Source: Desulforhopalus sp. (GTDB taxonomy: Bacteria > Desulfobacterota > Desulfobulbia > Desulfobulbales > Desulfocapsaceae). From it: a stretch of 42,866 nt of DNA. Shown here piece after piece: positions 1-42,866 of this stretch (position 1 is its first letter; the number at the start of each line of letters is the position of its first letter). The stretch is from positions 1-42,866 of the forward strand of contig JANJUM010000179.1 of the NCBI GenBank assembly GCA_024710585.1, written 5' to 3'. The notes under the pieces were generated by a model. The model saw only the letters and a program-made list of their open reading frames with translations. It was not told where the DNA came from and did not search any database. Both the position numbers and the translations under genes were made by a program.

Positions 1-1
1 G

Positions 2-2989
2 CGCCCCGACGGCAGCCTTATCGGGTACCGGGGCAGCGACAGCGACATCAGTGAGAAGAAGCGGGCCGAAGCCTACCGCGACCTTTCCGTCGAGACCCTG
101 TCGATTCTCGTCGATTGCGCGGACTTCAAGAGCGCCATCAGGAGCATCCTCGCGGCCATCAAAAAGACCACCGGCTGCGACGCCATCGGCATGCGCCTGC
201 GTCAGGGCAAGGATTTTCCCTATTACTCGCAGAGCGGGTTCTCGGCCGATTTTCTCCTCAAGGAGAACTCGCTCCTCGGCGCGGACAGCCGCGGCCAGGA
301 CTGCGGCGATGGCGATGCCGACCTGGCCGCGCTGGAGTGCACCTGTGGCCTGGTCATCTCCGGCCGCACCGATCCGACCAACCCCCTGTTCACCAAGGGG
401 GGCAGCGCCTGGACCGGCAACGCCGCCAGCCTGCTGCGCATCCCGCCCGAAGCCGACCTCCGCCTGCGGCCGCGCAACCGCTGCGTCCTCGAAGGTTACG
501 CCACCCTCGCCCTGATTCCCATCCGCGCCGGCGGCACCATCTTCGGCATCCTGCAGCTCAACAGCGTCAGGGAGAACCTCTTCCGCCTCGCCGAGATCCA
601 GGAACTGGAAGGCATCGCCGCCCATATCGGCGAAGCCCTGGTGCGCCGGCTGGCGGAGGAGGCCATGGCGGCCAGCGAGAAGAAGCACCGCGATCTCATC
701 CAGAACCTCAACGTCGGCATCGTCGTCCACGGGCCGGACACGGAGATCCTCTTCTTCAACCAGGTGGCCTGCGACATTCTCGGGCTGACCGCCAGCGAGA
801 TGGCCGGCAGGGATGCCCGGGACGAAGGGTGGCTGCTGGTGCGCGAGGATGGCCGCCCGATGGCGGTCGACGAATATCCGGTGGCGCGCGTGCTTGCCAC
901 CGGTCGGCCGCAGGTCAACGCGGTGGTCGGCGTACTGGCCGCCGCCGAGGGTCCGGTGAGGTGGATGCTGGTCAACGCCTTCCCGCAGAACACCGAGCGC
1001 GGCGAATTACGGCAGGTGGTGGTCACCTTCACCGACATCTCCGAGCGCCGCCAAAGCGACCAGGCCCTGCGCGAGAGCGAGCAGTATGTCAAGAGCATCT
1101 TCCGCAGCGTCCCCGTCGGCATCGGCGTGGTGACCGCGCGCGTGTTCAGGCAGGTCAACCAGCGCCTCTGCGAGATGACCGGCTATGCCGAGGAGGAACT
1201 GCTCGAGAAGAACTCGCGCATGCTCTATGTCGACGACGAGTCCTATCTCCATGTCGGGCGGGAGAAATACGCGCAGATCGAGAAGCGGGGCAGTGGCACG
1301 GTGGAGACGAGGTGGCGCCGCAAAGACGGCACGGTGGTCGATATCCTCCTCAGCTCCAGCCCCATCGATTTCGCCGACCTCTCCAAGGGGGTGACTTTTT
1401 CGGCCCTCGACATCACCAGCCGCAAGAAGGCGGAAGCGGCCCTGCGCAAGAGCGAGGAACGTCTGCGCCTCGCCATGGCCGCCACCCGCCAGGGCTGGTT
1501 CGAGCTCAACGTGGGCACCGGCGAGGTGACGGTCAGCCCGGAATACCCACCGATGATCGGCTATGCGGCGGAGACCTTCAACTCCAGCCTGCAGAGCTGG
1601 CTCGACGGCATCCACGACGAGGACCGCCCGGAGGTGGTCGAGACCTATGCCCGCTGTCTGCGCGGAGGGGCGACGGTGTCCATGGATTACCGCCGCCTCA
1701 CCGCCTCGGGGGAATGGAAATGGATCCGTTCCACTGGCAAGATCGTCGAGTACGACGAGGCCGGAGCCCCCCTGCGCATGGCCGGCACTCATGCCGACAT
1801 CACCGACTTCAAGCAGGCCGAGGCTGAAAAGGACAAGCTTGGCCAGCAACTTATCCAGGCTCAGAAGATGGAGTCGGTGGGGCGCCTCGCCGGCGGCGTG
1901 GCCCACGACTTCAACAATATGCTCGGCGTCATCCTCGGCTATTGCGATCTGGCCATGCTCAAGGTGGACAAGGGGGGGCCGCTGCACGGCGACCTGGTGC
2001 AGATCGGCAAGGCCGCCAGGCGCTCCGCCGACCTCACCCGGCAGTTGCTCGCCTTTGCCCGCAAGCAGACCGTGGCGCCGAAGATCCTCGACCTCAACGA
2101 AACCATCGAGGGGATGCTGAAGATGCTGCGGCGCCTGCTCGGCGAGCGCATCAAGCTGCTGTGGTCGCCGGGGGGCGGCCTTGGGCCGCTGCTCATGGAC
2201 CCCACCCAGGTCGACCAGGTCCTCGCCAACCTCTGCGTCAATGCCCAGGACGCCATCGCCGATACGGGGCGGATCCTCATCGAGACCAGCCAGGTGACGG
2301 TCAGCACCGGCGGGCAGCCCGGCGAGGTCGACGTCCCCGCCGGAGAGTACATCCTGCTGAGGGTCAGCGACAACGGCTCGGGGATGAGCCGGGAGACGCT
2401 GGCCAACATCTTCGAGCCCTTCTATACCACCAAGGCGGCCGGCAAGGGCACCGGCCTCGGCCTGGCCACGGTGTATGGCATCGTCAAGCAGAACGGCGGC
2501 TTCATCTTCGCCGCCAGTGAACCCGGCCAGGGGGCGACCTTCACCATCTACCTTCCCAGGTACGAAGGGGAGACCGGCACGGCGGTCGAGGAGGCCGCGT
2601 CGCCACAGGCGGCGCGGGGCAACGAGCGCATTCTCCTCGTCGAGGATGAGCCGGAGGTGCTGGAGATGTCGGCGCGGATGCTCGAAGAGCTGGGCTATGC
2701 GGTGCTGCGGGCGGAGACTCCCGGGGCGGCCATGACCGTGGCCAGGGAGCATGCCGAAAAGATCGACCTGCTCCTCACCGATGTCATCATGCCGGAGATG
2801 AACGGGCGTGATCTGGCGCGAACCATTGGCGAGTTCCACCGCGGCATCCGGGTCATGTTCATGTCCGGCTATACCGCCGATGTCATCTCCCATCATGGCG
2901 TGCTCGACGATGGCGTGCATTTCATCGAGAAGCCCTTCACCCTGGAGGTGCTGGGCGAGAAGATCCGCCAGGCGCTCGGCAGAGGGTGA
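2..2989 (+). CDS. Multi-PAS/GAF hybrid sensor histidine kinase (5' end outside window)
   Basis: The reading frame is open from base 2, so the N-terminus lies upstream. Visible domains in order: the tail of a PAS/PAC domain (2-80), a GAF domain (about 100-660), PAS (690-1060), PAS (1090-1430), a PAS fold-3 type domain (1470-1830), HisKA with phospho-acceptor His in GGVAHDFNNML (codon at 1904), HATPase_c (about 2170-2560, N and G boxes intact) and a C-terminal receiver with phospho-Asp in LLLTDVIMPEMNG (codon at 2780). No membrane segment is seen in the visible part, so it is probably cytosolic unless the missing N-terminus carries one. The kinase core and receiver closely resemble the kinase at 13300-16971 (shared HHGVLDDGV and IEKPF motifs), so the two are paralogues. 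The signal is unknown. A first internal ATG at 191 lies inside the GAF domain and is not the true start. Confidence 0.93.
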   Translation, partial: RPDGSLIGYRGSDSDISEKKRAEAYRDLSVETLSILVDCADFKSAIRSILAAIKKTTGCDAIGMRLRQGKDFPYYSQSGFSADFLLKENSLLGADSRGQDCGDGDADLAALECTCGLVISGRTDPTNPLFTKGGSAWTGNAASLLRIPPEADLRLRPRNRCVLEGYATLALIPIRAGGTIFGILQLNSVRENLFRLAEIQELEGIAAHIGEALVRRLAEEAMAASEKKHRDLIQNLNVGIVVHGPDTEILFFNQVACDILGLTASEMAGRDARDEGWLLVREDGRPMAVDEYPVARVLATGRPQVNAVVGVLAAAEGPVRWMLVNAFPQNTERGELRQVVVTFTDISERRQSDQALRESEQYVKSIFRSVPVGIGVVTARVFRQVNQRLCEMTGYAEEELLEKNSRMLYVDDESYLHVGREKYAQIEKRGSGTVETRWRRKDGTVVDILLSSSPIDFADLSKGVTFSALDITSRKKAEAALRKSEERLRLAMAATRQGWFELNVGTGEVTVSPEYPPMIGYAAETFNSSLQSWLDGIHDEDRPEVVETYARCLRGGATVSMDYRRLTASGEWKWIRSTGKIVEYDEAGAPLRMAGTHADITDFKQAEAEKDKLGQQLIQAQKMESVGRLAGGVAHDFNNMLGVILGYCDLAMLKVDKGGPLHGDLVQIGKAARRSADLTRQLLAFARKQTVAPKILDLNETIEGMLKMLRRLLGERIKLLWSPGGGLGPLLMDPTQVDQVLANLCVNAQDAIADTGRILIETSQVTVSTGGQPGEVDVPAGEYILLRVSDNGSGMSRETLANIFEPFYTTKAAGKGTGLGLATVYGIVKQNGGFIFAASEPGQGATFTIYLPRYEGETGTAVEEAASPQAARGNERILLVEDEPEVLEMSARMLEELGYAVLRAETPGAAMTVAREHAEKIDLLLTDVIMPEMNGRDLARTIGEFHRGIRVMFMSGYTADVISHHGVLDDGVHFIEKPFTLEVLGEKIRQALGRG

Positions 2990-3005
2990 GGCGGCGCCGG
3001 GTGAG

Positions 3006-3036
3006 GGCGAAATGTCCGGCGGACAGGGCTTTCGCC
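3006..3036 (+). terminator. Nested hairpin downstream of the first kinase
   Basis: GGCGAAA (3006-3012) pairs with TTTCGCC (3030-3036), and inside it TGTCC (3013-3017) pairs with GGACA (3021-3025) across a GGC loop. It starts 17 bases after the kinase stop codon. There is no T-tract, so it may be a weak or Rho-assisted terminator, or a transcript-stabilising hairpin, rather than a classic intrinsic terminator. Confidence 0.4.
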
Positions 3037-3264
3037 TGGCCCCGGAGGCAGGAGCCGGTCACACAAATTCTCGTGACGTGCTTTGATCGGGCGGAGAAAT
3101 GGCTTGCCTCGCCTGGTGAAAGATTATAGCCTGCAGAGTGATACGTGATTGTTGGTGGAAGCGCCCGTCCGAATCGGCGGAGGTGCTCGCTTGCCCTGTC
3201 GTCAGAGGTGTCGACGGCGGGAGAGCGCCCTGCGCCGCAACCCCGAATCCCTTCCCACAGCCAC

Positions 3265-3780
3265 ATGAGCGAGAGCGGTCCGCAGTCCCAAACGGATGTC
3301 GTTGAAGTATCCACCGGCGAAGTCAAGCTGCTCGGCGGGCGTGGCGTGCTCTCGGCGGCGGCCATTGGTTCGTGCATCGCCGTGGTCGCCCTCGACCGCG
3401 AAGTGCCCTGTGGCGGCATCGCCCATGTCATGCTGCCGGGCAGGGCGCGCCGTGAAGGCGATCCGCAGAAGACACGCTATGCCGAGGACGCCATCGAGGA
3501 GCTGCTGAGGCGGTTGGCCCGCTTCGGCACCGACCCGGCGCGTCTGCAGTTCTATCTCGTTGGCGCCGGCAACGTGCTGCAGCGGCCCGACGACACCGTC
3601 TGCGCCGGCAACATCTCTTCGGTGACGGGCATCCTCGACAGCAAGTGCCTCGCCCCGTGGGGCCTGTCCCTCGGCGGGACCAGGCGGCGTCGGGTGCGGT
3701 TGCACCTGCCCTCGGGGAGGATCGAGTGCGCGATAGGCGACGCCCCCTTCGCCCTCCTCGACGATGGAGTCGGGCGATGA
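3265..3780 (+). CDS. cheD: CheD-like chemoreceptor glutamine deamidase
   Basis: This 171-residue protein matches the CheD family, which deamidates specific glutamines of chemoreceptors and can interact with CheC. Cys37 sits in AIGSCIAV and His54 in GGIAHVMLP. Their spacing of 17 equals that of the Thermotoga CheD catalytic Cys27/His44. The position of the third catalytic residue (Thr21 there, six before Cys) is Ala31 here, with Ser30 beside it, so activity may be altered. The start was taken at ATG 3265. A GTG at 3145 in the same frame would add 40 non-conserved residues. No strong Shine-Dalgarno is visible. The stop overlaps the start of the next kinase (ATGA at 3777-3780), so the two are translationally coupled. 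No other che gene is in the window, and a receptor target must be elsewhere. Confidence 0.85.
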   Translation: MSESGPQSQTDVVEVSTGEVKLLGGRGVLSAAAIGSCIAVVALDREVPCGGIAHVMLPGRARREGDPQKTRYAEDAIEELLRRLARFGTDPARLQFYLVGAGNVLQRPDDTVCAGNISSVTGILDSKCLAPWGLSLGGTRRRRVRLHLPSGRIECAIGDAPFALLDDGVGR

Positions 3781-6656
3781 GCCAGCGTACGCCATCGCCG
3801 CTCGAGCCCGGGGAAGAGCGGCTCTCCTGGGGCAGTATCGCCGTCTTTGCCGTCGCCCTGCTCTCCCTGCTGCTGACCATGGCCTACTCGTGGGCGGTGG
3901 TGCGGCATCTTGCCAAAGTGACCGAGAAGGTCATCCAGCCGGCCATGGCCTTGCAGAACGAGGCGACGCTGACCCACCTGTGGACGGAAGAAACGCTGGC
4001 CGGAGACCCCATGTTCACCGCCCAGAGCCTCGATGGGCGATATGTCGCGCTTGGCGAGAGGGTCGACAACCTTGCCGCCGCCCTGCACGACCAGCGGGTG
4101 CGCCTGATGCTTTCCGGCAAGGCCGAGCTCGAGCGGATGCTGGCCGAGATCAAGGCGAAGAATTCCGTCTCCCGCGAGGTTGCGGCGCGGCGCCTGGCGG
4201 CCCCGGACAGCTCGCAGCCGGGCTCGGCCTTCGACAAAGAGCAGGACCGGGCCTTCAACGAACTGTCGGCGGAACTGGCAGGCTTCACCGCCGCCATGAA
4301 CCGCACCTTTTCCGCTCATTACCACAAGGTCTTCGGCATTCTCGTGGCGATGATCGCCTTCACCCTGCTCCTCGGCCTGTGGGTGGCGGTCATTCTCGTC
4401 AGGTTCCAGGCGAGGCGGCGCGCCGACCTGCGGCTGCTGCACGAACGGAATCTCCATCTCCAGGCCCTCAACCAGCAGCTCTCCGCCACGGAACAGCAGC
4501 TGCGTGCCGCCAACCAGCAACTCATGGCCACCGAGCAGCAGCTGCGCGCCTCCAACCAGCAGCTCGGCGCCACCGAGCAGCAGCTGCGCCTCAATAACGC
4601 CAGCCTGCAGGCCAGCCACCGCGTCCTCGAGGAGAAGGAGCGGCGGTACCGCAACCTCATCGACAATATGGCCGAGGGCGTCGCCATCCACCGCCTCGAG
4701 TTCGATGCGGCGAACACCCCGGTCGACTATCGCCTGCTCGAGGTCAACGCCCGCTATGAGGACATTCTCGGTTTCCGCCGCGAGGATGTCGTCGGCCGCC
4801 TCGCCTCCGAGGTGTACGGCGGCGGCGAGGCGCCCTATCTCGATCGCTTCGCCGAGGTCGCCCTGGGTGGCGCGCCACAGCGCTTCGACATCATGTTCGC
4901 CCCGCTGGGGCGGCATTTTTCCATCTCGGTCTCGTCTTTCGAGCATGGCCTCTTCGTCACCGTCTTCTTCGACATCACCCAGCAGAAGCTGGCCGAGGAG
5001 ACGGCCAGGCTCAACGAGGCCCGCCTGCAGAGCCTCCTCGAGATCACCCAGCACACATCCTCGGCGCCGGGCGAACTCTATCCCCAGGCGCTGGACAAGG
5101 CTCTGCGCCTGACCGGCAGCAGCCAGGGGGCGCTCTTCCTGGCGGACAGGGGTAGCGGCAAGCTCTCCGCCGAGGCGATGGTCGGGCTGGAAGAGGGCGA
5201 GGGCGGCGATGCGTGGCATGAAGTGGGGGCGTGGCCGGTGACGGCGCATGGCTTTGCCGACAAGGTGCGCGAGGGGCGGGTGGCGTTGGTCAGCGAGCTC
5301 GCCGAGGAGGGGGGCGCACATGCAGGCGCCTCGCCACGCAGCGCAATGCGGCTGATGGGCATCCCCTTCCTCTTCGAGGACCTGGTGGTGGCAGTGGTAG
5401 TGCTGGCCGGCAAGGAAAAGCCGTACGACGAAGCCGACGTGCGCCAGGCCACCCTGCTGCTCGACGCGGTGCGGCGCATTGCCGAGCTGCGCACTGTCGA
5501 CGCCGAGAAGCAGAGGCTCGCGATGCGCATGCAGAAGCTGGAGAGCCTTGGCGTCCTCGCCGGGGGAATAGCCCATGATTTCAACAATATGCTTTCCGGC
5601 ATCCTCGGCAATATCAGCCTCATCGGCCTTTCCATGGCCGCAGGCGGCGAGCTGCGCGCCTGCCTGCTCGAGGCCGAGAAGGCCGCCCAGCGCGCCAGGG
5701 GACTGACGCAGCAGCTGCTCGCCTTCGCCAAGGGTGGGGCGCCGGTGCGCAAGGTGACGACCTTGCCGGAGCTGGTGACGGAGACGGCGACCTTCGCGGC
5801 GCGGGGTTCCGGTTCGCGGTGTCTCTTCGCCTTCGCTGACGGTCTGCGCCTGGTGGACATCGACGCCGGGCAGATCGGCCAGGTGGTCAACAACCTCGTC
5901 ATCAACGCCGTCCAGGCCATGCCGGATGGCGGCGATATCGAGATATCCGCCGACAATGTCGAGATCGGCGGCGATTCACAAGTGCCGGTGGCGCCCGGGC
6001 CGTATGTCCGTCTCAGGGTTCGCGACCACGGCGTGGGCATCAGGTCTGAACATCTCGAGAGGGTCTTCGATCCCTACTTCACCACCAAGGCAGAGGGCTG
6101 CGGCCTGGGGCTGGCCGCATCCCATGCCATCGTGCGCAACCACCAGGGGGCCATTCTGGTGAGCTCGACGCCTGGGGAGGGGACGACCTTCACCCTCTAC
6201 CTGCCCGCCGCCGCAGGCCTCGCCGAGCGGGGGGCGGAGGAGGCTGCGCCACCACCGCAGGGCGGGGGCAGGATCCTCGTCATGGACGACGAAGAGACCC
6301 TGTGCACGCTGCTCGCCCGCATCCTCGCCCTGTCCGGCTACCAGGCGGTGGTCACCGCCGATGGCCGGGAGGCGGTGGAGGTCTACCGCGAGGCTTTATC
6401 CGGCGGGGCTCCGTTCGACGCGGTGATCCTCGACCTCACCGTCGCCGGGGGCATGGGCGGTCTGGCCGCTCTCGACAAGCTCCTCGAGATCGACCCCGGG
6501 GTGGTGGCCATCGTCTCCAGCGGCTACTCCAAGGATCCGGTAATGGCCGAATACGGCCGCTACGGCTTCGCCGGGGTCATCTCCAAGCCCTATACCGTCA
6601 CCGAGCTGCAGGCGGAGCTCCATCGGGTGCTCCACGGCCGGCCCCGGCGGGGCTGA
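3777..6656 (+). CDS. Membrane PAS-GAF hybrid sensor histidine kinase
   Basis: This is a 959-residue kinase. TM1 spans residues 18-40, an extracytoplasmic region of about 145 residues follows, and TM2 spans about 185-210. A long coiled coil (220-290) contains three near-identical 14-residue repeats. Then come PAS (292-400), GAF (405-575), HisKA with His600 in GGIAHDFNNML, HATPase_c (about 690-820) and a receiver with Asp886 in VILDLTVAGGMGG. The receiver lacks the usual 'MP' after the Asp, but the rest of the fold is present. The ATG is shared with the cheD stop, and this start places TM1 at the N-terminus. Longer upstream reading in this frame only overlaps cheD. Coupling to cheD suggests the deamidase acts in the same pathway or on a co-regulated receptor. 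That is inference. Confidence 0.93.
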   Translation: MSQRTPSPLEPGEERLSWGSIAVFAVALLSLLLTMAYSWAVVRHLAKVTEKVIQPAMALQNEATLTHLWTEETLAGDPMFTAQSLDGRYVALGERVDNLAAALHDQRVRLMLSGKAELERMLAEIKAKNSVSREVAARRLAAPDSSQPGSAFDKEQDRAFNELSAELAGFTAAMNRTFSAHYHKVFGILVAMIAFTLLLGLWVAVILVRFQARRRADLRLLHERNLHLQALNQQLSATEQQLRAANQQLMATEQQLRASNQQLGATEQQLRLNNASLQASHRVLEEKERRYRNLIDNMAEGVAIHRLEFDAANTPVDYRLLEVNARYEDILGFRREDVVGRLASEVYGGGEAPYLDRFAEVALGGAPQRFDIMFAPLGRHFSISVSSFEHGLFVTVFFDITQQKLAEETARLNEARLQSLLEITQHTSSAPGELYPQALDKALRLTGSSQGALFLADRGSGKLSAEAMVGLEEGEGGDAWHEVGAWPVTAHGFADKVREGRVALVSELAEEGGAHAGASPRSAMRLMGIPFLFEDLVVAVVVLAGKEKPYDEADVRQATLLLDAVRRIAELRTVDAEKQRLAMRMQKLESLGVLAGGIAHDFNNMLSGILGNISLIGLSMAAGGELRACLLEAEKAAQRARGLTQQLLAFAKGGAPVRKVTTLPELVTETATFAARGSGSRCLFAFADGLRLVDIDAGQIGQVVNNLVINAVQAMPDGGDIEISADNVEIGGDSQVPVAPGPYVRLRVRDHGVGIRSEHLERVFDPYFTTKAEGCGLGLAASHAIVRNHQGAILVSSTPGEGTTFTLYLPAAAGLAERGAEEAAPPPQGGGRILVMDDEETLCTLLARILALSGYQAVVTADGREAVEVYREALSGGAPFDAVILDLTVAGGMGGLAALDKLLEIDPGVVAIVSSGYSKDPVMAEYGRYGFAGVISKPYTVTELQAELHRVLHGRPRRG
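4467..4592 (+). repeat. Three tandem 42-bp repeats encoding a coiled-coil
   Basis: Three consecutive 42-bp units encode LNQQLSATEQQLRA, ANQQLMATEQQLRA and SNQQLGATEQQLRL. Each unit is 14 residues, exactly two heptads, so gain or loss of a unit would lengthen the signalling helix without changing its register. The DNA copies differ mainly at third positions. They lie between TM2 and the PAS domain of the kinase at 3777-6656. Confidence 0.9.
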
Positions 6657-6666
6657 CCTCTCCTGT

Positions 6667-7815
6667 TCAGGAAAAGGCGGGGGAAGCCCCGCCCTCCCTG
6701 CCACCTCTGGCAGCCTCTTCCGCAAACCACTGCGAGTCGGCAAACTGCCGGCAGACCTCTTCGAAGCGCCCGGCCACCGTGTGGAAGGCGTCGACGATGT
6801 CCGGGTCGAAGTGCTTGCCCCTGCCCTCGGCGATGATGGCCATGGCCCGTTCGTGGCTGAAAGGTTCCTTGTAGGGTCGGCGCGCGCGCAGGGCGTCGTA
6901 GACATCGACCAGGGCCATGATACGGGCGCTGAGCGGGATGGCCGCCCCGCTCAGGCCGTCGGGATAGCCGGCGCCGTCCCAGCGTTCATGGTGATGCCTG
7001 GCTATGTCGATGCCCATCTCGACGAAGGCGTTGCTCGGGTACTGGCGATGGACCGAGGCGAGGGTGGTGGCGCCGATGAGGGTGTGGCTCTTCATCACCC
7101 GGAACTCCTCCTCGTCGAGCCTGCCGGGCTTGAGGAGAATGGCGTCGGCGATGCCTACCTTGCCGACGTCGTGCAGAGGGCTGGCATGAAAGATGGCCTC
7201 GATGAACTGCGCGGTGATGGCCTTGGCGAACTTCCTGGTGCCGGCAAGCGCGGTGGCGAGAATGCGGCAGAGGTGCTGGACGCGTTCGAGATGCAGGCCG
7301 GTGTCGTCATCCCGTGTGTGGCTCAGCTTGGCCAGGGCGAAGATCATCGCCTGCTGGGACTGGGCGATCTCCTCCACCTGCCTGGCCACCATCTCCTGGA
7401 GACTGTTGTTGAACGAGCGCAGCGAGTGCTGTGCCCGGCGAAGCTTGAGGTGGGTGTCGACGCGGGCCTGCACCTCCTCTATCTGGAAGGGCTTGGTGAT
7501 GTAGTCGACAGCGCCGAGGGCGAAGCCGCGCGCTTTTTCGCCGATTTCGGAGAGCGCGGTGAGGAAGATCACCGGGATGTCGCGGGTGGCAGGGCTGTCC
7601 TGGAGTCGGCGCAGGACTTCGAAGCCGTCCATGCCGGGCATCATCACGTCGAGGAGGATGAGGTCCGGGGGGGTCGCCATGGCGAGCTTCAGGGCGGCCT
7701 CGCCGTTCATGGCCACGGAGAGGTCGTAACGGTCGCCAAGGGCGTCGACCAGCAGGTCGAGGTTCAATCTGGTGTCGTCCACGGCGAGGATGGCGCCGGC
7801 GTGAAGGGTGCTCAT
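6667..7815 (-). CDS. REC-HD-GYP response regulator (c-di-GMP phosphodiesterase)
   Basis: A 382-residue response regulator. The N-terminal receiver carries Asp13/Asp14 and phospho-acceptor Asp56 in LILLDVMMPGMDG. A short linker leads to a complete HD-GYP domain (about 165-370) with the metal-binding HDVGKVGI, the HHERWDGAGYPDGL signature and the following DVYDALRARRPYK helix. Intact HD and GYP motifs predict hydrolysis of cyclic di-GMP, controlled by phosphorylation. The ATG at 7815 was chosen because GGAG lies about eight bases before it and because the upstream extension covers the 3' end of the neighbouring kinase. It follows the hybrid kinase stop by 17 bases on the same strand, so it is very probably that kinase's output. 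It converges on the + strand kinase with only ten bases between stop codons. Confidence 0.94.
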   Translation of the reverse strand: MSTLHAGAILAVDDTRLNLDLLVDALGDRYDLSVAMNGEAALKLAMATPPDLILLDVMMPGMDGFEVLRRLQDSPATRDIPVIFLTALSEIGEKARGFALGAVDYITKPFQIEEVQARVDTHLKLRRAQHSLRSFNNSLQEMVARQVEEIAQSQQAMIFALAKLSHTRDDDTGLHLERVQHLCRILATALAGTRKFAKAITAQFIEAIFHASPLHDVGKVGIADAILLKPGRLDEEEFRVMKSHTLIGATTLASVHRQYPSNAFVEMGIDIARHHHERWDGAGYPDGLSGAAIPLSARIMALVDVYDALRARRPYKEPFSHERAMAIIAEGRGKHFDPDIVDAFHTVAGRFEEVCRQFADSQWFAEEAARGGREGGASPAFS

Positions 7816-7832
7816 AGGTTCTCCAATCTCGT

Positions 7833-10800
7833 CTATACCTCGCTCCGCGCTGATTCGACGGCTTCCTGGGCCTGGGCGAAGTCGTAGTTGTCGATATGGC
7901 GCGCCGCCGTGTCGATGGCGGCGCGCACCGCCTCGGGCATCGCCATGGGGCGCAGCCGCTCGAGGGACGCCGCGCACAGCTTTGGCTTGCAGAGGCGCAG
8001 GGCGTGGATGAGCTGATCGAGTGCCTGCCGTAATGCGGCCAGTGCCGCCTCATCGGCAGGGGCGACGGGATGCTGGGCTGCGGTCGCCGTCTCCGGCGCA
8101 GGGCTCGCGGCGGCCGGGCCGGAGGCCCGCACTGCCGCCGGTGCTCGTGGCGGCAGCCAGCGGCGCAGGGTCGCGAAGAGCTTGGCGAGGTCGATGGGCT
8201 TGGCGATATGGGCGTTCATCCCGGCTTCAAGAATCCTCTCCTGCTCCTCGACGGTGGCATAGGCGGTCATGGCGATGATCGGCAGCGAGGCGCAGGCGGG
8301 TATGGCACGGATGGCGCGGGTGGCTTCGATGCCATCCATGACCGGCATCTGGATGTCCATAAGGACGCAGTCCACCGCTGTGGCTGTCACCAGCCTGACC
8401 GCCTCCTCGCCATTGGCGGCGACGAGCACCTCCAGGCCCTCGTTTTCGAGGACGCCGACCGCGACGAGGCGGTTGAATTCGTTATCCTCCACCACCAGCA
8501 CCCGCGCCCCGCGGAGCAGCCCTTCGACTGAGGCGGCGGCCTTTTCCCGTGGCGGCGTGGTCTTGCCGTTGTCCTTGCTGGTCTCTTTGGCCAGCGTGGC
8601 CAGTGCCGTGGCCACGCTGCGCAGGCCGAGCGGTTTGTACAGCGCCGGCACCTCGCCGCCGGCATGCCGATCGTCGATGGCGTTGCGAGCCTGTAGCGGC
8701 GCCAGGCGCAGCAGCAGGGGGCGGTCGACGCCTGCGGGCCAGCGGGCCAGCAGGGCGGCGGCATCGGTGGTAAAACGAGAGGCGCTGTCGGCGGCGAGAA
8801 AGACCAGCTCGAAGGGCTGCAAGCCCATGTTCTCGCCCAGCAGTTCGCTGCCTTCGTCACCGTCGGCGGTGCCTGCCGCCTCGACGCCGAGCATGGCGAG
8901 ATAGTTGGCCAGGGCTTTTCGCGTTTCCTGGTGGGCATCGACGATCAGGGCCCGTCGCCAGGGGTGGCCGCTTGCCGCCTGTGCCGGTTCTGCCGTCGCC
9001 GACGGCGCGAAGACGGCGTCGAAGGAGAAGCGGCTCCCTTGGCCGAGGCTGCTTTCGACGCTGATTTCTCCACCCATCTGCCGCACCAGGCGCTGGGCGA
9101 TGGACAGGCCGAGGCCGGTGCCGCCGAACTGGCGGGTGATGGTGAGGTCTGCCTGGGTGAAGGGGGTGAAGAGCCTCTCGGCCTGCTCCGGCGCCAGGCC
9201 GATGCCGGTGTCGATAGTGTCGAAACGCAGCCGTACCAGCCCTTCCGGGGCCAGTGTTTCACGTCGAACCTTGACCAGGATCTCCCCCTGAGCGGTGAAT
9301 TTGACGGCGTTGCCGACGAGGTTGATGAGGATTTGCCCCAATCGCAGGGGGTCGCCGAGAAGGAGGGCGGGGACGTCGGGCTCGACGGTGACGGTGAAGG
9401 TGATGGGCTTGTCGAGGAGGCGCGTGGAGATGACGGTGACGAGATGGTCGAGAACCTCGTGCAGGTCGAAGGCCACCTCCTCGAGATGCAGGTAGCCGGC
9501 CTCGATCTTGGAAAAATCGAGGATATCGTTGAGGATGCGCAACAGTGAAGTCGCCGCCTGTTCGGCCTTGCCAAGAAAATCGCGCTGCTGGTTGCTGAGT
9601 TCGGTACGCAGGGCGAGGTGGAGCATGCCGAGCACGGCGTTCATCGGCGTGCGAATTTCGTGGCTCATGTTGGCGAGGAAGATGCTCTTCGCCTGGTTGG
9701 CGCTTTCAGCCTCCCTGGCCAGCAGCTCGGCGCGGTTGATGGCCGACTCCAGCTGCTGATTGGCGGCGAGCAGGGCGTTTTCCGACTTCTTGCGCTCGCG
9801 GATATCGACGAAGCACTCGAGCAGCTTGGCCTTGCCCTTGACATTGATGGTACGAACCGTCTTCAGCACCGGGATGCGGGCGCCGTCGGCGGTGATCATG
9901 ATGCGGTCGGAGTTGTCCACCGTCTGGCCGAGATCGGATATCGGGCAGCAGTCTTTATCTGCCGGGCAGAGGAAGTGGTGACAGACGTTGCCGACAATGT
10001 TCTCGGCGGTGGCCCCGAACAGGCTGGCGGCGAAGGGGTTGACCTGCTCGATGATCCTGGTGGCGGCGTCGATGATGACCAGGCCGACGGGCAGGCTCTC
10101 CATCAGCGTTCGCTGGATGCTCTCGTTGTCGAGCAGCTGTTCCTCCATGCGCCGTCGTTCGGTGATATCCTCCTTGAGGGCGATGAAGTGGGTGATGGTC
10201 CCCTCCTCGTCGCGAATCGGCGAGATGGACACCGATTCCCAGTAGAGCGAACCGTCCTTATGCCTGTTCTGCAGTTCCCCCCGCCACTCGCCGCCGCGGG
10301 TGATGGTCTCCCACAGGTCGCGGTAGACGGTTTCGGAGACCAGCCCGGATTTGAGGAACCTCGGGTTCTGCCCGAGGGCCTCGTCGATGGTGTAGCCGGA
10401 GCGCTGCACGAACCTGGCGTTGACATACTCGATGGTGCCTGCCGCGTCGGTGATGACGACGCTGACCGGGCTCTGCTCCACGGCGGTGGACAGCTTGCGG
10501 CCGGTTTCCTCGCTTCGTCGCAGGGCGGCCTCGGTTTCCTTGCGCTGGGTGATATCGTGGAAGGCGATGACCGAGCTCACCACCCGGCCCTCGTGGATGA
10601 TGGGGCGGCTGGCCACCTCGACGATCAGCAGCCTGCCGTCCCTGGTGAGAAAACACTCCTCGCCGTCATAAGGCTGGCCGCGATGGACGTGGGCGTGGAA
10701 GGGGCATTGCTCCTTGGGGATCCATTCCCCGTCGCGGTTGCGGTGAAAGAGTCCGTGACCCTCGCGGCCGAGCATCTCCTCGCGGGAATAGCCGAGCAGG

Positions 10801-11969
10801 CTGCAGGCCGCCGGGTTTACTTCGGTAATGAACCCGTGCAGGTTCTGCACGTAGAGGCCGTCGGCGAGGGCGGCATGGGTTGCCTCGAGGCTCTGCGTCG
10901 AGGCGGCCAGGGCCCGGGTGCGCAGGCGCAGGCGCCAGACGAGGGTGAAGATCAGGCCAAGGGCGGCGGTGGCGAACGCCACCATGAGGAGGAACTCCTG
11001 GCGCATCTTGCCGACCACCGGGTCTTTCTTGTAGGTGACGAGGTACCCCGACAGCTGGCGGCTGACATCGTGCATGGGGAGCAGGGAGACGCTGTAGGCC
11101 GAGTGCGCCAGCCAGGCGGCGACGGTCAGCGGCCGCCCCTCGTCCATGGCCTGCTGCACATCCTTGCGCTTGCTGAGCAGCCGATTGAGCTCGCGAGCCT
11201 CGGCGGACAGGGGGGGCGGACTGTTGGGGAGCACCGCGTTGGCATCCTCGATGAGGAAATCGGGGTTGATGTCGGCCTCGCTGTACAGCCATTGCTGATC
11301 ACTGAAGAGATAGGCCTTGGCCAGCGCCTGGGTGAGCACATAGGCGTATTCGCGTTGGGGATCGAGTTCGCGCAGGGAGTCGAGGATGGACTTGACCGTC
11401 AAGCCGACCTCGACGCTGCCGAGATGGCGGCCGTTGCGTGCCAGCGGGAAGATATAGCGGAAGCCGGAGCCGGTCTTGCCGCTTTCGAGACCCTCGACGA
11501 CGCGCTGTTCGATGTTGCAGATGCGTACCCCGGGACGGATGGTGAACAGCGGGTCGCCATAGCGGTCGGGCTGGTGAAAGCGGAGGAAGCTCGAGCCGTC
11601 GGCAAGGTGGAAGTGCAGCTGCAGCAGGTTCTGCTGGCGCATGCGCTCGTAGTGGCCGTAGAGGTGGCGGTAGAGGCGGCCCCGCGCCACATCGCCAGCT
11701 CCGCTCGCATCGTCGGTGGCCTGTTCGAGGAGGCTAAGCGTCTGCGAGGTATTGAGGGTGGTGGCGTAGAAGCTCTCCATGGCCAGGCGGTACATCTGCA
11801 CGCTGGCGCGATAGGCGGTGTCGAGAATGGCCTGGTGTTCGGAGAAGTGGCTGCGCTCCTTGAGCTGCCAGTTGAAATAGAGGAAGAGGGCGAGGGCGAG
11901 GGTAGAGGAGAGCACCAGCGCGGGAAAGCCGAGACGTTCCTCGATATGTTTCCAGCGGCCCTGTTTCAT
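7833..11969 (-). CDS. dCache-PAS-PAS-PAS hybrid sensor histidine kinase
   Basis: A 1378-residue kinase. TM1 is at 13-31, and a periplasmic double-Cache-like domain (about 35-320) contains HLADGSSFLRFHQPDRYGD, typical of dCache_3. TM2 is at 326-346. Three PAS domains follow (about 360-475, 490-605, 615-725); the third has a Cys cluster (Cys663, Cys668, Cys674, Cys675). HisKA has His770 in SHEIRTPMN, and HATPase_c spans about 870-985. A first receiver-like domain (1005-1125) is degenerate: Ala occupies the expected phospho-Asp position in LVFLAAD. A second receiver is intact with Asp1205 in CVLMDIQMPVMDG. The C-terminal helical tail resembles an Hpt-like bundle but shows no clear phospho-His. 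The start ATG overlaps the stop of the upstream binding-protein gene (ATGA at 11969-11966), so it is co-translated with it. The HD-GYP regulator follows downstream. Confidence 0.94.
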   Translation of the reverse strand: MKQGRWKHIEERLGFPALVLSSTLALALFLYFNWQLKERSHFSEHQAILDTAYRASVQMYRLAMESFYATTLNTSQTLSLLEQATDDASGAGDVARGRLYRHLYGHYERMRQQNLLQLHFHLADGSSFLRFHQPDRYGDPLFTIRPGVRICNIEQRVVEGLESGKTGSGFRYIFPLARNGRHLGSVEVGLTVKSILDSLRELDPQREYAYVLTQALAKAYLFSDQQWLYSEADINPDFLIEDANAVLPNSPPPLSAEARELNRLLSKRKDVQQAMDEGRPLTVAAWLAHSAYSVSLLPMHDVSRQLSGYLVTYKKDPVVGKMRQEFLLMVAFATAALGLIFTLVWRLRLRTRALAASTQSLEATHAALADGLYVQNLHGFITEVNPAACSLLGYSREEMLGREGHGLFHRNRDGEWIPKEQCPFHAHVHRGQPYDGEECFLTRDGRLLIVEVASRPIIHEGRVVSSVIAFHDITQRKETEAALRRSEETGRKLSTAVEQSPVSVVITDAAGTIEYVNARFVQRSGYTIDEALGQNPRFLKSGLVSETVYRDLWETITRGGEWRGELQNRHKDGSLYWESVSISPIRDEEGTITHFIALKEDITERRRMEEQLLDNESIQRTLMESLPVGLVIIDAATRIIEQVNPFAASLFGATAENIVGNVCHHFLCPADKDCCPISDLGQTVDNSDRIMITADGARIPVLKTVRTINVKGKAKLLECFVDIRERKKSENALLAANQQLESAINRAELLAREAESANQAKSIFLANMSHEIRTPMNAVLGMLHLALRTELSNQQRDFLGKAEQAATSLLRILNDILDFSKIEAGYLHLEEVAFDLHEVLDHLVTVISTRLLDKPITFTVTVEPDVPALLLGDPLRLGQILINLVGNAVKFTAQGEILVKVRRETLAPEGLVRLRFDTIDTGIGLAPEQAERLFTPFTQADLTITRQFGGTGLGLSIAQRLVRQMGGEISVESSLGQGSRFSFDAVFAPSATAEPAQAASGHPWRRALIVDAHQETRKALANYLAMLGVEAAGTADGDEGSELLGENMGLQPFELVFLAADSASRFTTDAAALLARWPAGVDRPLLLRLAPLQARNAIDDRHAGGEVPALYKPLGLRSVATALATLAKETSKDNGKTTPPREKAAASVEGLLRGARVLVVEDNEFNRLVAVGVLENEGLEVLVAANGEEAVRLVTATAVDCVLMDIQMPVMDGIEATRAIRAIPACASLPIIAMTAYATVEEQERILEAGMNAHIAKPIDLAKLFATLRRWLPPRAPAAVRASGPAAASPAPETATAAQHPVAPADEAALAALRQALDQLIHALRLCKPKLCAASLERLRPMAMPEAVRAAIDTAARHIDNYDFAQAQEAVESARSEV

Positions 11970-12853
11970 TCTTCCTTGCTGGCGTTGGGGATGATGATGT
12001 CGCCCCTGAAGCGGCGCACCACGTCGTAGTCGCTGTCGCCGGCGACCACGGCGCCATAGCGGATATTCTCCCCCCACTGGGCGAGGAGTTCATGGTCGGC
12101 CCCCGCCGGGTGCAGCCCGGTCAGTGCCTTCTGCAGGGCCTGAATGGTCGAGGCCGGCAGGGTGGCTCGGTTGGCGACCAGTCCGAACGAGGGGATGGGC
12201 GCAGTTTCGGCGAGGACCTTCAATCCGAGGTGGGCGTATTTCTTGCCTATGGCCGTCTTGAGGCCGCCGATATCGTAGGCGCCGCGCACCACCGCCAGAG
12301 CGACGGCGTCGTGTTTCTCGAGATAGGTGTAGTAATTGTCCTCGATCCAGCTGCCCCGTTCCTGCAGCAGCCCGTTGACGGCGAGATAGCCGCAGGTGGA
12401 CAGGGGCTGGGTGAGGGCGATCTTTCGCCCGGTCAGTTGGCTCAACTTGACGGTCGAGTCGGCGAAGGCGACGATGGCGCAGGTGTACATCGGCTTGCCT
12501 GAAGGCTCGTTGAAGTGGACCAGCGGTTCGGCCTTGTCGGTGCGGGAGCGCAGTTCCACGTAGGGCAGGGGACCGAGATAGGCGAGGTCGATCTTGTCGG
12601 CGACGAAGCGGTCGATGATGTCGCCGTAATCGTCGGCGAAGACAAAGTCGATGTTCGTGCCCAAGGTGTTCTGCAGATGGAGCAGCATGGGGCGGAACTG
12701 CTTGACCACCGTCTCCCGGCTCTCCATGGGCAGCGGGGCGAAACGGATGGCGCCATCGGGCGCCGCCGCTGCGGTCGTGGCCACCGGCAGGATGAGCTGC
12801 CAGGTCAACAGTGCAAGGATGAGCAAGGGGGCCGGAAAGCGGGGCAGGAACAT
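11966..12853 (-). CDS. PhnD-like periplasmic substrate-binding protein
   Basis: This 295-residue protein has an N-terminal signal peptide (hydrophobic core LLILALLTWQLILPVA, then an Ala-rich cleavage region). Its mature part fits the phosphate/phosphite/phosphonate-binding PhnD family: FAPLPMESRETVVKQFRPML, FADDYGDIIDRFVADKIDLAYLGPLPY (in separate stretches), and LTGRKIALTQPLST. The ATG at 12853 follows GAGG by about seven bases. An in-frame upstream Met would place the signal sequence internally. No permease or ATPase gene adjoins it; it overlaps a hybrid kinase instead. It therefore probably presents a ligand to that kinase's periplasmic domain, as LuxP does for LuxQ, rather than feeding a transporter. 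The ligand is unknown, and the family binds phosphonates, phosphite, sulfonates and other small ions. Confidence 0.88.
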   Translation of the reverse strand: MFLPRFPAPLLILALLTWQLILPVATTAAAAPDGAIRFAPLPMESRETVVKQFRPMLLHLQNTLGTNIDFVFADDYGDIIDRFVADKIDLAYLGPLPYVELRSRTDKAEPLVHFNEPSGKPMYTCAIVAFADSTVKLSQLTGRKIALTQPLSTCGYLAVNGLLQERGSWIEDNYYTYLEKHDAVALAVVRGAYDIGGLKTAIGKKYAHLGLKVLAETAPIPSFGLVANRATLPASTIQALQKALTGLHPAGADHELLAQWGENIRYGAVVAGDSDYDVVRRFRGDIIIPNASKEE

Positions 12854-13299
12854 GGACACCTCTGCTTGACGGGAAAAGGGGTGGCGTGACGACAGGCCTG
12901 CCGGCGGTCCAGGCGCCAGCCGCGGCATTCGGCGTTCTTCTACAGCATATTGAACGGGCCTGCCACTTACAAGGGCGGGGTGAAGCGTCGGTGAAAATTT
13001 GCACCCGGAGGCGCGGCATGAAATGCAAGGGAAAAAAGGCGGAGGTTGTCAAGGTGGGCGATTTTCCGTTGCAGAAGGCCCTTTTTTCCCGTCGCGGCGA
13101 AAAAACCTTGCCATTGGCAAGGATCCGTTATGCAATTGTGACGATGTTTCGTGCATGCCCGCCAGGTGAAAGATGAGTGCTGCGCAGATCATCGCGACGC
13201 GAGGCATCGTTGACTGTTTCGTTTTCCCGCGCGAGGAAGAGGTGGCGAGCGGTTCCCGCCGACACTCCCGTCCTTGCCGCATGTCGTCGAGGGGGTGCC
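12854..13299. promoter_or_regulatory. Divergent intergenic region with structured leader
   Basis: This 446-base region separates the minus-strand binding-protein operon from the + strand kinase at 13300 and must hold both promoters. No gene is convincing in it. It contains a terminator-like hairpin on the minus strand (13100-13122) and an 11-base inverted repeat, GGGAAAAAAGG (13029-13039) with CCTTTTTTCCC (13080-13090). Promoter elements could not be assigned with confidence. Confidence 0.6.
13100..13122 (-). terminator. Terminator-like hairpin in the leader of the binding-protein/kinase operon
   Basis: On the minus strand CCTTGCC-AAT-GGCAAGG (perfect 7-bp stem, 13122-13106) is followed directly by six T residues (13105-13100). 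It points towards the PhnD-like gene, whose start is about 250 bases downstream, and no minus-strand gene lies upstream to be terminated. It could be an attenuator in a long leader. The T-tract and the downstream GGGAAAAAAGG/CCTTTTTTCCC pair could form alternative structures. Confidence 0.5.
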
Positions 13300-16200
13300 A
13301 TGACTGTGCCGAGGATCCTGCCCAAGGTCGTTCTCTGTGTCTTCTTCTGCGCCTGTGGATTTCTCGGCAACTGGTTCAAGGTCAGCCTCTTCTTCAACGT
13401 CGACTTCCTCTTCGGGTCGGTTTTCGCCATGGCCGCCCTGGTCCTGGCGGGAAGGGCCTGCGGCGTCCTCACCGCCTTTGTCGGCGGGCTGTGCACCTAC
13501 CTGCTGTGGAATCACCCCTGGGCGGTCATCATCCTCACCAGCGAGACGCTGGTTGTCTCGTGGCTTCGTTCGCGGGGCAGGAACAATCTGGTCATCAATG
13601 ACCTCATCTACTGGATAGCCCTCGGCATACCGCTGGTCTACCTCTTCTACCATCAGGTCATGGGGCTCTCCTGGCAGGACACCCTGGTGGTCATGCTCAA
13701 GCAGTCGATCAACGGGGTGTGTAATACCCTGCTGGCAACCCTGGGTCTCTTTGCGGTCAGGCTGGCGAGGAAAAAGAGCGGGGTGCGCACCGCCTATTCG
13801 GACGTCCTCTTCGCGGCACTGCTCTCTTTCGCCCTTCTGCCGACCATCTCGCTCTCCGTATCGGCGATCAGGACGTACCAGGAACAGAAGGTGGACTTCC
13901 TGCAGTCGCGGGTTTCCTCGGTGTCCGCATCGGTGCGCGACAGCATGGAGGCGTGGATCGCCGAACACCACAATAACGTGCAGATCCTCGCCTCGCTTAT
14001 CGGCGACCCCAACAACGCCTCGCCCGAGGTCCTGCAGCATTATGTGGAGATCCTCGGCGCCGCCACGCCGGCCTTCAAGGGCATGGGGGTGTTCGACGCG
14101 GCGTCCATCTCGGTCGCCTATACCCCTCTGCTGCAGGATGGCAAGTCCACCCTGGGCGTCGATATGTCGGCGCGGAGCCATATCGCCATCATGCGCAGGG
14201 ACAAGCAGCCCTATATCACCGATATGCTGATGAGCAAGCTCGGCGATCCCTCCCCCATCGTGGTGTTCGCCGCCCCGGTCGTCCTCTCCGGGGAATACCG
14301 GGGCTACTGCAGCGGCGTCGTCGAGACCTCGCAGGTGCGCGACATGCTCGAACATGCCCGCGAGGCGGGAGTTCATGTCACCCTCGTCGATGGACAAAAT
14401 CGGGTCATCGTCAGCACCCTTGGCGAAGTGAAGGCGATGGTGCCGTTTCTGCGGCCCTACCTGCAGACCGGCGAGGCGGAACGAGGGAAGCCCCTGTTCT
14501 ACAAGCCCGAGGCCAGGGCCAATATCAGCGTCATGCGGCAGTGGCGGGAGTCTTTCCTCTACCAGGTGGAAGAGGTCTCGGACAACTGCCGCTGGCGGGT
14601 TGTCGTAGAAGCCTCCCTGCAGCCGCTGACCGTCGACATCTCCAACTACAGCCTGACCTGGCTGTCCCTGCAGGGCCTGCTCGTCGTCGCCGCAGTCGTT
14701 CTCTCCTTTATCGGCAGCAACAGGTTCATCGGCGGGGTGCAGAAGCTGCAGGTCTTGTCCCGCCTGGTGACCAGGCAGAGCGACGAGAGCAGTCAGCTGA
14801 CATGGCCGCGCAGCACCATCGCCGAGATCGATGAACTCTCCGCCAATGTGCAGCAGATGACCCTGGCGCTGCTGCAGAATATCGCCGACCGGGAGGAGAA
14901 CGAGCGGCGCATCACCCATATCAACCGCGTGCTCGACTCCATCCGCCTCATCAATAAGCTCATCGTCTACGAAACGGACCGCAGGTCCCTGCTGCAGCGG
15001 GCCTGTGAGCTGCTCATCGAAACGCGCGGCTATCGCACGGCATGGGCCGCCCTGTATGATGACCAGGGTCGTCTGACCGTCTTTGCCCAGTCGGGTTTCG
15101 GCGACGAGATCGATCACCTGCTGGCGGCGATGGAAGAGGGGAGGATGCCCGAGTGCTACCTGCAGGTCAAGAGGGAGAAAATGATTGTCCTCGCCATGAG
15201 CGACCTCGTCGCGCAATGCGCCACCTGCCCCTTGGCCTCCAGGCACCGTGACGGAACCGCCATGGTCGGCACTCTGCGCCATAACGAGCGCGAGTATGGC
15301 CTGCTCGCCGTGACCCTGCCGGCGGACAATGTCGACGAGGCCAACGAACTGGCACTGTTCGGCGAGTTGAGCGGCGATCTGGGCTATGCACTGTACAGCA
15401 TCGAACAGGAGGAAAAGCGCCGCCAGGCCGAAGAGCTGTACAGCCTCCTGTTCAGCGGCAGCGTGGACGGCATCCTCATCGCCGAAGCGAAGAGCAAGCG
15501 CTTCCGCTTCGCCAACCCGGCCATCTGCAGATTCCTCGGTTACTCGCGCGAGGAACTTCTCACCCTCGGTGTCCCGTCCATTCACCCGCCGGAGAGCGTC
15601 GGCGACATTCTCGCCGGTTTCGAGAGCCAGGCCAGGGAGGAGATGGTGGTCATGACCGATGTCGCCTGTCTGCGCAAAGATGGCACGGTGCTCTACGCCG
15701 ACGTCACCGCCGCCCCCATCGTCATCGAGGGCAATCTCTGCCTGGCCGGGTTCTTCCGCGATATTACGGCGCGCAAGTCCATGGAGGAGGATCGCCGGAA
15801 ATTGCAGAACCAGCTGCTGCAGGCGCAGAAGATGGAGTCTGTCGGCAGGCTGGCCGGGGGGGTGGCCCATGACTACAACAATATGCTGAGCGTCATTCTC
15901 GGCTATACCGAAATGGCCCTGGACGATACCGAACCGGGGCACCCCCTGCACGAGGCCCTGGAGGCGGTTTTCGGCGCCGCGCGGCGCTCAGCCGAGATCA
16001 CCCGCCAGCTGCTGGCCTTTGCCCGCAAGCAGACCATCGCCCCGGTGGTCCTCGACATCAACGAAACCATCAGCGGCATGTTGAATATGCTGCGACGGCT
16101 GCTGGGCGAGAACGTCACCCTGCACTGGGCCCCGGATCCCGAGGTCTGGCAAGTGAAGATGGACCCCTCGCAGATTGACCAGATCCTCGCCAATCTCTGC

Positions 16201-16971
16201 GTCAACGCCAGGGATGCCATCGTTGATATCGGCCGGATCACCATCGAGACGGGTAACGCCGTCCTCGACGAGGCCAGCTGCGCCAGGCACAGCGACTGTC
16301 AGCCGGGGGACTATGTGATGCTTGCGGTGAGCGATACCGGCTGCGGCATGGACAGCAAAACCGTGGAGAAAATTTTCGAGCCATACTTCACCACCAAGGA
16401 GATCGGCAAGGGCACCGGCCTGGGCATGTCCACCGTTTATGGCATCGTCAAGCAGAACGGGGGAGCGATAAGCATTTACAGCGAGCCGGGCAAAGGCACC
16501 ACGGTGCGCATCTATATCCCGCGCTTCGACAGCCTGGTGCAGGCGATGGCCGTGGAAGAGCCGGGGGCGGCCCCCCTCGGCAAGGGGGAAACGCTTCTGC
16601 TCGTGGAAGACGATTTCTCGGTGCGCCAGCTGGGCAGGACCATGCTGGAGCGATCCGGCTACACCGTGCTCGCCGCGGCGTCACCGGGCGAGGCCCTGGC
16701 CCTGGCCAGGGAGCATGCCGGGCGGATCGAGCTGCTGGTGACCGACGTGGTGATGCCGGAGATGAACGGCAAGGAACTGGCGACAAAGCTGCACAATCTC
16801 TATCCGCATCTCAAGGTTCTCTACATGTCGGGGTATACGGCCAATGCCATCGCCCACCACGGCGTCCTCGACGATGGCGTCAATTTTATTGAGAAGCCGT
16901 TCTCGTACAAAAACCTGCGACGAAAAATCCACGCCGTGCTGAGCGGTGCCGAGAAAGCTTCCCGCATGTGA
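13300..16971 (+). CDS. Polytopic membrane-Cache-GAF-PAS hybrid sensor histidine kinase
   Basis: A 1223-residue kinase. The N-terminus (8-160) is a multi-pass membrane region with about five hydrophobic helices, MASE-like but not assignable to a named family by eye. A further TM (about 167-190), an extracytoplasmic Cache-like domain (about 195-445) and TM (455-475) follow. Then come a linker/HAMP-like helix, GAF (about 555-700, with CATCPL), PAS (710-825), HisKA with His857 in GGVAHDYNNML, HATPase_c (about 950-1075) and a receiver with Asp1149 in LLVTDVVMPEMNG. The ATG at 13300 was chosen for its GAGGGGG just upstream; the longer frame from 13177 adds a basic non-conserved stretch. It is divergent from the PhnD-like operon and a paralogue of the first kinase in the window. 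Confidence 0.93.
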   Translation: MTVPRILPKVVLCVFFCACGFLGNWFKVSLFFNVDFLFGSVFAMAALVLAGRACGVLTAFVGGLCTYLLWNHPWAVIILTSETLVVSWLRSRGRNNLVINDLIYWIALGIPLVYLFYHQVMGLSWQDTLVVMLKQSINGVCNTLLATLGLFAVRLARKKSGVRTAYSDVLFAALLSFALLPTISLSVSAIRTYQEQKVDFLQSRVSSVSASVRDSMEAWIAEHHNNVQILASLIGDPNNASPEVLQHYVEILGAATPAFKGMGVFDAASISVAYTPLLQDGKSTLGVDMSARSHIAIMRRDKQPYITDMLMSKLGDPSPIVVFAAPVVLSGEYRGYCSGVVETSQVRDMLEHAREAGVHVTLVDGQNRVIVSTLGEVKAMVPFLRPYLQTGEAERGKPLFYKPEARANISVMRQWRESFLYQVEEVSDNCRWRVVVEASLQPLTVDISNYSLTWLSLQGLLVVAAVVLSFIGSNRFIGGVQKLQVLSRLVTRQSDESSQLTWPRSTIAEIDELSANVQQMTLALLQNIADREENERRITHINRVLDSIRLINKLIVYETDRRSLLQRACELLIETRGYRTAWAALYDDQGRLTVFAQSGFGDEIDHLLAAMEEGRMPECYLQVKREKMIVLAMSDLVAQCATCPLASRHRDGTAMVGTLRHNEREYGLLAVTLPADNVDEANELALFGELSGDLGYALYSIEQEEKRRQAEELYSLLFSGSVDGILIAEAKSKRFRFANPAICRFLGYSREELLTLGVPSIHPPESVGDILAGFESQAREEMVVMTDVACLRKDGTVLYADVTAAPIVIEGNLCLAGFFRDITARKSMEEDRRKLQNQLLQAQKMESVGRLAGGVAHDYNNMLSVILGYTEMALDDTEPGHPLHEALEAVFGAARRSAEITRQLLAFARKQTIAPVVLDINETISGMLNMLRRLLGENVTLHWAPDPEVWQVKMDPSQIDQILANLCVNARDAIVDIGRITIETGNAVLDEASCARHSDCQPGDYVMLAVSDTGCGMDSKTVEKIFEPYFTTKEIGKGTGLGMSTVYGIVKQNGGAISIYSEPGKGTTVRIYIPRFDSLVQAMAVEEPGAAPLGKGETLLLVEDDFSVRQLGRTMLERSGYTVLAAASPGEALALAREHAGRIELLVTDVVMPEMNGKELATKLHNLYPHLKVLYMSGYTANAIAHHGVLDDGVNFIEKPFSYKNLRRKIHAVLSGAEKASRM

Positions 16972-17011
16972 GCGAATGCGTGGGCGTCAGTGCAGCCGGG
17001 GCAATGGGTCT

Positions 17012-17058
17012 CAGGGGTGGAGGGGTGCCGAACGTGCCGCCAGCTTCCACCCTGTTTC
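17012..17058. terminator. Candidate bidirectional hairpin between convergent genes
   Basis: CAGGGGTGGA (17012-17021) pairs with TCCACCCTG (17046-17054) with one bulged G, in the 101-base gap between the convergent stops of the kinase and the PAQR-family gene. Only a short T run follows on the + strand, so termination efficiency is uncertain. Confidence 0.35.
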
Positions 17059-17072
17059 TGGGGCGGCCATTA

Positions 17073-17732
17073 TCAGTCGGCGGGAGGGATGACGTAGAAG
17101 AGGATGGCGAAGAAGTGGAGGATGCTGCCGGCGAGCACGAAGAGGTGCCAGATGGCGTGGTTGTAGGGCAGGCGGCGCCAGACATAGAAGACTATGCCGC
17201 CGGTGTAGGCCAGGCCGCCGGCGAGGAGCAGCTTCATGCCACCGCCGCCGATGCTGGCCAGCATTGGCCGGATGGCGGCGACCACCGCCCAGCCCATGAT
17301 CAGGTAGAGGACGATCAGGGCGGCGCGGAAGCGGCGCAGCGAGGTGGCCTCGATGATGATGCCGAGCAGGGCCAGCCCCCAGATGACGCCGAACAGCGTC
17401 CAACCCCACGGTCCGCGGAGGTTGACCAGGGTAATGGGGGTATAGGTGCCGGCGATGAGCACGAGGATGGCGGAGTGGTCGAGGATGCGCAGGATTGACT
17501 TGGCCGCTGGCTGCTGGATGGCGTGGTAGAGGGTCGAGGCGGCGTAGAGCAGGATCAGCGCCGCCCCGAAGATGGAGCAGCTGACAATATGCCAGGCGTC
17601 ACCGTAGAGGCTGGCGAAGGCGGTGAGGACGCCGAGCCCGCCGATGGCCAGCACGATGCCGATGCCATGGGTGATGCTGTTGGCGATTTCTTCGCCGCGC
17701 TTGTAACGGCTGGGGGGGCTGGGCTGACTCAT
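17073..17732 (-). CDS. trhA: Hemolysin III / PAQR-family membrane protein (TrhA/YqfA-like)
   Basis: A 219-residue integral membrane protein with about seven hydrophobic helices. Family-defining motifs are visible: EEIANSITHGIG near the N-terminus (His22), STLYHAI, the central LDHSAILVLIAGTYTP, and a C-terminal segment with PYNHAIWHLFVLAGSILHF, whose histidines form the presumed metal site. Length and motif order match bacterial hemolysin-III-like proteins, which are linked to membrane-energetics or lipid homeostasis; a haemolytic role is doubtful. The ATG at 17732 precedes the conserved N-terminus directly. It lies 155 bases downstream of a minus-strand hybrid kinase stop and may be an independent unit. 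It is an ordinary housekeeping-type gene between signalling genes. Confidence 0.88.
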   Translation of the reverse strand: MSQPSPPSRYKRGEEIANSITHGIGIVLAIGGLGVLTAFASLYGDAWHIVSCSIFGAALILLYAASTLYHAIQQPAAKSILRILDHSAILVLIAGTYTPITLVNLRGPWGWTLFGVIWGLALLGIIIEATSLRRFRAALIVLYLIMGWAVVAAIRPMLASIGGGGMKLLLAGGLAYTGGIVFYVWRRLPYNHAIWHLFVLAGSILHFFAILFYVIPPAD

Positions 17733-17887
17733 GGGCAGTGGCGGTGTGGGGGATGGTTGCCGGGATGCGCTGGGCCTAAGTGTAGTGCGTCCGCCTGCGC
17801 TTGTCCATCCCCAGGCCGCTGTCGGTGGCGATCTTTATCTTTTGTCCTCGCCGTCTTCATTACCCGCAGGCGCCGCCGGCGAACTGG

Positions 17888-19825
17888 CTATGAGCGGGCC
17901 ATGACGGTGACCGGGTTGCGCAGCGCGTGTTTCACCGCGGCGCTGAGCACGGCCATGGTCACCGGCTTCTCCAGGCAGAAACGGATGCCCAGCTTCTTCA
18001 TCAGGGCGATTTCTTCCTTGTCGCTATAGCCGCTGAGGACGATGCCCTTCTGGTCGGGGTGAAGGCGCAGGATTTCCTCGAAGGTCCTCCGGCCACTCAT
18101 CCCCTCGCCCATGTTCATGTCGAGGATGACGAGGTCGGCACGTTTCTGGCGCAGATACTCGACGCCCTGTTCGCCGCTGGTCACCGAGGAGGGGGCGTAG
18201 CCGAGCTCGGTGAGCATCAGCGAGAGGATATGGTTCTGGGACTCCTGGTCGTCGATGAGCAGGATGCTCTCGCCATTGCCGCGCTGCAGCTTGAGAATGC
18301 TGTCCTCACGGCGGCTTTCGGTCCTGTCCTTCACCGCCGGGAAGTAGATGTGGAAGCTGGCCCCTTGAGGGGTGTTCTTGGCCTCGACCCAGCCGTTATG
18401 CTGGCGGACGACGTTCCAGACGATGGACAGGCCCAGCCCGGTGCCGCTCTTGCCTTCCTTCTTGGTGGTGAAAAAGGGGTCGAAGATGCGTTCGAGATCG
18501 CTCTCGGCGATGCCCGGGCCGCTGTCGGCGACGGTCAGCGCCACGTAGTCGCGGGCTTCTGTCGCCGGTTGGCCGGCCGTGTCCGGCGGGCGGTAGGTGC
18601 AGTTCCTCGTCGTAATGGTGATACTGCCATCGCCCTGGGAGGCTTCCAGGGCGTTGATGATGAGATTGAGCAGGATCTTGTGGACATGGGGCCGGGAGCA
18701 GTCGATGTCGTGCAGTTCCTTCGCGAAATCGGTGCGCACCTCTATGGTCGGGTGCTTGGCGGCGGCGATCTGGTACTCGATGGATTGCAGATGGGTGGCG
18801 ATGATCTCGTTGAGGTTGCCGGGCGAGGTGGATAAGGTCCCGCCGCGGGTGAGAAGGAGCAGGTCGGAGACCACCGCGGCGGCCCGCTTGCCCGCGTCCT
18901 GGATCTTCTTGATGCCGGCGTAGAGCTTGTCGTCGTTGTCGATCTGGCAGAGCAGGGTCTCGGGAAAGGTGACGATGCCGACGAGGATGTTGTTGAGGTC
19001 GTGGGCCACCGCGCCGGCCATCATGCCCAGGGAGCGGAGCTTGTCGATGCGTCCCATTTTCTTCTGCAGGTCGAGACGCTCCCTCTCGATGGCGACACGC
19101 TCGGTAAGGTCCTTGAAGGTGCAGATGGTGGCGGGGTGGTCGAGGACCTGCACCTTTCTGCAGCTGACCTCGGCGGGGAAGGTGGCGCCATCCTTTCTCC
19201 GGCAGACGGCTTCGTAACGCTGGTCGGAGAGGCCGCAGGCGTTCTGTTCCGCCGCGGCCTGCGGCAGAGGCGGCACCAGCAGATCCTCATAGGCCAGCCC
19301 TGCCTGGAAATCTTCCTTGCCATAGCCGAAGAGCCTGCAGAACTGAATATTGGCGTCCATCAGCCGGCCGTTGTCGTGGAGCACCACCCCTTCGGTGCAG
19401 GCGTCGGCGAGGGCGCGGAACTTGGTCTCGCTGCTCTCCAGATCTCGCTTCAAGGCCTGATGCTCCAGGGCCTTGGCGATGGTTTTCAGCAGCTGGTCGT
19501 GGTTGATCGGCTTGTTGAGGAAATCGTAGGCGCCGAGCTTCATTGCCCGCACCGCCAGCTCCACCGTGCTCAGCCCGGTGAGCATGACGACGGTGGAGGG
19601 AATCTTGGCGGAGACGACAAACTCGAGAATGTCGCAGCCATTGATGTCAGGCAGGTTGACGTCGAGCAGCAGCAGGTCGAAGCTGTCGGTCTTGAGCAGC
19701 TGCACGGCGCTGGCGCCGCTCAGCGCGGTGGTGATTTCGTAGCCGTAAAATTCGAGAATCCGCTTGAGACTGCTGGCAAACCGCTCTTCATCATCGACGA
19801 GGAGTATTCTGTGGGCTTTTTCCAT
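17888..19825 (-). CDS. REC-PAS-histidine kinase-REC hybrid protein
   Basis: A 645-residue soluble kinase flanked by two receivers. The N-terminal receiver (1-122) has Asp11/12, phospho-Asp55 in LLLLDVNLPDING and the conserved Lys in DFLNKPIN. PAS spans about 133-245, HisKA carries His275 in GAVAHDLNNIL, and HATPase_c covers about 380-500 with DSGPGI and GTGLGLS. The C-terminal receiver has Asp569 in LVILDMNMGEGMSG. No membrane segment is present. The ATG at 19825 is preceded by GGAAGAAGG about ten bases away. An in-frame TTG at 19867 would add 14 residues before the canonical receiver start. The N-terminal receiver suggests it is itself a phosphorelay target, perhaps of the HDOD kinase 85 bases upstream on the same strand. 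Outputs are unknown. Confidence 0.93.
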   Translation of the reverse strand: MEKAHRILLVDDEERFASSLKRILEFYGYEITTALSGASAVQLLKTDSFDLLLLDVNLPDINGCDILEFVVSAKIPSTVVMLTGLSTVELAVRAMKLGAYDFLNKPINHDQLLKTIAKALEHQALKRDLESSETKFRALADACTEGVVLHDNGRLMDANIQFCRLFGYGKEDFQAGLAYEDLLVPPLPQAAAEQNACGLSDQRYEAVCRRKDGATFPAEVSCRKVQVLDHPATICTFKDLTERVAIERERLDLQKKMGRIDKLRSLGMMAGAVAHDLNNILVGIVTFPETLLCQIDNDDKLYAGIKKIQDAGKRAAAVVSDLLLLTRGGTLSTSPGNLNEIIATHLQSIEYQIAAAKHPTIEVRTDFAKELHDIDCSRPHVHKILLNLIINALEASQGDGSITITTRNCTYRPPDTAGQPATEARDYVALTVADSGPGIAESDLERIFDPFFTTKKEGKSGTGLGLSIVWNVVRQHNGWVEAKNTPQGASFHIYFPAVKDRTESRREDSILKLQRGNGESILLIDDQESQNHILSLMLTELGYAPSSVTSGEQGVEYLRQKRADLVILDMNMGEGMSGRRTFEEILRLHPDQKGIVLSGYSDKEEIALMKKLGIRFCLEKPVTMAVLSAAVKHALRNPVTVMARS

Positions 19826-19910
19826 GCTCGAATAACCTTCTTCCCTGTTGTTGAGAGCGGTCGACAAACGTTAGCGGAGGAACGTGATGCGGCTGTTTCC
19901 GTCGCTTCCC

Positions 19911-22160
19911 TCAGGAGATCGTCACCTTGTGGCTGTCTGCCGCCACCGGCAGGCTGACGAGAAACCGTGTCCCTTTGCCCGCGGAGCTCTGACAGTCGAG
20001 GGTGCCACCGAGGTCGGTGACCATCTTCTTGACGATGGACAGGCCGAGACCGGAGTGGTCGGCTCCTTTGGTGGTTGTAAAGGGGGTATAGAGATTCTGC
20101 AGCACCTTTTCCGGAATGCCCGGGCCGGAATCCTCGACGATGATCTGCGCCACCGGCAGAGGCGACGCCGAGGAGGTGGCGTCGCCATGGGGTTCGACGA
20201 GTTCGGTGGAGACGCGGATGGTGCCTTGGCCCTGCAGGGCCTCCACGGCGTTCTTGATGAGGTTTATCAGCACCTGCTTGATTCCCGCCTCGGAGGAGCG
20301 GATCATCGGCAGCTCGAGGTCGGGGGCGAAGGAGAGCGCGATATGCGAGGAGCTCTCGAGGGGCTTGCGGAAGATCTTGACGACATCGCCGATGATGCCG
20401 TTGAGGTCGACCTCCGACAGGCGATGGACGTGGGCACCGGAGAAGAGATCCAGCTGGCTGATCATCGAGGCGATGCGGTCGATCTCTTCGCTGATGACGG
20501 TCAGTTCTTCCTGGATCGAGGTGTCTTCGACGGTCTTGAGACGCAGCGTCGTCAGATAGTTGGAGATGATGCCGAGGGGATTGTTGATTTCATGGGCGAA
20601 TTTGCGCGCGGTCATGGAGATGGCCGCCTTCTTCTCCCTCTCGATCTCCGCCGCCTTCTCCTTCTGGGTGAACTCGAGGCAGAGGCTGAGTCCGACCTGT
20701 CGGGCGATGATGTTGAGCAGGTGGAGGTCTTCCCCCGGCAGCCGCGGCTGCTCTTCCGGCATGCCGAGGACGACGACGCCGAGGGTACGTTCGTGGGCGC
20801 GAATGGGCAGGAGCAGGACGCTGGCGGTGGCGAACAGCGCCAGCAGCTGCCGGTCGGCGGGGTTGTCGGAAGCCTGGTCGAGCGTCAGGTAGGTGGGCAG
20901 CGAATTCCGGAAAACCTGGGCCACGCTGCTCGAGCTGCGCTGCAGAGGGAGGAGCAGCCCCGCGCTGGAATCCTTGAGTTTGTTGGTGCCCGAGGTCCAG
21001 CCCTTGAGGATCGTGCCCTCTTTCTCGACGAGGAAGAAGAGGACCTTGTCGATGTGGAAGAGGTTGTAGGCCGAAGTCTCGAAGACCTCGATGAGCTCTA
21101 TGGCCTCCTTGGCGGAGAACAGCTCCTCGAGAAATCCGGAGAGCAGGGCCAGGTTCTTGACATGGGAGGAGAGTGCCTTCTCCGGGTCGCGGCGCGGCTT
21201 CTCGACGCCGCTGGCGAGGGCGTCCTCCTCGTCGCCGCCTTCCTCGCCGGAGGCGGCGGGGAGGGTGGCAAGGCAGGGCTGGTAGTTTTCCACCTGTTTG
21301 ATGGGTGGCGGTTCGATCTTGATACCCAGGTCCTTGGCGATGCTCTCCACCTCTTCGCAGGCGCCGCTGCAGATGGAGTCGAGGCAGGCCTGATCCATGT
21401 CGAAGAGTTGTGATGCCGTGTCGAGGCATTTATCGGATTGGGTCAGCTTCTCCTGCATCATGGTGGCGAGGTAGACGATCTTGACGAGGGGGAAGGACTC
21501 CTCGACCTTTTCCAGCGGCGCGTGGTGGAAGCGTATGGCCTCGGCGACCAGTGAGTTGAGCTTCCAGGTTTCCACCAGCAGGGCCCCGATCTCGCAGTGG
21601 GTGGTGCCGATGATCTGTTCTTCCGCCCAGAGTTCGTTGGGGACGTCTTCGATCTCGAAGAGAAAGAGCTTGTGTTTCTCGGGGTAGGTGGCGACGAGCA
21701 CCAGGCGGCCGATGTCGTAGAGCAGGCCAGCGAGGTAGGCTTCCTCGAGATTGGCGTAGCCGACCCGCTTGGCGATGCGCCTGGCGAGGGTCGCGCAGAG
21801 CAGGGACTTATACCAGAAGGTGTTGATCCTGAAGCCTTTGACGGAGGTATAGCGTTTCTTGTTGAAGACCTGGTGGATGCAGGTGGTGACGGCGAGATTC
21901 TTGATGCTGTTGATGCCGAGGTAGACGACGGCGTCCCTGATGCTGATGAAGTTGCGCTGCAGGCCGTAATAGGCCGAGTTGACCAGCTGCAGGACTTTGA
22001 AGCTCAGCGCCGGGTCCTTGCTGATGATCGAGGCGATATCGGGCAGCGAGGTCTCGGGGGCCTCGCAGGCCTCGAGGAGCTTTACCAGGATCTCCGGCAA
22101 GGAAGGGAGATTCCCCGACTTTTTGATATCCTCGAACAACTCGTTGCTTCGACTACTCAT
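19911..22160 (-). CDS. HDOD-GAF sensor histidine kinase
   Basis: A 749-residue protein. Residues 10-215 form an HDOD domain (LPSLPEILVKLLE, DPALSFKVLQLVNSAYYG). The position equivalent to the HD pair reads Tyr148-Asp149 in LLYDIGRLVL, so no HD-type metal phosphohydrolase is expected, which is normal for HDOD. A low-complexity acidic linker (300-330) leads to GAF (about 335-495), a coiled coil, HisKA with His523 in ARKFAHEINNPLG, and HATPase_c (about 610-745, DSGPGIPEK, SGLGLSIVKK). There is no receiver, so a separate partner is needed; the REC-PAS-HK-REC gene just downstream is the obvious candidate. The ATG at 22160 (GAGAG about eight bases before) starts the conserved HDOD region. An alternative ATG at 22190 would add ten residues. 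Upstream is the long AT-rich gap. Confidence 0.92.
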   Translation of the reverse strand: MSSRSNELFEDIKKSGNLPSLPEILVKLLEACEAPETSLPDIASIISKDPALSFKVLQLVNSAYYGLQRNFISIRDAVVYLGINSIKNLAVTTCIHQVFNKKRYTSVKGFRINTFWYKSLLCATLARRIAKRVGYANLEEAYLAGLLYDIGRLVLVATYPEKHKLFLFEIEDVPNELWAEEQIIGTTHCEIGALLVETWKLNSLVAEAIRFHHAPLEKVEESFPLVKIVYLATMMQEKLTQSDKCLDTASQLFDMDQACLDSICSGACEEVESIAKDLGIKIEPPPIKQVENYQPCLATLPAASGEEGGDEEDALASGVEKPRRDPEKALSSHVKNLALLSGFLEELFSAKEAIELIEVFETSAYNLFHIDKVLFFLVEKEGTILKGWTSGTNKLKDSSAGLLLPLQRSSSSVAQVFRNSLPTYLTLDQASDNPADRQLLALFATASVLLLPIRAHERTLGVVVLGMPEEQPRLPGEDLHLLNIIARQVGLSLCLEFTQKEKAAEIEREKKAAISMTARKFAHEINNPLGIISNYLTTLRLKTVEDTSIQEELTVISEEIDRIASMISQLDLFSGAHVHRLSEVDLNGIIGDVVKIFRKPLESSSHIALSFAPDLELPMIRSSEAGIKQVLINLIKNAVEALQGQGTIRVSTELVEPHGDATSSASPLPVAQIIVEDSGPGIPEKVLQNLYTPFTTTKGADHSGLGLSIVKKMVTDLGGTLDCQSSAGKGTRFLVSLPVAADSHKVTIS

Positions 22161-23442
22161 AGGCGTCTCTCGGTAGACGTTTCGTTGCATCACGGCCGCG
22201 CCGGTGACTGCAGCCCAGGCTCGTTGACGGCATCGGGAGTTGGCAGGACCTGTCCTGACGGATGCTGAGCGGGACGGCGCACCACTGCGAGAAGGGGGGC
22301 GCTGCAAGTGTATTGGCAGAGAATGTTCGACGATACAGGGCGTTTGCCGACCACTTGGGCCAATATCCCCTGTAATCCTCAGGGCGAAAGTCTCTTAAGA
22401 AAAATGCAGGATTTGCCGTGGGCTTGACAGGTGAGGGAAAGGGGTGGCAATCGAGCATTGTCGGGCGTGGGTTAGGAGAATTGGAGGTGCCCGGTCAAGC
22501 CGGTGGAAATATACGGTTTTACGGCTCGCCAACGATGACGACGAAAAGGAATCTTCTTGTCGCGGATGGATAAAAAGAATGCCACTATCGAACAAAAAAA
22601 CGGAAAAAGGGGACGGGAGGACAGGGCAGGAAAAAAAAAGTGCCGACGAGGCCTTTTGACAAAAAACGTTCCACCAGTGGTCGAGGCTTGGGGTGTGGTT
22701 GCCATGGTCGGTCGCTCAGTGGAAGTAACCATTGTGTTCAAGTCGCTGCCATGGATGAGGTTATTTCTCATTGGCGCAATGATATGGAGTTGTCGCAGGC
22801 ATACACGGTGTTGTTCGACCCCTTCTGGGGATATGCGACGGATATGTTTTTCTGCTGGCAAATCGGTACTGGCAACCGTACCAAGCCGAATCTCAACTTG
22901 CAAGCATATACTCGGAAAAGCCGGCGCTTGTGCGTAAAAGGCGACCGTCGTGGCGGGAGGTGAATTGGACAAATTTCTCCCTTTTTTGGGGGACTGAGTT
23001 GGGCGGTTGTGGGCCCCGTTTATCCATGTTTTGAAAAGGATTTTCAGGCCAGACGATTTTTTTGAGAAAAGATGGGGATAGAAACCAGGGGAGAATATTC
23101 CCACGATTTTGGCTATGGAGAATGTTGCGAGGTGTTTGGCTGGGATTTCCTCGCTGATAATTCCCTTTTGTAAAAGAATTGACCGGTAATAAATTTATTA
23201 TGAAATACAGATACAAAGAGGAGATTTTCGTGTCTTGGTGAGATGATATAAAAAGATAGGATGCAAAGCGTTAGACGAGTCCTGTTATGGACACTGGGTG
23301 GAAGGCGCCGCCGATTTCTTCCGCCTTGGGGCAGGTGGCACAGGGCGGGGTCACGACACTTACGCTCCTCTAGCGAGCGAGGATGACGCTGCATGTCCAG
23401 GTTTGCGTCAGCAACACCGTTGAATCCTTGCCTCAGCAACGT
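22161..23442. other. AT-richer intergenic region without a convincing gene
   Basis: About 1.3 kb lies between the HDOD kinase and the terminator of the aldo/keto reductase gene. It is clearly less GC-rich than both flanks and has many A and T runs. Open frames on both strands are short, overlap each other and have no recognisable domains. A plausible minus-strand promoter for the kinase lies around 22345-22375 (TTTCGC, 17-base spacer, ATATTG). Near 23187-23200 there is a 14-base perfect palindrome, followed by a 13-codon ORF starting at ATG 23200 with no visible homology. It may be a decayed mobile segment or hold a small RNA; neither can be shown here. Confidence 0.5.
23187..23200. repeat. 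14-bp perfect AT palindrome TAATAAATTTATTA
   Basis: TAATAAATTTATTA reads identically on both strands and stands in the most AT-rich part of the 1.3-kb gap, just after TTGACC on the + strand. It could be a regulator-binding site or a chance feature of AT-rich DNA. Confidence 0.5.
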
Positions 23443-23473
23443 AAAAAAGCGCGCCGATTTGCCGCTCGGCGCG
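23443..23473 (-). terminator. Intrinsic terminator of the aldo/keto reductase gene
   Basis: On the minus strand CGCGCCGA (23473-23466) and TCGGCGCG (23457-23450) form a perfect 8-bp stem with an eight-base loop, followed after two bases by six T residues (23448-23443). It lies about 60 bases past the stop of the minus-strand gene at 23534, a standard Rho-independent layout. Confidence 0.85.
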
Positions 23474-23533
23474 GTCCTCTATCGTTTGCGCAAGTGGCGG
23501 CGCGCTCTCTCGGCCAGTGGCGGCGGCCGGCGT

Positions 23534-24511
23534 TCAGACATCCTCGATGAACTTGAGGTTATGGGGGTTGTGGCGTTCGCCCTCGACGGCCTCGCTGATG
23601 GTGGCCAACTGGACGAGCTCCGCGGCGCTGAGCGCAATGCGCAGCGCGCCGAGGTTGTCTTCGAGGTGGGTTTGCCGTTTCATCCCGGGAATGGGAAGAA
23701 TATCCATGCCCTGGGCGAGCAGCCAGGCAAGGGCGATTTGCGCCGGGGTGGCCTTTTTCGCCGCGGCGATATTTTCGAGGGCTTCCACCACAAGGAGGTT
23801 CTTCTCGAGATTGCCCTCGGCGAAGCGGGGCATGGCGCGGCGGTAGTCGCCCTCGGCAAGCTCGGCGCGGGACCTGATCTTGCCGGTCAGCAGGCCGCGG
23901 CCAAGAGGGGAGAAGGCCACCAGCACCGTGCCGAGCTCGCGGCAGGCGGGGAGCACCGAGGATTCCGGCGTCCTGGTGAACAGGCTGTATTCCGACTGCA
24001 GGGCGGCGATGGGGTGGACTGCCGCGGCCCGGCGCAGGGTCGCCGCCGACACTTCGGAAAGGCCGAGATACCTGACCTTCCCTTGGTGAACGAGATCTGC
24101 CATGGCGCCGACGGTTTCCTCGATGGGCACCTTCTCGTCGCGCCGATGGAGGTAATAGAGGTCGATGACCTCGGTGCCGAGCCGGCGCAGGCTGGCCTCG
24201 CAGGCTGCCTTGACCCGCTCCGGACGGCCATCGATGGACACCTGGCCATGCTCGTCGCCGACGAAGCCAAACTTGGTGGCGATGAAGACCTCTTGTCGAC
24301 GACCGGCGAGAGCCTTGCCCAGCAAGGTTTCGTTATGGCCCTCGCCATAGACGTCGGCGGTGTCGAAGTGGCGCAGGCCGGCCGCCAGAGCCGCCTCGAT
24401 GGTGGCGAGGGATTGCTTGTCGTCCGCAGGGCCATAGGCGTCGGACATGCCCCAGCAGCCGAAGCCGAGCGGGGGATTGCAGAATTCTTGCGGAAGGTGT
24501 CGCGTGGTCAT
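23534..24511 (-). CDS. Aldo/keto reductase
   Basis: A 325-residue NADPH-type aldo/keto reductase of the (beta/alpha)8 fold. The catalytic tetrad is complete: Asp50 and Tyr55 in DTADVYGEG, Lys80 in IATKFGF and His122 in YYLHRRD. Typical downstream motifs are present: GKVRYLGLSEVSAATL, ALQSEYSLFTR, AFSPLGRGLLTG and the cofactor-site segment ILPIPGMKR. Length is full for the family, in the group that includes AKR13-type and YajO/Tas-like reductases. The substrate cannot be inferred. The ATG at 24511 directly precedes the conserved start, with GAGAAA upstream. It ends in a strong terminator and follows the MazG-like gene by 52 bases on the same strand, so it may share its transcript. Confidence 0.93.
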   Translation of the reverse strand: MTTRHLPQEFCNPPLGFGCWGMSDAYGPADDKQSLATIEAALAAGLRHFDTADVYGEGHNETLLGKALAGRRQEVFIATKFGFVGDEHGQVSIDGRPERVKAACEASLRRLGTEVIDLYYLHRRDEKVPIEETVGAMADLVHQGKVRYLGLSEVSAATLRRAAAVHPIAALQSEYSLFTRTPESSVLPACRELGTVLVAFSPLGRGLLTGKIRSRAELAEGDYRRAMPRFAEGNLEKNLLVVEALENIAAAKKATPAQIALAWLLAQGMDILPIPGMKRQTHLEDNLGALRIALSAAELVQLATISEAVEGERHNPHNLKFIEDV

Positions 24512-24563
24512 GAGATTTCTCGCTGAAGGGGTGCTGGAATAAGGTTACTGAGGCGCTGCCGTT

Positions 24564-24926
24564 CTACAGCTTGGTGTACTTGGTGCTCCTGCCTTTGGAC
24601 TTTTCCACGGGGTATTTCCGCTCGCTCTTGCCGAGTTTCCTGAGCAGGATCTTGGGCAAATCCACCTGGAACCTTTGCGAAAACCGCACCAGGAAGAAGA
24701 GGACATCGGCGATCTCGTCCTCGATCTCCTCCCTGGTCTGCGGGTCGTTGAGCAACTCCACCGACTGCTCGTCCGACTGGAAGCGGAAGTGTTCGAGCAG
24801 TTCCGCAGCCTCGGTGATGACGCCGATGGCCAGATCCTTGGGGCCATGAAACTGGTCCCAGTCGCGGGCCTCGCAGAATGCTTTCACCAATTCGCACACG
24901 TCCGCAAAGGATTCGGGTTCTTTCAT
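24564..24926 (-). CDS. MazG-like nucleotide pyrophosphohydrolase
   Basis: A 120-residue all-alpha NTP pyrophosphatase of the small MazG/dCTPase group. The metal-binding pattern is visible as EAAELLEHF and EIEDEIADVLFFLVRF (ExxE and ExxD acidic clusters), and the C-terminus KSERKYPVEKSKGRS is typical of the subfamily. It likely hydrolyses non-canonical or excess nucleoside triphosphates to the monophosphate and pyrophosphate in the cytosol. The ATG at 24926 is preceded by GAGGA about eight bases away. It follows the TPR-methyltransferase stop by 15 bases, which implies one transcript. The exact nucleotide specificity is unknown. Confidence 0.9.
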   Translation of the reverse strand: MKEPESFADVCELVKAFCEARDWDQFHGPKDLAIGVITEAAELLEHFRFQSDEQSVELLNDPQTREEIEDEIADVLFFLVRFSQRFQVDLPKILLRKLGKSERKYPVEKSKGRSTKYTKL

Positions 24927-24941
24927 CGCACAGTCCTCAAT

Positions 24942-26168
24942 TCATTCAGCCAATTGGAGAATCCACAGGTCGCCGGCCAGCCAGCGGTCGTTTTCCTTCC
25001 GCACGCTGGTGGCCTCGGTGGCAAGGACTTTCCAGCCGGTTGCCGCCGCGGTGTGGTCGATGTACTCCCGTGAATAGGCGAAGCGGCCGGTGCTCTGCAG
25101 TTGATAGCCTTGCGTCGCGAGAGCTTCGGTGGAGAAGCAGAACAGTGCCTGCGGCCGGGCGATGGCCCGCAGGGCGGAAAAAATAGTCTCCAGCGCGCCA
25201 ACGTAAATGAACACATCGGTAGCGAGGAAGAGATCGTAGGTTTCGGCGGTGGTGAGAAGGTAATGGGCGATGCTGTCCTGATGGAGGGCGGCGTAGCAGT
25301 TTTTGCCCGCGGCCTGCACAAGCATGTTGGCCGACAGGTCGACGCCGTGCAGGATGCCGACGCTCTCCTTGAAGGCAACGCCACCCAGGCCCGTGCCGCA
25401 GCCGAGGTCGAGGCCCTGGGCATAATGCCCGCTGAGTTGCCGCGCCCGGCAGCAGGTGGCAAAACATGCCTGGAGCTGGCACGGGTTATCGTATCCCAGG
25501 CCATCCACCAGGCTTTTCTCGAACCCTGCAGCATAGTCGTCAAAAAAGCTTTCCACATAGGCGTCGGGGGTCTCGCTGCGCGACGAGCCAAGGAGGGAAT
25601 CGAGCATGTACTGTGCCGATTCATCATCCGGCCGCAAGGCGAGCAGCCGTCGATAGCAGCCTTCCGCCTGGCGCAGGTCGCCATGGCGATGATGCATATA
25701 GGCGAGATTGCCGAGCGCCGGCAGATAGCTGGCGTCAAGCGCCAGTGCTTGCTGGTACCAGGAAATCGCCCGCTCATCGTCGAAGGCATCGCGATAGCAG
25801 CCGGCGAGATTGTAGCAGCAGTCGGTGCTGTCTGGGGTGATGTGCATCAGGTCCAGGTAGGTGGCGATGGCGGCGTCGTTGTCCCCGCACTTTTTCTGGC
25901 AGAGGGCGAGGTTGAACAGGGTGTCGCTGTCTTCGGGGCGGTTGCGCAGCGCCGTGGCAAATTCGTCGCGGGCGGCGGAGAAATTCTTCTCCCGGTAATA
26001 GACCAGGCCAAGATTGTAGTGCAGCACGGCGGCATGGGGGAAGTAGCCAAGCAGCAGAAAGTACTTCTGTTCGGCTTCGGCGAGGTGCCCCTCGGACTGG
26101 GCCAGGCATGCTTCATCGAAAAGCCGCTCCAGTTCCTCTTCCGTCGGGCGCGATTCGATGCTGGGCAT
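24942..26168 (-). CDS. TPR-repeat SAM-dependent methyltransferase
   Basis: A 408-residue two-part protein. Residues about 10-190 are five tetratricopeptide repeats (for example HAAVLHYNLGLVYYREKNF and LPALGNLAYMHHRHGDLRQA). Residues about 205-408 are a class I methyltransferase with motif I GLDLGCGTGLGG (252-263), GVDLSANML and a C-terminal DLWILQL strand. The architecture matches TPR-methyltransferases related to NDUFAF5/BioC-like folds, whose substrates are mostly unknown. The ATG at 26168 (AGGA about ten bases upstream) was preferred over an in-frame TTG at 26213. It is co-transcribed with the downstream MazG-like gene. Immediately upstream is the remnant of a small NTF2-like gene on the same strand. 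Confidence 0.9.
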   Translation of the reverse strand: MPSIESRPTEEELERLFDEACLAQSEGHLAEAEQKYFLLLGYFPHAAVLHYNLGLVYYREKNFSAARDEFATALRNRPEDSDTLFNLALCQKKCGDNDAAIATYLDLMHITPDSTDCCYNLAGCYRDAFDDERAISWYQQALALDASYLPALGNLAYMHHRHGDLRQAEGCYRRLLALRPDDESAQYMLDSLLGSSRSETPDAYVESFFDDYAAGFEKSLVDGLGYDNPCQLQACFATCCRARQLSGHYAQGLDLGCGTGLGGVAFKESVGILHGVDLSANMLVQAAGKNCYAALHQDSIAHYLLTTAETYDLFLATDVFIYVGALETIFSALRAIARPQALFCFSTEALATQGYQLQSTGRFAYSREYIDHTAAATGWKVLATEATSVRKENDRWLAGDLWILQLAE

Positions 26169-26228
26169 GGCTGTGAATTCCTTTTTCGGGGCTATGGCGG
26201 CAAAGGTCGGCAATTGGGCAGACGATGT

Positions 26229-26348
26229 TCACCCTGAATTGTTGCGTAGATCGTCAGCAAGAAAAGGTTCGACGGAGTCGGTTTGCAGGGTATTCATCGT
26301 CTTGGCGTACGCCCGCAGGGCTTCGAACTCTCTTTCATTATCTACCAT
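26229..26348 (-). pseudogene. Short ORF, likely N-terminal fragment of an NTF2-like small protein
   Basis: ATG at 26348 has GGAGAAG six bases before it and opens a 39-codon ORF (REFEALRAYAKTMNTL, then DSVEPFLADDLRNNSG) ending in TGA. It reads like the first third of an NTF2/SnoaL-like protein. Relatives of this kind continue 'LADD..Y.SQWVF.E', and the fragment at 42652-42866 begins exactly at that point (HNSQWVFSE). The ORF therefore appears truncated after residue 38. The link to the other fragments rests on family memory, because the two pieces overlap by only a few residues. It might also be translated as a short peptide ahead of the methyltransferase. Confidence 0.5.
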
Positions 26349-26598
26349 TATCTTCTCCGGGGATCACCGATATCCGCATGAAGAAGGCCTGATTCTTGCC
26401 TTCATTGAAACATTTGTTGTTATTTCGGTTGATTAGTCCCGCGACTTCTCTTGCGGAGCCCATTTTTACCCGACAACTTGATATTGGGCGCTCAAAGTCG
26501 AAACCAGAAATCTTCCTTGCCGTTTAATCCGAAAACTGGCAACAAATATTTCCAGTATCTCTGTTGACTGGAAGAATTGATAGCCGGAGGGTTCCGCG
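26349..26598. promoter_or_regulatory. Upstream region of the DUF4143 ATPase gene
   Basis: This 250-base AT-richer stretch lies between divergent genes. Just before the ATPase ribosome-binding site a 7-bp inverted repeat, TTCCAGT (26550-26556) and ACTGGAA (26567-26573), could be an operator or a leader hairpin. A 6-bp inverted repeat, GAAGGC/GCCTTC (26383-26403), is also present. No confident -35/-10 pair was found. Confidence 0.35.
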
Positions 26599-27909
26599 AT
26601 GATTGACATGCTCAAAGAAATACTCCTCGATCTTCAGGAGATTGACCTTCCGACGGGTGTGCCCAGGCGGGTTGCTGTCTCAACAGTGCCGGGGAAAGCT
26701 ACGGTTTGCATCGGGGCGCGCCGCAGCGGCAAATCGACTTTCATGTTCCAACTCATGAAGAAGCTGCAGGATTCAGGCGTTTCCAGGCAGAACATCCTTT
26801 ATCTGAACTTTTTCGATGATCGTCTGCGCAGCCTGCAACACGACAACCTGGGTGTGATCCTGGAAGCGTACTTTTTGCTCTATCCGGAAAAAAAGGGTGC
26901 GGAGAAGGTGTATTGCTTTTTCGATGAGATTCAGGTCGTACCTGGCTGGGAGCCCTTCGTTGATCGTTTGATGCGCATGGAAAAGTGCGAGGTGTACATG
27001 ACCGGGTCGTCGGCTCAGATGCTTTCTCGAGAGATCGCGACCCAGATGCGCGGTCGGGCACTCTCCTGGGAAATGTTTCCGTTTTCATTCCGGGAGTTTC
27101 TCGACTACAAGGGGATCGAGAGCGACGGTCCGCTCTCGACCAAAAAACGTCTGACTGTCCAAAAGGCATTCGAAGAGTACTGGGAAACCGGCGGCTTCCC
27201 CGAGGTTGCTGGCCTTGACCGGATGCTGCGAATCAAGACCCACCAGGAGTATTTCAACGCAATGCTGTTCCGGGACCTTGTTGAACGCCATGACATCTCT
27301 CACCCCAAGGCGGTCACGGACCTGGCGCATTGGCTGGTAGATAATACGGGTTCCCTCTATTCCATCAACAACCTGACCGGCTATCTGAAATCGCTGGGGC
27401 ACAAGGCGCCGAAATCCGCTGTCTCAGATTATCTCGAATGGTTCGAGGACGCCTACGTTCTGTTCACGGTGCGCATCTTTGACCCCTCGCTGGCCCGGGC
27501 CAATACCAATCCAAAAAAGATTTACTGTATCGATCACACGCTGGTGACGTCGATCAGCTCCGGCATTCTGGTCAACTCGGGGCATCTTCTGGAGAACCTG
27601 GTGTTCATTGCGCTGCGTCGCGTCATGTCCGATATATTTTACTACAAGACCAAGGCGGGCCGCGAGGTTGATTTCATCGCCGGAGGACAAGGCCCGTCCC
27701 GCATGCTCGTTCAGGTTTGTGAATCGATGGCCGACCAGAAAACCCGCAAGAGGGAAATTGTCGCGCTTGCCGAAGCCATGACCGAACTAAAACTGTCGCA
27801 AGGCATTATCGTGACGCGGAACGAGGAAGAGCAGATACAGGTCGATGCAGGAAAGATTGACGTGGTGCCCGCCTGGCGGTTTCTGTTGAACATGCCGGAA
27901 AGCATCTGA
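26599..27909 (+). CDS. AAA_14 / DUF4143 family ATPase
   Basis: A 436-residue protein. The P-loop ATPase half has Walker A GARRSGKST (39-47) and Walker B VYCFFDEIQ (Asp109, Glu110), followed by sensor MTGSSAQML and RGRALSWEMFPFSFREFL, typical of AAA_14. The C-terminal DUF4143 half (about 200-430) contains ETGGFPEV, YLEWFEDAYVLF and the restriction-endonuclease-like strand YYKTKAGREVDFI. In this very common family the biochemical role is unproven. It is often mobile or horizontally transferred and sometimes discussed as defence- or toxin-related. The ATG at 26599 has GGAGGG seven bases upstream. Base composition is lower in GC than the flanking genes, and no partner gene adjoins it, which suggests transfer as a single cassette. 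Confidence 0.9.
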   Translation: MIDMLKEILLDLQEIDLPTGVPRRVAVSTVPGKATVCIGARRSGKSTFMFQLMKKLQDSGVSRQNILYLNFFDDRLRSLQHDNLGVILEAYFLLYPEKKGAEKVYCFFDEIQVVPGWEPFVDRLMRMEKCEVYMTGSSAQMLSREIATQMRGRALSWEMFPFSFREFLDYKGIESDGPLSTKKRLTVQKAFEEYWETGGFPEVAGLDRMLRIKTHQEYFNAMLFRDLVERHDISHPKAVTDLAHWLVDNTGSLYSINNLTGYLKSLGHKAPKSAVSDYLEWFEDAYVLFTVRIFDPSLARANTNPKKIYCIDHTLVTSISSGILVNSGHLLENLVFIALRRVMSDIFYYKTKAGREVDFIAGGQGPSRMLVQVCESMADQKTRKREIVALAEAMTELKLSQGIIVTRNEEEQIQVDAGKIDVVPAWRFLLNMPESI

Positions 27910-28086
27910 CAGCCAAGCCTCGGCCATGCCCTGTCCCCTCGGGCATCAGACCTGTCGGGGCCACTTCCCTGAGACACTGTTTTTGAGACTTCGGGGTGAT
28001 GATGCCGCGACAGATCTGATCGTGGGCCTCGAGGCCGAGCGGCTGTCGGACGCAGCACCCGTCCTTGGCGCCTCCTCCTGGGCTCA
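27910..28086. other. Convergent intergenic gap with short inverted repeats
   Basis: This 177-base gap lies between convergent stops. ATGCCC (27926-27931) pairs with GGGCAT (27941-27946), a possible weak + strand terminator without T-tract. GGCCTCGAGGCC at 28025-28036 is a perfect 12-base palindrome. No gene is evident. Confidence 0.4.
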
Positions 28087-29838
28087 TCAGCCGTTTTCGT
28101 CGGCCATCAGCTGCTGAAAGATCTCGTAGGCGGCCAGCACCGTCGCCGTCTGGGCGTCGTGGGCGGCGACGAAATGGTGGTCGTAGCAGGTTTCGTCGGG
28201 GTATTCGCTGATCAGCTCCAGGGGAACCGGGCCCTCGTCGCCGGGTTCGAGCAGACAGGGAAAGCCGTGCAAGAGACGCCAAGCGGCGCCGCCGCCGTGG
28301 CGGCCGGAGATCTCGAGCTGGCGGGCGTTGAAGTCCACCAGGCCCGGCAGTTCCGCCAGTCTTCGCGTCAGTTGGTCGAGGAAGCGTTCGCCCCTCTCCT
28401 GCCAGGCCAGGTGGTGGCGGAGGATGAGGAAGAAACCCTTGGGCAGGGTCCACATGGCGAAGCCGCGCGGCAGATAGCCGGACAGCGGCCTGGTCCACTC
28501 GTGGCTCGGGTAGCCGTGCAGGTTGAGGTGGAGTTGGGCGCCCGACAACTGCCGCGCCTGGCTGCGGATGGCGGCCTCGTGCAGGTCGCCCCGGCGGTGG
28601 CCGAGGTCGTCGCCGAGGGCGGTGTAGCGGGCTGCGTGATGCATGTGGCTGGGGTTGTCGCGAATGAGGCGCCGGTGCAGGGCATAGCCGTCGGGGTTTT
28701 CCAGGGGAGCGACTGTAAAATGGGCCTGCGGCCGCGATGCCAGGATTTTGGCGGCCCGCAGGGCCCCGACTACGCCGCTGGTCTCGTTGGCGTGCTGGCC
28801 GCCACTGATCATCACCGGGAAATCGGTGCCCTGACGGTAAGTGGCGAGAATGAGGCGGCCGGCACGGGAAGCAGCCGAAAATGCTTTGCCGCCGACCTTT
28901 GCCAGTTCCGCCGTGATCTGCTCGGGGGCGAGTGGTGCTGTGGCCGTCTCCAGGTCTTGATGTGGCCCGGCGATATCCTCCGCAGATAAGGATCGAGTGG
29001 CGATGATCACCCGGGGCGGGCCGTCGCCGCTTCGCACCTCGGGGACGATTTGGCCGGGTTGCAGGCCGCGATCGCCCAAGGGCCGACCGGCCCGACGCTG
29101 GAACAGCTCGAGCAGGGAGAAGTAGAGGTCTTCGTGCAGAGCCTCGTGGCGGCTGATCGTTTCCAGGCCGTAAGACAGCGGCAGCTCGCCGCCGGGCAGG
29201 GTGACGGCGATGTTGAGTTCATCGAAGAAGGGTTGGCTCTGTCGCCAGGGCTGGGCGTCGATGATGGCGATGGTATCGGTGAAGAGCTGTTGATAGTCGG
29301 TAACCAGCGGTCCGTTCTCGAGGAGACTGCCGTCCTGGCCAATGCGTTTGAGCCAGCCGGTCGGGGAAAAATGAGTTTCATCGACCTGGTCGAGGTGCTG
29401 GCCATTGGGGGCAAACACCTGGTGCAGGCGTTGCTGGCCGCTGGCGCCGGTCAGTGTGACCTGATAGATCGGCACCTCCTGCCGTCGGCCCGCGAAGGAA
29501 AAGCGCAGCCCCGGAAAGAGGCCTGCCAGCGGATAGCACTCCAAAAGGAAGCGATCCTGTATCGCCTCGGCGACTACGGGATAGCCGACGCTGACGGCGA
29601 CGACGTCCTGCAGTTCGCCTTCGAGCTCTTCCAGGAAGAAATGCACCAGCGGCTTATAGGCGGAGCGCAGCCGTGCTCTGATGCCGGCCGCCGCCAACAG
29701 GCCCTCGGCCCGCCGGCGGTCGTCGAGGTCGTCGAAGAGCCAGGCCTCGACCTCTCGGGTGCCATCGCCAAGGGTCAGCAAACGATCGACCAGGGTATCC
29801 AGGGTGCGGGCGTAGCGTTTGTCGGAAATGAGTGTCAT
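28087..29838 (-). CDS. M14-family zinc carboxypeptidase-like protein
   Basis: A 583-residue protein. The C-terminal half carries the M14 signature: the zinc ligands His349 and Glu352 in GGQHANETSG, NPDGY at 381-385 and a third ligand candidate His441 in LNLHGYPSHEW. A glutamate in the LLEPGDEG or ISEYPDET segments could be catalytic. The N-terminal about 300 residues have no domain I recognise. No signal peptide is visible, so it is probably cytosolic and may trim imported peptides. The ATG at 29838 overlaps the stop of the permease gene (ATGA) and has AGGA upstream. It is the last gene of the peptide-transport operon. Coupled position and peptidase fold together suggest it processes the transporter's substrate; that is inference. 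Confidence 0.85.
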   Translation of the reverse strand: MTLISDKRYARTLDTLVDRLLTLGDGTREVEAWLFDDLDDRRRAEGLLAAAGIRARLRSAYKPLVHFFLEELEGELQDVVAVSVGYPVVAEAIQDRFLLECYPLAGLFPGLRFSFAGRRQEVPIYQVTLTGASGQQRLHQVFAPNGQHLDQVDETHFSPTGWLKRIGQDGSLLENGPLVTDYQQLFTDTIAIIDAQPWRQSQPFFDELNIAVTLPGGELPLSYGLETISRHEALHEDLYFSLLELFQRRAGRPLGDRGLQPGQIVPEVRSGDGPPRVIIATRSLSAEDIAGPHQDLETATAPLAPEQITAELAKVGGKAFSAASRAGRLILATYRQGTDFPVMISGGQHANETSGVVGALRAAKILASRPQAHFTVAPLENPDGYALHRRLIRDNPSHMHHAARYTALGDDLGHRRGDLHEAAIRSQARQLSGAQLHLNLHGYPSHEWTRPLSGYLPRGFAMWTLPKGFFLILRHHLAWQERGERFLDQLTRRLAELPGLVDFNARQLEISGRHGGGAAWRLLHGFPCLLEPGDEGPVPLELISEYPDETCYDHHFVAAHDAQTATVLAAYEIFQQLMADENG

Positions 29839-30671
29839 CGCGAGGTCCTGCCGGTGGGGTCGAGGCTGTCGCGCAGCCAGTCTCCGAGAAGGTTGAGGCC
29901 GAGCACGGTCAAGAGAATCGCCAGGCCGGGAAAGACGCTGACCCACCAGGCGTTCTGCAGATAGGTGCGGCCATCGGCGAGCATGCCCCCCCAGCTGGGA
30001 ATGAGTGGGTCGACGCCGAGGCCGAGGAAGGTCAGGCTGCTTTCGAGGAGGATGTTGTTGGCGACGTTGAGGGTCATCAAAACCACCACCGGGCCAATCA
30101 AATTGGGCAGGAGGTGGCGGAAGAGGATATTGCCGTCGCGCACGCCGATCGCCTGGGCCGATTGGATGAACTCGCGGTCGCGCAGAGACAGCACCGAGCC
30201 GCGCACCAGGCGGGCGTATTGCACCCATTGCGAGACGATGAGCAGCAGTATCATGTTGCGCAGGCCGCCGCCGACGATGGCGATAAAGGTGATGGCCAGC
30301 AGAATGAAGGGCAGGGCCAGCTGCACGTCGGCAAAACGCATCACCAGCATGTCCCAGAAACCGCGATAGTAGCCGGAGATGAGCCCCATGACGACGCCGA
30401 CCACGACCGCCCCGGCCACCGAGAGCATGCCGACCTGCAGCGAGATCTTGCCGCCGGCAACGACCCGCGCCAGCACGTCGCGGCCCAGGGGGTCGGTGCC
30501 GAAGGGATGGCCGAACGTGGCGAAGGGCGGCAACAGCCGGGCGGTGAGATCAATGGCGTCGGCGCCAGGAAAGAGCAGGCCGGAAAAGAGCACCAGGAGG
30601 CAGATGGTGCCGGTGAGCAGGCTACCGAGCAGGAATTCGAGGCTCTTGAGGCGTGCAAACGAGAGGCTCAT
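29835..30671 (-). CDS. DppC/OppC-type ABC transporter permease
   Basis: A 278-residue inner-membrane permease with about six helices. Diagnostic features are the N-terminal segment before the binding-protein-dependent domain (HPFGTDPLGRDVLARVVAGG) and the EAA-like cytoplasmic loop FIQSAQAIGVRDGNILFRHL, which contacts the ATPase. The C-terminal FLGLGVDPLIPSWGGML is typical of the C-subunit of peptide/nickel transporters. The start at 30671 lies four bases after the stop of the partner permease, and its stop overlaps the carboxypeptidase start. Substrate specificity (peptide, nickel or glutathione) cannot be read from the permease alone. Confidence 0.94.
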   Translation of the reverse strand: MSLSFARLKSLEFLLGSLLTGTICLLVLFSGLLFPGADAIDLTARLLPPFATFGHPFGTDPLGRDVLARVVAGGKISLQVGMLSVAGAVVVGVVMGLISGYYRGFWDMLVMRFADVQLALPFILLAITFIAIVGGGLRNMILLLIVSQWVQYARLVRGSVLSLRDREFIQSAQAIGVRDGNILFRHLLPNLIGPVVVLMTLNVANNILLESSLTFLGLGVDPLIPSWGGMLADGRTYLQNAWWVSVFPGLAILLTVLGLNLLGDWLRDSLDPTGRTSR

Positions 30672-30675
30672 CGGG

Positions 30676-31608
30676 TCACTCCTTGGCCTCCAGGCGGATG
30701 CGCGGGTCGATTATTCCGTAGGCGATGTCGATGGCCAGGTTGACGCCGATAATGAGCAGGCTCAAAACGGTGATGACCGCCTGCAGCACCGGGTAGTCGC
30801 GGCCGGCGACCGCATCCAGGGCCAGGGTGCCGAGGCCCGGCCAGTTGAAGACCCGCTCGACCACGACGATGCCTCCCAGCAGGCCGCCGAACTGCAGGCC
30901 GAAATAGGTGATCAGGGGGATGGCGCAGTTGCGCAGGGCATGCTTGTAAAGGACCGCCGTCTCGCTCAGGCCCTTGGCCCGCGCCACCATGATGTATTGT
31001 TGCTGCAGGGTCTCGAGCATGGCGGCGCGGACGATGCGCACGTTGAGGGCGGTGAGGATGATGCCGATGGTCACCGCCGGCATGATGAACGAGGCGAAGC
31101 CGTCCATGCCGCTCGGCGGCAGCCAGCGCAGGGTGATGGAGAAGAGCAGCACCAGCATGATCGCCAGCCAGAAGTTGGGAAAGGACAGGCCGACCAGCGA
31201 CAGGATGCGGATGGTCTGGTCGGCCCAGCGCCCCTTGCTGATGGCGGCCTTGATTCCCAAGGGAATGGAGAGGGCAATCGACACCATCATCGAGGCGAAG
31301 GCGAGCAGCAGGGTGGCCGGCAGCGCGGTGGCGATGAGCTGCGCGACCGGCGTGCCGCCGAGAAAACTGCGACCGAAATCGAGGCGCAGCAGGCCGAGCA
31401 TGAACTGGCCGTACTGCACCAGGAAAGGCTGGTTGAGGCCGAGGGCCTCGCGGATGCGGGCGAGATCCTCTTCGGTGACGCTGCCGGCGCCCTGGGTCAA
31501 CATCAATGCCGGGTCGCCGGTCAGACGGATGGCGAACGACACCACCAGGGTGACGGCGAGGATGACGAAGATCGCCTGAAAGATGCGGCGCAGGATGAAT
31601 CCGGCCAT
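30676..31608 (-). CDS. DppB/OppB-type ABC transporter permease
   Basis: A 310-residue inner-membrane permease. The N-terminal MAGFILRRIFQAIFVILAV helix, the RIREALGLNQPFLVQYGQF periplasmic segment and the LDFGRSF motif are hallmarks of the B-subunit of peptide/nickel transporters. The EAA-like loop is YIMVARAKGLSETAVLYKHA. The ATG at 31608 has AAGGA about nine bases upstream. It lies 69 bases downstream of the binding protein and pairs with the DppC-type subunit to form the channel. Confidence 0.94.
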   Translation of the reverse strand: MAGFILRRIFQAIFVILAVTLVVSFAIRLTGDPALMLTQGAGSVTEEDLARIREALGLNQPFLVQYGQFMLGLLRLDFGRSFLGGTPVAQLIATALPATLLLAFASMMVSIALSIPLGIKAAISKGRWADQTIRILSLVGLSFPNFWLAIMLVLLFSITLRWLPPSGMDGFASFIMPAVTIGIILTALNVRIVRAAMLETLQQQYIMVARAKGLSETAVLYKHALRNCAIPLITYFGLQFGGLLGGIVVVERVFNWPGLGTLALDAVAGRDYPVLQAVITVLSLLIIGVNLAIDIAYGIIDPRIRLEAKE

Positions 31609-31677
31609 GCTCGTTTCCTTGGGTGGGTTCGGTGACGGGGCGTCGGCTGGCTGCCTTCGCCCCGCCGGTTGATCGGC

Positions 31678-33210
31678 TTACTCGACGGTCACCTCGGTCA
31701 ACCGCAGGCGGCTGTCCGGCACCGGAGTGAAGTTCTTGAGCCGCTTGCTGACGCCGAAGATGGCGTTGATGTTGTAGAGCGGCATCTCCAGGGCCCGCTT
31801 GGCGGTGTACTGGGCGATCGACTGGAGGATCTTTTCGCGCTCGACGCGGTCGGTGATGCTGCGCTGCGACTCGAGCAGGGCGTCGAGCTCCTTGTCCTTG
31901 TCGTAGGGGTTCCATTTCTCGCCGCTATGGTACATGAGGTAGGCGGTGTTGTCGTAGTCGAGCGTCCAGCCGCCCCACAGCTGCTGGAACATCTCGCCGG
32001 TCTTGCCGGCCGGGATGATGTCGTTGAGCAGGACGTTGGTCTCGTAGGGCTTGATGGTGGCGTTGAGGCCGATGCCCTGGAGATAGCCGGCGACTGCCTG
32101 GGCGACCTCGTTGAATGTGGCGTCGTTGCCGCGGACGTCGATCTGCACGGCGGTGCCGGGGGCGACTCCGGCCTCTTTCAGGAGCTGCTTGGCCTTCTGC
32201 GGGTCGAAGGGCAGTGGCTTCATCTTCGGGTCGTTGCCAAAGGAGAGTTTGCCCTGGAAGCTGGCGATCGGTTCGGCCTGGCCGGCGAGCACTGTCTTGA
32301 TGATGGCCTCGCGGTCGACGCCGAGGATCATCGCCGTGCGCACCTTCTCGTCGGCGGTGATGCCCTTGCCGGTGTTGAAGCGCAAGGCGCAGACGGTCGG
32401 GCTGGCGCAGGTGGCGATGGCGGTGTTGGCGTCCTTCTGCAGGGTCGGGATCATGGCGATGGGGATGGTCGGGGGAATCACCAGGTCGACGCGGCCGGCC
32501 TGGAGTTCGGCGACGGCGGTCGACGGCTCGCTGATGAAGCGGTACTCGAGCTTGTCGAGCTTGGGTGCCCCGCCCCAGTGTTTGGCGAAGGCCTCGAGCT
32601 TGATGCCGACCTTGGGTTCGTAGGAGACGAACTGGAAGGGGCCGGTGCCGACCGGGTGGGCGTTGAAGTAATCGTCGCCCTTCTCGGTGACGTATTTGGG
32701 CGGCACGATCATCGCCCCGTAGCCGGCCAGTTTGGTGAGCAGCACCGGGTCGGGCTGGCTGAGCAGGAAATCAACGGTCTTGGCGTCGATGACTGCGACG
32801 CTCTTGATGGCCGCGTAGTTGGAGCGCTGCGGGCCTTTCTTGCCCTCCTCGCCAAGCAGGCGGTCGAAGGTGAATTTGACCGCCTCGGCGTTGAACGGCT
32901 CGCCGTTATGAAAGACCACGCCCTCGCGCAGGATAAAGCGCAGGCGCAAGCCCTTGTCGAGTTCCTCCCAGGAGGTGGCCAGGCCGGGCACCAGCTTGGT
33001 GTCCGGGCCGCGATAGGTCAGGCCGTCGTAGATGTTGGTGGCCACCGAGGCCCAGTTGACCAGGAAGGTGTCGATCGGGTCCCAGCTGCCGGGATCCTGG
33101 GGCGAGGAGACGATCATGGTGCCGCCGGCCCCCGCCGGAAGCGGTGCGAGCAGCGCGCCGGTCATGGCCGCCGCCGTCAGCAAGGTGCACAGTCCCTTTT
33201 TCAAAAGCAT
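31678..33210 (-). CDS. Peptide ABC transporter substrate-binding protein (SBP_bac_5 family)
   Basis: A 510-residue periplasmic binding protein of the DppA/OppA/NikA type. A signal peptide (MLLKKGLCTLLTAAAMTGALL, cleaved near PAGAGG) is followed by family motifs: DPIDTFLVNWASVATNIYDGL, VPGLATSWEEL, VVFHNGEPFNAEAVKFTFDRL (read in parts), HPVGTGPFQFVSYEP and WTLDYDNTAYL. I prefer ATG 33210, with GGAG six bases upstream, over ATG 33222, which would add four residues and has no clear ribosome-binding site. It stands between the fused ATPase and the two permeases. It captures the substrate, probably a peptide given the operon's carboxypeptidase. Confidence 0.94.
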   Translation of the reverse strand: MLLKKGLCTLLTAAAMTGALLAPLPAGAGGTMIVSSPQDPGSWDPIDTFLVNWASVATNIYDGLTYRGPDTKLVPGLATSWEELDKGLRLRFILREGVVFHNGEPFNAEAVKFTFDRLLGEEGKKGPQRSNYAAIKSVAVIDAKTVDFLLSQPDPVLLTKLAGYGAMIVPPKYVTEKGDDYFNAHPVGTGPFQFVSYEPKVGIKLEAFAKHWGGAPKLDKLEYRFISEPSTAVAELQAGRVDLVIPPTIPIAMIPTLQKDANTAIATCASPTVCALRFNTGKGITADEKVRTAMILGVDREAIIKTVLAGQAEPIASFQGKLSFGNDPKMKPLPFDPQKAKQLLKEAGVAPGTAVQIDVRGNDATFNEVAQAVAGYLQGIGLNATIKPYETNVLLNDIIPAGKTGEMFQQLWGGWTLDYDNTAYLMYHSGEKWNPYDKDKELDALLESQRSITDRVEREKILQSIAQYTAKRALEMPLYNINAIFGVSKRLKNFTPVPDSRLRLTEVTVE

Positions 33211-33248
33211 AGCGTTCTCCATTGGTTATGGCTTCGGCGTGGTGCCGA

Positions 33249-35081
33249 TCAAAACGCGTCGGCCACCATATGGCCGGCCGCGACCTCCGTGTGCGACAAA
33301 ATCTTCGGCTCGTGACCGACCGGGCGAATCGGGCTGGGGATCTCGCCCTCGAGCAGGCGGCCCTGGCGCAGCCGGGTCGGGTCGGGCACCGGCACGGCGC
33401 TGAGCAGTCGTCGGGTGTAGGGGTGACTCGGCGTTTCGAAGACCTGGCGGCGGCTGCCGAGCTCGGCGAACTGGCCGAGGTAGAGCACCGCCACTCGGTG
33501 GCTGATCTTCTCGACCACTGCCATGTCGTGGCTGATAAAGAGGTAGGAAAGGCCGAATTCCTCCTGCAGTTCCATGAAGAGATTGATGATCTGCGCCTGG
33601 ATCGAGACATCCAGGGCCGACAAGGGTTCGTCGGCGATGATCAGCTTCGGCTGCGAGGCCAGGGCGCGGGCGATGCAGATGCGCTGCCGCTGGCCGCCGG
33701 AGAACTCATGGGGATAGCGGCCGGCGTGGGCGGCCGCAAGGCCGACCCGTTCCAACAGTTGTCCGACCCGGTCCTCGATCGCACGTTTGCCGATCAGCAG
33801 GCGATGGGTGAGGATCGGCTCGGCCACCGAATAGCCGACGGTGCGGCGTGGGTCGAGGGAAGCGAAGGGGTCCTGAAAGATATAGTGGATGTGTTGGCGC
33901 AGGCGCTGCCGCTCTTCCTTGTCCATGGCCGCAAGCGGCCGCCCTTCGAAGGCGATGGCACCGGAGCTGAAGTCCTGCAACTGCTGGACGGTGCGGCCGA
34001 TGGTCGATTTGCCGGAGCCGGATTCGCCGACCAGGGCCAGGGTCTCGCCGCGGTGGATGTCGAAGCTGACCTTTTCGACGGCGTGGACGCGGTGGCTGAC
34101 CTTGCCGAACAGCCCTTTCTTGATGTTGAAGCGCACCACCAGGTCGCGCACTGTCAGCAGCGGCGGTTGGTCGTAGCGGGCGGTGTCCTGGATGCGCTCC
34201 TCGCCGACCATCCTGGCCTGGCCGTCCTCGATGATTGCCAGCGGCAGGCGCCGTGGAAAATCCTGGCCGCTGAGGCTGCCGAGTTTCGGCACGGCCGCCA
34301 GCAGTGTCTTGGTATAAGGGTGGCGCGGGCTGGCGAAGAGCGGTCGCACCGGCCCTTCCTCGACCTTCTGGCCGTGGCGCATGACCACCACGTCGTCGGC
34401 GATCTCGGCGACGACGCCCATGTCGTGGGTGATGAAGATCACCGCCATGCCCAGTTCCTTTTGCAGATCGCCGATGATGGTGAGGATCTGCGCCTGGATG
34501 GTGACGTCGAGGGCGGTGGTTGGTTCGTCGGCGATGAGGACCTTCGGGTTGCAGGCCAGGGCCATGGCGATCATCACCCGCTGGCGCATGCCGCCGGACA
34601 ACTGGTGCGGATAGCGGCCGAGCAGTTCGCCGGCATCGGGCAGGCGTACCATGTCGAGCAAGCGCTTGCTCTCCGCCAGGGCCGATTTGTGGTTAAGCTG
34701 TTTGTGGAGGATCAGGGATTCGGCGATCTGCTCGCCGACGGTAAACACCGGGTTGAGCGAGGTCATCGGCTCCTGGAAGATCATGGCGATCTCCCGGCCG
34801 CGGATAGTGCGCATGGCCTTCTGGGGCAACCGCAGCAGGTCGAGCTCCCCCTGGGCGGTGCAGAGGCGGATGGCGCCGGCCGGGTAGCTGGCGCCCATGA
34901 TGTCGGCCAGGCGCAGGATGGAGAGGGCGGTCACCGACTTGCCAGACCCAGATTCGCCGACGATGGCCAGGGTGCGGCCGGGGGTGACGGCAAAGGACAG
35001 GTCCTCGACAACCGCCGCCGACCCGAAACGCACCGTCAGCTTGTCGATGACGAGAATATGCGACGGTGCTGCTGCAACCAT
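33249..35081 (-). CDS. Fused DppD-DppF type ABC transporter ATPase (two ATPase domains)
   Basis: A 610-residue protein with two complete ABC ATPase domains. The first (about 5-265) has Walker A GESGSGKS (42-49), signature LSGGMRQR and Walker [13 protein letters not shown]. The second (about 320-600) has [17 protein letters not shown] and [12 protein letters not shown]. Both end in the oligopeptide-transporter C-terminal extension ([14 protein letters not shown] and [14 protein letters not shown]). The D and F subunits, normally separate, are fused here as in GsiA-type proteins, so one polypeptide may supply both nucleotide-binding sites. The ATG at 35081 has AAAGGA about nine bases upstream. 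It is the first gene of the operon, behind a good promoter at 35143-35172. Confidence 0.95.
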
Positions 35082-35142
35082 GGAAGTGTTCCTTTGCCGC
35101 TAAGCCAGGATATGCATCCGTCCGGAAAGACGGACAGGCCCG

Positions 35143-35172
35143 AAGATACTTTAAATGCTCAATATGTGTCAA
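35143..35172 (-). promoter_or_regulatory. Sigma-70-like promoter of the peptide-transport operon
   Basis: On the minus strand TTGACA (35172-35167) is separated by 18 bases from TATCTT (35148-35143). Transcription would start near 35136, giving a leader of about 55 bases. That leader contains the hairpin TCCGTC/GACGGA (35117-35134). The perfect -35 box and the AT-rich spacer in otherwise GC-rich DNA support the call. Confidence 0.65.
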
Positions 35173-35189
35173 ATGTATTTCTCCTCAGT

Positions 35190-35325
35190 GACCTGCCAGC
35201 CTGCCGGTTTACGCATATGGCCTGCGGCCCGAGCCGACATTTCTTTTCGAACTTCCCCTCGATGTAATAAAGGTATCCGCCCGTGCCGAGTATCTCGCTC
35301 TAGACCTGCTGCGCGTGGTTGACGA
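35190..35325 (-). pseudogene. Decayed fragment of the NTF2-like small gene family
   Basis: On the minus strand the segment reads SEILGTGGYLYYIEGKFEKK, then after a frameshift GSGRRPYA and a stop. It aligns with the fragment at 42652-42866 (SEMIGKDEYLDYMRGKFERM, then GSGRRP). About 100 bases of DNA align clearly by eye. An in-frame TAG stands where the other copy has TTC (Phe), and one extra base separates the two matching halves, so it cannot encode the protein. It sits between the peptide-transport promoter and the acquired RNA-ligase operon. A longer minus-strand ORF across it (start 35613) has no recognised domain and is probably not real. Confidence 0.6.
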
Positions 35326-35661
35326 ATGCAGGTGATGCCTCGAATTGACATAGAAGAGAAAACCCGCCGATCCATTGCTTTTTTCCATCAGCGCATACGT
35401 TTCATGCCGTAACCCCTGTCGCGAGTTTGTCGCAAGATTTACCCCCCAAGTCGAGCCCATCTCCATATGGGTCGGGTAGTAGCCGCCGATGGCAGTTGTG
35501 CGAATTTTCAGGATATTTGAATCTTCGTCTGGGTTCCTATGCGTCTGCCGCTTCTCCTCCTGAAGAACCGTTAAGCGTTGCTTAACAGTTGCGGTCTCAG
35601 GCCCCCAAGGCATGAACTATCCGGGATGTTCTGACAGCCACCTCTCAACTCGAGCAACCGA
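35326..35661. other. Gap downstream of the RNA ligase gene
   Basis: This 336-base stretch has no recognisable gene. GTTAAGC-GTT-GCTTAAC (35570-35586), extended by AAC/GTT on each side, forms a strong hairpin about 75 bases past the RNA ligase stop. It lacks a T-tract, so it may be an mRNA 3' end structure. A minus-strand frame from ATG 35613 is open through here, but its residues match no family I know. Confidence 0.45.
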
Positions 35662-36360
35662 TTACTTTCCTTGGTCCTCACTCCAGGCATTGAGTCTGTT
35701 TGTTCTCATGGTGGAACGCGACCAGTGATGTTCGACCGCCTGAATAAATTCGGGGCGGACAAGTTTGGCCCGTTGTTCAAGCCAGTCGCCGTTATCAATT
35801 CTCAGATAAATTCCTTCAGCAGGCTGATTGGTCAGCTTTGATAGCGATAAGAGTTCTTGAATCTCGAGATAGGTAAACCGCCCACGTGCAATACCTGGAA
35901 CCTTGGAGATATGTATCTTTGCTAGTATCCGATCCCGGTGCATCGTGGATAGAAAGCGCCGTTCCTCTCGGTCATAAATATCAAAGGCGAGAAACCAGTC
36001 GGGCAGACGGTCATAGGAAATCGAATGCTGGGCATAACACCACTCGCCAAACAGAATGTACCGACCAGAGAGATGCTCGAACAGCGCATCGGTGTGGAGC
36101 GCCAACCATTCGCCGAGTTTTTTCCACTGTCCCGAGCCGGGCAGGTGCAAATAAGCCCCCCTGTTCTGGGCGCGGATATTCCCATACGCATCAAACGAGA
36201 GCCCCAGGTTTGCGCCATCCACCTTTTCTTCTACAGTTACCTCATGGGTCAGGAAATTATCTCGTTCTGATTCTGTCAGAACCTTATCGCCCCTGATGTC
36301 AACCCCCGGCATTGTCGCCAGATGAGGCGTTGAGGGGAATTTGAAGAAATTTTCTTTCAC
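35662..36360 (-). CDS. Rnl2-type RNA ligase family protein
   Basis: A 232-residue nucleotidyltransferase-fold ligase. Motif I is EKVDGANLGL with adenylation Lys46, then AQNRGAYL, and motif III is LFGEWCYAQHSI (103-114). Motif IIIa is WFLAFDIYD, motif IV EGIYLRI (182-188), and motif V RAKLVR with Lys199. These fit ATP-dependent RNA ligases that seal 3'-OH/5'-PO4 breaks. It lacks the C-terminal domain of T4 Rnl2, so substrate choice may need a partner. The GTG at 36360 was chosen because it overlaps the stop of the upstream PIN-like gene (GTGA) with GGGA just before it; the longer frame enters that gene. It is the last gene of the ATPase-PIN-ligase set and less GC-rich than the chromosome around it. 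Confidence 0.88.
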   Translation of the reverse strand: MKENFFKFPSTPHLATMPGVDIRGDKVLTESERDNFLTHEVTVEEKVDGANLGLSFDAYGNIRAQNRGAYLHLPGSGQWKKLGEWLALHTDALFEHLSGRYILFGEWCYAQHSISYDRLPDWFLAFDIYDREERRFLSTMHRDRILAKIHISKVPGIARGRFTYLEIQELLSLSKLTNQPAEGIYLRIDNGDWLEQRAKLVRPEFIQAVEHHWSRSTMRTNRLNAWSEDQGK

Positions 36361-36887
36361 GTTCCCATCTTCTCGGCATATTTGGCTTCGACATATTCCG
36401 GGCAAAGAAACTGAACCGATATCCCAACCTCAGCCAGGGCATCCTTCCATCCCCACCACTTGCTGTCTGTGGCCTGCAATATCGGCGGCTTCTCCATGTG
36501 GGCGTTGGCTGCTGCAACAAACTTGCGGTCCGATCTGTCGAAATCTTTCAGGTCGCCATGTGTGGGAAACTCATCGTATGAGACGCCAGTTTTGGTAATC
36601 GTCACTCTGTCGCAATACTCTGGATTATGGCGGTGATCGTTCACCCATTTCATAAAAACATCGCCAATACCGGGTTGCCCCTTCATGGAGAGCTGCTGCC
36701 GGTATTCATCGAAAATTTCGTCTCCCGCATCGATGATTAGGCCGCGCTTTTTAATGACATGCTCGACCGCCTCGACGCAGGCCAGCACGCAGTCATCGGA
36801 TACGTCAGAGCCTGGGTCCGGCTGGGTAGCGAGATTGGCCGTCTTGGGCACATTGGTATCCACCAGGCATTTCTCGGGCAGGCTCAT
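36357..36887 (-). CDS. PIN-domain-like ribonuclease
   Basis: A 176-residue protein with the acidic layout of PIN nucleases: Asp10 in CLVDTN, Glu57/Asp60/Glu61 in EIFDEYRQQL, Asp117/Asp120 in FDRSDRKFVAAA and Asp141 in ATDSKWWGW. Such domains cut single-stranded RNA with divalent metal ions, and many are toxins. It is somewhat longer than a minimal VapC-type toxin, and no small antitoxin gene adjoins it. The ATG at 36887 overlaps the ATPase stop (ATGA), and GGAGG stands upstream. The stop overlaps the RNA ligase GTG. The ATPase may therefore act as the sensor or restraint, and the ligase as the repair partner; both are inferences. The PIN assignment itself is moderately strong. Confidence 0.75.
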   Translation of the reverse strand: MSLPEKCLVDTNVPKTANLATQPDPGSDVSDDCVLACVEAVEHVIKKRGLIIDAGDEIFDEYRQQLSMKGQPGIGDVFMKWVNDHRHNPEYCDRVTITKTGVSYDEFPTHGDLKDFDRSDRKFVAAANAHMEKPPILQATDSKWWGWKDALAEVGISVQFLCPEYVEAKYAEKMGT

Positions 36888-38287
36888 GAGGAGGCCTCCA
36901 GCTTTTTGGTTTTCTGCATCCGCTTCTTCATGGCGGCCTTGGCCTGTTCGGTGATGTCGCCCATTTCATCGCCGAAGAAGTTCTCCGGCCAGTTCTGGAT
37001 GTTGCCGAAGATATCGATTTGCAACGGTTCCAGGGTCGCGGGCGTCCTGGCGATATTGGCGAAATAGGCCGATACTTTTTCCTGCGGGACTGCATCCTCG
37101 GCGATACGGCGCTGCAGGCGGCGCAGGAAATGCTCCGAGTGGGTCTCGATAACCAGCTGAATATCCCTGGCTGTCCCATTTTCCCTGGAGTTGATAACAT
37201 CGATCATCACATCGGCCAGTGCCGATTGCGCATTCGGATGTAGGTGGATCTCCGGCTGTTCCATGAGGATGATCGATCCGGCCGGAGCGTAGAAACACTG
37301 CACCAGAACCGGCAGCACCTGCGATATGCCAAAACCGACGTCCGGGAGATCGACCCAGTCCCTTGATCCCTTGGTGCGAACCTTGACCTCGTACTCCTGC
37401 CGTTGCTCGGATATCGGGCTGACCTTGAACTCCTCGATCAGTCCCATTTCCTTGAGCTTGATGGCGATGATCTCCTCAAAAGGTTTGGCTGGCCGTTTGT
37501 AACCCAGGCTTATTTTGCGGTTTCGCGCCGCAAGAATTGCCGCGACCGTATTTTCCCCCGCATAGCCGACACTTTCGGGCTCCATGCCGGTCCAGGAATA
37601 CAGACGCTCCGCCTTGGTGCGCAGGGGGCCAAGATAACAGAGTGATCGGTAGAGCTTTTCATGGCGCAGGTTCAGTGCTTGGACGAAATCCGCGTTCTGG
37701 TGATAGGCAACCACCTCGTCAGGAAAACCGTAAAACCGGACCGGTGCGCCGGGATACCAGACCCGCCCCTGCTTACGTTTCAGCGTGTAATTGGTCGCAT
37801 CGACTTTGTACTCGGACTTGGCGCCCGATTTTCGCTCCATGCCGATGGACAGCCGGGATTCATCGTCTTCAAGCAACTCGTATTTCAGTTGGTCAAGCAC
37901 CAGGGTGTGCTGGTCCTTATCCCCTAAACCGACCTCGGCATGAAAAGAGAGGTTATCGCCGGAAAAGGCCTGGCCGGTCACCGGGTCTTTGAACTTCAGT
38001 ATTTCCGGCAATGACCACCGATAGTCAAAGGTGATCTTGTTTTCCGGAATGCGGTGAAAAACCATCTCCTGATAGGAGCCAAGCTGAACCGCCGAGTTCT
38101 TGCCGCCCGGATAGAAAACCGCCTTTCTGTCCGGTGACTCCACGGTCTGCTTGAGCATCATCAGGAACTGGCCGATGCTGGATTTTCCCGAGCTGTTGGC
38201 GCCAAAAAACAGTGAGATGGGAGCCATGCGAATGGTGCCGGTATCCTTCCAGCCTTTGAAGTTTTGTATTCGCAATTGTTTCAGCAT
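36884..38287 (-). CDS. AAA family ATPase with DUF3696 C-terminus (RecF/OLD-like)
   Basis: A 467-residue ABC/SMC-type ATPase. The start MLKQLRIQNFKGWKD is typical of the AAA_15/AAA_21 group. Walker A is GANSSGKSS (29-37), the signature region is VGFGISQVLPVL (about 317-328), and Walker B is IILMEQPEIHLHP with Glu343 in the MEQPE segment. The switch-histidine motif is ETHSEHF. The C-terminal NWPENFFGDEMGDI matches DUF3696. Related ATPases occur in defence systems such as PARIS, Septu-like and retron-associated loci, where they sense infection and hold a nuclease in check. The ATG at 38287 has GGAGAGAGG upstream. The stop overlaps the PIN-like gene, so translation is coupled. Confidence 0.9.
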   Translation of the reverse strand: MLKQLRIQNFKGWKDTGTIRMAPISLFFGANSSGKSSIGQFLMMLKQTVESPDRKAVFYPGGKNSAVQLGSYQEMVFHRIPENKITFDYRWSLPEILKFKDPVTGQAFSGDNLSFHAEVGLGDKDQHTLVLDQLKYELLEDDESRLSIGMERKSGAKSEYKVDATNYTLKRKQGRVWYPGAPVRFYGFPDEVVAYHQNADFVQALNLRHEKLYRSLCYLGPLRTKAERLYSWTGMEPESVGYAGENTVAAILAARNRKISLGYKRPAKPFEEIIAIKLKEMGLIEEFKVSPISEQRQEYEVKVRTKGSRDWVDLPDVGFGISQVLPVLVQCFYAPAGSIILMEQPEIHLHPNAQSALADVMIDVINSRENGTARDIQLVIETHSEHFLRRLQRRIAEDAVPQEKVSAYFANIARTPATLEPLQIDIFGNIQNWPENFFGDEMGDITEQAKAAMKKRMQKTKKLEASS

Positions 38288-38344
38288 AAGTCCTCTCTCC
38301 TGTCTGTATTGCCACGCCGCCCACGGTGCCCGGCATTTGTGCGG

Positions 38345-38542
38345 TTACCAACAACGACTCTGGGCAAAATTACGCTCATCTCCAACTCGCTCTGTAGCCA
38401 ACAGCTTTGCCAGCCTGGTCAGTGCCTCGGAGACCACCGGGGCAGGGGCTTCCATCCTGGCCCGGCGGTGATCGTTGCAGCCTTTGTCCCGCAAGACGGG
38501 ATCGATCAGCAAGATAAAGGCTTCCTGTTCGTTGTAGCTCAT
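38345..38542 (-). pseudogene. Truncated N-terminus of a restriction-type (HsdR-like) helicase subunit
   Basis: A 65-codon ORF starting MSYNEQEAFILLIDPVLRDK and continuing to a PAPV motif. This resembles the first about 40 residues of DEAD/DEAH helicase-restriction (HsdR-like) proteins, usually many hundreds of residues long. The remaining residues (EALTRLAKLLATERV and beyond) do not fit that family, so the gene appears cut off and joined to other sequence. The ATG overlaps the upstream regulator's stop (ATGA). The DUF3696 ATPase starts 57 bases after its stop, so the ATPase module seems to occupy the place of the missing helicase. The identification is from memory of the family. Confidence 0.55.
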
Positions 38543-38772
38543 GGTTTGCCCACCGCTTCTGGCAGGCCCGGATTGATCCCGTTTGTTTCACAAAAAACGA
38601 TAAACTGCCGCTGCGCCAACTTCGACGGAATGGTCTTGCCGTTCTCCCAGCGATTGACCGTGGCGAAGCTCACCCCGAGGGCGTGGGCCAGTTCCTCCTG
38701 GGAGAGCGCCAGCCGCCGCCGCACCTCCTTGACTGTGGCCGGGAAATTTTCGGGTTGGCGGATCATGACCAT
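38539..38772 (-). CDS. XRE-family helix-turn-helix regulator
   Basis: A 77-residue protein with a Cro/C1-type helix-turn-helix at about residues 14-50 (VRRRLALSQEELAHALGVSF, then ATVNRWENGKTIPSKLAQ). It probably controls the operon it stands in. The ATG at 38772 has GGGAG about seven bases upstream and excludes a non-conserved extension. Its 5' end overlaps the preceding small gene by ten bases, and its stop overlaps the truncated helicase-like ORF. Small XRE proteins of this form usually precede restriction or helicase genes, which supports that reading of the neighbour. Confidence 0.88.
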   Translation of the reverse strand: MVMIRQPENFPATVKEVRRRLALSQEELAHALGVSFATVNRWENGKTIPSKLAQRQFIVFCETNGINPGLPEAVGKP

Positions 38773-38963
38773 TGGACATCTCCCGCTGATGAGACGAGGC
38801 GCAACAGGCAGGGTGCGACGTTCCACTGGTGGCCGTCGCCGGTGGCGACGCTGATGGTCTTCTTGTTGAGGCGCAGCACTATGCCTTCCGGCATTCGACC
38901 GTCCGGGGCCTGCAACTCCGGCTTGCTGCGGCTCAGCAGGTCAAGGGCACGTTGTCTGTTCAT
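38763..38963 (-). CDS. Small conserved hypothetical protein (66 aa)
   Basis: A 66-residue protein (MNRQRALDLLSRSKPELQ, then a beta-rich part with LRLNKKTISVATGDGHQWNV and APCLLRLV). I do not recognise a named family, but the sequence looks protein-like: a helical start followed by what may be a small SH3-like barrel. The ATG at 38963 has GGAGG about eight bases upstream and lies about 80 bases after an extended -10 promoter. Its end overlaps the XRE gene by ten bases. It is the first gene of the acquired operon and may be a nucleic-acid-binding accessory; that is a guess from shape only. Confidence 0.7.
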   Translation of the reverse strand: MNRQRALDLLSRSKPELQAPDGRMPEGIVLRLNKKTISVATGDGHQWNVAPCLLRLVSSAGDVQWS

Positions 38964-39050
38964 CGCTCAGCCTCCAAAGGCAGATTCATCATCTGGGTTT
39001 TTGCACACCCGCAACCACCGGGCGCACGAGGCCATTCAGAACTGCCCGAC

Positions 39051-39059
39051 AATATAACA
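39051..39059 (-). promoter_or_regulatory. Extended -10 promoter of the XRE-ATPase-PIN-ligase operon
   Basis: TGTTATATT on the minus strand (39059-39051) is an extended -10 element (TG, one base, TATATT). A TTGAGT lies upstream, but its 21-base spacing is too long for a normal -35. Transcription would begin near 39044, about 80 bases before the first start codon. Confidence 0.5.
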
Positions 39060-39335
39060 TCTGCTATGCGGCATGTAACTCAAAACGCGATGAAGTTGCG
39101 ACAGATTTGATGCCGCTCAGGTACGTAAGCCACCAGAAGGTCATCACGGAAAAAATGTTCAGCTACCGCCCGACACTTTCTCCATCTCTCTGCTGGCTAA
39201 GTGAGCGAAGGGAGGCTTCGCGTAAGGGCAGAACCCACACTAAGGAGCCACCGACAATGGACATCTGCCAATTCGCCAGATTTCCGCATATGGCCTGGGG
39301 AGCGGCTGATTTGCCTGCACTTGCCATTTTTTCCC
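39060..39335. other. Gap between the ligase operon and the VWA gene
   Basis: This stretch of about 275 bases has no gene. It contains a short fragment of the NTF2-like family (39262-39312), described separately, and the upstream part of the ligase operon promoter. No terminator with T-tract was found after the VWA gene. Confidence 0.45.
39262..39312 (-). pseudogene. Short remnant of the NTF2-like small gene family
   Basis: On the minus strand this reads PRPYAEIWRIGRCP. The DNA AGGCCATATGCG is identical to the fragment near 35220, and a TGGCAG follows at the matching distance. It also aligns with the copy at 42652-42866 (AGGCCATAGACG, then CAGA and CC in register). Only about 45 bases align, so it is a small remnant and the least certain of the copies. 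Confidence 0.4.
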
Positions 39336-41564
39336 TTAACTGGTGAGCAGGCGGTACATTTGGACCATCTTTAACGGCAAGGCATTTATGTTGTTTACAA
39401 AAATATAGTTTCTGGCCCCAAACATATGGGCCAGATATTCATGGGCCGATTTGTCGATGGTAATACAGAAAGAATGTACTCCCACGCCTTTCGCCTCCAG
39501 CAACGCCTTTCTGGTATCTTCGATGGCGTACTGGCCTTTGTAGTCGTCGTAATCCTCTGGTTTGCCATCGGAAATGACCACGAGCAGCCGGATCTTGCTC
39601 TGAGATTCAAGCAGCTTTTTGGTCAGATGGCGGATAGGCGGTCCCATGCGGGTGTAGTCTCGGGGAGCGATTGCGGCGATCCGCCTCTGGACGACGGTGC
39701 CATACGGCTCCTCGGGGTGCTTGATGTGAAAAAGTTGGCTCCGCGATCGTCTCATTCCGGAAAATCCATAGATTCCAAATTGATCCCCGGCGGTTTCCAG
39801 GGCCTCGGCCAACAAGACCAGGGCCTCCTTCAGCGCCACGCCGATCCAGCCTTCCGTGGAACTGGACATATCGACCAGAAACATGGTGGTGATACTGCGC
39901 GAATCGCGTAAGAGACGGGTAAAAAGGCGGTCGGAGGGGATGAAGCCTGCCTGGTAATCTCCCAGGGCCTCGATCAGGGCGTCGAGGTCGATGTCATCGC
40001 CTTCCCTCTGGCGGCGGACGATACGGTCAGTTGTGCGCAACATCTCGAATTGCCGGCGCATTTTTTTGAGCAGCACGCCGTACTTCGTGAGGGTCGCCGC
40101 CACAAAACCGGAGCGCACCGGAGAAAGCGATTTCTCCTCAAGGTTACACCAGTCACTGCGATAGCCCCCTCTCCGGTAATCCCATTCGTCGTAGCGAAAG
40201 ACTTGCTCCGTTGCCAGTGCCAGTGCCGTCGATGCCGTCTCGGCGATGGCCTGGTTGCCCTTGTGCATGCCTCCGCCAGCAAGGCCGGCGGCTGCCTGCC
40301 CGTAAGCCTGCGGCACCCTTCCAAAATCATTGATGATATTCCTGGTCAGTGCCAACAAGGCCTCGGGGATTGGCGTGCCTTCATTGTCGAACACAATCTG
40401 ATCCCGGGCCCTGGCTTCATCGGTCGGGGCCGCTACCTGCTGCAAAAGAGCGAGCACATCGGTGATTGAGGTCGTTGCCTCCGGGGTCTGGCCGCTGGCA
40501 GCGGCAGGCTGCCGTTTGTCTCCGAGAAAGGCCGCGAGCATTGCCACGAATTGCTGTTTTTCCTCTTGTCGTCGCAAGCTAATGGTTCTCCCGGCTCTTG
40601 AAAAATTCAGCTCCCCGAGCAGCAGGGCCGCGGGTCCGAGATGGTATGAGCCGGCAAGTGTGGAAAAATTCGCATAGATCTCGGGAAGAAGATCAAGGCT
40701 CTTGCTCTGCCAACTGTGTGTCATCAAACTCTTCGACGTTATCCGACAGGAAACCGGCTGCTGCAGGAATGCTTGCAAGGCCTGGCATCGTTCCTTGGCA
40801 TCCTGCGGAACTATTTGTTCGATGAGCTGAGTGCAGAGGGTACTTCCTTGCCGGACCAATCCCGGAAGTTCAACCGCCAGAAAGGCGTAAACCCTGCGAA
40901 ATTGTAACGCGGCAAGAAGATCGTTTGCCAACTTTCGGTCTGGATAGCCCCGCAGAGGGTCATCGCTTTGGCCGCCTGGAACTTCGGCGGCGACCTCCTG
41001 GTAGATGCCGGAGGCGATCTGGCCCCACTGCAATGACGCCAGCACCTTGAAGAGCAGGATATTTTTGTCCCTTTGCGGGAACTGGTCGAGAAAATCGGGC
41101 AGGTAAATTGTGGTGGTATCGGTACCGGGGGCGATGGCGCTGTCGAGATGCAGGTGCCGGCCGGAAATGCCACGGATATACGGCATCAAAATTGAAGACA
41201 CCTCCGCCAGGCCGACCCCGGCCTCGCCCCGCATCGGTCCGAGAAAGTGTTTGTCGATATCGGCCATGAACGTTCGCGCACCGGCCAGGCCCTTTTTTTC
41301 ATAGACCGCAAGTACCTGCCGGACCCATTCCGGCACCAGCTCAACGGAAAAAGCCCGGAGGGCAGAAACCCCTTCACGCAGATAGGCAAAACAGAGGCTG
41401 TGACTGACCGGCCAGATGGTTGCCACCTGGCTCAGCAGAACTTCCCGTGATTCTCCCGGCAGGGCGGCGAGCTGGTCAAATACTTCGTCAACTTCCCATT
41501 CGTTGGGCTGGGCAGGAAGGATGCTGGCATAAAATTGCGCTTTTTGTTCTGCAAGGCCGATCAT
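39336..41564 (-). CDS. NorD/CbbO-like VWA-domain protein
   Basis: A 742-residue protein whose C-terminal about 180 residues form a von Willebrand A domain with MIDAS motif FLVDMSSSTEG (Asp565, Ser567, Ser569), ISDGKPEDYDDYKG and a terminal YRLLTS helix. The upstream part is helical and unlike other domains, as in NorD and CbbO. These act with a MoxR-type ATPase (NorQ/CbbQ) to remodel or load metal centres in target enzymes such as nitric oxide reductase or RuBisCO. The start at 41564 follows the ATPase stop by one base, so the pair is translationally linked. No target enzyme gene is in the window, so the client is unknown. Base composition is lower in GC than region 1. Confidence 0.87.
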   Translation of the reverse strand: MIGLAEQKAQFYASILPAQPNEWEVDEVFDQLAALPGESREVLLSQVATIWPVSHSLCFAYLREGVSALRAFSVELVPEWVRQVLAVYEKKGLAGARTFMADIDKHFLGPMRGEAGVGLAEVSSILMPYIRGISGRHLHLDSAIAPGTDTTTIYLPDFLDQFPQRDKNILLFKVLASLQWGQIASGIYQEVAAEVPGGQSDDPLRGYPDRKLANDLLAALQFRRVYAFLAVELPGLVRQGSTLCTQLIEQIVPQDAKERCQALQAFLQQPVSCRITSKSLMTHSWQSKSLDLLPEIYANFSTLAGSYHLGPAALLLGELNFSRAGRTISLRRQEEKQQFVAMLAAFLGDKRQPAAASGQTPEATTSITDVLALLQQVAAPTDEARARDQIVFDNEGTPIPEALLALTRNIINDFGRVPQAYGQAAAGLAGGGMHKGNQAIAETASTALALATEQVFRYDEWDYRRGGYRSDWCNLEEKSLSPVRSGFVAATLTKYGVLLKKMRRQFEMLRTTDRIVRRQREGDDIDLDALIEALGDYQAGFIPSDRLFTRLLRDSRSITTMFLVDMSSSTEGWIGVALKEALVLLAEALETAGDQFGIYGFSGMRRSRSQLFHIKHPEEPYGTVVQRRIAAIAPRDYTRMGPPIRHLTKKLLESQSKIRLLVVISDGKPEDYDDYKGQYAIEDTRKALLEAKGVGVHSFCITIDKSAHEYLAHMFGARNYIFVNNINALPLKMVQMYRLLTS

Positions 41565-41565
41565 T

Positions 41566-42396
41566 TCAAAAGATGGAAAGAATCATTTCGTCCAGCGCCT
41601 TGAGGAGTTCGGGGTCGTCGGTCAGGCTCTCGATCATCCCGACCCGGCAGGCGTTCACCTCATCGATTCCTGACCGGATCAGCCGGGCGGTCTGGATAAC
41701 CAGCCGGGTGGACGCCCCCTCTGCCAGTCCAGACTCCTTGAGGCCTCGGGTCATGGTGGCGAGTTTCACCAACTGGTACGCAAGCTCCCCGTCGATGCCG
41801 CATTCCCGCACGACGATTTCCTGCTCCAGCTTTGCCTCAGGATAATCGAAGTTGAGAGAGACGAAACGTTGCCTTGTCGAGGGTTTGAGGTCTTTGAGGA
41901 CGCTCTGGTAGCCAGGGTTGTAGGATACGGCCAACATAAACTCTGGCGGAGCGCTGTAGAGTACGCCGAGTTTTTCGATGGGAAGTTCCCGGCGATCGTC
42001 GGTCAACGGATGGATGATGACGGTGGTGTCCTTCCGTGCCTCAACGATCTCGTCGAGATAACATATCGCTCCGGCTTTGACCGCAAGGGTGAGCGGGCCA
42101 TCCTGCCAGATGGCCTCGCAGCCCTTGACAAGATAGCGTCCGACGAGATCGGCCGCCGAAAGGTCGTCGTGGCAGGAGACAGTGATCAGGGGCCGCTGCA
42201 ATCGCCAGGCGAGGTATTGCATGAACCGGGTTTTGCCGCAGCCGGTAGGACCTTTCAGGAGCAGTGGGAACAGGTTTTCGCTCGCCGCAAGGCCAATTTC
42301 GATCTCGTTGGCACGAGGCAGGAAAAATGGTTCCGCTATAATTTTGTGTTCATCGAGCCTGCATTCCGAAGAGGCTTTCAAATTCATGGTCTTCAT
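41566..42396 (-). CDS. NorQ/CbbQ-like MoxR AAA+ ATPase
   Basis: A 276-residue AAA+ ATPase. Walker A is GPTGCGKT (49-56), Walker B is ICYLDEI (Asp115, Glu116), and sensor-1 lies around MLAVSYNPGY. The C-terminal helical domain carries ASTRLVIQTARLI, and the N-terminus IIAEPFFLPRANEI is characteristic of the CbbQ/NirQ/NorQ group. It powers remodelling of a client enzyme with its VWA partner, whose gene starts one base after its stop. The ATG at 42396 has GGAG about ten bases upstream; a longer frame adds an unconserved Cys-rich stretch. A promoter is likely at 42428-42456. Confidence 0.9.
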   Translation of the reverse strand: MKTMNLKASSECRLDEHKIIAEPFFLPRANEIEIGLAASENLFPLLLKGPTGCGKTRFMQYLAWRLQRPLITVSCHDDLSAADLVGRYLVKGCEAIWQDGPLTLAVKAGAICYLDEIVEARKDTTVIIHPLTDDRRELPIEKLGVLYSAPPEFMLAVSYNPGYQSVLKDLKPSTRQRFVSLNFDYPEAKLEQEIVVRECGIDGELAYQLVKLATMTRGLKESGLAEGASTRLVIQTARLIRSGIDEVNACRVGMIESLTDDPELLKALDEMILSIF

Positions 42397-42427
42397 GACA
42401 TATTCTCCATCGCGTGAGTATGATAAG

Positions 42428-42456
42428 AGAATATGACACCGGCAGACGAAGGACAA
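42428..42456 (-). promoter_or_regulatory. Candidate promoter of the MoxR-VWA operon
   Basis: TTGTCC (42456-42451), a 17-base spacer and TATTCT (42433-42428) on the minus strand, giving a start near 42421 and a leader of about 25 bases. Both boxes match the sigma-70 consensus at four of six positions. Confidence 0.45.
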
Positions 42457-42482
42457 GCTACGTTTGGGAATTGTTCTTATTT

Positions 42483-42512
42483 CTCTTGCCAGATGGCTTC
42501 AGCCGGCAAGAG
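42483..42512. repeat. Strong imperfect hairpin CTCTTGCC...GGCAAGAG
   Basis: CTCTTGCC (42483-42490) pairs with GGCAAGAG (42505-42512), and the inner GGCT (42495-42498) pairs with AGCC (42501-42504), leaving an AGAT bulge. No T-tract is on the downstream side of either strand. It lies between the MoxR operon promoter and the NTF2-like fragment, possibly as that gene's 3' structure. Confidence 0.55.
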
Positions 42513-42531
42513 CAACCCGTAGCGGCACTCA

Positions 42532-42657
42532 TTGAGGTGGCTCCCTTTGTTTGAACAAAAAGCAGCATTTCTTGTCTTCTCTTCGGTAATGGCGGTCGCC
42601 GTGGTCTTGGCCTGGGCGGTGGTCTTCCGCGGCCTCAAGTCGGCCCCGGGTCTATAG
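42532..42657 (+). CDS. Possible small single-pass membrane peptide (41 aa)
   Basis: Starting from TTG 42532, a 41-codon ORF encodes a hydrophobic helix (AAFLVFSSVMAVAVVLAWAVVF) ended by a basic RGLK and a TAG. No Shine-Dalgarno is clear and no relative is recognised. It could be a small membrane protein, the tail of a lost gene or chance. Its stop lies in TCTATAGA, a palindrome that also supplies the stop of the minus-strand fragment. Confidence 0.25.
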   Translation: MRWLPLFEQKAAFLVFSSVMAVAVVLAWAVVFRGLKSAPGL

Positions 42658-42866
42658 ACGCATGCGGACGAGAACGGTGGCGATGAGGTTGTCCGGGCTG
42701 TCCTGAGCCATTATCACACAATACCCGAACGGGTACTCTGACAGCTCCCCGATCTTCGTCTATGGCCTGCGCCCCGATCCGGCCATCCTTTCAAACTTCC
42801 CCCTCATATAATCAAGGTATTCGTCCTTACCGATCATCTCACTGAAGACCCACTGCGAGTTATGAC
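42652..42866 (-). pseudogene. NTF2-like small protein, C-terminal part with in-frame TAG (runs off window)
   Basis: Reading leftwards from the window edge, the frame gives HNSQWVFSEMIGKDEYLDY, then RGKFERMAGSGRRP, TAG at about 42763, and in the same frame TKIGELSEYPFGYCVIMAQ, DSPDNLIATVLVRMRL and a stop at 42652-42654. The sequence before and after the TAG reads as one continuous NTF2/SnoaL-like domain. Its C-terminal 'VMAQDSPDNLIATVLV' type strand is known from small proteins of this kind, many of them in integron cassettes. The related remnants at 35.2 and 39.3 kb read PYA at the TAG site, so a Tyr codon (TAT or TAC) probably mutated to TAG. It is a pseudogene unless amber codons are suppressed here. 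The 5' end is outside the window. Confidence 0.65.

Follow-up and report, generated by a model that had tools for sequence, protein, structure and literature searches.

Three overlapping minus-strand genes in the window (the whole stretch of 42,866 nucleotides analysed here) encode an OLD/AriA-type ABC ATPase, a nuclease with a predicted PIN fold, and an Rnl2-like RNA ligase; this trio is a real, co-inherited, and conserved unit. We lean, though without much confidence, towards reading it as a mobile antiphage module, equivalent to the candidate system HEC-03 with the addition of a ligase, in which an ATPase-gated PIN RNase would cut RNA and the ligase would reseal it. The features of the locus are as follows.

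36884..38287, minus strand: ATPase (DUF3696; OLD/AriA-type ABC ATPase), 467 aa, PADLOC HEC-03B
36357..36887, minus strand: nuclease with predicted PIN fold, 176 aa, PADLOC HEC-03A
35662..36360, minus strand: Rnl2-like ATP-dependent RNA ligase, nucleotidyltransferase domain only, 232 aa, GTG start
38288..38434, minus strand: leader 5' of the ATPase gene, its DNA conserved in the closest relatives
38539..38772, minus strand: XRE-type HTH gene, 77 aa, a neighbour outside the conserved unit

The initial annotation had described overlapping genes from 38287 to 35662 in DNA of lower GC content, and both points hold: the coordinates are as claimed, the ATPase and PIN genes share a 4-bp ATGA overlap and the PIN and ligase genes a 4-bp GTGA overlap, and GC content is 0.51-0.58 across the trio as compared with ~0.65 to its left. 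Leader alignments to four relatives (L025, L029, L031, and L028) end at 38392-38434, and by this conservation the interval 38288..38434 is probably the promoter or leader of the cassette. The XRE-type gene, earlier taken for the regulator of the unit, is not conserved with the trio; in the loci searched, a similar gene was seen in L031 and L030 only, 5-9 kb downstream of the trio, and a role as conserved regulator was rejected. Also rejected was an HsdR remnant between the XRE and ATPase genes, as the 65-aa frame in question (38541..38345) has no HsdR match among the loci and matches the leader region of relatives only. Elsewhere in the window, an AAA (CbbQ/NorQ/GvpN-like) ATPase gene followed by a gene for a 742-aa VWA protein (39336-42456, minus strand) lies immediately upstream of the XRE gene and shares its low-GC block. 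A separate low-GC patch at 26.0-28.0 kb holds a plus-strand gene (26599-27909) whose product, an ATPase of 436 aa, has a Walker A motif and by eye appears to be of DUF4143 type.

The ATPase has Pfam matches to AAA_15 (2e-25) and DUF3696 (9e-9). Its match to the PADLOC HEC-03B model (PDLC04148) reaches 2.1e-130 over residues 1-461, whereas matches to the AriA models are far weaker (9.3e-28 and 3.7e-18); the better of these still fits the earlier PARIS-like reading of the protein. The Walker motifs reported for it are indeed intact: Walker A (GANSSGKSS) occupies residues 29-37 and Walker B (IILMEQPE) residues 339-346, with K35 kept in 82 of 83 trios and Q344-P345-E346 in all 83. Searching PDB sequences with phmmer returned nothing useful for the ATPase, the PIN protein, or the ligase.

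No Pfam PIN match, nor a match to any Pfam family, was obtained for the 176-aa protein; it matches PADLOC HEC-03A (PDLC04147) at 1.7e-30 over residues 7-165. AF2 modelled it with confidence (pLDDT 96.3). With Foldseek alone this model had no significant match; via a second look with a second aligner, VapC11 and VapC21 came top at Z 9.2, and nearly all of the top fold matches were PIN/VapC proteins, with FitB, a DNA-bound PIN protein, also among the matches. These predictions bear out the PIN-like character that the initial annotation gave the protein, and its four acidic positions of the active site are near-invariant (D10, E61, and D117 in 83/83 trios; D141 in 82/83). There is no VapB antitoxin gene beside the PIN gene, its overlapping neighbours being those of the ATPase and ligase. 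The C-terminal helix of the protein (residues 163-174) goes with the ligase-bearing form: in a ligase-less clade the PIN proteins stop ~8-10 residues earlier and lack this last helix. By this sequence comparison the helix could be a docking element, the evidence amounting to one event because only one clade shows the shorter PIN.

The third protein matches the Pfam family RNA_ligase (PF09414, 1e-31), and the Rnl2-type motifs attributed to it are present and conserved, with key residues K46 (motif I), R67 (Ia), E106 (III), E182 (IV), and K199 (V). K46, D48, G49, R67, E106, and E182 occur in 83/83 trios, and K199 is kept in all 81 trio sequences that align there. The structural model (pLDDT 91.1) comprises one nucleotidyltransferase domain and a short disordered end; its nearest solved structures are T4 Rnl2 (2hvq, E 1.3e-7), a Naegleria RNA ligase, and TbREL1, with DNA-ligase matches ranking lower. 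The C-terminal domain of full-length T4 Rnl2 is missing from the 232-aa model, so the protein is best described as an Rnl2-like nucleotidyltransferase domain and not as a classical full-length Rnl2. It matches none of the families in PADLOC v2.0.0, and its score against the Rnl3 model TIGR01209 (20.1 bits, cut-off 136.9) indicates that it is not Rnl3.

A scan of 84,980 species genomes with the PIN alignment identified 330 relatives, and the best 80 of these were taken forward. Within this set of the best 80 of 330, ATPase, PIN, and ligase genes occur in this order and on the same strand, usually overlapping, at 74 loci, and one of the six remaining loci runs off its contig. The adjacency that the initial annotation proposed to look for in other genomes is therefore far above chance. 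The best 80 come from 15 phyla of bacteria plus a single archaeon, Methanolobus (16 phyla in all), though some taxon labels may be wrong because many of the relatives are metagenome-assembled genomes (MAGs); isolates among them include Akkermansia glycaniphila, Desulfobulbus alkaliphilus, Methanolobus psychrotolerans, and Pantoea piersonii. A Rhodococcus plasmid copy adds Actinomycetota. In genome samples not picked by closeness to the protein of the window, the ligase gene lies directly downstream in 16 of 25 assessable HEC-03A loci. In a search from the ligase instead, each of the 13 strong matches whose flanks could be read fell in a trio (nine from the window's class and four from Gammaproteobacteria), and among these no member of the close ligase subfamily was found without PIN and ATPase. 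The ATPase-PIN pair does exist without the ligase, in one supported clade and through scattered losses at no fewer than five other loci; dependence is therefore one-way. Protein distances for ATPase and ligase are correlated (r 0.80, as against a shuffle maximum of 0.31), and the ATPase tree has only 5 changes in ligase presence but 18 in BREX context. Chance adjacency was ruled out by the 74 trios among the 80 loci, by this covariation, and by DNA homology limited to the trio.

Two variants of the locus were seen in passing. On an Acinetobacter soli plasmid (L021:6627-9284), an HNH protein replaces the ligase after the ATPase-PIN pair, which lies inside a helicase/N6-methylase locus and has its ATPase gene split in two frames. 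In another genome (L010/L015/L193; G037:C1, ~1508000-1510000) the ATPase frame is interrupted while the PIN and ligase frames are open, possibly a decaying copy.

The trio moves as a cassette. At the DNA level, similarity of the window copy is 90% to one labelled Rhodobacterales, 85% to one labelled Proteobacteria, and 84% to one labelled Synergistaceae (all MAG labels), and similarity to these loci starts and stops at the trio edges, including at most ~150 bp of leader. The Synergistaceae homologue lies inside a BREX locus. The defence context that had been anticipated is likewise present among relatives: pglX and/or pglZ occur in 27 of the best 80 of 330 loci, the full BREX examples reading pglX - [ATPase-PIN-ligase] - brxHI - pglZ or having pglZ directly after the trio, and type I restriction genes (hsdM, hsdS, or hsdR) adjoin the trio in a further 5 of 80. 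Neither BREX nor type I restriction-modification (R-M) genes were seen at 27 of the best-80 loci with usable flanks. In the window itself, the trio has no pglX or pglZ neighbour and no R-M genes beside it, and the 276 contigs of the genome (~96% complete) yielded neither a PglZ nor an HsdR_N domain.

Some trio copies are carried on conjugative and mobilizable plasmids, and plasmid copies occur near AbiEii and GASH genes; on an Aeromonas conjugative plasmid (L019:9904-16022), a GASH (GTPase-associated) conflict system with a metallophosphoesterase directly follows the trio within a defence island. Complete trios are also found on IMG/VR contigs classed as viral (L105:4084-6690; L106/L186:2909-5501), so that the cassette may have prophages or satellites among its carriers. 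No PIN relative was found in phage records, and the Pantoea trio copy had no DNA match in E. coli.

From this arrangement we infer a trigger, an RNA target, an end chemistry, and a resealing step. The OLD-type ABC ATPase would keep the PIN nuclease inactive and sense infection, its trigger plausibly being inhibition of an adjacent BREX or type I restriction system, by comparison with AriA, which activates AriB upon sensing Ocr (as quoted in the main text of PMC12839542); alternatively, it may sense a phage product and then release the PIN protein. The metal-dependent PIN nuclease would cut host or phage RNA, most likely tRNA or another RNA of translation, halting translation and phage production. 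Its cuts would probably leave 3'-OH/5'-phosphate ends, which an Rnl2-like ligase could seal directly, and the co-translated ligase would then act without end-healing enzymes, limiting the damage from leaky activity and letting the cell recover.

The proposed chemistry draws on what is known of comparable enzymes. ATP-grasp ligases require 5'-phosphate and 3'-OH ends, and they team with kinases or phosphatases where metal-independent RNases cut (PMC7824862). By analogy with AriB, a metal-dependent Toprim nuclease whose tRNA cuts have 3'-OH/5'-phosphate ends (PMC12409363), we would expect a metal-dependent PIN nuclease to produce ends that can be ligated as they are. As a counterpoint, in one paper VapC products are treated as 5'-OH (PMC6459853), so that published PIN-toxin end chemistry is not uniform, and an Rnl2-type ligase could not seal VapC-type 5'-OH ends unaided.

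That the ligase reseals PIN cuts is nevertheless probable, given the one-way dependence, the lack of an end-healing kinase in the trio, and the PIN helix tied to the ligase. The most complete form of this reading would be an operon that holds an RNA cutter and a dedicated ligase resealing exactly those cuts, in other words a reversible translation-shutdown defence whose 3'-OH/5'-phosphate chemistry is matched to the ligase without end-healing, and inserted as a cassette in the BREX and type I restriction loci of bacteria from many phyla and of an archaeon; we hold this form tentatively, as a serious possibility that we stop short of favouring. Counting against it, the ligase is dispensable in a whole clade and at five or more other loci.

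That dispensability would also be expected if, within the same defence module, the ligase mended RNA damage from other RNases or ribotoxins (of host, phage, or competitor origin) and not PIN cuts. Related ligases offer some encouragement here, as phage and plasmid members belong to RNA-repair pairs: ligases just outside the trio subfamily adjoin a protein with HD and P-loop kinase-like domains at 8 loci (plasmid, genome, and viral), an architecture that, to judge from its sequence, is that of an end-healing enzyme. This combination is probably a separate conserved RNA-repair pair (L022:4956-6974, L023:5004-7414, L024:4968-7630, L222:1360-3526, L224, L225, L112, and L117), and its carriers include the P. 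aeruginosa plasmid pF051. However, no HD-kinase of end-healing type occurs in any trio locus, and most ribotoxin cuts would need such an enzyme; moreover, outside the company of PIN and ATPase the trio ligase was not found, and it co-varies with both. We consider general repair unlikely. A different role on the effector side, with the ligase adenylating or mis-joining PIN-made RNA ends and thereby locking in damage or making a signal, might suit a nucleotidyltransferase domain that lacks the C-terminal domain, and strong adenylation with weak ligation has been reported for an archaeal RNA ligase (quoted in the part of PMC12153264 covered here). Yet K199 of motif V and all other motifs are kept, as expected for full ligation, and evolution retains the ATPase-PIN pair without a ligase; this role seems to us quite improbable.

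The nature of the substrate and the purpose of the module bear on the two remaining alternatives. PIN/FEN-like folds include DNA nucleases, and BREX and R-M systems act on DNA. With FitB among the fold matches, the PIN protein could conceivably attack DNA or RNA-DNA hybrids, such as phage replication intermediates, while the ligase sealed host nicks. We give this little credence: the best PIN matches are VapC RNases, the nearest ligases are RNA ligases, the Pfam assignment is likewise RNA ligase, and DNA-ligase folds rank lower. The VapC-like fold and the plasmid-borne copies would also suit a plain toxin-antitoxin or addiction module, in which the ATPase neutralises a PIN toxin, the ligase acts as a safeguard, and phages are affected only incidentally, if at all. 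That the trio is inserted into BREX and type I R-M loci of many phyla accords better with immunity than with plasmid addiction, and we regard simple addiction as very improbable.

Should an antiphage module with a resealing ligase be the correct reading, the definition of HEC-03 would need correction, as it omits a gene that most relatives of the ligase-bearing form possess, and BREX loci would gain a likely RNA-repair step. In PrrC and PARIS, host defence cuts tRNA and the known repair is the phage's own (T4 Pnkp/Rnl1); a widespread, co-inherited cutter and ligase raises the question of whether RNA-cleaving immunity can be reversible by design, with the cell surviving. The PIN-ligase pair could also serve as a tool in studies of RNA cutting and sealing.

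The initial annotation put the trio forward as a candidate undescribed system; "undescribed" is too strong, because PADLOC HEC-03 and reports of OLD-ABC ATPases with PIN nucleases cover the ATPase-PIN pair; the near-constant RNA ligase as third component does seem to be new. HEC-03 has homologues of the same two proteins, HEC-03A and HEC-03B, encoded side by side with their order unchanged, and differs in that the ligase of the window trio is unmatched by any PADLOC v2.0.0 model; no paper on the mechanism of HEC-03 was found, the system being listed in a survey. Pairs of an OLD-family ABC ATPase and a PIN endoRNase, located, as in 27 of the best 80 relatives though not in the window, in or beside BREX core genes, are described as BREX backup effectors in the main text of PMC12839542 (2026), where the word "ligase" has 0 occurrences. 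A ligase as third component, cassette behaviour, and ligase-bearing placement between pglX and brxHI/pglZ were not found in the literature covered, which excludes Burroughs & Aravind 2016 (RNA repair) and Krishnan et al. 2020 (ABC ATPases), where the trio may be mentioned.

Among more distant systems, the HARP gene (a PIN RNase P) is repeatedly found beside an Rnl3 RNA ligase gene, with a toxin-antitoxin role proposed, and so shares with the trio a PIN nuclease gene that recurrently adjoins an RNA ligase gene; in the part of PMC12153264 covered here, however, no ATPase partner is described and most of the genes are divergently arranged and lie outside BREX, and the trio ligase falls below the TIGR01209 cut-off. 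PARIS (AriA-AriB) has, like the trio, an AriA-type ATPase gene followed by a nuclease gene, but its AriB is a Toprim protein, whereas the trio has a PIN nuclease gene and adds one for an RNA ligase as its third. PrrC, encoded in a type I R-M locus and countered by T4 Pnkp-Rnl1, offers the parallel of an ATPase-controlled RNA cutter linked to restriction whose cut is reversed by a ligase. It is a single HEPN-type protein that leaves 2',3'-cyclic-phosphate/5'-OH ends, and the ligase is phage-borne (PMC3400036). Where PrrC and RloC are ATPase-HEPN fusions, the trio has separate genes and a PIN nuclease; and where the ligase that reverses PrrC cleavage belongs to the phage, the trio carries cutter and ligase in one host operon.
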